DNA of 64,000 nucleotides from Pleurostoma richardsiae (Eukaryota; Ascomycota; Sordariomycetes; Calosphaeriales; Pleurostomataceae): assembly GCA_030052745.1 (NCBI GenBank), contig JANBVO010000012.1, positions 496,001 to 560,000 of the forward strand, written 5' to 3'. Both the position numbers and the translations under genes were made by a program. This document shows, piece by piece, positions 1 to 64,000 of the stretch. The notes below the pieces were generated by a model, which searched no databases, was not told the origin of the DNA, and saw only the letters and a program-made list of their open reading frames with translations. Positions within the stretch are counted from its first letter, which is position 1. The number at the start of each line of letters is the position of its first letter.

Positions 1-445
1 AAGCCGACTGTTCGAGTCCCCCTTATGGATGTGAAAGCTCCTGAATACACCCACGACTGTGAGCACCGAGACTTCGCGTCAGGTGTTCTACCACCGTGAT
101 ATTACAAGTGGCTGTAGTCGTAGGTCGATCTTTGAGATCGCCCAAACGGGGGCTGTATGCGCCAATTCCCAGGGCTTCAAGAGCTTCAGCCTCATACCCG
201 TACTGTAAGCACAAGTGCAACATGCAGTGAAGGACGGGCAAATCAACGACTTTGGATGGGCACTGCTCTATATCCATACTTCATACATATATACACCTCA
301 AAGCCTGCCCATCCCCAATGACGAAACAACAAGGTATAATCGGTCTCGGACCTCATAACATATTACACCTGCAAATGCCAGGCCACAAAGTAGAGAGGAT
401 GCAAAAGGTAGGCCTGGCGGCAAGCTGATGTCCGCCTTACATGGT
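1..445. other. Left edge, no supported gene
   Basis: This stretch lies downstream of the leftward CBS-PB1 gene. One leftward 84-codon reading frame with an ATG (277 down to 23) is open, but it has no recognisable domain and no splice context, so I do not call it a gene. It probably contains the 3' UTR of the neighbouring gene next to position 445. Confidence 0.5.
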
Positions 446-2722
446 CTACCGGCTCGAAGCTCTCGAGATCGCAAACACACCGACGATAACAACCGCAAGC
501 GTCACGATGGCACCAGGCAGGAGCAACTCGTTCGGCACGCCTGCAATGACCTGCTCCTGGTGTGCCGCCGGCGCGGTGCGCTGCGCCCGTCTCGAGCGGC
601 GCGAGGGCGACTCGTCCTCTTCCTCGTCCTCCTCCTCGCTGTCCTCCTCGCCATCATAGGCGGGTTGCTTCCGGCGCTCACGAACGGTGGACGATGCCGG
701 GGGAGTAGGGAGGAGGGCAACGGGATCGGCCGGCGGCGGCAGGGGCGGTGCGGCAACAGGGGGTTTCTCGGGGTCGTGCACGAAGAGATCGACCTTGTCA
801 CGACCGTTCTGGCGCGCGATCAGGATGGCTTCTAGGAGATCTTGGTCCGTGGTGATGGAGACGGAGTCACCCTCGTCGTCGAGGTAGCTGAGCGCAAAGC
901 CGGGACCCGAGAGCTTGCCGTCCTCTACAGTGGCGGGCCCGCCGACGGCTTCGATCTCATTGCCGAGCTTGGCAGTCACGTTCTCCACGAAGGAGGCTAT
1001 GCCCTGCGCCGCAATGACCTGCAGGCGATGGACGCGGCCGCTGGGTGCCTTGAATTTGAACGGGAATGGGACCTCGCTGGGCGGCAGCTCAGGGGTGCCG
1101 GCGACTATGGAATGGGCCGGAGAGTCGATGCCGGCGTGCGAGGCGGAATCGCCCGGGGCGACACTATCGACAATGCGCTCCCGGGTAAGATCCGGGGACA
1201 TAAGCGAGCGCGTATGGTGAGTAGGGTGGTGGCTGCCTTCGCCGGAGACCATAGACTCCGACTCGTGATCCAGGGACAGCCAGAACTTATTCCACGCCGG
1301 GCCCTCATTATCGTTACTCGACATGGTGTTAATCTGCTCCAGCGTCGCATATGTAAGCTTGAGGACGTCGACCATGCCGACGATCTCGCCGCTATCATTC
1401 ATGACGGGCAGGTTGAGGTAATGGCCATCTGCGAGACATGTCAGTAAGGAAACCACTCTCGTCGTGGAGCAGGCGATACCAACCATGCATCTTCCTCAGA
1501 GCAGCCTGGATGCTCATGTCCATGGGCGCAAAATCGGGGTGAGGTGTCATAACCCGGACCACACTGCAGGTGGCGGGGTCCAAGCCCGGAGCGATGACTC
1601 GCAGGACAACGTCCTTGCTGGTGAAGATACCTGTAATAGCTCCCTGGTCTTGCACCAGCAGAGCGGTCGTGTGGTTCTCTCTCATCAACTGAGCAGCCTC
1701 CTTGACGGAAGTCCTGACGCTCACGGTGGTGGGAGGCTCGCCATTCAAGACGGACTCCAAGGTAGGTCCGGACATCTTAGACCGGAGAGCCTCGACATAT
1801 GAGATGATCTGCTGGGGTTGGCTCGCGCCGAGCTCGGACTGCACACCCTCCAGAGCATCATACAGCCGGCGAGAGGAGGCATAAGCTCTCTCCAACTTCT
1901 CCATAGCATCGTAAAAGCACTTGGTAATGTCCAGAATACCCGAGATATCCTGGTTCTCGTCCATGACTGGCAAGTGGCGGAAGCCCTTGCGCACCATCAG
2001 GTCAAGCGCATCGGTAGCACTGGTGTCAGTGCGAGCGCACAGCGGGTTCTTGGTCATGATCTCGGCGATGGTGACGTTGGTCGCCTTCTGCCCAGCGCCC
2101 ACAACGCGGAAGGCCAGATCCTTGGCGGTGAAGATGCCGGCAATCCTGTCATCGTCGTCCGTGACCAGCACGCAGTCCTCCCTCTTAGCGGCCATCAACT
2201 GGGCGGCCTCGGCGACGGTCGTCTGGGGTTTGATCTGCAGCGCCGGGCTCGGCTTGAGGGCGAGGACGGTACCAGGAGGGGCCTTTCGGGAGTGACGGGC
2301 GCGACTCGTGAGGTGCTTCTTCTTCGAGAGGTCGCTCTCCAGCTTCCGGCGGATGGCCTGGGAGGGTCGGTTAGCTGACATGGCTCTATAACTTGCGCTA
2401 TTTTCTCCTTCCATCTGCACGGTCTTCCACAAAGGATCCATTTGAACAAGCGATGGAGTTCTCCCTATTTGCAGAACGAGATGCTTTGGCCGGACAGACA
2501 GGTCGAGGCAAAAAGACGTACCTCATCTCTCTTGGTCTGCTTCTGCCGGCTGGCGCTCACTGACGAACCACCAGCCTCGCTGATGGCGGTGTTGCTGTTG
2601 TGCGAGGTGTTCTCCAAGACGGGCCGGGGAATATTCGAAGTGGACGGGCTGTTGGCGAAGGAGGGAATGCCTCCGCGGCCCTGGGCCCTATTGGGCGTGC
2701 CTCTCATGGTGTTGCCCGACAT
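446..2722 (-). CDS. CBS and PB1 domain membrane protein (Mug70-like)
   Basis: Three exons (2722-2522, 2357-1484, 1428-446) join in phase to a 685-residue protein. Intron donors are GTACGT and GTTGGT, acceptors are CAG, and the first intron has a CTAAC branch site. Two Bateman modules (four CBS repeats) fill about residues 100-400 and a PB1 domain about 480-577. A Pro-rich then Asp/Glu/Ser-rich linker follows, and a single membrane segment lies near residues 661-680 with a short basic tail, so the protein may be tail-anchored. CBS pairs in this fold usually sense adenine nucleotides and PB1 domains dock partner proteins; the ligand and partner here are not visible. The start at 2722 is the first ATG in frame and has A at -3. 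The family is conserved in fungi (S. pombe Mug70), which supports a housekeeping or sporulation-linked role by inference. Confidence 0.9.
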
Positions 2723-4974
2723 CTTGGACAACACAGCAGCAGCGTCCTGCAGCAACAAATAATAGGGCGGATTAAGATTAGGGGTCTTTTGTTGTCAGGC
2801 CGCTTCGACGTGGCCGAGGGCGGACGGCGGGAGAGGAACAGCTGGCGGATAAAAGCCTGGGGAGCTGCCAGCAGGTTGCAAGAGCTGCAGGAGGTAAGCT
2901 GCCCAATAAGGCAACGCAGAAAGGCGATGTCGAGGGAATCAGGAGAGGTGAAGGAAGATTACGGCACGCTGTCCTCGGTATCTTTTGGAGCGCAAGGGCT
3001 GTTGTCTTGGAGATGCACGGGCCACCTGCCACGGGTACCGCGCATCAGCCCGATAAACACACGCCCGCACCTCTCGGGGTCTATAGTGTGCGGGGCTTCG
3101 CGGGGCCTAGAATCCCCGACCTGCGATGTAGACAGTCGAGTACGCATTTATATGAGGACCCTGAAATCCACCGAGCATATCGAGCAGATGCCAACGGCCA
3201 CGGCAATTCTATCTAGCTGGTCTAATACCGGCTCTATCCCGGAAAGATGCCTCTTGCAACTTGTATGGTCACCAAGGAATGCGGTATAGAAACCGCCACC
3301 ATGTCATTCGCTTTGCACATTGTACACTTCGTCTGAGGATGTGAGCCTGGAGGTCCTCGGACCACAGCCATGACAGAATGAACAGGGTGTTGAAGAACAT
3401 CTTAAGTATACCTAAATACCAATATAGTGTCGGATGATTCTCCCATCTAGCCGTCCTACAAAACAACCCTTAGAATAACTGTATGGTCCAGATGGCCCTC
3501 GGTCGCTCGCCAGAATCGGGATAGAGAGTAAGTTCGATGCACATGCTGCGAGAAAGGGAAGTGATGGGACATGCCGGTGGACAAGCTATATCGCGTGAAC
3601 TGATGAGAGTATGCATCATGTATTCTCTTATTTGACTAATTCTGCGACAAATTTTCGAGTTAAGATAATGGTAGAGTAGAAAAGACGTTATCCTCGTCAT
3701 GATGATACTAGGGGACAGCTAAGTCAGTCGAAAGCCACCATGGTGATGCTTCCGCTCGACAACATCCTAGAAGAGACACATGCCGATACAGGGAACAATG
3801 CCATGGTCTTTTTGTCCTCTCTATGGACAGGCGACATGGAATTAGATAGGACTGTGGATAGATGTGCTTCAAGTGTCTACGTGGCTCTCTCTCAATGTTA
3901 TTTGATTTAGAGAGGATTAAAATCATAATATTCAAGAGGCCGCAGTCCGTCCTCTTCGTATAGCTCCAGGAACGCATTGACAGATATATGGCCCTTGATG
4001 AAGTCATCATATGGACAGACATTGGGCTCTCGCTCGTGCAAGATCCGGCGGGCCAGGACCAGTGAGCGTTCGGCAGGAGATTGACGGGGAGCATATGGCG
4101 ACCAGTGGAGGAGCAGTTATCGTCTTTTCTTTCGCTGTCTTGACGACTTACTCTCTTTAGGCGTGCTCTCAATCATGATAGAGATCGCCGCCGATCACAA
4201 GCAAATGTGAATGTATATATATGTAGTCGTAGTAAGAAACCTTAGAGGAGTAGCTAAGTCAACAAAAGACGTCGTCATCGACATCAACATCCAGGGTTCT
4301 GTTAAGGTTGGCAGAACGGGATGCAGGCGTTTCGTTTCGGTTGGCGCCGGCGAAGAACGCTGCTGCCGGGTCAAGTCTAGCGGGCGACGTTAGCGCGGTA
4401 GCAACCACCTGAAGCTGCGGTGGGGCGCATGCGATCGAGGTACGTACCCACAGATCTGGAATCCTCAGACGCCTGACGGGCTGGTTGCCGCGGAAACATT
4501 GTTGACTTTCCGTCATGCAGCCCATTCTCGCCATAGATACTGCCGCCTCCAGCACCATTGCAGTCTAGCATCACAGCTTCACACAAAAATCCGCAAAGAC
4601 TTGTTCATCTCAGGATACACACGGATTCTGAGGAGACCAAAACGACTTTCACAAGACCAATTGAGACAGCCTCTGCCTAGGTAGAGCTCTCTCACCCCAA
4701 TCTCCAAAACCGCCTGAAAGGGCACTTACAACACACTCTGTGGGATCTTCCTGCAAAGTCCCACGCCTACTGAGCACAACCACAAGATCCCAATTTGCCC
4801 GGCCTGCTGGCTTGCACTGCGTGAGGTGTGTATTCTCCCCATCCAAGGCATCTGCCAGAAGGGAAGGAGGACTGACAGGAAGATATTGCAGTCTCGGAAC
4901 CAATTAATAGGTGCGCTTCATTGCGGACACTTAGACGACAACGACAACCATTCCGAACTCGACTTGCATTTCCA
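2723..4974. other. 2.3-kb intergenic region with small-ORF remnants
   Basis: This is the divergent region between the CBS-PB1 gene and the Swi5/Ace2-like gene. It contains the interrupted 90-codon frame at 4176-3907 (separate entry). Just upstream on the same strand is a possible small spliced frame: ATG at 4571, a GTACGT donor near 4442, and a GCTAAC branch with a CTAG acceptor near 4380. It has no recognised family and its downstream frame is ambiguous, so I leave it uncalled. The remainder (about 3000-3700) is low in coding signal. Confidence 0.4.
3907..4176 (-). pseudogene. Interrupted small ORF (89 residues, one TAA)
   Basis: Reading leftward from the ATG at 4176, one frame runs 90 codons to a TAA at 3907-3909 and is broken only by a TAA at 4119-4117 (codon 20). 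The part after that stop looks protein-like: an Arg/Glu-rich helix, then a segment with the pattern CPYDDFIKGHISVNAFLELY and an acidic, aromatic C-terminus. No donor/acceptor pair removes the stop: a GTAAGT lies just upstream, but no AG follows before the coding-like part resumes. A CAA to TAA change would account for it. I do not recognise the family. It could be a decayed host gene, the last exon of a longer gene that I cannot join, or chance. Confidence 0.35.
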
Positions 4975-7662
4975 ATGCTGTCAAATCCGACCACGACCGG
5001 CGGTCTTCACGCGCGCCAGAGGCAGCATCGACGACAGAACTCGACGCCAACGGCTTACGAAGCGGTGAAGATCGCAAACCTGCCCAACATTCAGCAACGA
5101 CAACATGCGTCCCATCGAAGAGGTCTCAGCCTAGACACTCGACGACAACAGCACCACCAACAACACACGACCATGGGACGACGATCACCAACGACGACAC
5201 TCCGGCAGGAATTCACAACGGTAAGTAACGCTACTAACTCAGGATTAACAACGACACAACAGCATGTATTGCGAGAAGCGCAGCAGCAACGCTTAGCACG
5301 CCCGGGCCCTGGCCAGGCCTACGCCAACATGGCCCCCCACAACGACGAGAACTACCTGCTCTCGCCGCACGGGACACCCCAGTCCCAGCGTTTCGACACT
5401 GCCGCCTGCTACGGGGGATCGCCCCAGCAACAGGATTGCATGGGCATCCCTTTCGACGTGTACGGCGGGCAGATGAACGCCAACATGAGAAGGAGCCCAG
5501 TCAGCTTTGCCAACAACATGACTGGTGCTCAGGACTTTGAGCTCTTTGCGCCGCCGGACAGCGCCATGTCGACCCCGACCTTCCTGAATTTCCAAGAAAG
5601 CCCCAGCCCTTCTCAGGGGTGGACCTCGGAGGGCGAGACCACAAGCACCAGAAGGTCGTCCCGGAGGATCAGCAATGGGATCATGGATCGGGTCGCCAAG
5701 TTCGAGAACATGGGCATGGAAGGTCCGCAAAGACCAATCACTCCACCAAACCAGAATGTAGCAGGTGAGTAGACAAGCCTCCTGGCTGTTCAGTTGGGAA
5801 GCTAATATGTGGAAGGCTACTTTCCTCCCACCCCGATGGAGACTCCACACGAACGAATGATGAAGCATGAGCCTCGGCCCAGCCGCTTCTCTGACGATTA
5901 CGACGAGTCAATGGAGGAAACGATCAAGCCCAACCGCAATCGCTCAAATCGGTCATCGGGCATCTTCCAAGAGATGCGCCAGCAGGCCGAGGCCGTCGTC
6001 ATGCCTACTCCACCAAGAACGCAGACTGTGTCCGCGGGACGGTTATATGACGCCGAAGCACTGCGGACTGCGGACTTCATGAACATGACGAACATGAACA
6101 CGGAGTTCATGAAGATCCAGGGCGACTTCGACGGACTTCCCTGCCATTCATCGCCGCTGAACGTGTCGCCAGGCATGTCCCACCACACCTCGCCAGCCAC
6201 GCCATACATGGCTTCGTTCCCCTCGGATCCGTTTGAGAACAAGCCGGACTTCCGCCGGCCAGACTCTGACTCGCAGGTAACGATGACTCCAGGGCATGTC
6301 ACCCACAGTCGATCTCAGACAGGCTCGCCCTCTCATCGCGGCTCCTCGCATAGACGGACCGAGTCTCTTGCAAGTGTCACCAGCGCTGCCAGCATCGCGA
6401 GCATTAATATCGAGGAAACGAAGACAGAGACTGGTGTCAGCGCCGAAGACGTCCAAGCATACATTGAAGGCCCAGACCCGAACGACGGCAAATGGCTGTG
6501 CTTGTTCGAGAGCTGCGGGAAGCGGTTCGGGCGCAAGGAGAACATCAAGTCCCATGTCCAGACCCATCTCAACGACCGCCAGTACCAGTGCCCGAACTGC
6601 CATAAGTGTTTCGTCCGCCAGCACGACCTGAAGAGGCACGCTAAGATCCACACTGGTATCAAGCCGTATCCGTGCGAGTGTGGCAACAGCTTCGCTCGCC
6701 ACGACGCCTTGACCCGCCATCGACAGCGCGGCATGTGCATCGGAGCCTTTGACGGGATCGTCCGAAAAGTCGTCAAGAGGGGCCGGCCTAGGAAGCATCG
6801 GCCCGACATGGACGAACGACTGGACAAGGCGGCCCGCACGAGGACCAAGAACAAGGCAGCGGGATCTCCCTCATCCAGCTCATCGCGCTCCGGCTACTCG
6901 GACAGCTCGGCCGTTAACTCGCCTGGCGATGACCTGGACAACATGCTGGATGACAAGCCCTTCGCCGAGATGGTCGACGTGACCATGGCACAGGACCAGG
7001 ACTCGTGCCCCATGCCCACGACAACGGCCACCATGAACCCCAACGCCCTTTCCTCGGCGCCGATGCCCAATCTGTCCATCCGCGGAGCCCCAGACCTGAG
7101 CACGCCGTCGATGGCTTCGCCTGAGCATCAGCACAACCCGACCTCGCCTGCGCACAGCCACTACTCGCACGTGTCACACGTCTCGCTGGCCAACGGCGAG
7201 GTGGTCGCCGTCGACGGCCTCCCAGTCGAGCCCGGCTCCCCCGCCAAGAGCGTCGCCAGCCACTACACGCACCAGCCAGGCACCCCGCCTGAACTGTCGG
7301 CCTCCAGCTCGCCGCCCCCGATGTCTAGCAGCGGCGGCCCAACCAGATTCTTCGACAGCGGCGTGGACCCCAACTCGAGCGGGCTGTCCGACCTGTCTCT
7401 TGACCTGGGGGAAGGCTCGATGATGGGCGGCACTAGCGGCGGCGGGCGTCTCAGCGTCAGCGGGCCGGGAGACTTCGCGAACATCTCGGGGCTGTCGCTT
7501 GGTTTCGAGGATGATTCGTTGCTGCAGGCGTTTACGAACGAGGACGGGCTGGTTTCCCTGGACAGGGAGTTTGTGATGGGAGGAGGGAAGTATGGGGACG
7601 ACGAGTATGACCCGGTCAACATGTTCACGACGGAGGACGATGTCTTCTTCGGGAGCGGTTGA
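4975..7662 (+). CDS. Swi5/Ace2-type C2H2 zinc-finger transcription factor
   Basis: Two exons (4975-5764, 5816-7662; GTGAGT donor, GGAAG acceptor, 51-nt intron) give 878 residues. Near residues 490-580 is a three-finger array: a canonical C2H2 finger, a second C2H2 finger ending HTGIKPYPC, and a short third finger whose last ligand is Cys in RQRGMC. A basic RGRPRKHRP stretch follows, as in Swi5/Ace2 and the fungal proteins often named metallothionein expression activators. The rest is low complexity: Gln/Arg-rich at the N-terminus, then Ser/Pro/Thr-rich, with an acidic C-terminus suited to activation. In yeast this family drives late-mitotic and septation genes. The start is the first in-frame ATG (4975). 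A 42-nt intron-like segment at 5221-5262 is treated as coding because it keeps the frame. Confidence 0.9.
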
Positions 7663-8770
7663 GATGTTCACCTCAGCTCGCGACGTCTTCTGGGCGCTGT
7701 CTTCATTTCCGTCTCCGGTGGGATTGCTTGGCGCCTGGCTGTTCTTCCAGTCGCTCGGTTTCCATTCTCGCGAATGCCTGTCTTTCGGTCATTGCTCATA
7801 GACTGGGCGGCTGGATATCCTCGGCTTCTCTTGCCGAGGTGAGATGCACACCATCGACCTTCTCGTCTGCTCCTGGTTCCTAACAACGTTTCATCATGAC
7901 GATTCTTACGCCAGCTTAATTTCGGTGGACACCCTTCTGGTCGGCAATGTCAATGTACTCTTGTGTCTCGTCTGCTTTCTCGTCGGCCATGTTCGTTCCG
8001 TGTACATTAGGGATATCAATCGGGGCTGTTTCTGATTTTCGGGATATTGCAAAGAATTTGGCGAAGGGGGTGGGATAGGAGGCGAACGGGTTTTAATAGG
8101 AGGAAGGGATGCTCCAGCGGTCTCTCCTGGAGGATTGATGGTTTAGATGAAGGGAGAACGTCCGGCATTGAGATGGACAAGGAGGGCCGGGCTTGGGCTT
8201 GGGCTTGGGCTTCTGTTCCTGTTGGAGTCTTTTACCTCCCCGGCAATGACTGACGAGATGTCCATTCCTTCTAGGGTGAATAGGAAATATACTTCTGTGA
8301 ATTCCGTCATGTGAAACCTGTGTCTGCTGCGTTCATGTGAGCCGAAGCTGGGAAGATCGATTTCTCACGTCCTTCACTTTGATTGTTGACGATCCTCGTC
8401 TCTTTGCACAGGCACGTGACCTACTTCTCGTCGACAGCTTCGAGAAGCTTCAGCGGCGTGACACGCTGCCTCACCACCTGAACAACAACGCGTACCCTTC
8501 TGGATGCGATTTTTTTCTGTGGTAAATAAAACAAGGTTCATTGACCGTTAGTTCCTTGATGGGCTGGCTAACCCGCACCTGAACCACACTCCTCGTCGAA
8601 AAGCCTGCAGGTACCCAGGCTACTTTGTTTCCCCTTTCAACAGGATCACTTTGCGCGTCTCCTTTTATGATACCCTTGACTGTAGTACAACTGATTAACC
8701 CATTTCTCACCATTGGCCTTGGTCACAACCGCTCGGCATATCGGTCTTCTGACCGAACTCGTTGAAGAAA
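7663..8770. other. Intergenic; contains a (GGGCTT)4 run
   Basis: This is the 3' region of the Swi5/Ace2-like gene and the promoter of the DUF4470-MYND gene. A perfect hexanucleotide repeat, four copies of GGGCTT, lies at 8189-8212. No open frame here has domain support. Confidence 0.6.
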
Positions 8771-11700
8771 ATGCTCACTTCCACGATTGCCGACCCGCAC
8801 CGGAGCTTCTATCCCATCGGCAACACCCCAGCATTCAGCCTGACGAGATCCCTGCCTCAAGGGGTTCCCGCCGACATTCTTCTGCTTGGATGTGGAGATG
8901 TGCGGAATATCCTCTTCACTACCTACTCTGAGCAAGGCTTCCGTAAGGCCGTGACCCTCGTCCATCGTATGGCACTTCGTGACGGTACTGACAAGCTGCG
9001 TTAGCACCCCGACGCCTAGACTTCACCTGCTGTGATAGCGAAGGTGGCATTATCGGTACGTGCCTGTCATGTGTTCCTAGAAGACAACATATCCTGCATT
9101 CTTGCGGAGCTGACGTTGTTATAGCACGGAATGTGGTTTTGCTCTCCTTTCTCGTGGACGGTGTACCGGAGAGCGACAGAGACGCGCTATGGAACATCTA
9201 CTACCATCTCTATCTGGATGGACACTCCCTGGCCGTCTTGAAGACACAGGTGGAGAAGCTCCTTGTCGTGGCAACGACGATGGATGACTGGAGAAGGAGC
9301 AAATACGGCTCTCTACTGAGATTCTGCGACCAAGCAACCTTTGATGACTTCCGAGCCTTGCTTGTAAAGTATGACATCGGGACGGCCTCCCCGGACAGAC
9401 CGGGCTACCGCGCCGCCTTCACCAAACATATCAAGCAGGCTGTGGAGTCCAGAGAAAAGATGATCAGCTCCAACCTGCTGATTGCAACTATCCGATCATC
9501 GGCCCCCCTCGTGGTCCCGATCCCGGACGAGGTCGGCAAGGCATTTGACCGGTTCTGGGAGACGGGCGTTGTGGACGCCGATGCTCCAGCAGTCAAACAT
9601 CCCAACCCGATGTTCGCGGCGTCGATGTCGGAACACACCGTCCTGCATTACCTCACTGATACTGTCTTGGGCTTCCATCTTGTGACAGCATATGCCGCGT
9701 TGGCAGAGCTGTCACCCCTGCATCCCAGGCCAGATAGGGACACTGGCGATCTCAAGTCTGTACAGGCCGCCAAGATCCAGTTTGAGGCGTGGTCTCATGC
9801 CTTTGAGCAAGCGGTGGCCGATGGTAACGCTCTCGTCCGGTTTGTGTGTGCAGAAGCGCTCGTGTTCTCCCAAACGTTGCAGTCCTGCCTCTCCACGGGA
9901 AGGATGACCGCCAATTGGCACCGACGACAGTTTGACATGCGAATCCTTACTCTCGATGAAGTCGAATACAGCCCTCGATGTCCAGCCCCTAGACTCTTCG
10001 ACATCGTTGACACTTCAAACATCGCTGACCACCTCGGAGCTCTTGTTATTCTCATGTGCGCGGCTCCGCTGCTGAAGAATACACCTTCTGCGACTGTGTA
10101 TACTGAAGTCTTGAGTTCAAAGGAAGAGTCGGCGAAGAAGACATTTGAGAACCTGCTGAGTGGCCACGCTGCGACCATGAATTTGCTGCTTGGAGTATCG
10201 CCTGTGGAGTACTGGACGAATGCGACGGCGGTGGCAAACATCGACGAGATCGTCGTAGGGCTCGATTCGAGGGGCCGGGTGCCTGGGACGGAACCGCTTC
10301 ATACCCGCCTGGCCTGGAAGCGCGCCAACTGGTTCTCGGGACGAGGAGAGGATTTTCCGCCCCTTGACGTCAGTCCGCTTGACCTCGCCAGCCTTCTCTA
10401 CGCTATATACGAGGAAATGATCTTGTTCGAAAACGTAGAAAAGCTCAATGGAAGGGCTACTACGGAGGAAAAGATGCGGCTGGCGGCGAAGACTGCATAT
10501 CCCCTATACCATCATGGCACCTTCGCGGCTTTGCTAAGATACATTCAGCTGAGGGTCAGGACAGAATGGCTGGACATGGTTCCGCGTCTGTTGGCGAAAA
10601 TCTCGCAGAACAAGTCGATGGGGTTGGGATGGATCAATCTGCAGGAGTTCCTGGCCTACAACACTATCTGGAACGTGGCTCCTCGTGCATCCTTCGTGAA
10701 TGAGACAAAACGCGGACCGCATGGAGGCGTTGTCGGCCCATGGAAAAGCGTACCAGACGTGGTTGCGCTGACTCTAGTTGTCCCCAGAAGCAATGTCGAT
10801 CGGCTCGTGGCCGACATAACGGATGCGCCCCCACCGCGGGTGTTCCAGATATCCATGGAATCCGGCGAGCGTATGTGGCTGAGCGTCTTCGCTGGCATGC
10901 AAATGGCCTTCGGGCAGGTCACTCCGCGCGGGAATCGCCGCAGTGACGATTTCTCCATCACCGTCGAAGAGGATGAGGAAGGGTGGCTGGGCCAGGCACC
11001 TTTAGTGGTCACGGTCTATGTCCCAACTGCAGGTCTGCAGCTGGAGCCTCTGACGGCCCGGATAGTTCTGCATATCCAGGGCATTACGATGCACGATGTC
11101 TCCCTGCAGGCTACCAATTCGAGAATGTACGTCTACGAGGCCACGCTCAGAGACGAAGCGCACGTTTTCATCACGAAGCACATGCCGAACCAGGCGGGGT
11201 ACCCTCGCGTGTGCGACGCCGTCAAGCCGCCCGGTGACGGGCAGGAGCCCGCAGATGGGAATCCGAGGAGCATCATCCCCAAGGTCGACGCGGAAGCCGG
11301 TCAGATTGCTGCCGTCATTGGTCATGTCGACATCCGCAGTGAACAAGCGAAGGAGCTCTTGACGGAAAAGGCACCTATCGAGCTGAAGCAGCCGTCGCCA
11401 TTCATCATCGACATCGTCTTCGGGAAGAACGAGCTGGTCATCCCGATACACTTCCCTATCCCCATCGAGAAAGAAGGCGCCAAAACGAGAATCGCCCGCA
11501 AATCCTCGTACATCGAGGTCATCGCCCCCTTTGCCGATCCAGCCACGGCCTCTTCGATCTCTGACTTCGTCTTCCCGACCATTCTCGCCCCTCCCGGCCC
11601 CCCGGTGACCTTAAACACCCCCCACGTCAACCTCGACACCCTTCCCATCCTGGATATCACAGACAAGCCTCGCCTGAAGTGGCTGAGCACCCTCACGAGC

Positions 11701-12576
11701 CTGGCCTTCTCAGCGCGGGAGCGCCGCATCCGGAACGAGACGCAGCAGTCGACCGACACCGGCATCGCCGAGTCTCCGCGCGTCAACTTCAAGGAGTCCC
11801 TCTTCACCATCTTCATGCTCGCCTCGGGCCTGCAGGGCGGGCAGTCGGGCCTCTTCGCGCTGCGCGAGCCCGCCGGCGGCCGCGGCATCCACATGCTCGT
11901 CTTCGCCTCCGCGCTGCGCCTCGACGCGGCCAGCGCCTCCGTCGCCCTCGACGCCGCCGTGCTGCCCCTCACGCACGAGATGCTCCGCGACCCGGACGTC
12001 GAGGCCTTCCTGCTGCTCCTGCGCTCCCTCGACATGGTCTCCGTCACCGTCGACCCCGCCGAGCTGCGCCTGTGGAAGAAGAATCTCCCCGCCCTCGCCG
12101 AGCGCTGCCGCACCTGGTCCCACGCGCCGGAGTGCGAGTATAGCCGCCCCGGCGCGACGATCCCGCTCAGCCTCGACGCCGGCGCGCCCCTGCTCTGCAG
12201 CTGCGGCGAGGGCAGGCTGCCGCCCGCGTTCACGGCCCTGCCGGACTGGGAGGTCGCGGCGGCGCGGTCCACGCGCATCGCCATCAGCCCTGTCTTCCCG
12301 AGCCCCTTCGCCGAAGCCCTGCAATTCAGCGACGGCAGCTCCGTCGTCGGCAGCGCGCCGGACGAGGAAACCCCGCCGACGGGCGAGCCGCAGGCCGCGG
12401 GGAGCGACACGGAGGCGGACAGGCGGTGCCGCAACTGCGGAGCGACGCGGGAGCGGGAGCGCGGTGGGCCGCTTAGGAGGTGCACGCGGTGCCGGGTGGC
12501 GCGGTACTGCTCGCCCGAGTGCCAGAGGAAGGACTGGCGGAAGCACCGGATGGAGTGCCAGGAGGTTGATGAGTGA
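8771..12576 (+). CDS. DUF4470 and MYND-type zinc finger protein
   Basis: Three exons (8771-8942, 9005-9055, 9125-12576; donors GTAAGG and GTACGT, acceptors TTAG and ATAG) give 1224 residues. The N-terminal 100 residues match the fungal DUF4470 domain: a FYPIGNTPA start, then an ADILLLGCGD segment and LDFTCCD. The reading frame of that domain dictates both introns, including the small 51-nt exon. The long middle region has no domain I recognise. The last 50 residues form a MYND zinc finger (paired CxxC, then CTRC, YCSPECQ and a terminal HRMEC), a protein-protein interaction module. Fungal DUF4470-MYND proteins are common but functionally uncharacterised; a scaffold or regulatory role is only inference. 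The 3' half is clearly more G+C-rich than the 5' half. Confidence 0.88.
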
Positions 12577-12921
12577 TTCCTGGACTGAGTGCTGCTGGGT
12601 GCGGATTTTGCAAGGCGAGGGAGTGAAAGGGAGAGTGCTATGGGGGGGAAGGCGTTGCTGATCAATTACATCGCAATGGCTTTGTTTGTAGGAATATTGA
12701 AAACTCTCGGGATCGGGGAAAGGAATAACCTGAGAGGTATACCACAGATGACCAGGTAGAGATGATACCATACGAAACGCGGGCTTTACGCTCCTCATGA
12801 CAGTTCTTTCTATTCTTTTTGTGACGCCATTCTCAGGTATCATACAAAGCTGTGTTGACATCTAACTTCCTCACCAGCTGTAGAAGAACGACTGCCTTCC
12901 CCCTTCCGCCAAGTTTCCCTT
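12577..12921. other. Convergent 3' regions
   Basis: This is the space between the stop codons of the rightward MYND gene and the leftward CCT7 gene, presumably both 3' UTRs. I see no gene or repeat in it. Confidence 0.6.
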
Positions 12922-14791
12922 TTACCTCCTGGGCATCCCCCGTCCCCTACCCCTCAGAGCCCGCTGCGCCGCGCCGGGGGGCAGCGGCTGGCCGGGCGCT
13001 TGGGGCTGTTGGCTCTCCTCGTTGCGGATGGTCTCGTCGACGCCGAGGATCAGGCAGCTGGCCTCGGTGGCGGCCTGGATGGCGTTGACCTTGACGAGCG
13101 CGGGCTCCCAGACGAAGCGCTCCATCATGTCGGCGACGCCCTCGTTCTGGAAGTCGACGCCGGCCCAGACGGCGCCCTTGCGGTGCTCGACGCGCAGCTT
13201 GTTCAGGATGTCGGTGGCGTCGAAGCCGGCGTTGTCGCACAGCTGGCGCGGGATGATTTCGAGGGCCTTGGCGAAGCTCTTGATGATGGCCTGCTGCTTG
13301 TGCGGCACGTTCTTGTCTGCGAAGCGGTGCAGGTACGCCGAAACCTCCATCTCGCACGCGCCACCACCGCCGACGATGGTCCGGTTGCGGATCGCCCGCT
13401 TGACGATCATAATCGCATCGTGTAGCGAGCGCTCCACTTCGGCAATGAACTGCTCGGCGCCGCCGCGCAGCACCAGCGTGCACGTCTTCGCCTGAGGGCA
13501 GTCCTCGAAGAAGTTGAACCGCTCACCGCCGATCTGGCGCTCCTCGAAGCTGCCGCACGTGCCGAGGTGCTCGGGGTGGATGTCGGAGCAGGTCGACTGG
13601 ATGGTGGCGCCCGTAGCCTGGACGACGCGCTCCATGTCCTCGGACGAGACACGGCCCGCGCAGAAGACATCGCGGTCGGCGAAGTACTGCGTGGCCAGGT
13701 CACCGATTGGCAGCTTGCTCAGCACGACCTTGGCGCCCGTCTTGTACACCGCCTCGAGCTTCTTGTAGATGATCTGCCACTCGGCGTCCACGATGGCCTG
13801 GTACTCCGAGACCTGCTCGACGCGCACCTCGGCGTTGTCTTTCTCGGCTTTGAGCTCCAGCTCCACGTTCAGACACACGATCTTGGGCTTCTTGAAGGAC
13901 TTAGGCTGCTGCTCGAAACCCGCGTACGAAAAGGTCTTCTTGAAGGCGACGCCGTTGACGAATAGGGAGTCGGTCAGTGAGCCGCCGGGGATCTTCTTGA
14001 TGCCTATTAAGTTCTCGTTGAGGTCGTCCTGGTCGAGGGTGAGGACAGCGTCCACGACCACTGTGCAGACTTGTTAGTGATACAGGCTCCAATGCAGACC
14101 TAGGACATAAGGGTAGAGGTAGTGCTCACTCTTTGTGAAGAAAGTCGTATTCCGCTTGATCAACTTGCTCGTCATAGCCGTCGCGGCCAGCTTCTGGAGG
14201 GTCTCTCTCTGGTTGGCGTCCTTGGTGCTGATCGCGATCTCCTTGATCTTGTTGACCGCTAGTGCACACGCCCGCCGTAAGCTCTTGACGATTATCTGCG
14301 AACTGACGCCCTGTTCGACGTGCTCCTTGACCTCCTTCAGAATCTCGCCCGCCAGCACGACCACGGAGGTCGTTCCGTCGCCCACCTCTGCGTCTTGTGA
14401 CCTCGCGATGTCGACCAGGATCCGCGCCGCAGGGTGGATGATGTCCAGGAGCTGTTGAGAAAAAAGTCAGCTCTAGTTCCTGGCCGCACGGGAAGGGGCA
14501 GACTGGGTGCTTTACCTTCATGACCGTAGCTCCATCGTTCGTGATCGTCTGCTTGCCGTTCGCATCCACCATTAATAAGTCACCGCCATAGGGGCCCAGG
14601 GTCGACTTTATCGTAGCCTGCACAGCCAGGCAGGCGTTTATGTTAGAGATGATCTGCGGCTTTCCCTGGGAGGTGTCCGTTCCTGTGCGCCGGCATCGTC
14701 AACTGGAAGCTCCTGGAAATTGGTATGGATGGAGGGGCAACGGACCTTCTTTGAGGACGATGATGGTGGGAGTCTGCCCGCCGAAAGACAT
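12922..14791 (-). CDS. CCT7: Chaperonin TRiC/CCT subunit eta
   Basis: Four exons (14791-14746, 14682-14516, 14451-14130, 14060-12922) join to 557 residues, the usual size for a CCT subunit. The N-terminus [18 protein letters not shown] is characteristic of the eta subunit. The group II chaperonin signatures are present: STLGPYGGD, the ATP-binding [13 protein letters not shown], and the equatorial-domain [12 protein letters not shown] near the C-terminal third. The C-terminal tail is Gln/Pro- then Gly/Arg-rich. The protein is one of eight subunits of the cytosolic ring complex that folds actin, tubulin and other substrates, using ATP. The introns are 63, 64 and 69 nt, and all phases agree with the conserved protein, so the model is secure. 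Confidence 0.97.
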
Positions 14792-16676
14792 TTTGGCGGC
14801 GGTATCTGTCACGTCCCCTACGAGCTAGAGTACAGACAGAGTCGAGGAGGTCGTGAGTCTCGGGAAGGTCGTCGAAGGGGCAGCTCGTGAGGCGCGGGGC
14901 TTGACCGTGTCGTTCGGGGAACTTTTCTCCCAAGCTCCAAAAAAATCACACTGAAGCCTTCCGGAGCTTGAGGCAACGGCGCGCACGGACCACTAACTAA
15001 GGTACATGCCACCATAGATTAGCATTAACAAGTCACATGACTGTGCACGTGAGCCATTACCGCCTTAGCAGAGACGGGAGAAACATCACGGATCCAGCCA
15101 TCAACCCGTCATGACGGAATACTGTTGACGAGTCCCCATCAGGAGTACGTAATCGGCCTTGTAGGATGATGGTGTAGTGGCAGACGCTTTTGAGGCGCAC
15201 GTTCTTCTCCAGATCGTGTCCTATGACGCAGTATCTTCTGCGCCGCGTCCGACATTGGGTCAGAAACTGACGGTCCTGGTGAACACTGGCGTTGTTTATC
15301 GACTTGATGGATCGACTCGATTACGATGCGTTCAGTGATGACTACTAGGTGGTCACTCTCGTTAAGTGATATGTGAGACCACGCTTCTATAAAACGATCA
15401 GTGGGCTGATCTCGGTATATCAAGTTGCTAAAGTCCGTTGGAGACTTTATCCTGGGTGTGGAATCACCGTACTAATTTGTGCTTCTGGCAATTGGTCTCG
15501 TGGATGAGAGAGTCAAGAGCTGGGTGGAATACTACGTGGATCATGTCCTGGATCGCCAACAGAGTGATGAGTGGCTTGGGTTCGAGACGACTCACGAAAA
15601 ACAGAGTCTCTGGGTTCGTTTTCTCCTTCTCTTAGGTCTCGCTGTACGGCCAGAGATTCGTTTCCAAAATAAAAGTAAGATACCGACGTGTAAATCTAAC
15701 TATACGCCCACGCGGGCCCAACACGGACAGAGAAGATCGAGAATCCCTGCAAAGATATGTCACCGTAACTCGCAACGTGCTCAAGATAACTTTACTGGGT
15801 TATTTGAGAGGCGATGGAACTCACGTTCAAGGTATAAGCGACATTAGAGAGCTGACTGGAGAAACATCTGGGTAAATAGTATCTGCCGTGACGCACGCCG
15901 TATGACTTGAGCTGAGTGTTCATCTACGGTGTGAACTATGCAGAAAGTAGGTTACTCCCGTCTCCTTGTGTTTGTTGATACTGACTATTTCAAACTTACG
16001 ATATTCCCTCTCGATCTACCGTATGAGTCACAACGAGATCTTGAAGAAATAGACCAAATGAGAAGTCGACTCATTGTGCACGTATCATAAGCCGCTCGTG
16101 GCCTGCGGTGATAGCCGTCGCGGATGGACAAGTTTCAGACCTAAGCCGAAGAAGAGGAGCTGAGCTCTGCATATCTACAGAAGTCATGTTTTCGATGGCC
16201 TGCATCTATCAATACATGGCCGACAACGGCATTGCCGAGTAGGTGGAGCAAAGAGCTTCCACTTGCCAGGCCAGATCTTTCCAGCACGGGTCTCACAATA
16301 TGTTCAACTGGAGAACGTGGTATGGGCGTTACCACCCTATGCCCGCATATTCACGGACTATGACTGATAATGCTGCTTCGCAGCCATGGTCCTGGAGTCT
16401 TACCCAGGGGTCAACATTGTGGCGGCATGCCAACTCTTGCATAAGGCCATCATCAGACTCTACGCTAGCCAGCTGACTTCACCGTTACAGTATCTCAACT
16501 CGAGATAACAGGCTCTACAGCAGTAAGTTGAAGACCTTAGATGTGGCCCACCTCTGGACGCGGCCCACTCAACTCTACACCGCCACTCTATACAACTCAT
16601 CTTCACTCTCAATAACCTCAAATAATTCTTGATCGAATCATACAATTCTAGCTGTTTCTGAATCACCGCCTTCTAA
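14792..16676. other. Gene-poor stretch before the Pogo fragment
   Basis: This holds the CCT7 promoter at its left end and then about 1.6 kb with no supported gene. Open frames here are short, lack domains and conflict with one another. I see no clean terminal inverted repeats, but the composition shifts toward A+T near 15.6-16.7 kb, in keeping with decayed repeat DNA next to the transposase fragment. Confidence 0.45.
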
Positions 16677-17102
16677 ATGAAAGAATACACTGAATTTGAC
16701 CTTTCCCAGGCCATGCATGCCGTGAAAATGGGCCAAAGTGTCCGGAAGGCTGCCCTAGCTTGGGGAATCCCACGGAAGACCCTTCATCACCGCCTAGAAG
16801 GCAAGCAGTCACGAAAACTCGCTTTCCAAGACTTTCAAAGGCTCTCTCCGACTCTAGAAAAACACTTAGCCGACTGGATTCATACTCAGGAAGCTCTGGG
16901 TCTCACTCCTACCTACTTCCAGGTCAAGGACTTTGCCCAGCGGATTCTGGACGCCAAAGAAGACGCTCTTCCTATCGGAAAACGCTGGGTTGAAGCCTTC
17001 AGAAGAAGGAATCCTACTGTGAAAGTCCGGAGGAGTAAAACCAAGGAAGCACAGCATGTTAATGCTGCGACAACTGAGGTTATCAAAGCTTGGTTCTTGT
17101 GA
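16677..17102 (+). mobile_element. Pogo/Fot-type transposase fragment (DNA-binding half)
   Basis: A 141-codon frame with its own ATG and TGA encodes only the N-terminal DNA-binding half of a Tc1/mariner-superfamily Pogo/Fot transposase. It has a Psq-type helix-turn-helix (about residues 8-50, with SVRKAALAWGIPRKTLHHR) followed by a CENP-B/Tc5-type helix-turn-helix (about 55-125, with GLTPTYFQVKDFA and KRWVEAFRRRNP). The DDE catalytic domain that should follow is absent: the sequence after 17102 is closed in all frames and I could not match it to the family. No confident terminal inverted repeats were found. Most likely this is a truncated dead copy. An intact short DNA-binding protein left under selection is less likely but possible. 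Confidence 0.78.
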
Positions 17103-17677
17103 CTTCAGGTTGCTGCGCAAATACCACTTTCGGAAGCAAAGTCCTAGACGTGCATTATTGGTGTTTGCGAGTCTGAGAATAATGTTCAATACAAGATAGC
17201 CTATCGACCAGGGAGCTTTCGCAGAACTTCTCTTTACTCAGGATTTGACATCACAAGGGTGAGGCGGGATTTCCGATCCTTTACGTTGCTAAGCATCTTA
17301 CTGAAACGTGTGCTTTATTTAATCATGTACTGGTAGTGTGCGGTGGAAGCGCCGGTTAGCTTAGCCAACTCAACATCTCTTGCAGATCTAGGAAATAATC
17401 GTGATGAGCTCGAACTCGCTTCGAGCCTCCAGACAAGAAAATTACTTATAGTAGTTCTCCATATTCAGTTTATCGGCTAATCCTCCCATCTGACATCAGC
17501 CATTCCGCTCGTCTGACATCAGCCATAGAGTCCCTGGTATCCATCCGTCGCGGCGCGTCGAATTAAGATAAGTTAGAACTATGTATAGAGACTACAATAT
17601 CCCTCTCTCGACGTTACCAGAATCACTCCCATCAATTGTCCAGCCATCGATACACTTATTAAGCACAAGCATCCAAG
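17103..17677. other. Upstream region of the FAD monooxygenase
   Basis: This is non-coding. It contains the decayed 3' flank of the transposase fragment and the proximal promoter of the monooxygenase, including the paired 15-bp repeat listed separately. Confidence 0.5.
17489..17526 (+). repeat. Paired 15-bp direct repeat with CRE-like core
   Basis: The 15-mer TCTGACATCAGCCAT occurs at 17489-17503 and again at 17512-17526, 23 bp apart start to start, about 150-190 bp upstream of the monooxygenase ATG. Its core TGACATCA differs by one base from the bZIP CRE palindrome TGACGTCA. Its position suggests a paired operator, but no binding protein can be assigned. Confidence 0.5.
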
Positions 17678-19683
17678 ATGGCGACGCCAGTTGTTGTCAC
17701 TGACTTCTTGATCATAGGAGCAGGCCCAGCTGGAGCTTCTCTAGGTTGCTTCCTCGGACAAAATGGTACGTCAAGCATCTAAACATTCCAAATCGTTCCT
17801 GACCGTTGCATACTATGTGATTCGTGCTAGGATTGAAGGGGATAATTGTATCCAACGCCCCCGGCACCGCAGAAACGCCACGCGCACATGTTGTCAACCC
17901 GTCTGGAGTCGGTATGTCAATCACGTCAGCTGAAAGACCAACGCAGCTAATTGTCCTTCGCAGAATGCCTCCGTGACATTGGGCTAGAGGAAGAAGCCAG
18001 AAATTGCGGGATCCAAGGAGAGGAGTTCCGTTCCATGAGATGGTGTCGGAGCATGGTTGGGGAGGAGTATGGCAAAGTGTACGCTTGGGGCGGACATCCC
18101 GATAGCAAGGTAGGCCATCTAGAAGCCGAGATTGGACAGCGGTCTCCAAGTTTTGCTAATTTTCCACGTAGAGAGATGCCGCAAGAGCAACCCCGTGCGA
18201 GTGGATGGATCTGCCTCAGACGTACCTCGAGCCGATCCTCGTCAAGTACGCAAGCCATCACGGGTTCGCCGTTCGCTTCTCCAACGAACTCGTTAGCGTT
18301 AAGCGCAACGACGCTGGGACCGTGGTAGCGACAATGAGGGACCTGATCACCAAGACTAACTACCAGATCCACACTCGATATATCTTCGGCGCGGACGGTG
18401 GACGGAGTCAGGTAGCCAGGCAGATGGGATTCAATTTCAACGTTGCCCCTTCGTCCGGCGTGGCGTGCAACATCCTGCTCAAGGCCGATCTAAACCACCT
18501 CATGCACGGGCGTCATTCTCAGCTCCACTGGATCATGAATCCGGAGAGCATGACGAGATTTGGCATAGCGCCGTGTCTCAGGATGGTCAGGCCATGGACG
18601 GAGTGGCTAGTCGTCGCCTTCACTCCCGGGGCCACCGAGGACACGTTCAAGGATCTGACGCCGGAGAGCCCCGAGCTGATCAACTTCATCAGGGAGATGA
18701 TCGGCGACGAGACCGTCGGCGTGAAAGTGGAACGCCTCGACCCTTGGGTGGTGCGCGAGACTGTCGCAGAGAAGTTCTCGTCGAAGCGCAACGTCTTCAT
18801 CCTCGGAGATGCTGCGCATCGTCATCCGCCGGCGTACGGCCTTGGAAGCAACACCTGCATCCAAGATGCCTACAACCTCGCGTGGAAGATTGCGTACGTC
18901 GAAAAAGGTCTCGCTGGTCCCAGCCTCCTCGACTCCTACAATGACGAGCGTCAGCCCGTTGGGGCCAGCCTTGTGAGACAATCCAACGAGTGCATGGACG
19001 CGCATGCTCGGGTGTGGGAAGCTCTGGGCATGTTTGCGCCCTCGACAGAGGAGGGTGGGGCATATATCAAGGAGCTCGAAGAGCCCACAGAGCGCGGTGC
19101 AAGTCGCCGCCAGCAGCTTCATGAGGCGCTTGAAGGGAAGAGACGCGAGGGAGAGAGCCTGGGTCTGACAATGAACCAGTGGTATGCGTCAAAAGCAATA
19201 TATCTCAACGACGAAACAGGGCCGCGGCCCCAGCCTGACGGGGACGCGGTTGTGAAAGTCCTCATTAGCACGTACCCAGGGAACCGGCTGCCTCACGCTT
19301 GGCTGGATAGGCCTACTAGAGGCAAGATGATATCCACTCACGACCTTGCCGGAAAGGGTGCATTTTGTCTCCTCACTGGCCATGGCGGAGACAAGTGGAA
19401 GAGAGCGGTAGAAATGGTTGCAGCCTCAACCGGAATCCTCATCAGAGCATATGGAATCGGGGCCGGTCTCGACTACCACGACGTCTACCGTGACTGGCGT
19501 GTGAAGAGGGAAGTCCGCGAGGACGGATGCGTGCTAGTCCGGCCGGACAGATTCGTTGCCTGGCGATCAATGACCATGGTATCCGACTGCAACGAGAAGC
19601 TGTTGCAAGTCTTCAGTCGTATCCTGGCCAGGGATGAACTGAACCATCAGGCACCCCTGGTCTCGCTAACGTCCTCGGAATGA
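17678..19683 (+). CDS. FAD-dependent aromatic monooxygenase (phenol hydroxylase-like)
   Basis: Four exons (17678-17765, 17831-17911, 17964-18109, 18172-19683) give 608 residues. The fold markers of class A flavin monooxygenases are present: GAGPAGASLG for the FAD dinucleotide near residue 17, the DG motif in FGADGGRSQVARQMG, and the GD motif in FILGDAAHRHPPAYGLGSN that contacts the FAD ribityl chain. A C-terminal thioredoxin-like domain (about residues 440-595) places it with phenol 2-monooxygenase and TfdB-type chlorophenol hydroxylases, which add an ortho hydroxyl to phenols using NAD(P)H and O2. The substrate is not predictable. It lies next to a Zn2Cys6 regulator and an NAD-dependent SDR, as in small aromatic-catabolic or secondary-metabolic clusters. 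No signal peptide is seen. Confidence 0.9.
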
Positions 19684-20026
19684 CTGGGCAAACTTTTGTT
19701 TAGTTTCTAGTGTGACTTGCATAGAAATCAGGTCAGAGAACACTCAAGCACTTGTGCTCAAACTCTAGGATGCTTCGAGGAAACATACCTCAGTCGTCCT
19801 TGCGGAAGCCACGGGAAACGTGTCCGTCCATGTCCTCGGCCTCGTGGGTGATTGAATTACTTCAACATAGGCCGTATTTTCCAACTCAGCATTGGCCAAG
19901 ATTGAATTGTACGCCCTTAGATACACGCTTAGAGAATCCCTTGGTCGCACGAAAGCCAAGAGATGAGCGGCGCGCTGCGCCAGTGCAGCTGGTTGTGGCC
20001 ATTTCGCCGGGTTGTCGACAGTCTAG
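19684..20026. other. Convergent 3' regions
   Basis: This is the space between the monooxygenase stop and the stop of the leftward Zn2Cys6 gene. I see no gene or repeat in it. Confidence 0.6.
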
Positions 20027-21364
20027 TCACCCGCCGCATCCACCCCCAACCCACTGACTGGCCCTATCCGTCCGGAAGTTCAGCTTGATCATGACCTTGG
20101 CGAACTCGTCGATGGCGTCCGAGTTGGGCCGCACGCACAGCCTGTCCGTCTCCCAGATGTGCAGGAACTCCACGTCCGCCTCGGCGCACGCCTTGGCCCA
20201 CGCGAAGGCGGAGTCGGCCGCCCACACGCTCCTGCGCATGGTGAAGACCAGCCCCCCCGGGCAGATGCCCGCCCGGTCGCGCAGCAGCAGGTAGATGCAC
20301 TCGACGCTGCGGGCGGTCAGCCAGGCGCGGCGCACGCTCTCGGCCACCACCCAGGCGTGCCACAGCGCCGTCTCCTTCTCCGCCACGCCGAGCCGCCCCC
20401 AAGTGGCCTGGAGCTCGGCCTGCGGCGGGAGCGGGACGGTGGCGGTCTCGCTGCTGATGAGGACCAGCGCGTTGCACATCTCGGAGTGGAGGAGCTGCCC
20501 GTTGCTGGCGGCGAGGGCGGCGGCTTCGAGCATCTGCTGACACCACGAGACCAGGAGCGGGAGGTTAGTGTCGGCGACGTGGCGCAGTCGTATGTTGCCA
20601 TGGAAGAGGCCGATGATGAGGTAGGCGATCATGGCCTGCACGCGACTCAGGTGGCCCATGACATCCAGCGGCTCATGCTGCCCAGCTTGCCAGCCCTGGG
20701 TCTCCACCAGCTCGAGGATGCGGTCCTCGATGATACGGAATACCATCTGCTCCGTTGCGGGCGTTCGGTGGAAGTAGGCCACTAGCGTGGTGAAGGCATC
20801 GCCAATTGGGGTCGGAATGCGCGAGGTGTAGAGCTGGCGGTGCATGAAGGTGTTGCACCCACTTCTCGACCATTCCTCCAGCCAGGACTGCATTGCAGAC
20901 AAATATTCCTCGATCATGCCGGTATTCATGGGCCGGTTGGGTATTGTGCTCATCCTGACAATCCTCCACGTGTCCGGTTTGAGGAACCAGGCAGATTGTG
21001 CATCTTCAAGCGAGGGGGATGGAGTGCTGTACGTCGCCTCGCAACCTGAAAGGAACGGGCCTGTCGAGGGCGTGCTGGCCGGCGATGGGACCATCACCGC
21101 GGGCCGGACAGCGCCACGAGTGACAAGGGCAGGGACATCCTCATCGTAGGAGACCGGCTCTTGAAACGGAGATGCGATAGAGATATCGGGAGAGCGGTGG
21201 TCGCTGAGCCTGGCAGCGGCACGGACAGATCCTCGGCTGTGGGCAGGGGGGTAGATGCAGTCGAGGCTCTGACGAGTGCAGCGCTCGCAGGAGGGCAGCT
21301 GCCTTCCGCACCTGCGTTTGGCTCTGGCACACGCTCCGCAGGCCTTCACGTTGACAGAGATCAT
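20027..21364 (-). CDS. Zn2Cys6 transcription factor (monooxygenase cluster)
   Basis: A single exon encodes 445 residues. The Gal4-type binuclear zinc cluster is at the very N-terminus (residues 8-37), spaced C-x2-C-x6-C-x6-C-x2-C-x6-C with the basic ACARAKRRC segment. The rest is mostly helical, with an AflR/MDR-like regulatory region and no fungal-specific domain I can name with certainty. The start is the ATG at 21364; the frame is open further upstream, but only with non-ATG codons and without added domain. It sits between the FAD monooxygenase (tail to tail) and the SDR gene (same strand, 357 bp upstream), so a pathway-specific regulator is the simplest inference. The 3' half is strongly G+C-rich. 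Confidence 0.88.
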   Translation of the reverse strand: MISVNVKACGACARAKRRCGRQLPSCERCTRQSLDCIYPPAHSRGSVRAAARLSDHRSPDISIASPFQEPVSYDEDVPALVTRGAVRPAVMVPSPASTPSTGPFLSGCEATYSTPSPSLEDAQSAWFLKPDTWRIVRMSTIPNRPMNTGMIEEYLSAMQSWLEEWSRSGCNTFMHRQLYTSRIPTPIGDAFTTLVAYFHRTPATEQMVFRIIEDRILELVETQGWQAGQHEPLDVMGHLSRVQAMIAYLIIGLFHGNIRLRHVADTNLPLLVSWCQQMLEAAALAASNGQLLHSEMCNALVLISSETATVPLPPQAELQATWGRLGVAEKETALWHAWVVAESVRRAWLTARSVECIYLLLRDRAGICPGGLVFTMRRSVWAADSAFAWAKACAEADVEFLHIWETDRLCVRPNSDAIDEFAKVMIKLNFRTDRASQWVGGGCGG

Positions 21365-21721
21365 GATGGGCAGAAGCAATGGCGGCGTCCGCAGAGACGC
21401 GTATCTTGCGGGAGACGACTCTTCTGGTCCTCCCGCCCTATGCGGCGATGACAAAGCTTGCGGAGCTCCGCTGCGGGCCCTGCGGAGTCCACACCCGCAT
21501 CCGCACCTACGCCAATGACAAACAGCGGAGTCTAACTAAAAGCGTAACTTAGACTTACACGGTTACTGCAGTCAACAAGGCGATGAAGACGAGTCAACAC
21601 CAAGAATCCACTCTGATAGTTCACTATTCACTACCTGCTCTACATGAAATATCTCGGGTGATTGTATCATTCCACAGGCGGATCAATTAGAGACCAGATC
21701 AGAGCCAGGTTGAGTGGCATT
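21365..21721. other. Short intergenic region
   Basis: This is the promoter of the Zn2Cys6 gene and the 3' region of the SDR gene; both are leftward. I see no further gene. Confidence 0.55.
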
Positions 21722-22654
21722 TCAATCCTCGGCCGGCTTCGCCTCCGGATACAGCTTCTTGATATGCTCCAGAAGGCCGATCTCCTTGATCTCCCAGCCG
21801 AGAACCTTCTTGGCCTTCTCGCTGGAGCCCCGGCACGGTTGGCTGAAATAGTCGGCCCACATGGGACCGAGCTGGGCGAGTGCTTCCTCAGGAGTGAGGT
21901 CCTTGACGGGAACGCCAGCTGCATCGGCAATCGCGCCCATGAAGGTAGCGAAAGTGATGTCGTTCTCAGCGACGGCGTTGTATGTCTCCCCAGCCTGCGT
22001 CTTCTCGGCTGCCAGTATGTAGAGGCGGCCGACATCGTCGACGTGGACGGTCGAGGTGTAGATGTTGCCGCCGTTGATGGTGAATGCGGCCCCGGAGGAC
22101 CTGGCCATTTGCACCATCATCTCGATCAAGTTGCCCTCGCCGTGCACAAAGGGGGCTATGCGAATGCAGGCGACGCGGACCCCACGCTTCGCCCAGGCGA
22201 GGGAGGGATGCTCCATGAGGCGGCGGTCGAAGTACGAGTTCTCGTCCTCAGGGTCGTCCTCGGTAGTCACGCCGCCATTAGGATCCGCGCGGACGATGCG
22301 GACGCCAGATGACACGAGAAGGGGCTTGTTGGTTCCCACTAGCGCGGCGGCCATGGCACTGATGGCTCCAGTGGTGATCTTGATCGCTTCGTCGTGGTGG
22401 AGGGTGAACTTGCTGCCCATGAAGGCGTCCCCGAGGTTGCACACGATGTCCGCGTTGGCTGCCTCACGGGCCAGCAGGTCGTGGGAGGTCAGGTCGCCGC
22501 GCACCGGGACGCCGCCAAGCTTCTTTATCTTCTCGTCGCTTTCCTCGCTGCGAGAAAGGCCACGGACTTGATACCCCTTGGCTATCGCGGCTCTGGTCAC
22601 AGCGGAGCCGATGAAGCCGCTGGCACCGGTGATGAAGGCAGTCTTTCCGGCCAT
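21722..22654 (-). CDS. NAD-dependent epimerase/dehydratase (extended SDR)
   Basis: One exon gives 310 residues. The N-terminus has the extended/atypical SDR Rossmann motif TGASGFIGS (residues 9-17), and an arginine-containing loop follows (GLSRSEES). The protein resembles the NAD(P)-binding epimerase/dehydratase group, including dihydroflavonol-reductase-like and nucleotide-sugar enzymes. The usual Tyr-xxx-Lys catalytic pair is not evident: the region around SYFDRRLMEHPSLAW lacks YxxxK, so it may belong to the atypical SDRs, whose catalysis differs. A TATA-like TATATAAAG lies about 115-125 bp upstream on this strand (22782-22774). It is probably expressed with the neighbouring monooxygenase, by inference from position only. 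Confidence 0.85.
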   Translation of the reverse strand: MAGKTAFITGASGFIGSAVTRAAIAKGYQVRGLSRSEESDEKIKKLGGVPVRGDLTSHDLLAREAANADIVCNLGDAFMGSKFTLHHDEAIKITTGAISAMAAALVGTNKPLLVSSGVRIVRADPNGGVTTEDDPEDENSYFDRRLMEHPSLAWAKRGVRVACIRIAPFVHGEGNLIEMMVQMARSSGAAFTINGGNIYTSTVHVDDVGRLYILAAEKTQAGETYNAVAENDITFATFMGAIADAAGVPVKDLTPEEALAQLGPMWADYFSQPCRGSSEKAKKVLGWEIKEIGLLEHIKKLYPEAKPAED

Positions 22655-23783
22655 CTTGAAGACTGTTCAATGGATGATAGACGGGGATGTAATCAAAAAG
22701 CTATACAAGACTGTGCGTGTAGGGATATCGATAGCTCTACTCATCATCAGTGCAACATGTCGAGGGATAGACCTTTATATATCCATTTCTTTCTACAGTC
22801 CTCTCGTCTGCATCCCCTTGCCTTCCCGCTATCCTTTCCTGCGGAAGCTGAGTCAACACGCGGAAAAGGAGTTGGGATTTGTAAATGCGGGTGGGTTGCG
22901 GCGTCCGCACCCACCCGCACCCGCACCCGCACTTAAGCTGTTGACTACTGAACTTAACTCCGCTTCTACTTCGTTGAACCTCAGCTTCTATTTAATAGAG
23001 GTAGGCTGTCCTGCAGGGTATGGATTGGCACTATGAGTCGTAACTCCTCACAACTTCTTGTTGCATAATCCCTTAAGTGCGGCTGCCGACTGACACATGA
23101 ATAACACGGGCACAATACCTATACAACTTGGAGATTAGGACCACCAATCATGGAAACGACCACTTTATGACCTTGTAGAGAGAACACAAAGATGCGAGGT
23201 TGGGATGAAATTGGAGAAACAGGCTGTACCTGTGCAACTTCATGGGGGCATATAATTGTCACGGTCAATGTCGTCTAAGGTCTTGATGGAGTCCATCCCA
23301 ACACCGAGTTGCTCCTAGCACCGAGTTGCCGACAATCTTAGCATGTGCATCCTGCGTTTCGATCCTTAGGGAAGTGCACCCGCGCGCTTCGCCGCCGCTA
23401 GACCTGTTTTACGTCCAAGGGGTACTGTAAGTTACCATCGGTTGCATGTGAAGTCCGTGTCACGTCGGACCCCTCCATTCCAGAGAGATTGAAGGATTGT
23501 AGGAATGAGAACGGTAGCGAATCATGCTACACCAAACAACTGGTGATGTGGTAATGTTTCATGCTACCACCCTCCTTAGCGAATGCAACGACGTACGCCG
23601 CAGACATGCAGTAAGCGCCAAGGAGACTCTTCTAAGCATAAGAAAAGGCTCATGTCTGGGGAAAGTCTAGCGATGATGTGTTATCAATTGGCTTGAATTG
23701 CCTTTTCCTCAGATGTTTGCATGGTTCTTGTGCTCTCAAATCGTCAACACCCCTTTGAGGTCCCCCCGTCCCCGTCAGGCATA
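22655..23783. other. Intergenic with CACCCG microsatellite
   Basis: This is a divergent promoter region between the leftward SDR and the rightward secreted protein. It has a short CACCCG/CCCGCA repeat at 22906-22932 and a repeated CACCGAGTTGC pair near 23300-23335. I see no gene. Confidence 0.55.
22774..22782 (-). promoter_or_regulatory. TATA-like element upstream of the SDR gene
   Basis: Read leftward this is ATATATAAA, lying about 120 bp upstream of the SDR ATG at 22654, a normal distance for a fungal TATA element with a short 5' UTR. It is assigned by sequence and position only. Confidence 0.4.
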
Positions 23784-24978
23784 ATGCAAAATATTTTTCT
23801 CCTTATCGCTTCTCTTTCTGGGCTCGTCCGATCCTCTCCTGTAGAAGGGGGTCTACAGAAAAGAGCGCCTAAGACTTCGGTGGTATATCTTGGGGTAACC
23901 ACTTCGAACTTGCCAAATGAGTACCGAGATGGAGGAGGTGGTGGCCAAATCAACGGCCTGAACTTCATGATGTTCTCTGACGGAATCTACACCACCGGGG
24001 GCGTGCCCAAGAGTGACTGGTCGAACGTGGCCAACTTCACGTCGAACTCGATAGCCTGCTCCGGCTACGAGGGTGTGGCAATCACGGTCTTGAAGGACTT
24101 CGGCACAACAGCGAAGGGGCCACTCCAGACTATTCCCTTCTTCTACAACAACGGCGAGCGCGAATCAGTCACTGGCGTCTGGCCTAACCAGAACATCGCC
24201 ACCCTCTGCAGCGGACTCTGCGGCGTCTCCTTCCCCGCGGTCGTCAACCGCACCGCCATTGCTGCCGGCGCCGATGGAACCCTTTACAACACGGGCGTGG
24301 AAGTCACCCTTACCGCCTACGGCCCGGTCGCCTCCCGCCCTACGCAGTCCCTGTTCTTGAACGGGGAGCCGCAGTACGGCACGTTCGGCACCCTAGCGGG
24401 CATAGACGGTTACCTCTACATGTTCGCGAGCATTACAGAAACCTCTAGCAGCAACGGCCTCAAGATGGCGCGTGTGCCTCAGAGCTCCTGGTCCAGCCGT
24501 TCCCAGTACCAGTTTTGGAACGGGGCATCGTGGGTCAGCACCATGCCGGCCTACAATGACGGTGGGGCCGCCAACGTCTTCAGCTGGTCAGAGAACCCAT
24601 TCGGCACTCCGTACGGGCCGGGCTCCGGGGACATATTCTATAGTCAGTACTACGGCACTTATATATTGATCTTCCAGTCCGCGGCTGCTGCCATCGATCC
24701 GAATGGTAAGTCCTGGAGATCACCAAGAGGTGTACAGCGAAAGCCTGCAGCGTTCTAATCAAGTAACAGTCTACTTGTCGTACTCTAGCTCTTTAAGCAG
24801 TGGCTGGTCGACACCCGTGTCTATCTACCAGATTCCTCAGATTTCGGATGGTTACTCTTACTCACTTCATGCCTATCCTAACTACGACTCGCAGCAGCGC
24901 GTCGTCCCGATTTCTTGGTCTACATACTCGACTTCCCAGTCTTACTCGATCGGCATGGCTAATATCACATTTTCATGA
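23784..24978 (+). CDS. Secreted beta-propeller-like protein (DUF4185-like)
   Basis: Two exons (23784-24705, 24770-24978; GTAAGT donor, TAACAG acceptor) give 376 residues. The start at 23784 is preferred over the upstream ATG at 23721 because it opens directly on a hydrophobic signal peptide (MQNIFLLIASLSG), followed by a Lys-Arg site near residue 28 that suits Kex2 processing. The mature part is rich in Gly, Ser, Tyr and Trp, with repeated aromatic-strand patterns such as FMMFSDG, YLYMFAS and YILIFQSAA. These resemble the five-bladed propeller proteins of the DUF4185 and GH43/GH62-like folds. Secretion is well supported; a carbohydrate-related role is inference, since I cannot identify catalytic acids with confidence. 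Confidence 0.75.
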
Positions 24979-25431
24979 GGAATGCTGAGAAGGGATCAAA
25001 AATATGGTGTTTTGTATATAGATAGTATAAGATTGTTTTATCGGCAAAGAAATGTGTACATTTGGTGCTGTGGCAGCGCGAGGCAGTGGCTCAGATAACG
25101 TGTCTAGTTACGAAGAAGGTGAAAGTGCGTATAAAACTGGCCGGATACTTGTAATGCAAGAATCGTCACAACGTAAATGGGATCTTGAGGTTTCAGCCTT
25201 ACGCTCTTTTAAAATTGACTCAAGCAGGCGCGGAGTCTTGGCTAGATTGTACACATTCACTTCTGTGTACTGACCAGATGGACTCTGGGCGTCTGCAAAA
25301 CCGAGCTAATAGCAAGAACGCTCGATCTTTAGTCGACAGGTCTTGCTTATGCGAGATGACTTCACAGCCGATCTTGATTTCATGTACAGTAGAAGTATTT
25401 CATACGCATAGTCTTAAAGAGCGAAGATAAA
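24979..25431. other. Convergent 3' regions
   Basis: This is the space between the secreted-protein stop and the stop of the leftward permease. It is A+T-rich just after 24980. I see no gene. Confidence 0.55.
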
Positions 25432-26949
25432 TTACACGTGTATAGGGGGGAGGACGTAAGTCTTCTTCCCATATACGACCCAATACAACCCTGAAAAGAG
25501 GAGCATAGCGACGATGACACACGACACATAGTTCATAGCAGAGGCCTCCACTGGCTGATACCATGGAAAGGAATAGAAGACCAGTGCGACCAACGACCAG
25601 ATGACGGTGACTGCATTTGCAATGGGACCGAACCGGCTGCACCAGAAGGGACCGGGCTTGATGTTCTTCCGCCCGCGTACCCAGAGCAAGATGACCGGCA
25701 GCGAGTACGTGATGCACTGCAAGAGGATGCCGCCGCTGACGAAGGAGTTGAAGGCGGCTGTCGAACCCAGGTACAGACAGCCAAGGAGGGAGGTCCACAC
25801 GCAGGACCAAACGTGGGCCCAGAACGGAGTGCCGAACGGCGCGGGCGCTATCGACCCCTGGAACCGAGAGAAGGGGAAGCCATGGTCGCGGCTGAACGAC
25901 CAGGCCAAGCGTGCCTGCCAGGTGTGGATGCCGAAGAGCCCGAAGACGTTGGCGCCCACGAGCAGCGACTCGATGGCGATGGCGGCGGCTTTGTTGCCGC
26001 GGAAGGCCTGGTGGAAGACCTCGAGGCTGGGCATGAAGGATGAGACAACGGCGTCCATGTCGCTGATGGAGAAGAAGATGGCAATGACGAACGGGAAGCC
26101 GGTCAAGAAGCCGATGCCTATGGTGGCCAGCAGCGCACGCGGGATGTTCTTTTCGGGCTCCGGGATCTCGTCGTTCATGTGCGTGCAGGCGTCTAGGCAG
26201 GAGAAGCTCCAGTGTACGGCGCTGATGCCGATGAGCCATGCCACGCCGTCGGACTTCCACCCGGACATGTTGGTCTCTGTGGCGAAGACCGCATCCGCTG
26301 ACTGCTTGTCGGATATGGCCAGTACAGAGATGAACATGATGACGGCAATAAGCATGTTGTACGCCAGGCTCATGCGCCCGAGGGTGGGGATCCAGCGCTC
26401 GACCAGGTTCAGCGTGAAGATGGACCACACAGTGATCAGGTACCCGACAAACCCCATCCAGGGCTGGTAGTCGAAGTCCGGGTTGCGCAGCTGCACCATG
26501 GCCAAGATCATCTGCGGTATTGCGAGGCTCCCTGACGCTCCGGTGAAGATGGCGCCGCCCCAGGCCAAGACCCCCGTGATGTAGGAGAGCTGGCGGCGGC
26601 CGCGCTCGGGGGCCAGCTGGGCGACCCAGAAGTACTGGCCGCCGGCATGGGGAAACGCCGACGCGAGCTCACCGAGGCTGACAGCGACGCAGAGCCCGAC
26701 GAAAGCCATGAGGATGACGCCGTAGATGTAGAGAGGCGCACCGCCCATGGCTATACCGCTGGCAAGGCCGATGATAAGAGACACGGCAGTGTTTGTGACG
26801 CCGTAAGCTACTCCCAGCATCGAGATGAGAGAGAAGGGGCGCTGTTGCATGGCATTGAGCGAGATGGAGTCTGCCACCTCCTCATCTTTCTCATGTATCG
26901 TCGCCTGGGACGCGGGCGCCTCTTTGACGATATCTTGAGAAGCAGTCAT
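25432..26949 (-). CDS. APC-family amine/amino-acid permease (choline/GABA type)
   Basis: A single exon encodes 505 residues with about 12 membrane helices. It belongs to the amino acid/choline transporter family of the APC superfamily (yeast Hnm1/Uga4 relatives). Signatures include the first-helix segment SMLGVAYGVTNTAVSL, the conserved LGELASAFPHAGGQYFW, and the intracellular DEIPEPEKNIPRAL loop after the sixth helix. Substrates in this family are choline, GABA, ethanolamine, carnitine or polyamine-like amines. The N-terminal tail is hydrophilic and cytosolic. Three perfect HGATAR sites lie 210-330 bp upstream, consistent with AreA-type nitrogen control, and a copper amine oxidase sits about 4.6 kb away, so uptake of an amine as nitrogen source is a reasonable inference. 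Confidence 0.92.
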   Translation of the reverse strand: MTASQDIVKEAPASQATIHEKDEEVADSISLNAMQQRPFSLISMLGVAYGVTNTAVSLIIGLASGIAMGGAPLYIYGVILMAFVGLCVAVSLGELASAFPHAGGQYFWVAQLAPERGRRQLSYITGVLAWGGAIFTGASGSLAIPQMILAMVQLRNPDFDYQPWMGFVGYLITVWSIFTLNLVERWIPTLGRMSLAYNMLIAVIMFISVLAISDKQSADAVFATETNMSGWKSDGVAWLIGISAVHWSFSCLDACTHMNDEIPEPEKNIPRALLATIGIGFLTGFPFVIAIFFSISDMDAVVSSFMPSLEVFHQAFRGNKAAAIAIESLLVGANVFGLFGIHTWQARLAWSFSRDHGFPFSRFQGSIAPAPFGTPFWAHVWSCVWTSLLGCLYLGSTAAFNSFVSGGILLQCITYSLPVILLWVRGRKNIKPGPFWCSRFGPIANAVTVIWSLVALVFYSFPWYQPVEASAMNYVSCVIVAMLLFSGLYWVVYGKKTYVLPPIHV

Positions 26950-27564
26950 GCTGTCAGAAAGAGAGTGTGCTGGTTATCGGTGCGCGAGAATGTAGGCGAA
27001 AGTCGGAAGAGAACTCAAGCGAAGGTTCAGGATGAGATGGCTGGGAGCAAAGTGTAGAGACGAGGTGTCCATCATGCAGTACTTAACGAGGCAGAGATCG
27101 TATTGCAAAGCCTCATCGACCCTCGAGGATTGACTCCCGCTGTTCCGCTAAGTAATGTCTTATCACCGCCGGTGGAGGTTGTAGGGTGTCAAGAGCTAGT
27201 GGTCGTAGCCCGCTATCGACATAGTCAGATATAGCCTGCGAAAACTGATAGTGAACCTTCTTATCAGTAGAGATAAGAAGAATGGACTGTCCAAATCAGG
27301 AAAGAGTGCGAGCCTAGCATCAAGTTTCATGTCACTGAAGTAATTAATTAGGTCGGCGATGATAAACAGAGCTTCACTTGGCCATTCGGGAACTGATTCT
27401 TCTCTCGTCCTAAACCGGCATCACATTCCTGGGGGCTGAGATCTAGTCGGATAACGACGTATGGTCATTGCTGTCCGATAGCCGGTGGCTAATTTGCCAA
27501 CTTCTCGAGTAGACTGGTTCCCATTGCTAACCGAAGACATCCTGAACTACTCCTCCTTGCTAGC
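26950..27564. promoter_or_regulatory. Permease promoter with clustered GATA-factor sites
   Basis: TGATAAG (as CTTATCA) occurs at 27159-27165 and again at 27260-27266. AGATAAG is at 27271-27277, forming a facing pair with the second site only 4 bp apart. AreA-type GATA activators bind HGATAR and prefer closely spaced pairs. The region also contains the 3' end of the leftward Zn2Cys6 gene near 27565. I see no gene in it. Confidence 0.5.
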
Positions 27565-28947
27565 TCAGCCGAGCATCAGCGCCCAGCCCCTGCGATCCAT
27601 GATGTCTAGGAAGCGAACTTGTGCCCCACTGTCGTTCAGCTTCCATATCTCTTTGACTATGTCGTACGCTTGGAGGTTAGCTTTTAAGCGGTTGTGCTCG
27701 TACAGCTGCGTGAAATACATCCCGATCACGTCGCGAACTCCTTCCTCGGCCAAGTCTCCGCTCACCATTGCCAGCGCGAGCGTCTGGAACCCATAGTATG
27801 GTGACGTATGTCGGATCCCTTCTAAGATCTTCATGAGTCGCTCCACATGCACCCATCCTTGCCCGTTCCGTTCTTTTGTGGGATCAAGGCCCCGGAGCAA
27901 GATAAAGCCCGTCTCGCGTAGGCACAGAGCCATCTGAACAGCTTCCTGGATCTCCGTATCAGAGCTCGGGGGTTGCCAAGACTGCAGTCGCCGCTCCAGC
28001 TCCTCCTTGAGCAGCGTGCTCGCCTGCCCGGTGGTCCAGGTCTGTCGGCACAGCCGCCCGATGCTCCCGAGAATTAGTATCAGTTCGTTGGAAATTCCCA
28101 GGACGGGATGGGGTGGTCTGGCCGAGTCCATACGACGAGCGACTGCGTAGAGGGCAGGTCGCCGGATCGGAAGTTGTTCCAGCGGCGCCAGGAAGGAGCA
28201 CGCCATGTCCCAGTACATGTACATACCCGCCGCGGTGCAGAAGAGGCTGGGTAGATCCGTAAAGTGCTGGTAGCTGGCCAGAAGCTTCCCGAGGATCGTG
28301 TTGGCGGCATGAAGATGCTCCAGTCCAAAGTCCAGAGGGTTGTCTGTCAGCCAGCAGGTTGACAAACCGAAGACCACGACGGTGAGGAGCGTCCTCTCAT
28401 GTATCTTCTCCTCACTCGAGAGCTCCTTTCGCAGGGCTCTCAGCGCCTTCCCCCGCTCTTGGAGACACTGCGCCGATGACGGGGTTTCGAAATGGGTCCG
28501 GAACGCGGCACTCAGGCACTGGAAGGTGTGCGTCGCAGCGGGGGAATCCGCCAACGTCTCCAGCAACGTGAATGAGAACGGGTTTCGCGTGTCAGGGGGA
28601 TAATTGCAGAGAATACGACAGCCATGCTTGAACCAGTGGTCCAGGAGCGTCCAATTAGCTCCTTCGATATGCGCCCCCCTGCACGTTGAAAGTGAGGATG
28701 GCAGCCGGCCAAGGCCAGCTCTGTGAGATGTGAGGCTCGGCCTCTCGCATACCTCCTTGCGCTTGGCGCATCGCCTACACACCGGGACTGCCTCGTCGCA
28801 CTTGACTCTGCGTCGCTTGCAGGGGTAGCATCCGGTGCGCTTCTTGATCTGCCGGGGTCCGGGTGGTGGGAGATCAAGGGGGGGATGCGCTCCGACCACG
28901 ACCGGAGCGAAGCAGACTGTGAGCGTCTGTGGCAAGCTGGTGTCCAT
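27565..28947 (-). CDS. Zn2Cys6 transcription factor (amine-use neighbourhood)
   Basis: One exon encodes 460 residues. The binuclear zinc cluster is near residues 40-68, spaced C-x2-C-x6-C-x6-C-x2-C-x6-C and preceded by the basic KKRTG that is common in this class. Downstream is the long alpha-helical fungal-specific transcription factor region with the typical NWTLLDHWFKHGC-like entry, as in C6 proteins of the PRO1/UPC2 group. It lies between the permease (same strand, downstream) and the PhyH-type dioxygenase, whose ATG is 481 bp away on the other strand. It may control both; no binding sites can be assigned. Confidence 0.9.
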   Translation of the reverse strand: MDTSLPQTLTVCFAPVVVGAHPPLDLPPPGPRQIKKRTGCYPCKRRRVKCDEAVPVCRRCAKRKEVCERPSLTSHRAGLGRLPSSLSTCRGAHIEGANWTLLDHWFKHGCRILCNYPPDTRNPFSFTLLETLADSPAATHTFQCLSAAFRTHFETPSSAQCLQERGKALRALRKELSSEEKIHERTLLTVVVFGLSTCWLTDNPLDFGLEHLHAANTILGKLLASYQHFTDLPSLFCTAAGMYMYWDMACSFLAPLEQLPIRRPALYAVARRMDSARPPHPVLGISNELILILGSIGRLCRQTWTTGQASTLLKEELERRLQSWQPPSSDTEIQEAVQMALCLRETGFILLRGLDPTKERNGQGWVHVERLMKILEGIRHTSPYYGFQTLALAMVSGDLAEEGVRDVIGMYFTQLYEHNRLKANLQAYDIVKEIWKLNDSGAQVRFLDIMDRRGWALMLG

Positions 28948-29428
28948 TTTTGCACGCTCGTTAGCCGATTGGGACCTGGTTGCTGTGGCCGCGTGTGTGC
29001 ATCGACAGCCTCATGAGCCCCTGCTTTATCTTTGGATTTTGCGGGGTTATGCAGATGCCCACATTCGGCAAGAGTGCGAGATCAAGCGGCGACCTTATCT
29101 TTATATCTAACGGACGGCGGCTTCCCCACCCTTATCATAGGCTTGTCTGGACTACCTTACCTAGTTGTGTATCTCGCTACGCTCACTAGAGCGAGATGAT
29201 ACGCATGCCGGCACGATTTCTATAACCTACAGATGAAAATACGTATCCATGGTCTTCCTCGGCCAGGAGAGGGATGGAGTGGACGACAGTCGACATAGGA
29301 AAGCAAAGGAAGCCTATAAATCGCGAAACTGTTACCCTATCTCGGGGTATTGGTAACCTTCGTCCACCGTTGTACACGTCCCTCCTCGGTTCCTAGGCGA
29401 AAGACGAAGACACTCTATTCAAGTCATT
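28948..29428. promoter_or_regulatory. Divergent promoter, regulator and dioxygenase
   Basis: These 481 bp separate the leftward Zn2Cys6 gene from the rightward dioxygenase. A TATA-like CTATAAATC lies at 29314-29322, about 110 bp before the dioxygenase ATG. I see no other gene in this space. Confidence 0.5.
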
Positions 29429-30479
29429 ATGGCTCCCTCCGCGGTCGCTCCCGATGTTGATATCGCGCCTGTCACCGGAAAAGCGTCGTCCGCATCGCCC
29501 ATCACGGTCCTCAATGGTGAAAGTGCGGCTGTGGATCAGATAGTTGCCGCCTTAATCAAAGATGGCGGGGTTATCATCCGCAACTTCGTCCCTCAGTCGA
29601 TTCTTGAGTCTCTCAGAAACGACCTTAAACCTTGGCTGGACAAGGACGAAGGCTACTCTGGTGCATTCTTCCCCAAGGAGACACGCAAGGTGCTGGGCCT
29701 CGCCCAGAAGTCCTCGACTTTCTGCTCGGACATCCTCCTGCACCCACTCTGGAAAGGCGTCTACGACGCCATGCTCACGACGACCACGCAATCGTGGAAT
29801 GGGGACGAACTTAACACATGCGTCTCAAAGCCGCAGCTCAGCGCGACAGGCCTTCTTGCCATCACCCCCGGCGCCAAGGCCCAGCCGCTGCACAGGGATG
29901 ATATGATCCACCATGCGGACTTGCCTGCCATCACGGCAGAGCAGTACAAGATCGGGCGCGACACGAGCGTCGGCCTCTTTGTTGCCGGCACCCGATTCCA
30001 CAAGGCCAATGGAGCGACCCGCTTCGTCCCGGGCAGTCACTTGCAAGCCAGTCTAGAGAAGCCGAGTGAGGATGGCGTTGTGTATGCGGAGCTCCAACCA
30101 GGCGATGCGTTCATGATGCTCGCGAGCTGTTACCACGGCGGCTCGGCAAACCTAACCCAGGATGAGGAAAGATGGGTATATGCGACGTTTATGACGAAGG
30201 GATGGTTGCGACAGGTAAGATATAAGAATACGCTCCTGCCTCCCATCTCGCCTTCTTCATGGCACTTTATCTATAGTGCATGGTCTAACATATTTTGTGC
30301 AACGACAGGAGGAGAACCAGTTCCTGACGGTGACTCGCGAGCGGTTGCTAGAGTATCCCGAACACGTCCAGAAAAAACTCGGATACGAGCTCAGTCAGCC
30401 TTACATGGGCTGGGTTGACTTGGCAGACCCCCTGGCTTTTGTCAAGGGTGAGGAGACGAAGCCTGGCGATCTTTTCTAG
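29429..30479 (+). CDS. Phytanoyl-CoA dioxygenase-like Fe(II)/2-oxoglutarate oxygenase
   Basis: Two exons (29429-30214, 30309-30479; GTAAGA donor, CGACAG acceptor) give 318 residues. The PhyH fold is marked by the iron-binding triad, seen as HRD (His155, Asp157) in QPLHRDDM and a distal His (about 236) in SCYHGGSAN. A likely 2-oxoglutarate-binding arginine lies in the following segment around residues 245-250. Fungal members of this group hydroxylate, desaturate or form endoperoxides in secondary metabolites, while others act on fatty or quaternary-amine substrates. It is 1.1 kb upstream of a copper amine oxidase on the same strand and divergent from a Zn2Cys6 regulator. No peroxisomal C-terminal signal is present (it ends GDLF). 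The substrate is unknown. Confidence 0.88.
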
Positions 30480-31540
30480 CCTTGCAGCAGTTTGAGTTGC
30501 TTTGGTCCTTAAGTCGCCTGAAGCCTGCCACAAAATATATGTTCAACCAGTCTCTTTTCCTTTAAGCCTCACCGTGGGCCTGTCTGATCGATAAGCTACT
30601 CAGCAAAGAACGTCTTTCGAGGAGCTTGTCACTAGACAAGAGAGTGCTGAATATTATTATTTTTAAACCTCCAAGAAAAGACCGTCCAGTGCTCGTAGCT
30701 AATCGTAGTGTTGCAGCAAGACGTTGTCATCCCGACTCTTGCATAGTGAAAGCAAGCTATATTGATAACATCCTTGTAAGATTACGTATGCAGTGTGTTG
30801 GTGTTGAAAAGATCGCCAGGTAAACAAATAGCGAGTCAAGAATACGAGGCGTATCTCTAGAACTTGGCTCCGTAGTCCATAGTATCAACGCATGTTTAGG
30901 AGCACATCTTATCTACACGTAAATCCACTTTACACAGGGTCTTGAGCTAACTAGAACGCGCCTCCTCAAGCGTATGAAGTCGACACGAAGACCTTTTACG
31001 GTCGGCGTCCGACCGACGGCACTGGATGGTTTCTGCGAGACTGGTATGGCTGTGTTATCTACTTACGACTGCAAGCATGACAGAAAAGGAAATATACCGA
31101 AGTGGGAGTAAGTTATCATACATGTAGAACGCCTAGCGAGCAGGCTGGCAATGGAACAGCGCTAATTTAGCCCCATCACATTTCTAACAACTAACTTGAA
31201 CCCTCGATGAGTGATAGGGGTTCGGTCAGGGATAAGCAAATAGCAAAACCGGCCTTTCCTCGGGTTCCCGAGCAGATACACTGAATCTTTCCCGGGATAG
31301 TCTTACACAGGCTATAAGTTATAAAATTGAGGACTCGTTGGTCTAGAAACGCTCGAGACTCCTATCTTCCTACCAGACGCCACCTAAACCCAGCACGACG
31401 GAGACAGGTCCTCGTTATCCTTCTTTCAAACTCGTAACTCTCATTGCATCTTCCAGCTCTAGCCAAAGTCAAGTCATTGCTCTTCCTTCTACCTACATTG
31501 GGTTGGTCGGCGTCTGCGCCACTCAACACATCCAAACATC
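30480..31540. other. Copper amine oxidase promoter region
   Basis: About 1 kb without an open gene. It holds one perfect HGATAR site (AGATAAG, as CTTATCT, 30908-30914), a GATAAG core at 31231-31236, and a TATA-like ATAAAATT near 31320-31328, about 215 bp before the ATG. Confidence 0.45.
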
Positions 31541-33947
31541 ATGTCTCCCTCCATCGAGCTGCCTCATCCCCTCGACCCTCTCTCCCCGCATGAAATCGGA
31601 GTCGCCATCGCAACTGTTAAGAGGGAGCACGCCGACCTGTTTTTCCACGTCGTATCGCTGCAAGAGCCTCGCAAGGCCGAACTGACCGCTTGGTTGGAGA
31701 ACCCAACCACCACCGCTCGCCCGGCTCGTAATGCCGACGTCGTGGTGGTTGCCCCTGGGGGTAAAGTATACGATGGGCTAGTTGACCTGAAGGAGACCAA
31801 GATCATAAAATGGGAATATGCAGAAGGGGTACAGCCTATTGTAAGGGATCCCTCTCAGTGGAGTTCTGTTATCCTTCTCCTGACGATAAACACACTAACA
31901 GCGTTTCGTAGATCACAATGGAGGAGCTTCAAGCCGTCGAGTTAATCTGCCGAACAGATCCCAAAGTGATCGAGCAATGTGCAATCAGCGGAATTCCTAA
32001 GGAAGATATGAACAAGGTCTATTGTGATCCGTGGACCATCGGCTATGACGAGCGCTACGGCAGCAATAACCGTCTTCAACAGGCTCTGATGTATTACCGG
32101 CCTCATATTGATGACTGTCAGTATCAGTACCCGCTCGACTTCTGCCCTATATACGACGCAGGAACACAAAAGATTATCGCAATCGATATACCCAAGATCC
32201 GACGGCCGCTAAGTAGGGCGCCCCCGATCAACTACCACCCTGAGTCTGTACAAGATGGATACAGAACCGACCTGAAGCCTATCCATATCACTCAACCGAA
32301 AGGCGTCTCGTTCTCCATGACCGGGAGGGAGATTGAGTGGCAAGCATGGAAGTTCCATATCGGCTTCAACTATCGCGAGGGTATCGTGCTTAGTAACATT
32401 ACATATAACGATAACGGCACTGTTCGCCCTCTCTTCTACAGGTTATCCTTGGCAGAAATGGTCGTTCCATAGTAAGTCTTGCTTCTTCACAGCAAATGGA
32501 TTCGAAAGACATAGGGTGACCGTCACAAAAAGTGGACATCCGGAGCCACCTCACCATAGAAAGCACGCCTTTGACTTGGGCGAGTATGGAGCTGGCTATA
32601 TGACAAACAGTCTCTCACTTGGCTGCGATTGCAAGGGGTCAATTTACTATTTAGATGCAAACTTCCCTACGCAGACGGGGGGCATCCGTACGATCAAGAA
32701 TGCGATCTGTATACACGAAGAAGATAACGGTATCCTCTTCAAGCATACTGATTTCCGAGACGAATCGGTCATTGTCACCCGCGCTAGGAAGCTTGTCATT
32801 CAGCAGATCTTTACAGCTGCAAACTACGAATACGCCGTTCAATGGATCTTCCACGTAAGGTGACCAAGCGATGGTTATAGCTATCGTCAGCTGCTATTCA
32901 GACAAGCTCCGTTGCTAACAATTGGACAGCAAGATGGGACAATCCAACCAGAAGTGAGGCTGACAGGAATTCTCAATACCTATGCTACAGGTCCTAATGA
33001 GGATACCGAAGGATGGGGCACTGAAGTGTACCCTGGTGTGTAGAACCTGTCTACTCTCACGATGCTAGGGATCAACTCGGAATAGGCTACTAACACATAG
33101 CCACAGGAGTCAACGCACATAACCATCAGCACCTCTTCTGCCTACGAATAGACCCTAACATTGACGGTCCTAACAATACAGTATTCATGGCCGATGTTAA
33201 GGCGTCAGACGAGCCAGTTGGTAGCTCCAAGAACCCGTACGGTAATGCTTTCCGCCCCAAGCGAACCAGACTGGCAACGACAGGCGAGTCAATGACCGAC
33301 TACAACCACGCCACGGGACGGACTTGGGACATATGCAATGAAAATAAGATAAATCCGCATAGCAGAAAGCCAGTGAGTTATAAACTGGTAAGCCGGGAGA
33401 CTCCTAGCCTCTTGCCTAAAGAGGGCAGTCTCGTATGGAAAAGGGCTGGATTTGCCAGACATACGATACATGTAACAAAGTGTAAGTAACATCGACCATC
33501 CTCCTGAAGGGCCCTTTGGACAGGGGAAATACGCTGACGCGTCCCTTACAAGACGCCGATGACCAGCTCTGGCCTGCCGGACGTCATGTGCCCCAGACTT
33601 CCGGTGAACCGTCACGCGGCCTCCCGGAATGGATCGGCGATGGCAAAGAGTCCATCGTTGATACAGATATCGTACTGTGGCACACGTTCGGCGTGACGCA
33701 TATACCGGCCCCCGAGGACTTCCCTATAATGCCGGCCGAGATGATTACACTGCTTCTAAGGCCTCGTAACTTCTTCTCCAACAACCCAGTCATGAACGTG
33801 CCTCCCAGCAAATGTATTATGCCGAGTCAGCTGATGACTGATTCGTGGAGGACGCTTGGCGACGCAGACAAAATGAGCAAGCTGGCATTTGAGGATGATA
33901 AAAGGAAGGCGGCTCGTGTTGCTCTGCTGACGTTTGATCTTTCGTAA
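31541..33947 (+). CDS. Copper amine oxidase (topaquinone enzyme)
   Basis: Six exons (31541-31840, 31912-32471, 32533-32854, 32930-33035, 33107-33481, 33553-33947) join in phase to 685 residues, the normal length for this family. The topaquinone site is the Tyr in N-Y-E-Y (residues 384-387), the catalytic-base Asp lies in AFDLGEYGAG, and copper ligands are in HNHQH plus a C-terminal His in FGVTHIPAPEDFPIMP. The enzyme oxidatively deaminates primary amines to aldehyde, ammonia and H2O2. The N-terminus has no signal peptide, so it is probably intracellular or peroxisomal, although the C-terminus (FDLS) is not a peroxisomal signal. Beside a permease with GATA sites it suggests amine nitrogen use, by inference. 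Confidence 0.95.
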
Positions 33948-34199
33948 TTGTGCTACGTTAATACTTGATTTCCCTCATTTATTCCTAATCAATAGTAATA
34001 CCGACCAGATCTTCTAGCGACCACTCTACTCAAATCTACACATTCTAATCTCCGCAAGACACACCCTGTCTATCCCAACTGTATCCATACAATGCCCGTA
34101 TAACTCCCATACCCATCCGCGCGCCCCCTGAGCGACATGCCACTGCAATTTTGCGCCCGACGAGCTGTTCATTCTGATGGACTTCCAGACTGTAAGCCA

Positions 34200-35147
34200 T
34201 CAGGACGAGACTTCGCAAGTTCCCGGATAATCAACCAGCCGCAGTCCCTTGGACATCTTGCCGCCTCTCAGGTAGCTCTTGATCTCACTTGGATGGATCC
34301 AATTCAGAATGAGCATGACGGCCAACATGGGAACGGCATCGAAAATGTAGATGAAGGCTTCGTGGGAGGCAATATACCCATCAAAGCCTTGGATAAACTC
34401 GACGACTCGAACAATAGACCGTACGAAGATAAGGACGCTGGTTGCGTATAGCGCGAGGAGATGTCGAAGGTACGGCGGTCTGTCGGCGAGGACTGTCCGG
34501 GTCGGCTGTTTATGGAGTCGCCAGTGGAAAAGGACAGCTGCGGCAATGAAGCAGCCAAAGAATATGATCTGTATGAAAAGACCGGCGACGACGACGTGGC
34601 TGCCAATGTTGACCGTGTCATGGTTATCCGATCCCATCAGGCCGCCGCCAGCGGCCTGCGAGAAAAATGAGAGCACGTCACCCGATACGAAGATGCGAGT
34701 CAACCAGCGTCTCCGGACAAAGAGGTACTGATCAGCCTGTGCGAGCTCCACGATACGAGCCAGCTCCATGTAAATCGAGGCGGCGAACAAGGCTGGTGCG
34801 ATGAGTAGAAGTAGAGTCTGGACAATGTAGGCCCCAAGGGAATAATCTGCGTCAGAATGCTCCACGTGAGAATGTTCCGTCGAAGACTTGATCCGTGCTA
34901 TGTAGCCGATGGTCTCGACTGGAGGTGTCACTGTTAGCAAGTGATCTGGCAAGGATGCTCACCAGGCCAGTTCTCCATCTTTGATCCAGCACTTACACAC
35001 TCCTCCGACACAAAACGCTATAAGAAAATGCGCCTTGGTCATCAGCATCTGGTAGATATGGAATCCCGTAGCCACCGCGAACAGCAAGGTGAAGATGACT
35101 GCCGCCGCCAGTGACGGGTCGTAATGGTAGAGTTTGTCGTCGGACAT
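34200..35147 (-). CDS. RTA1-like multi-pass membrane protein
   Basis: Two exons (35147-34997, 34918-34200; GTAAGT donor, CTAACAG-type branch region, CCAG acceptor) give 289 residues with seven predicted membrane helices. The exon junction restores the family hallmark FETIGYIAR, and the later segment LFAASIYMELARIV is also typical. RTA1-like proteins are fungal seven-helix membrane proteins linked to resistance to 7-aminocholesterol and to lipid translocation (Rta1, Rsb1). The start follows a normal context and the N-terminus is short and external-looking. It lies tail to tail with the amine oxidase gene and divergent from the next Zn2Cys6 gene. Confidence 0.92.
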
Positions 35148-35670
35148 GTCGACGGTCTTGCCTTGTAAGCTTGAGTGGATCGGTCACCAGTAGAAGAATG
35201 AAAAAGGAAGAAAAGGAATAGGGTGTGTACGAGGGGCAAGTTCTGGGGAAATTGCCTCTCTGTTCGAGATGCGCTGTGGGTGATTGATGAATGACAGCAA
35301 GAAAGCATCGGCATTGCTTGCGGTGCCATTTAAATAAGGCTGATGAACAAGATGTGAACCAACCAGCCAGTATTACTCGATTCGGCATAATTTAAGATTC
35401 CGCCGAGTGGTTGTCAGTTTGTCTCTTTGCTGGGGCGGAGCAGTGGTGGCTGTGAGCCGGACCCGGACCCGCTGCCTCGGGATCTAGTCCGGGTGCAGTA
35501 AGGTGTTCGAGATTCGCGAGATCTTCTTATCGTTCCGAAGTGCCCGACACTTGGTTCGACTTAAATCTGTCCTTGTCTCTGTCGTACACTTGCTTCGCAT
35601 TGTTCGTATTCTCAGTCTTGACAAGTTTTGGCACAGGTCCACAGCCAATCCCTTTCCAGACCAAGCACAG
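35148..35670. other. Divergent promoter, RTA1 and Zn2Cys6
   Basis: This 523-bp space lies between two diverging start codons. It is rich in short pyrimidine tracts. I see no gene or clear motif beyond that. Confidence 0.5.
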
Positions 35671-37087
35671 ATGCCCTCCAGAGCTAGGCATTCCAAGTCC
35701 CGCCACGGATGCGTACGCTGCAAGCAGCGCCGAGTCAAGGTTGGTTCGATACCTTACTAGATTGCTGCGTCACCGACTCGTGACTGTGTCGATGGCACCT
35801 TGTTCAGTCGTTTCCGATGTTTCCGAGCCGCTGCCGTCCTTACCCAGGTCTAACTCTCCGCGTAGTGCGACGAACACGTCCCTTGTCAGAACTGTGTCCG
35901 GAGACGAGAGGAGTGCAGCCTTTCGAGCGTGGATGCTACCTATTTTGCGGCATCGAAAACCACTGAGGCAAGCAGAAGAACCCTCTTCTCGAATTGAGCG
36001 CGTAAAGACATCGAGATCTGTCTGCAACAACGCCTGCTGACAGTACGGTTTTCACTTGGAACTTTAGACAATTTCAGACTCTGACCCGACGACGTTTCTG
36101 TCTCATCTCAACCACCATCCGGGTATCCATGAGCCGACGTACGTGGAGACTTGGGGACAGAGTCTGTTCCTGATGAGTCACTTTGTTTCTTCGACAAGCT
36201 GCACATTCTCCTCTCGTGCGGATATGTTGCGGTTGTGGCAGATCGTGGTCCCCGAGGAGGCCATACCGTGCCCTTTCCTTCTTCATGGCATGCTCGCTGT
36301 GTCAGCACTGCATTTAGCGAGCCTGAGACCATCGCAGCGAACAAAGTACGAACGGTACTTCCGGCAGCATCAGAATAACGCAATCCCGGAGTATCGTCGG
36401 GCTGTCCAAGACATCAAGGTCCAGCTTGCCGGTCCGACTTTTGCGATGGCTTATCTATTGGCAATGTTGTCCTTGGCTGCATTGTCAGACAACGGGCCAG
36501 CCAGAGATATGGTCCACAGGAACGAGGCTGCCTTTAACGACATCATCGCCTTGTTTACCGACATCAGGGGTGCTCACGCAGTCCTGAAAATTAGCCATGT
36601 CTGGCAGCACATCGTGAATAGTCCTTATTCCGTCGTTATCCACATGCACATGATCGCCTGTGCTGAAGATTTCTTAGTTCCAGCACATCTCCAATGGCGG
36701 TATCGGTTGCTGAGAACAGATTGCCTCGACGACCTCGTCGCTGACAACGACTTGTCTACGCGCAAGATTTACGAAGAAACAATCGATATGTTGGAAAATA
36801 CCCACCGCGATATCCTCTTTATAATCTCCGAAATGGGGCCCGCCAAAGACATCGATATTGAGCCTTCATTTCTGCTGCGCTGGGTCGGTCTTGTACGGTC
36901 CGAGTTCGTTGCTCTGTTGCGACAGAAAGACACCGCGGCTCTTGTTATTTTTAGTGGCGTTGTTGTTCTCTTTAGGCTGGTGGATAACAGATGGTTCTTG
37001 AGAAACTGGTCAGTCAATGCGTTGAATGTCATACGGGCGGTTATAGACCCTCGAGGGTTGAAGTGGTTGGATGCTCTTCTGTCATAA
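35671..37087 (+). CDS. Zn2Cys6 transcription factor with likely GC-AG intron
   Basis: Three exons (35671-35739, 35866-35967, 36068-37087) give 396 residues. The first intron (GTTGGT donor, CTAAC branch, GTAG acceptor) splits the zinc cluster, which after splicing reads C-x2-C-x6-C-x5-C-x2-C-x6-C near residues 14-39. No GT donor at a natural position rescues the frame in exon 2, which otherwise meets a TGA. A GC-type donor, GAG then GCAAGC at 35968, with a CTGAC branch and a TTTAG acceptor at 36067, restores it in phase 0. A weaker alternative is a GTGGAT donor about 50 nt earlier, also in phase 0. The C-terminal 320 residues are the usual helical region of Upc2/sterol-uptake-type C6 factors. 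Confidence 0.82.
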
Positions 37088-37570
37088 TAGGGCATCTGGT
37101 GCGGGTTCATTGTGTCTCATCGTTAGATCCTCATGTCTACTCCCGCGGGCAAAGAGAGCACTTTCGCACAGTGATAGACCACCCTCGCCTGCAGCTCCGA
37201 GCAGGAGCTGCGCGATATCGTCTATGCGCACTACGTTTTTGCGTACCACCGTGGAGTCTGCTTGAAGCACTGTTCACTGCTGCGAGTCGCGCTGTAGACA
37301 ACGCAGGTGTCTTTAGCTTGTCGAACCAGCACCGAAACAAGTAAATATCATGGTGTGAAGATGCGCACCTCTGACCCCTTTAACTACCTGTATACAGTAC
37401 TCGAAAAGCATGACGCCAAGACCCGCCAATGCAGCCTGTCATTGAAGCCACCCTGCCTCGTCAACCGGTGATAGATAGAGTCTTCCCCACGGCACACATT
37501 GGCTCCGCAAATACCACAAGACATAGACCTATTATGGAGGAGTTTGGCATCCCATCGCCATCCAGCCAGG
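37088..37570. other. Convergent 3' regions
   Basis: This is the space between the stop of the rightward Zn2Cys6 gene and the stop of the leftward DUF2156 gene. No gene is supported. Confidence 0.5.
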
Positions 37571-39016
37571 TCACTCATGCTCGGTTCTCTCGTCGACATT
37601 CTCTCTTCTACCACTCAAAACTCCGCTCCCGAACTTTGAATTCTTGCGCCGAAAAACGAGCCAGCATTTCGGATCTAGACACATCAGCCTCCGCAATTTG
37701 ATGTTTGCAACGTGCATCACGGCTGCCGAATGTCTGTAGCCGGGGACATCCTCTGGAAAGAGGATGTATAATCTGGAGTGCTGTGACTCGTCCGGCCGGA
37801 ACTTGTCGTGGTATGCCTTCTTGCCGCCAACCGGGATAGCACGGAACATTGCGCAAGACGCGGTGCGCGTAAGTTTCGCGATACACTGTGGCATGCCGGT
37901 TATATCCCTTAGCTCACTGTGAGGCTCATAGCCGAGGCTCAGGTAGGAAATGCCGGCACGATTGAGGAGGGCCATAGCCGCAAAAATGAGCAGGTCGGTG
38001 ATACCGCGGGAGGCGCCAAGCGCAGCGATGCAGGGGTCAATGTGGAAGCCGGTATTGACGCCGAGCTTTCTCAGAGCGGCAAAGCCGTTGGGCGAGCCAT
38101 CAGGGCCTCTTGTGAAGATATAGGTCATCAGCGTAGGGAGGGCGAAGGGATCGTAGACGGTGATGAACGCCTGGGCTTTCCCCTTGCGCTGGCGATTCCG
38201 TTCTGAGCGTCGGGAGTTGTAGATGTTGGCCAGCTGCTCCTGCAACACCGAGTCTACTCCTATGGAAGGGCTGTACACTTCTAGAGTGATCCCTCCTCTG
38301 TCAGGATCGAGGAGCTGCCTGCTCTGGCTGATGATGCGTTTGCCGGCGCTCTCGAGCAAAACAGGATTTGTGAGCGGATTGAGGACGCGTTCCTCTCCGA
38401 AGTGTACGGTAACCCACCCCTGCTCCTTGGCGTAGCTTGCAAGATGGTCGTGGGCTCCGAGGAAGGCGATTCCCCAACCATTCTTCCGATACTCCTTGAA
38501 ATCTTCCAGGACCGATGGAATCTGCTGGGGTGGGCACAGTGGGTCTCCACCGACTACAGCGATCTTGTTCTTGACCTTGAACTAGAGGGCCGCATCCCTA
38601 GCGTGAGTAAGGAAGAATCTATAGCTCTCGTCTAATATTCCCATGTGCGATGCTCGCCCATAGCGTTGGATGAGCAAGTCGAGAGCGGCTGTAGCGGTGA
38701 AGTCGTCCAGCGTAAAGACGTGGCTCGTTCTGCCAACAGGAAAGGAGCAGGTGTGCATGTGATCAGTCGAGGTCATGCTTGCGCAGGAAGTTGTAGATTG
38801 GGTTGAGCTGTAAGGGTTTTCGTGAGGTGTGTATTTACTTGCCAAGTCGACGGACGTCGCAGTCGACTGCATTGGCGATGTCTGAGCGATGGATAGACGC
38901 GCTGGCAAGTCTAGGGGATCTGCGGCGTCGTGGAGACTGCGAAGGAGTCGATCTGCCATGTCCTTTCCCAATTGCTGGAATAAGTATTCTCTCGTCTGAG
39001 GCTGTGTGGGCCCCAT
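37571..39016 (-). pseudogene. DUF2156 (LPG-synthetase C-terminal-like) gene with in-frame TAG
   Basis: One frame of 482 codons from the ATG at 39016 to the stop at 37571 encodes a DUF2156 protein, the GNAT-like fold found at the C-terminus of bacterial lysyl-phosphatidylglycerol synthetase. Markers after the midpoint include IAVVGGDPLC, GWGIAFLGAHD, and a C-terminal segment with CWLVFRRKNSKF. The frame is broken once, by TAG at 38584-38582, between LTHARDAAL and FKVKNKIAVVGG, both of which look conserved. No GT lies close upstream that would allow an intron to remove it. A CAG-to-TAG or TGG-to-TAG transition would suffice. It could be a young pseudogene, a sequencing error or a recoded stop. 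No functional aminoacyl transfer is assumed. Confidence 0.75.
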
Positions 39017-41242
39017 TTTTAGAGACTATCTTCACCTCTGTTGCGCTGTCTTGTCGTTCTTTGCCTTGGATATCTTTCTTCTTTAGATCGAAGTGTGAGG
39101 GACTAAAAGCCATCAGCGGTCGATGATCTGGAGGTGAGAATGTAAAGGGGATAAACATGGGTTTTCTGTGCAGGTATCAACATCGGTCCTGGCCAGAGCC
39201 AGCTCCTGCGAGAGGCAGTGTTCGGTCGCCTGCTGGAGGAGGCATCTTGCAGCTCCGAATCTTCCGTGCCCGAAAATGGGTGAAGTGTTGCGCCGGCATC
39301 CATCGCGAGCGGTAGATGTGCTGAGGCCCTTCCATTGGGTGTCTGGCGCCGGTGAAGCCCGTCATGAGGACTCGGAAGATCAGGAATTGCGGGACTAGCG
39401 GGTGAGATTCCTTCTTATTCCAGGGCCCCTATATTAGCTTACATGACGGGGATCAGCAGCTGTCGGGGAGTGTCCTGAAAGCCAACCTCTTTGGCTGTTG
39501 TTTGCGTCTCAAATCTCTGGGCCTGGAAACTCTAGATGAACGACCCTGGCACTAGCTGAAAATGTGGCGTCAATGCCTCGGGCGGATCAACTCGGATCTC
39601 TGTGGAGAGCTGTTTCACCGAAGCCAAACTAACGTAGGGTGGCTGGAGGAGGAGTACGGGACACTGAGTATGGCGCATGGTAACGAAAAACACGAGCTGG
39701 TGTCGCGGTTAATCCGAAACAATTGGTCCGGAGGAACCACGCCAATAAGAAGAGGAACTCTGTATTACCATACCTACGAATCAGTATCTAGTGTTGCGCG
39801 TGAACTGGTTAGACCCATCCAAGCCGGGATATTCTCCTGAGTCGAGAATTGCTCGCTTCGCAGCTTAGGAGGACTTAGGTTCTGCTACGCTGATGAGCAC
39901 ATTTCGGAGCTCTGGAGAATTGAAGTGTTTTGTTGTCGGTTAGACGTGGACCGCATTGCCAACCTGGCCTGCGATTTGAGTAATGTCGGCACAAGGAAGG
40001 CCCGAGATCACATACGTTGGGGGGTGAGTGGTATGAGAACGTTGGTCGAGTTCTTCTCTTTCGTGGTTGGGACGCAGCGCGTTATGGTATCGCAGGCGCC
40101 GGCAGGAGGCCAGCGTCAGAATGCGATGACTTCTATACGAGTGGCTTGTGTGTTCTTAACGTGTACAAGAATGGAGTAAGTAGAGACGAAGCCGACGCTA
40201 TATCTCTTCTGCGTGCGAGGAGCGCCTTGCTGTAGAGGAACATTTCCCACCGTCCCAACCCCGAACCACAATATTCCCAAACGAGATCTACAGCAGACAG
40301 CTGCCTGCTCACCCTCCTAAGTTGTGGGCTCCGTCGACCTCTTACTTGTGCTTCATCAATCTTGTTGGTACGTGCTATTGGCTTGCTTCTGTATTTCTCA
40401 GGACCTTGTTGAATCTCCGTGGTAACGGCGAATAGAGTAATGCAACGCCTTGGTCGGGCTTGAGAAAGGAGAAGCGGGTCATGGCTCTGTTCAAGACGGA
40501 AGTCACTCAGGACATCCTCCGTGATGAACAAGGATCCACGGCGAGGGATTGATTGATTGATTGATTGATTGTGTTTAACGCCGGGCTTAGGCCGCGAAGC
40601 GGCGAAAGCGAGCCTCCCGTAGGGCATAGGACGTGCTGAGCTAAGATACCCCATTTGTGTGTGGAACGCGCTGGAAGACGTCTTCTACAATTAACCATGA
40701 TCTTACCAGCATTCCCCAGACGAAAAACACCATAGGTACCTATGATCTTAAGAGCGACCTGCTTCCACATCTAACCAAAAATGTTGATCCGGTAGCGAGA
40801 TCTAGCCGCTTTGCTTTTCAGATTATCGTAAAGTGCTCCGTAGTCGACTTCAATCCTTTCCTTCTGCCCAATTCCTCTTAGTATGTAACGTGCAGAAGAC
40901 ATAAATGAAGAAACCGACAACCACCATACACGGCAGAGGAAGCTGTCGGCACAGTTTTCCAACCAAAACATCACAATCAAAGCATGATGTCTTTTCAACG
41001 CTCCTGCTTTAATGTCTCCAGTTCTGCAAAGCCTCCGCTCCAGGAATAAAACGAGAAAAGAGAGAAACCACTTGCGCTCCTCTTTCTTAGCCTGCATTGC
41101 CGGTCTGCTGAGAAGGATCCCAGCCTTTTACCATTTCCTCGTGTCGATCAATTGCTTCCCGACCCTTGACATCATCCCTGGATGGCGTGGCAGGTAAAGG
41201 TGGCCAGTAGTAGTGTTCAATGGGCGCTGGTGAACATTCGAC
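39017..41242. other. 2.2-kb region without supported genes
   Basis: Open frames here, such as one of 92 codons at 39562-39840, lack domains and splice support. The stretch contains the tetranucleotide repeat and G+C-rich tail at 40547-40652 and a palindrome at 40731-40744. The region is consistent with decayed repeats between genes. Confidence 0.45.
40547..40652 (-). repeat. (GATT)6 run beside a G+C-rich tail, LINE-end-like
   Basis: Six perfect GATT units (40547-40571) abut about 80 bp of G+C-rich sequence with a CCGCGAAGCGG palindrome. Read leftward, the G+C-rich part precedes an AATC-repeat tail, an arrangement like the 3' end of Tad-type fungal LINEs, which can end in short tandem repeats. 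No reverse-transcriptase coding is present, so if it is a LINE it is only a 5'-truncated end. The assignment rests on architecture alone. Confidence 0.3.
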
Positions 41243-42518
41243 TTAGCTCCTAGCCCTGAATGAGTCGGCGTCATAGTCGAAGTAGGTCATCGGGTCGTCG
41301 AGGCTCATCATGAAATCCCGATTGGGACATGACAGCATGTGTGGCACGATGGTGGCGAACTCGGATTCGAGCAGCTCCTGATTGACCATGTCTACGTCTA
41401 TGAACGTGCCCTGGTGTGCCAGGAACTGCGTAGGCCCGAAGTCTATTGAGGTCGGGCGGCCCGTCCACCAGGGGCAAGACGCGGGTGAAGCGGGTGGCTG
41501 CTGCTGTAGCTGCCACTGTTGCTCCTGTTGCGTGGTAGTTGGGATGCCGGCGTCAGAAGGGGTTGAACAACTGTCAAAGCTGTCGTAGCTGAGGCTTTGC
41601 GGCGACGGCGTCATAGCGCTTTCGTTGCCGTCAAAGACGTCAGTCCAGTAGTCTCGCTCGAGGTCGCAGTGATCCAGCTCAGAGGACCTTGCTCGGTCTG
41701 TGCGGTTACAACACGTTGCATCGGCAGCGAATTTCACGACCGATACGTGGGCGTCGCGCTCTTTCTGTTGGGCCTCGAGCTGGGTCACCAACTCTGCGAG
41801 GCTGGCGTCATCTTCAGGGAAGATTGAATGCACGGGCAGGTCGATGTCATTGCTGCGACGTATACAACCCAGCAGGGAGACGATGTTGTGGACGACGGGC
41901 TGGCCACGATCGTTAAGGTCCGGCTCGTCCAAGTTCCATGTCTCGCCATTGCGCACCATGGCGTACAGCTTGTGTATGGTGGCGATGAGAGCGAACTGTG
42001 TGCTCTCCAATACCTCAGCGTACCTACGATCCCATGTGAGTATGATGAGTCTGGCACAGTGGCGATTGGACAGCTCGCGGCAGCATAAATAGAAGGTCAA
42101 GCTCATGGTGATTCAAGCATGAAACTTACCCTGGAGGCATTTGCTTATATTCGGTCTTCTTCCGCCTTCCTGCAGCGCAGACCATTCCGTCTTCCTTACA
42201 CCTCTTACACGGGAATTCTCCGTCACACTAAAAAGTCATCTCGTATAAGTGAACTGTACCGACGAACGGCAAGCACGCGCAAGCAGTGCGTGGCAAACGA
42301 CTCACCTTGATCTTTTTAACTCTACACCTCTCGCAGGCCCTGCAGACTCTCGTATGCTTACCGTCGGCCATTGCCTGTGAAGAGGAGTGGGTATCATGCG
42401 ACGTGGTGGTGAGCTGGGAATGTGAATGTGCTCTGCTCCGCTTGGATGTGCCATGTCCTGGTCCTTTTTGCCTTGTTTGAGTTCCTACGCTTGGCGCGAC
42501 TGGAGTTGATGTGGTCAT
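41243..42518 (-). CDS. Zn2Cys6 transcription factor (Gln/Ser-rich)
   Basis: Three exons (42518-42306, 42227-42130, 42023-41243) give 363 residues. The first intron (GTGAGT donor, TTTTTAG acceptor) lies inside the zinc cluster. Spliced, the cluster reads C-x2-C-x6-C-x5-C-x2-C-x6-C about residues 60-90, after a His/Ser/Thr-rich N-terminus. A short GYAEVLE segment follows the cluster, starting the coiled helix typical of Fcr3-like C6 proteins. The C-terminal part holds Gln-rich and acidic stretches (QQEQQWQLQQQ) that could activate transcription. It is adjacent to a leftward bZIP gene 1.3 kb upstream. Targets are unknown. Confidence 0.88.
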
Positions 42519-43781
42519 CCCTCGGACGTGTGGCTAAACTGTATTCCATCTCGTCTGGCTGTGATTTGTGGTCTCTTCGGACTTTTGAAACCGCTCTTCG
42601 TCGATTTTGGTTTATGTGTTTGAGCGTTGAACGAGCCGAGCTTGCTGTGAGAAAATTGCTTTAGCGCCCTGTAAGTGTCAAGCAAGGGTAAGTTCCACGG
42701 AAGGACAAATGACATGAAACGTGCCACTGTGCTGTGCTGGCTGGTGCTTCTTACGGCGCAGTGGATGCAAGCAACTCTGGTAAAGAAAAGGCATCCGATT
42801 GTGGGATATTAGTGTAGGATGCACAACCTAGGTGGAGGAGACTTAGAGGAGCCTTGGAGTTATTGCAGAAGGTGGCAGGTGGCAGGTATATGCAGTGGTA
42901 ACGAATGAATGATATGATGGCGCTGATCTGGTCCCGGCTGGAGTATAAAGGGGACATGAAGCCGTGGCTTGAACGGTCGGTCGGATCCAAAGCGAGGCCC
43001 ATACGAGCTTTGCGAAGCTACTCCGTACATCCCACCAACCCCATCAGGGTTAGTTATGCCAGGTGGGTTGAGGACAGGTAACACCGCCACGATCCACATG
43101 GCTACCTGTTTGTTCCATAAAGGGGGTCTAGGCCCTCCCCAGAATGTTGAGGCAGAGTTAAGCTTTGGCTCTGTTGCTGTTATCAAAAGCAATTGTGTTA
43201 TTGCTAGGTCCTAGCACCCGGAGCGGCTTGTGGCGAGACAGTCAATCCGCCATCAGAGATCAACACTGCGGTCGACGGGTGCTCGGGGTCTCGTCGGGGA
43301 CGCTAGAACACGGCATGACCAATTGGGAAATTGCTAGAACAGCTTTTCGAATCTGCAGTTGAGACGTCGTGATGGCATCACGGAGGTCTAACTGCCTTAT
43401 GACAAACACGTGAAACGACACCACGCTGGAGAGTCTCCGCGGGCTGGCAGGTCATCGATTCTGTTTCCTTCAATATTGTCAACATACATATGCAGGAGGG
43501 ACCAGGATACGTCAAGGGATAATCTGATCCTCTCCATACCATGTCTCATTCCTCCCTGAACGTAGAGACATGTCTCTCACCCTCATTCATCCTATTATAC
43601 AATGCTATAGGCTCGAAGACATTGTTCAACCTCGGTGTTCATATCAAATTTCTCGTCCCAGCAGGAGTATTTCAAACATCAGATTTTCAAATGTCGTCTT
43701 CTCCACAACCGCACCGAATCTAGAGCCATTTTTAGATTTCATACCCGTAGAACAGTCAAAGGGAGTGGCCATAAAGCCAGC
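42519..43781. other. Intergenic, promoter of the Zn2Cys6 gene
   Basis: This is 1.26 kb between two leftward genes. A run of short open frames has no domain support. I see no repeats of note. Confidence 0.5.
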
Positions 43782-44951
43782 TCAGACATACCCGTGACAC
43801 TTGACCCCCTCTCGTAACCTCTTTACCAGCCTCCACATGTTCTGAACGCCGAACCCTCCAAAGCAGGGTTGGAGCCGTAAGCAATTCCACATCTGGATCG
43901 GCGTCATCTCGCCGCTGAAGGACAAGTCTGACGATAGCTCCAGCAGGCGGTTCAGGACTGTAGCGGGCGCGTCCTGGTATGATGGAGGGGGCGGGGGGGT
44001 TGGCGAGTCCAGCCAGGATGGGGAGGTGACACATAGCAGCTGCGCCGATGCCGTCATGGCGTGGCCGCAAGGCTCGTGAGGTTTGGCGGGATCTCCATTG
44101 AGATGGCCTAGACAGGGGCGCTCCAGTCTAGGCGTATCGTTAGTAAAGGCATATGCAATGTATTCTCATTGTTCGTCGACAGTAATGTGTGGACTTACGT
44201 CAAGACGAACTCCATTCCCACCGTGTCAAGGTCCAGCTCACATATCCGATTGGTGCCATCTGGAAGGCAGGTGGGTGCCGACACCGGGCTCAAGCCTGGT
44301 CCAACGTGCTGGGAATGACAGCCTCTGTGTTGCTGATGCGGTCCTGACACGTCTTCCGGCTGATGTGTAATAAGCCGACCATCTGATATGTCCTTGGACC
44401 TCGTCTGGTCACCCGAGGGCGTGGTATCCTTGTACGTGCCTTTGCGCGCAGGAACCTTGTCCGGTACGATTGGCAATTGCAGCTGAGGGTCGTTCGGTGG
44501 AGAGAAAGGCGTCATCGGCAGGGTCTGCAGCTTAGTGACAGGCTCCTTCTGGTCCCGGCTGTCCCTAGGCCACGTCTCTTCCGGAATTTCAATACCATGC
44601 CGAGACAGCAGGCCAGTGAGCATCCCAATGACAGCGTTGAGGTGTTCGCACTCGACTGCCAATTTGGCCTCGCTAGCACGAACTTGCATGAGCTCTCGTT
44701 CTAGGGACCTCGCGTATCTGTCTTTGCGTTCACGATATGTCCTGTGTAACCACGTCAGCTGCAGGCCAGTGTAAGGGGGCAGTGAGAGAGCTTGCTGTTG
44801 AGCACGTCGCAGTTGAGCTCGCCGTTTCTCCACTGGATTCTCTGTGGCTGGTCGCACGAGGGGCCGTGTCAGCACGCAGAGATGATGAACGAAAATTGAA
44901 CGATCCCAACTTACCTCTAGGGTTGAATATGCGAAATATTCGATCACTCAT
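43782..44951 (-). CDS. bZIP transcription factor with C-terminal fungal module
   Basis: Four exons (44951-44915, 44841-44796, 44741-44199, 44127-43782) give 323 residues. The basic region NPVEKRRAQLRRAQQ joins TYRERKDRYARSLERE across the second intron, and a leucine zipper follows (to about residue 75). The C-terminal 115 residues carry the pattern common to many Sordariomycete bZIPs: a CxGHL segment, EPCGHA, then FSGEMTPIQMWNCLR and a terminal VKCHGYV. The second intron (44795-44742) is 54 nt, begins GC (GCAAGC), has a GCTGAC branch and ends ACAG. It is open in frame, so its retention would insert 18 residues into the DNA-binding basic region. The other introns are normal GT-AG. Confidence 0.88.
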
Positions 44952-45756
44952 CGCGACTTAATCGAATACGAAAAGACCGACGATGCCTGTTTCTAAGATG
45001 GAGACGGAGAGAAGGGTTCGGGAACTCGGGAAGCAACACAACGCACAAGAAAAAAAGAAGGGGAAAATCGCCTGCGTTATCTTGCTTCTCTTGTTCTCTT
45101 CCACTTTCCTTGAGTGATAAGGGTGCAGATTCTACGACTGCGTCTTTGTCTAGATGTCGTGTTTTCGAATCCGGTGTGCCCAGTGTTTTGTCAGACGTCG
45201 GCGGTCTTGAAAGGTGCAAATCTGACACGCTATTTGATCTCGACCTAAGTTTCTAGTGGATGAGAATATCAGAATTTCCTATTTGGGACAAGTCCGAAAG
45301 GCCTCTCTGCTAGGAGATGTGACAAGCGCCAAACTGTTTCAGCCCAGGCCCGGTTTGCTGGCCGAGTTTCGCTCCAAGAGCGGTAATCTGGATTACCACA
45401 TCGATAGAATAAGCTTGTTTTCGTTTAGCCTTGCAGGCATCTGCCATCCGAACATTCCCTCTCGCTGACACACTCCCTCCCCTACCCCTGATCTTCTCCG
45501 AAAGCAGTAATTTTGATTATTCTGTGCGAGCGAGTCTCACACAGCTTGCTCGCTCTCGTTCAGATGACACGATCATCACCTATGAGGACAGGACGATATA
45601 AAACTCCAGCTGTGATCTCTTCCGTTCAAGAAGATGGACTCTCTATCTCTGCAGGCAGTTATTTCCATCCTCATCGAAGCCATCAGATCTCTGGGACTTA
45701 TTTTCCCTCTCGTATCTATCTTCCCCCGAACCTAATACCACATAAATTCCACCACA
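44952..45756. other. Divergent promoter, bZIP and secreted propeller
   Basis: This is 805 bp between diverging start codons. I see no gene. The sequence close to the secreted-protein ATG (45700-45756) is pyrimidine-rich, as is common for fungal core promoters. Confidence 0.5.
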
Positions 45757-47041
45757 ATGTTCTCACGGCTATCTATATTCCTCCTGGCCCTTGCACCGAT
45801 CCTGGTGCACGTGTCCGGCCGCCCAGCGGCATGCAAGGCGACGCCCAAGGCCGCCAAAGCCGTCTACGTGATGAGCAACGCTCAGGCAAACTGTGTCGCC
45901 GCCATCCCGATCGGAGCCGACGGCATGCTTTCGAATGGTACATGCACGGTAACAGGCGGCGCGGGCTCGAACTCGATCGATGGTACGACCAACCAGCCCG
46001 CCGCTCCAGACGCTCTGGTGTCGCAATCGTCGCTGACAATAGCCGGCAACGTACGTCATCACAGCGAATAACACTGACTTCCTAGTCATGCTTACGCCTC
46101 ATTAGAACCTCTTCGTCGTCAACGCCGGATCGAATACGGTCTCCATGCTTTCTATCGACTCGGCCGATCCCACCAAGCTGACGATGATCGGGCAGCCCGT
46201 GGCTGTTCCGGGCGAGTTCCCCAACACTGTCGCCGCGTCGAAGAAGAACAACCTCGTCTGCGTGGGAATGACGGGCGCGAAGGCAGGAGTCGCATGCAGC
46301 TCCTTTTCTGCACAAGGGATCGCGGCCATGGACACCCTCCGCCCTATCAATCTGAACCAGACGACGCCGCCCGTGGGCCCTACGGATACAGTTTCCCAGG
46401 TCTTCTTCTCAAACGACGAGAACACCCTGTTCACCACGGTCAAGGGCGACCCAACGAAGAACAATACTGGCTTCTTGGCCAGCTTCCCGGTGCAGCGTGC
46501 CTGCGGCAGCAACTCAAAGGGCGCGAGGAGCGCGGGACCCGCCTCCGTCAGCCAGATGGGAGTCATGTCATCGCCAAGTGGTACAGCCGTTCTCTTTGGC
46601 TCTTCGACCATCCCTGGATCCACCGACCTCTTTGTCACGGATGCCTCATTCGGCGGAACTGTCTTGGCTATCGACCCCGAGGCCGACACGGCTACTCTGA
46701 AAGGCAAGGCCACAGTGGATGGGCAGAAAGCAACCTGCTGGGTCACCATCTCTCCCGCGACCAACACCGCATTCGTCACGGACGTCTCGGTGAACAGACT
46801 GGTGGAGATGTCTGTGTCAAATGCGAGCATTCAGGGTCAGATCGACCTCAGCGCCAATGGAGACCCCGGCCTGATCGACCTTAAGGCGGCAGGTAACTTC
46901 ATCTACGCTCTCAGCCCCGGCAACGGAACCACCCAACCGGCGGTGACGGTGGTGGACGCCGTTGGCAAGAAGCAGTTGCAGCACTTTGGACTGGATGCGC
47001 TCGGACTGGACAAGAACGCGCAGGGCATGGCGATTCTGTAG
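45757..47041 (+). CDS. Secreted lactonase-like beta-propeller protein
   Basis: Two exons (45757-46050, 46106-47041; GTACGT donor, CATTAG acceptor) give 409 residues. A clear signal peptide (first 21 residues, hydrophobic core FLLALAPILV, then the small residues HVSG) precedes repeated propeller strands such as NLFVVNAGSNTVSML, VFFSNDENTLFTTV and NFIYALSPGNG. This is the group often labelled 3-carboxymuconate cyclase or 6-phosphogluconolactonase-like, but secreted fungal members lack proof of that activity. Several NxT/S sites suggest glycosylation. Some relatives are reported as immunoreactive surface proteins in human-infecting fungi (Gp60-like). The function is unassigned. Confidence 0.85.
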
Positions 47042-48238
47042 AAAGACAGCGTGTGGAGGAAATATATTTCCCTCTCGTCTCCAAATTCAGTCTATTCTGC
47101 GCTGAATAATAGCCACTGTTTCGGAGCTAAGTTCCCTCGTCATTACAAATCCAAGTGGTTCCATTATGATCTCACCGTGCTCCACAAAGTGTGAGTTGCG
47201 AACCTGAGAATCATGATGAATAGAAGCTGATGGGGACATTCGCACACTACTGGAAATGAGGTTCAGTAGAGGCGAGGTTCAGGGCGGAGACGGAAAGCTG
47301 CGCACGGCACTGTCCTCTCTTACATCCACTCCTTACCAACTTCCCGACAGCAGTTGGCTCTTGACTTCACACTTCACATGGATAAGTGTTAACTTCCCAC
47401 AGAGGCAGATTAACGCCAGTGCCAAGGTCCTCGGGTCTGTCAAGTGCCCGAATATTCAGTCGGACAAGTAGACGTTGATCATTATTGAGCGTACGCTGTT
47501 GAGTAAAGCTTCATGTGGGTGGCACTATAAGTGATACGATCTCAGCAATGCGGATAACACGGACGATAATGAGCAGTCACTCGGTACCAAAGCAAGACCG
47601 CTGGTTTGGCCGTGGTTGCGGCGGTCGGCGAGCCTCCGCCCGCCCGTGAGTCAAGAACAGACGTTACAAAGGAATGCCCCAGTTAGCATATGTTTCTAAC
47701 GGCTACACAGCCACAGATTGTGTTGCCTAGGTACCTAGGTCGGTTCACTGAGTATTGAGCGGTACGAGATACGTGCAATAAGACCTATCAGGTCTTGAGC
47801 GAGTCCCATCTAGTGGTCGGGTGGGTGTTGCTTAAGTACTTGAATTGATCACTAAAGTACTAAGAAAACGTCTAGAGTTGATCTATGGAAATTCCTGGTT
47901 CTTACCGTCTTTCCTTCTCTAATCTAGCTGACTTGCTCACTTGGCTCACGCCTCCAAGTGATCTATGTTTATTTGGTCTTTGATTGTTCCGTTGCCTCTA
48001 TTACTGGTAGGAAATGTCGTAAGAAGAGCATCGCATTATTATCGCACTTTCGTTCTAGTGCCCCGACCCGCGTGTGGTAGAATGTTGTTATCATGTTGAG
48101 TGTCAGTGTCAGTGGTGCGGTTTTCTGGCGCCTGTCCTGGGACCGTGGTCTCGGCCTACGAGGCATGCCAGCATGTCAAGTCCCTGACACTGCGAGACCG
48201 GGGCCTGCCCATCTCTATTGTTCCGGCTTTGGGCGGGC
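47042..48238. other. Intergenic with GGTACC palindrome
   Basis: This is about 1.2 kb between the propeller stop and the AdhE stop (convergent). It contains the perfect palindrome CCTAGGTACCTAGG at 47726-47739. No gene is supported. Confidence 0.5.
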
Positions 48239-51139
48239 TCAGTGCGTGGGGCTGGCGGCCTCCGCCTCCGCCTCCGCCGCGGCGTGGCGGGCGACGACCT
48301 CCTCGTACGAGATGCCGTAGTACGCGGCCTCCATGATGGTCTTGAGGTCATCGAGCATCGGCATGCGCGGGTTGGCGGGCGCGCACTGGTCCTCGTAGGC
48401 GCGGAACGCCACCTTGTCGAGGTTCGCGAGGAACTCGTGCTCGTCGACGCCCTGTGCCTGGAAGGAAGACTCCATGCCGAGCGTCGCGCGGAGGTCCTCG
48501 ACGGCCCGTGCGTACGACTCGACGCCCTCCTCGGGTGTGGATGCCGGCAGCCCCAGCATCTTCGCGATGTCCTGGTACCGCTGCGGCGCGACGTACTTCT
48601 CGTACTTGGGCCAGCTCGTCAGCTTGCTCGGCACCTTGCCGTTGTAGCGGATCACGAGCGGCAGGAGCGTCGCGTTGGTGCGGCCGTGTGCCTTGTGGTA
48701 CGTCGCGCCGATCGTGTGGGCCATCGCGTGCACGACACCCAGGAAGGCCGAGCCGAAGGCCATGCCGGCTATTGTTCCGGCGTTGTGCATCTTCTCGTGG
48801 GCCTTGACAGCGGACGCGCCCCCGGCGACGGACGCCGGCAGGTTCTCGAAGATGAGCTTGATCGCCTGGAGCGCCAGGCCGTCGGTGAAGTCGTTCGCGT
48901 ACACGGACACGTAGGCCTCAGTCGCGTGAGTGAGCGCGTCCACGCCGGAGTCCGCGGCGAGCCTGGCCGGCATCCCGAGCGCGAGCGTCGGGTCGACGAT
49001 CGCGACGGTCGGCGTGAGCGCGTAGTCCGCGAGCGGGTACTTGTAGCCGGTCGCGGGGTCGCCAATCACCGCGAACGGCGTGACCTCCGAGCCGGTGCCC
49101 GACGTCGTCGGGATGCACACGAGGCTCGCCTTCCCGCCGAGCGGCGGGAACGTGAAGGCGCGCTTGCGGATGTCGAAGCACTTCTCGCGCGTGTCCGAGA
49201 AACTCACCTCCGGGTGCTCGTAGAGCAGCCACATGACCTTGGCGGCATCCATGGGGGAGCCGCCGCCAACCGCGACGATGGTGTCGGGCTCGAAAGTGCG
49301 CATGATCTTGGCGCCAGCCTCGACTGTGCCGATCGAGGGCTCTGGCTCGATCGTGTCGATGATGTGCACCGTTACCGGGTTTGACCTGCGGTTCAGCACG
49401 TCCTCAATGCGGTCGACCACACCGAGCTTGCTCATCACCGCGTCGGTCACGATAACAACCCTGTTCACGTCCGGCATGTCGGCCAGGTACCGGATTGAGT
49501 TCGGCTCGAAGTAAACCTTAGCCGGCACCTTGAACCACTGCATGTTGTTATTGCGGCGTCCAATGCGCTTGACATTGATGAGATTCGCCGCCTGCACATT
49601 GTTCGAGACCGAGTTGTGGCCGTAGCTGCCACAGCCGAGCGTCAGCGACGGGAGGAACGAGTTGTAAACATCGCCGATGCCGCCGAGCGAGGCGGGCGAG
49701 TTCGTGATGATGCGTACGGCCTTGACGCGTCGGCCGAACTCCTCAATGAGCACCTTGTTAGTGCTGTGGATGCAAGCCGAGTGGCCGAGACCGTCCTGCT
49801 CGACCATCTGCTCGGCGAGGCAGATGCCGTCCTCGGCGTCCTTGGCGCGCAGCACCGCTAGGATCGGGCAAAGCTTCTCACGGGTAAGCGGCTCGTCGAG
49901 GCCGACGTGGTCGACCTCCACGAGGATAATCGAGGTGTCCCTGGGCACCTCGAAGCCCGCCTGCTTCGCGAGCCACACAGCGCTCTTGCCGACGATCGCC
50001 GGGTTGAGCTTCGCGCCCGCGCAGTTCTCAGAGTAGGCGGCCGCGCCGAACGACAGCTCCTCGAGCTTGCGCTTCTCGTCGCGGGTCGCGATATGGGCGT
50101 GCAGGCGCCGCATCTCGGCTAGCGCCCGGTCATAGACCGGGGCCTCCAGGATGGCGGCCTGCTCGGATGCGCAGATCATGCCGTTGTCGAACGACTTGGA
50201 GAGCACGAGGTCGCTCGCGGCGCGCTCCACGTCCGCGGTCTTCTCCACGAACGCGGGCACGTTGCCCGGGCCGACGCCAATGGCAGGCTTGCCGCACGAG
50301 TAAGCGGCCTTGACCATCGCGCCGCCGCCGGTGGCGAGGATGACGGAGACGTCGGGGTGGTTCATGAGCGCGGTGGTCGCTTTGATTGAAGGCACCTCGA
50401 TCCACTGCACGCAATTTGCGGGGGCCCCTGCGGCGACAGCGGCGTCACGGACAATCCTGGCGGCCTCCGCAGAGCACCGCTGCGCGTGCGGGTGGAAGCC
50501 GAAGACGACCGGGTTGCGCGTCTTGAGGCAGATGAGCGCCTTGAAGACCACGGTCGAGGTGGGGTTCGTGACGGGCGTAATGGTGGCGACGATGCCGACA
50601 GGCTCGGCGACCTCGATGATGCCGTTCAGGTCATCACGGCTGATCACGCCGACGGTCTTCATCTTCTTCATCGCGTTCGTGACATGCTCGCAGGCAAAGA
50701 TGTTCTTCACGGCCTTGTCCTCGAACACGCCGCGGCCGGTCTCGTCGACGGCGAGCTTCGCAAGCACGCCATGCTGGTTGAGCGCTGCGACGGACGCCTT
50801 GGCGACGATGCGGTCGACTTGCTCCTGGTCGAGCGCCCGGAACTCAGCGAGGGCACGAACCCCGCGCGCGACGAGGCCGTCGACGTGCGCCTGCACGTCG
50901 AACGCCGCATCTGGAGCGGCCACCTTGGGCTTCACGGCGGCGGGTGCGGGCATCGCTACGTCCCGCTTCTGAATCTGAGCAGCCGCGGTAGCGTCGCTGC
51001 AGCGACGAGGGCCCTTCAGCAGACCATCTCTCTGGACATCCCGAATCGGGATCCTGATCCTACGATTTTGTGAGCTGCTACTGCAGAACGAATGGTGAGG
51101 AGCCTTGAGGTGTTGATTAGACGTACTCTCCTGTGACAT
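48239..51139 (-). CDS. adhE: Bifunctional acetaldehyde/alcohol dehydrogenase
   Basis: One uninterrupted exon encodes 966 residues. Residues about 80-510 form a CoA-acylating aldehyde dehydrogenase with catalytic Cys323 in SFDNGMICASEQ. Residues about 525-945 form an iron-dependent alcohol dehydrogenase with the NAD motif GGGSPMDAAK and metal ligands in DSGVDALTHATEAY and GVVHAMAHTIGATYHKAHG. The enzyme reduces acetyl-CoA through acetaldehyde to ethanol and regenerates 2 NAD+. AdhE is typical of fermentative bacteria and of some anaerobic or facultative protists, algae and gut chytrids. Before the conserved region lies a 62-80-residue Arg/Ser-rich extension that could target an organelle; a second in-frame ATG is at 50953. 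The gene is intronless and visibly G+C-rich, and lies divergent from pta, which suggests acquisition by transfer. Confidence 0.96.
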   Translation of the reverse strand: MSQESTSNQHLKAPHHSFCSSSSQNRRIRIPIRDVQRDGLLKGPRRCSDATAAAQIQKRDVAMPAPAAVKPKVAAPDAAFDVQAHVDGLVARGVRALAEFRALDQEQVDRIVAKASVAALNQHGVLAKLAVDETGRGVFEDKAVKNIFACEHVTNAMKKMKTVGVISRDDLNGIIEVAEPVGIVATITPVTNPTSTVVFKALICLKTRNPVVFGFHPHAQRCSAEAARIVRDAAVAAGAPANCVQWIEVPSIKATTALMNHPDVSVILATGGGAMVKAAYSCGKPAIGVGPGNVPAFVEKTADVERAASDLVLSKSFDNGMICASEQAAILEAPVYDRALAEMRRLHAHIATRDEKRKLEELSFGAAAYSENCAGAKLNPAIVGKSAVWLAKQAGFEVPRDTSIILVEVDHVGLDEPLTREKLCPILAVLRAKDAEDGICLAEQMVEQDGLGHSACIHSTNKVLIEEFGRRVKAVRIITNSPASLGGIGDVYNSFLPSLTLGCGSYGHNSVSNNVQAANLINVKRIGRRNNNMQWFKVPAKVYFEPNSIRYLADMPDVNRVVIVTDAVMSKLGVVDRIEDVLNRRSNPVTVHIIDTIEPEPSIGTVEAGAKIMRTFEPDTIVAVGGGSPMDAAKVMWLLYEHPEVSFSDTREKCFDIRKRAFTFPPLGGKASLVCIPTTSGTGSEVTPFAVIGDPATGYKYPLADYALTPTVAIVDPTLALGMPARLAADSGVDALTHATEAYVSVYANDFTDGLALQAIKLIFENLPASVAGGASAVKAHEKMHNAGTIAGMAFGSAFLGVVHAMAHTIGATYHKAHGRTNATLLPLVIRYNGKVPSKLTSWPKYEKYVAPQRYQDIAKMLGLPASTPEEGVESYARAVEDLRATLGMESSFQAQGVDEHEFLANLDKVAFRAYEDQCAPANPRMPMLDDLKTIMEAAYYGISYEEVVARHAAAEAEAEAASPTH

Positions 51140-52674
51140 TATTGCCTCCTAGGCTAGACTGTTCCTTTTCCAGGAGGGGGTCCCCCATGCGCTCGCAAAC
51201 AATGACCGGTTCCGCAGCCCTGTATAGTGCAGACATAGCTGTGGCTAGGCTTTCGGTGTGAGTTGGTGTCCTCACATAAGCGAGCACTACAGTCAGTAGT
51301 ACTCTTCAGCAGACTTGTACGGTGAGCTCTAGATAGGTACGAGACGAAGGCACGACGGGGTCTGCTTCTGTCGTGGGCGAGTCTTCGCTTGCTTAAATGT
51401 ACAAAAGCACGTTTCCACATAACATCTCGAGCACCACGCCTCCCGCTTGGTAATGCCATTCCATTATTCACCTCACCGTAAAATCACCGCAGAAGAATAA
51501 GAGGGTCACAGCCTCTGGTGTCAGGCAACCCGAGAGTGACATGTTTCCGCAGGTACCCATCTTTCTGGAAAATATTTAATTTTAGTAGTTCCCGCCGCGC
51601 CGGTGTGCACAGCACATGTTGTTGAGAGATAGGGGCTGTTTAGTTGCCAGATGGTGGCGAGACACCGGGTATAGAGGAAAGCCACCCCGGGCCTAGACCG
51701 GTATCGAAACTTTCCCATTGTTTCATTGATCGAATAATGCGTACCTGGATGTCTACACTAGTTGACTAGCAACGGCCCTTGACCGGCGCGCTTCTGTCCT
51801 CTCGATACAGCTAACTGCTTTGGGTGGGTTGACATATTTGTCTCGCGATCTCCTTATCGGCACCGTCGGCGGCGCAACTGCGGCGTACAGGAACATCTTC
51901 GATTGAACGGTCCAAGCCATGATTGATTGGCATGTTTTCGACTGTGACTCACTGGCAAAAAGCCGCAAGGCGCGGCGAGCACCGATCGCGGCGAAGCAGC
52001 CTGAATGCCATTCCAGCTGATCAGGCCATAAGCTGCAGGCCATTAAAGCGCCATTAAAGCACTGTCGATCGTTGGGACCCGGGAAAGGCTTTACGAGGGT
52101 CAACGAGGGGCTGTTTTCAGCGTGTCGTTGATGGACGGAGCCACAAATCGACAGGGCGTGTTCCGTGATCTTACAGGGCCTAAGTGTTCAAATTTTCCAG
52201 TGAGATACCATGAACCCCCACCCAAGGAGTCACCGCTTTTCCCCTTTACACAGAAGTACTCTTCTGTCTTTAACGTCGACGTAAGCGTGTGGCTTATCGT
52301 AAGGTAATATGAGCCCAGGTCTAAATAGAAGCTTGGCTTTTGGTATAAAGAGAAGTTGGTGTTCTATTAGGTATGTAGGGGCAGGTACATTGAGAATCCG
52401 AATTGTTTCTAGAGATAGGTAGCTCTCGCCCCCCTTAGCCCATGGCTCACGGCATTGGAAGAGATCCAACTTCACAGCGCTTAGCATCTTAGAAGTCCGG
52501 CGTGACCGCGGCCTGCAGTAAGGAAGGTATTTAGGGCATCGTCCGGCAACTCGAGGCACCAAGCGGCACCTATTCCCTCTCCCTCTCCCCGGTATGTAAA
52601 GGCCCCAAGACGCTTGGGAAGACGCTCAGGAAGAGAGAAACACACCTCTGTGTGTCAGCCACAGCACAGCCGCG
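51140..52674. promoter_or_regulatory. 1.5-kb divergent adhE/pta control region
   Basis: No gene is supported here. Toward pta there is a TATA-like TATAAA at 52344-52349, and a pyrimidine tract (CCCTCT repeats, 52573-52590) directly before a GTATGT at 52592-52597 that could be the donor of a 5'-UTR intron ending at one of the CAG triplets just before the ATG. A short tandem GCCATTAAAGC lies at 52039-52060. Long upstream regions like this are typical of carbon- or oxygen-controlled fungal genes, but no specific site can be assigned. Confidence 0.4.
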
Positions 52675-54837
52675 ATGACGCTTCTGCGGGAAAGCCAGCA
52701 CAATCGGATCACCTTCTTCCTCGCGCCCGTCGCCCGGAATGTCGGGCTGACGTCGATGGCGCTCGGCCTGCTGCGTGCACTGCGGCGAGACGGCCTCACC
52801 CGGGTAGGCTACGTCAAGCCGGTCGCCCAGCCCAGCCTAGGAATCGACCTGTCTGCCCAGCTTGCCCGCACTCTGTACGGTCTGTATCACATTGAAGCAG
52901 TCAACTCGATCCCCTTCGCCGTGGCCGAGCAGCGGTTACGCGATGGAGACGTGTCGGCGTTGATGGAAGACGTCGTTAAGGTGGTCGAGGCAGCGCGAAC
53001 CAGTGCTTGCGACGCAGTGCTCGTCCAGGGCTTATCCTTGGACATTGGTGCAGATGCGGACCTCCAGCTGGCCTCGCAACTCAACGCTCAGATGGCGCGC
53101 GCTCTGGGTGCTAATGTGATACCAGTCGCCTCTGGTACGCAATACCAGTCCGTGGCCGAGAGCATTGAGATGGTCACTCGGCAGTTCACCGACGATGATG
53201 GCCCAACTCTGGCCGGTTTCCTAATCAACAAGATACCGCCGCTGGCCGACGAGATCAAACTGCTGGGCCCCAAGGATGTCGCCCGTCTCAAGGGGAGTCA
53301 GGGTGTACCGCTCTTGGGCTCTGTGCCCTTCGAGCCGCGTCTCAATGCACCACGTCTTGTCGATATGATCAGCAGCCTCGGGCTCCAGGTGTTACGTGAA
53401 GGCTGCGGGACGGCCAGCACCCGTGTCTTCGGCACTGTGGTAGCGACACGTTCGCCGGAGCACATGCTCGGAAAGTTGAAGTCGAGGCCTGGAGCGTTGG
53501 TCGTGACCCCCGGAGACCGCAGTGATGTCGTGCTGGCCACAGTACTGGCTTCCATGTTGGGTACTCCTGTGGCCGGCCTGTTGCTGACCTGTGGCGAGCC
53601 CCTCTCGGAAGAGATATCTTCCTTGGTCATGCAGTCCCAAACCCCAGGGTTGACCATTCTCGCTACCAACGACGACACCTTCGAGACGAATGCCCGTCTG
53701 GCCACTCTCGACTACCACTTGTACAACACCAACGATCCAGAGCGAATCAACCAGGCCCTGGATTACATAGCGGAGCACATCGATACGGCGGCCCTGATGC
53801 GACAGGTTGGCGAACCTGGTGAGCTGCGTCTCACGCCACCTGCCTTCCGCAACCTCCTCGTCCAGATGGCAGTTGAAGCCAAGAAGCGCATCGTCCTACC
53901 CGAGGCCGATGAGCCTCGCACGCTCCAGGCCGTGGATATCTGTCACCGCAAGAACATCGCACGCTGTGTTCTTCTCGGCAACCCGGCCACCGTCTACAAG
54001 GCTGCAGCTGCGCAGGGGGTGACGCTTCCCCCGGATGTCGAGATCATCGATCCAGACCAGGTGCGCGAGAGATATGTTGCGCCCATGATGGAGCTTCGGA
54101 GAAGCAAGGGCTTGACGGCCGAGGAAGCTAGGGCACAGTTGCAGGACACGGTGGTGCTTGGCACTATCATGCTGGCATTAGGCGAGATGGACGGCTTGGT
54201 GTCCGGGGCGACGCACACAACGGCCAGCACAGTGCGTCCGGCACTCCAGCTGATCAAGACGGCACCACATGCCAGACTGGTGTCGAGCGTCTTCTTCATG
54301 TTAATGCCCAATCGGATGGTCGTCTTCGGCGACTGTGCCATCAACCCGAACCCGTCCGCCGAGGATCTGGCAGACATCGCCCTGCAGACTGCTGATTCTG
54401 CCGCCATGTTTGGCGTCGAGCCCCGAGTCGCTATGATATCTTATGCCAGCGGCACCAGCGCCAGAGGCAATGAGGTTACCAAGGTCGTCGAGGCACTGAC
54501 GCTGGCGAGGGCGAAGAGACCTGGCCTTCTCATCGATGGACCGATGCAGTACGATGCGGCGACTGTGCCCACTGTTGGTCAGCAGAAGATGCCCCACAGC
54601 TCCGTGGCCGGCCGAGCGAATGTCTTCGTCTTCCCGGACCTGAACACCGGCAACACAGCGTACAAGGCTGTTCAGCGCTCCGCCAAGGTGGTCAGCGTCG
54701 GCCCAGTGCTGACGGGGCTGCGGAAGCCAGTCAATGATCTGTCGAGGGGCTCATCTGTAGACGACATTGTCTATACGATTGCTCTGACCACGATTCAGGC
54801 CGCTCAAGCGAGAGAGAACTCGAGTCTACCGGCGTGA
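52675..54837 (+). CDS. pta: Phosphate acetyltransferase, bacterial long form
   Basis: A single exon encodes 720 residues, matching the long bacterial (E. coli type) Pta. The N-terminal third is a P-loop-like dethiobiotin-synthetase-related domain (FLAPVARNVGLTSMALGL replaces the usual P-loop, so nucleotide binding may be lost). The middle third is a DRTGG domain (about 225-335), and the C-terminal third (about 390-712) is the PTA/PTB catalytic domain with KKRIVLPEADEPRTLQA, LGEMDGLVSGATHTTAST and PDLNTGNTAYKAVQR. It interconverts acetyl-CoA plus phosphate and acetyl phosphate plus CoA; with acetate kinase this yields ATP. Pta is rare in fungi, where phosphoketolase with acetate kinase is the usual acetyl-phosphate route. 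No organelle signal is evident. Confidence 0.96.
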   Translation: MTLLRESQHNRITFFLAPVARNVGLTSMALGLLRALRRDGLTRVGYVKPVAQPSLGIDLSAQLARTLYGLYHIEAVNSIPFAVAEQRLRDGDVSALMEDVVKVVEAARTSACDAVLVQGLSLDIGADADLQLASQLNAQMARALGANVIPVASGTQYQSVAESIEMVTRQFTDDDGPTLAGFLINKIPPLADEIKLLGPKDVARLKGSQGVPLLGSVPFEPRLNAPRLVDMISSLGLQVLREGCGTASTRVFGTVVATRSPEHMLGKLKSRPGALVVTPGDRSDVVLATVLASMLGTPVAGLLLTCGEPLSEEISSLVMQSQTPGLTILATNDDTFETNARLATLDYHLYNTNDPERINQALDYIAEHIDTAALMRQVGEPGELRLTPPAFRNLLVQMAVEAKKRIVLPEADEPRTLQAVDICHRKNIARCVLLGNPATVYKAAAAQGVTLPPDVEIIDPDQVRERYVAPMMELRRSKGLTAEEARAQLQDTVVLGTIMLALGEMDGLVSGATHTTASTVRPALQLIKTAPHARLVSSVFFMLMPNRMVVFGDCAINPNPSAEDLADIALQTADSAAMFGVEPRVAMISYASGTSARGNEVTKVVEALTLARAKRPGLLIDGPMQYDAATVPTVGQQKMPHSSVAGRANVFVFPDLNTGNTAYKAVQRSAKVVSVGPVLTGLRKPVNDLSRGSSVDDIVYTIALTTIQAAQARENSSLPA

Positions 54838-55783
54838 AGAGAGCCAGGTAGATTACCTTTCCTGGATCAGGACATATTACTGCAACGCCATGTCGAAAGA
54901 CACAATTGCCGCGTCAGTACTACGCTCTTGAGCCCATCAGCATGGTTGTCGACCATATTGGCAAGTGCGTTGTACGACGATTATCAGTGTATGAACACAT
55001 TCGGTTCACGTCATATAGAGAATCTGAAACGCCGCTAGACGGTGGAGGCGGGGAGTTATAACGATGGGTATGCGGCCGGTCGGCTTTCGATAACTAAAAG
55101 GTGAGCTCTGTGGATAGAATATTAGACAGCTGGTAGATCTGGGTTTCGCCTGTCAGAGTAGATTAGGGCGTGGTTGTAACGGTCTGCGAACCCGCCCATG
55201 GCTATATAGTTCCCTAGAGCATTAATAACCACAAATCGGCTTTTCTGTTTCGCTCCATCCCATCCATCTGCCAGAGGGTTTCATTCCCATATCGTTGCAG
55301 CTCTCGAACACAAGGACAGCCAGGAACCTGTTGAACAGAGCTGGGGCTTTTGGGAAGCTCTCTTTCTATATATAATCCCGTCATTATATAGATGATACCC
55401 TATCGCCGTACTGTCTGCCTCGGCGAAACCTGAAAACCCTGTTGGCGGAGAGTTTACCCAACATTTCCACCGCGAAATAACGAAGGGACTCGCGACTTCC
55501 CCGCCTTATCGTCCAACACCGCAGCATTCGCGAAATGGTACTGGGCATCTCGCTGGTGGTGGTCCAATTCGTTCGGTTCGGCTCACAATTTGCCGTACAC
55601 CAAATTGGGCGCCTGCAATGCCTCCCAATGAAGCCAATGGCCCGATCGAGGCCTGTACTTGTCGGCGAGGTCGCTAGGGATGGCCGCATCGATCATGTCA
55701 ACGAAGCGATCATCTGGCCTAATATATCCGGAGACATCGTTTGTTAAGAGCGACAAACTGTAATTAACCCTCCACGTATTTAA
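54838..55783. other. Convergent 3' regions
   Basis: This is 946 bp between the pta stop and the NLR stop. No gene or mobile-element coding is visible. A CTATATATAATCCCGTCATTATATAGATG stretch near 55365-55393 is an imperfect A+T-rich inverted repeat that could act in transcript ending. Confidence 0.45.

Positions 55784-64000: not shown

Follow-up and report, generated by a model that had tools for sequence, protein, structure and literature searches.

A divergent adhE-pta gene pair with actinobacterial and alphaproteobacterial relatives in the wood-dwelling ascomycete Pleurostoma richardsiae

The adhE-pta locus and its two proteins

Pleurostoma richardsiae (Calosphaeriales), a wood-dwelling ascomycete, carries two intact single-ORF genes that face away from each other. 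The adhE gene, which encodes a full-length bifunctional acetaldehyde-CoA/alcohol dehydrogenase of 966 aa, is located on the minus strand at 48239..51139 of the window (the whole 64-kb stretch of DNA that was analysed), and the pta gene, which encodes a full-length long-form phosphate acetyltransferase of 720 aa, is located on the plus strand at 52675..54837. As read from the ORFs, 1,535 bp separate the two starts, and this divergent intergenic region (51140..52674) is presumed from its position to be a bidirectional promoter region. An earlier note on this DNA had described a full AdhE and a full bacterial long-form Pta as divergent single-ORF genes in an ascomycete, and this description is confirmed, both in the coordinates and in the completeness of the domains.

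The contig carrying the pair is 799,379 bp long, with fungal genes on both sides of the pair. The immediate left neighbor, an ORF at 46145..47041 on the plus strand and convergent with adhE, has no Pfam match, and fungal Zn-cluster, RTA1 and PhyH genes are found farther to the left; the claim that the flanking genes are multi-exon or fungal-specific is thus confirmed in part. The right neighbor (55784..58262, minus strand) is NLR-like, is read in two frames, is convergent with pta and has AAA_16 and TPR matches, of which the AAA_16 match scores below its curated Pfam cut-off. Between 46800 and 56000, two families of direct repeats (20 and 28 nucleotides, two copies each) and one imperfect pair of inverted repeats were found, which are too few to indicate a mobile insertion around the pair. 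No match was obtained across the 64-kb window with Rfam at the gathering threshold or in a tRNA scan. A search for 5.8S rRNA likewise gave no match, and it was a MYND-finger protein encoded nearby that identified the host as P. richardsiae. Because one fungal genome was looked at, the adhE-pta linkage is known from one assembly.

Both proteins score at the equivalog level, AdhE with 1354 bits against NF010378 (cut-off 951) and Pta with 817 bits against NF004167 (cut-off 418), and each is the sole match found in the P. richardsiae genome (the sole full match of its kind for AdhE, the sole PTA_PTB match for Pta). The Pfam domains of AdhE (Aldedh, Fe-ADH and ADH_Fe_C) represent an acetylating aldehyde dehydrogenase fused to an iron-type alcohol dehydrogenase. 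In the alignment to a solved AdhE structure (6ahc/6tqh, which we take to be E. coli AdhE), residues C323, H453, D734, H738, H804 and H818 are retained. C323 is presumably the catalytic cysteine, and D734, H738, H804 and H818 are presumably the metal ligands, an assumption that extends to the E. coli numbering. One of the AdhE motif patterns was too narrow for the control protein P0126, which was therefore unmatched. Pta has the domain order of the long form (AAA_26 at 13-226, DRTGG at 239-343 and PTA_PTB at 391-705), and its residues S690, R691 and D697, which we take to be the active-site Ser-Arg...Asp whose role is known from Methanosarcina Pta, are invariant across the 16 aligned rows.

The N-terminal lead of Pta is short, which suggests a cytosolic protein. 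AdhE starts with an extension of 62 residues ahead of an inner Met (50954..51139, minus strand; net charge +6), exceeding that of all eight bacterial-type AdhEs inspected. It aligns with the extension of P0121, the closest AdhE relative, at a score of 59 that none of 2000 shuffles reached. Because the P0121 extension carries a net charge of -3, that of AdhE is no more than a possible mitochondrial signal; in the case of mitochondrial import, the two enzymes could sit in separate compartments. P0121 has also lost two of the four metal ligands, so that constraint on the alcohol dehydrogenase half does not extend to all lineages.

A probable origin of the gene pair in two bacterial phyla

The phylogenetic check on bacterial affinity that the earlier note had proposed places AdhE among actinobacterial proteins and Pta among alphaproteobacterial proteins. 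It is evident from these trees that the nearest relatives of AdhE and Pta belong to different phyla, Actinobacteria and Alphaproteobacteria, respectively. AdhE, P0121 and P0122 form one group (100/99), nested in rows that are actinobacterial wherever they carry a name, and Embleya falls outside the group; the outgroup branches of this tree are very long, and the order of the deep actinobacterial forks is unsettled. Pta and P0010 fall within a set of 9 rows containing Telmatospirillum (96/97), which becomes 10 rows in another tree; the position of P0001 as sister is weaker (93/89) and unstarred, and in the tree with the 10 rows the outgroup is split, not all on one side. The stem branches are long (0.61 for Pta and 0.33 for AdhE), and the closest bacterial-type proteins are 64% identical for Pta and 74% for AdhE. 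Other public data hold a Pta relative of 95% identity (partial) and an AdhE relative of 78% identity, which has the N-terminal extension in common.

From the alphaproteobacterial class to which Haematospirillum belongs, 385 genomes were sampled; AdhE matches at E <= 1e-150 occur in 19 of them, with a maximum identity of 48%, against 70-74% for the bacterial-type relatives of AdhE. This difference argues for two transfers, and a two-donor origin of AdhE and Pta is very probable. The earlier note had left open transfer as a unit or assembly after transfer. Since the closest relatives lie in different phyla, the second of these is favored, and most likely the pair was put together in fungi after two separate transfers.

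That adhE and pta arrived together, as a ready-made unit passed on by one bacterium with a mosaic genome, is very improbable, despite the physical pairing of the genes, the possibility that such a donor is unsequenced, and the example of Chromobacterium, which has both a related Pta (56%) and an AdhE (49%). The low AdhE identities in the alphaproteobacterial class already speak against it. We further inspected the neighborhood of pta (flanks up to 10 kb) at at least 80 bacterial loci, and adhE was found in the flank at 2 of the 80 listed, both in Psychromonas and at 45-47% identity; because these loci, which also supplied outgroups, are mostly gammaproteobacterial, the comparison barely reaches donor-type bacteria. 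A plasmid search with AdhE returned three records at 60-80% identity, with Embleya at 66.9% among the matches listed, and the Embleya plasmid record bearing this AdhE (66%) has no PTA_PTB match, a statement that applies to the plasmid only.

Both genes look bacterial and are intronless, as would be expected of an assembly chimera or bacterial contamination. Their codon usage does not set them apart from GC-rich bacterial genes either. Compared with 12 host genes, codon usage correlates at 0.915 for AdhE and at 0.866 for Pta, and the host genes correlate among themselves at 0.595-0.968. Embleya adhE (0.903) and Rhodoblastus pta (0.89), taken as bacterial controls, match the host as well, so codon usage was rejected as a test of origin. 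Low correlations to the host were obtained for Haematospirillum (0.523) and Escherichia (0.562), and the GC3 of AdhE (0.883) agrees with that of the host acetate kinase exon (0.871) and with that of Embleya (0.915) alike. Contamination is nevertheless unlikely, because two donor phyla are represented inside 6.6 kb, the identities to bacterial-type proteins are modest and relatives exist in other public data, one of them with the extension of AdhE. The long stem branches and the fungal genes on either side within a contig of this length also stand against a chimera, and we give this explanation almost no credence.

Resident partner enzymes and a possible ethanol route

Together with Pta and AdhE, the P. 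richardsiae genome encodes phosphoketolase (Xfp) at two loci and acetate kinase (Ack) at one, with the domains confirmed on exon pieces. The Xfp loci are unlinked to the pair, one being on the contig of the pair at a distance of ~360 kb and the other on contig C68. The pyruvate formate-lyase (PFL) family has no candidate in the genome, whereas 3 of 14 control genomes were positive. Among the partners that the earlier note had suggested looking for, Ack and phosphoketolase are thus present and PFL was not found, and for this reason its description of the pair as a mixed-acid arrangement is a poor label. The scheme most likely corresponds to the ethanol branch of heterofermentative bacteria and not to mixed-acid fermentation.

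We consider the chances about even that AdhE and Pta, assembled after two transfers, extend a resident phosphoketolase pathway. Xfp would cleave xylulose-5-P (or fructose-6-P) to acetyl phosphate, Pta would convert acetyl phosphate to acetyl-CoA with no ATP spent, and AdhE would reduce acetyl-CoA to ethanol, regenerating two NAD+. Ack would be the alternative outlet, from acetyl phosphate to acetate and ATP. The four enzymes could then act as an adjustable redox/ATP valve under oxygen shortage, particularly with wood pentoses as substrate, since xylitol dehydrogenase would then leave excess NADH. A flux from acetyl phosphate through acetyl-CoA to ethanol in P. richardsiae has a probability that we put just short of even, and a role of the pair in hypoxia is plausible. 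More tentatively, the ascomycete may have arrived naturally at the same carbon-saving phosphoketolase-Pta-AdhE (PK-PTA-AdhE) ethanol route that was devised by engineers for xylose-fermenting yeast, by bringing an actinobacterial and an alphaproteobacterial gene under common control from the divergent region, and the route may serve in wood as a redox valve for hypoxia and pentoses. Engineered fungi bear on this model in both directions. A delta-ack Aspergillus niger with a bacterial Pta shows PTA activity and citrate above that of strain S469 (PMC10219267, excerpt), and yeast that overexpressed PTA and acetylating acetaldehyde dehydrogenase, with no phosphoketolase added, made ethanol from xylose at a 25% higher yield (Sonderegger et al. 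2004, via the review PMC5425999, excerpt). When phosphoketolase was overexpressed in yeast on xylose, acetate was formed in place of ethanol (PMC5425999, excerpt). This counts against the model, as do the lack of linkage of the Xfp loci to the pair, the loss of metal ligands in P0121 and the possible mitochondrial signal of AdhE.

Other functions of the pair were considered. With Ack encoded in the genome, AdhE could yield ethanol and NAD+ while Pta and native Ack yield acetate and ATP in the mixed-acid-like split that the earlier note had proposed, here with the glycolytic acetyl-CoA supplied by pyruvate dehydrogenase or citrate lyase and not by PFL. Fungal cytosolic acetyl-CoA usually costs ATP, a price that would cancel the gain, and neither the lack of a PFL match nor a Pta without a long N-terminal lead favors this split, which is unlikely. 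In its favor, bacterial Pta-Ack gives ATP and AdhE uses NADH from the same acetyl-CoA (PMC3660698, excerpt), and Chlamydomonas and Phytophthora have Ack as the partner of Pta (PMC9983610, excerpt). The pair could also serve ethanol oxidation, with AdhE reversed to form acetyl-CoA from ethanol, Pta-Ack forming acetate and ATP, and nitrate taking the electrons; fungal ammonia fermentation likewise turns nitrate into ammonium and ethanol into acetate (PMC2817877, excerpt). The genome has three Oxidored_molyb matches and three NIR_SIR matches (the latter on two contigs), among which no nitrate reductase was singled out. These domains are presumably also found in sulfite oxidase and sulfite reductase, and AdhE normally prefers the reductive direction, which makes ethanol oxidation quite unlikely.

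It is also conceivable that Pta is a carbon-saving supply of acetyl-CoA from phosphoketolase for lipids and polyketides, and that AdhE is unrelated to it, being detoxifying or ethanol-assimilating, so that their adjacency is coincidental or reflects co-regulation only. An engineered phosphoketolase-Pta route in A. niger lifts citrate, a product of cytosolic acetyl-CoA (PMC10219267, excerpt), and fungi commonly carry genes of prokaryotic origin (20,093 across 750 of 829 genomes; PMC11708051, excerpt). However, two transferred acetyl-CoA enzymes sit divergently at one gap, and the chance adjacency of two named genes is approximately 2 over the gene number (a rough figure, as transferred genes may cluster); we consider unrelated functions quite unlikely.

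Implications and known systems

If the proposed extension of the phosphoketolase pathway holds, metabolic partners from unrelated bacteria have ended as a divergent pair that completes a native fungal pathway. This would make a case for gene pairs assembling through selection after transfer, and would supply engineers, who have built the route piecemeal in yeast and Aspergillus, with natural Pta and AdhE proteins adapted to a fungus. The pair makes the fate of acetyl phosphate without oxygen in filamentous fungi directly testable. Among the papers listed in our literature search, none reports the adhE-pta pair.

In heterofermentation by lactic acid bacteria, acetyl phosphate is converted to ethanol via Pta and AdhE, or to acetate and ATP via Ack. 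P. richardsiae encodes the same enzyme set (Xfp/Xpk, Pta, AdhE and Ack), but it is a eukaryote in which Xfp and Ack are unlinked residents, the closest relatives of its Pta and AdhE are in other phyla, and the pathway is here predicted from the genes. An ascomycete AdhE is not wholly new, as one was reported earlier from Togninia minima; AdhE is also known from Piromyces and Neocallimastix (PMC5125639, excerpt). These fungal AdhEs are likened to ours by description; the P. richardsiae AdhE is set apart by its actinobacterial type and by its pairing with Pta. The fungal Xfp-Ack pathway (PMC9983610, excerpt) has its two enzymes in P. richardsiae as well. Phytophthora and Chlamydomonas, with their Pta-Ack pathway, are likewise eukaryotes with Pta (likened by description; PMC9983610, excerpt), whereas P. 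richardsiae is an ascomycete that combines an alphaproteobacterial-type long-form Pta with both Xfp and Ack. Engineered S. cerevisiae with a phosphoketolase, Pta and acetylating acetaldehyde dehydrogenase (PK-PTA-AADH) route similarly joins the latter two enzymes in a fungus, leading from acetyl phosphate to ethanol on xylose (PMC5425999, excerpt); the P. richardsiae counterpart, at the level of its gene set, is natural and has a resident Xfp and a bifunctional AdhE.

Structure and surroundings of the adhE-pta pair

Two genes with starts 1,535 bp apart lie divergently in the window. On the minus strand, adhE (48239-51139) encodes a bifunctional protein of 966 aa, is open from start to stop and scores 1354 bits against NF010378 (cut-off 951). 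On the plus strand, pta (52675-54837) encodes a long-form phosphate acetyltransferase of 720 aa, is also open from start to stop and scores 817 bits against NF004167 (cut-off 418), and its product carries AAA_26, DRTGG and PTA_PTB domains in a profile search. The full bifunctional AdhE and full long-form Pta described in the earlier note are thus confirmed. Alignment to the solved E. coli AdhE shows that the window AdhE retains the catalytic cysteine and the four metal ligands without exception, as well as the histidine. In Pta, S690, R691 and D697, presumably active-site residues, are invariant across 16 aligned rows. Residues 591-592 of Pta are A591-S592, where bacterial relatives nearly always have S-T. 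In searches of the P. richardsiae genome, the window pta was the sole place matched by PTA_PTB (a count that is a lower bound), and the AdhE query gave at least 10 matches, namely the window AdhE in full and at least nine weaker, partial ones (21-37% identity).

The source contig is 799,379 bp long, and the host (Calosphaeriales, Sordariomycetes) lives on wood, grapevine and olive and occasionally infects humans. A MYND-finger ORF near the pair is identical to a P. richardsiae protein at 1166 of 1166 aligned residues, and the ORF has one extra stretch of 23 residues, consistent with an intron that is removed by splicing. An NLR-like AAA_16/TPR gene (55784-58262) adjoins pta directly; NLR-like genes frequently flag rapidly changing regions of fungal genomes. 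A gene with PF09924 (LPG_synthase_C) is located at 37571-38581, and fungal relatives of such proteins aminoacylate ergosterol.

Bacterial relatives and the question of one transfer or two

Among the 120 AdhE relatives listed of 7993 scored, P0121 is closest (78%), and the next, at 70-74%, include Cellulomonas, Actinotalea, Cellulosimicrobium and Sanguibacter among the named matches listed, all of which we take to be actinobacterial. The smaller AdhE tree (window AdhE, 21 of the 120 listed and 1 locus row) unites the window AdhE with P0121 and a further relative, P0122 (support 100/99). In the larger tree (window AdhE, 34 of the listed relatives and 4 locus rows; outgroup Psychromonas and Ligilactobacillus), this group is nested in a set with actinobacterial named members, within which the deeper forks are unsettled and to which the outgroup is joined by very long branches; Embleya branches outside the window group. 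Five of seven records searched match AdhE at E <= 1e-30; the match is full-length for Embleya (66%) and Chromobacterium (49%) and partial for the remaining three. In the alphaproteobacterial class of Haematospirillum, 19 of 385 genomes match at E <= 1e-150 (best 48%).

Among the 120 Pta relatives listed of 2086 scored, P0010, a partial protein, is 95% identical over 391 residues, and the others reach 54-64%. The names among the matches listed are mostly of the Telmatospirillum, Rhodospirillum, Roseicella, Magnetospirillum and Rhizobium type, presumably alphaproteobacterial, with some Chromobacteriaceae (presumably betaproteobacterial) and one MAG labelled Sulfotelmatobacter. The window Pta and P0010 fall within a nine-row group including Telmatospirillum (96/97) in the smaller Pta tree (window Pta, 20 of the listed relatives and 3 locus rows), where the relative P0001 as their exact sister lacks firm support (93/89); in the larger tree (window Pta, 36 of the listed relatives and 10 locus rows), the chosen outgroup did not fall on one side of a branch. 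At E <= 1e-180, Pta matched 1 of the same 385 genomes, that of Haematospirillum itself at 56%, so a near donor is absent from this sample.

The AdhE query matched 2 of at least 80 bacterial pta loci, which are for the most part gammaproteobacterial and in some cases have short flanks; both are from Psychromonas (Gammaproteobacteria; 45-47%), with adhE inside the 10-kb pta flank. PTA_PTB was not found on the Embleya plasmid record carrying the 66% AdhE. With nearest relatives that are actinobacterial for AdhE and mainly alphaproteobacterial for Pta, the simplest reading is two independent transfers followed by pairing inside a fungus, which favors assembly after transfer over transfer as a unit, the two origins first proposed.

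Bacterial contamination as the source of both genes is made unlikely by the long stem branches in the smaller trees (0.61 changes per column for Pta and 0.33 for AdhE), by two donor phyla inside 6.6 kb, and by a 799-kb contig with fungal genes flanking the pair on both sides. Codon usage of adhE and pta resembles that of host genes but is no argument against contamination, because two of four bacterial controls are also host-like. The window AdhE and P0121, taken to be fungal, have in common an N-terminal extension longer than in eight bacterial-type proteins inspected; upstream of the inner Met that follows 62 residues in AdhE, their alignment scores 59, a value reached by 0 of 2000 shuffles. 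In P0121 the ALDH cysteine is retained, and two of the four metal ligands of the alcohol dehydrogenase half are replaced by R and Q. Judged from these residues, the alcohol dehydrogenase half seems freed from constraint in the P0121 lineage, and P0121 may be on the way to an acetylating aldehyde dehydrogenase only.

Partner enzymes and comparison with known systems

Pyruvate formate-lyase, through which mixed-acid fermentation is usually entered, had no match in the P. richardsiae genome (3 of 14 control genomes were positive), and this speaks against the mixed-acid arrangement suggested earlier. A search for acetate kinase and phosphoketolase, as the earlier note had advised, recovered both. 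Acetate kinase is on contig C1; one phosphoketolase is on C24, the contig of the pair, with XFP_N, XFP and XFP_C across two frames, and a second (C68:296500-300500) is split over several open stretches. The C68 copy is apparently intron-rich and the C24 copy simpler.

Pta would convert acetyl phosphate made by phosphoketolase to acetyl-CoA in a single step and at a lower ATP cost, and AdhE would then reduce acetyl-CoA to ethanol, regaining two NAD+. Given the expression, co-regulation, compartment and direction that we infer for the pair, it would provide an ethanol outlet alongside the one that yields acetate and ATP, which would be of use in wood with little oxygen and plentiful pentoses. 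The reverse route, nitrate-coupled ethanol oxidation, would be consistent with the Oxidored_molyb and NIR_SIR domains in the genome, and we consider it improbable.

Bacterial genes are common in fungi (PMC11708051), and AdhE is already on record for one ascomycete, Togninia minima (PMC5125639). Among the papers listed in literature searches, which covered mostly open-access work, none describes an adhE-pta pair in a fungus or a long-form Pta of alphaproteobacterial type in any ascomycete. Published systems can be compared with the proposed ethanol outlet. Acetate kinase is partnered by phosphoketolase in fungi and by Pta in Chlamydomonas and Phytophthora (PMC9983610). The step from acetyl phosphate to acetyl-CoA through Pta has been realised by engineering in A. 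niger (PMC10219267). Engineered yeast with PTA and an acetylating aldehyde dehydrogenase gained 25% in ethanol yield on xylose (Sonderegger et al., via PMC5425999), and phosphoketolase overexpression in engineered yeast led to acetate instead (PMC5425999). Strain RB-1, a facultatively anaerobic filamentous fungus (Lecanoromycetes incertae sedis), produces both acetate and ethanol, with acetate kinase activity stated as unpublished data (PMC2817877).
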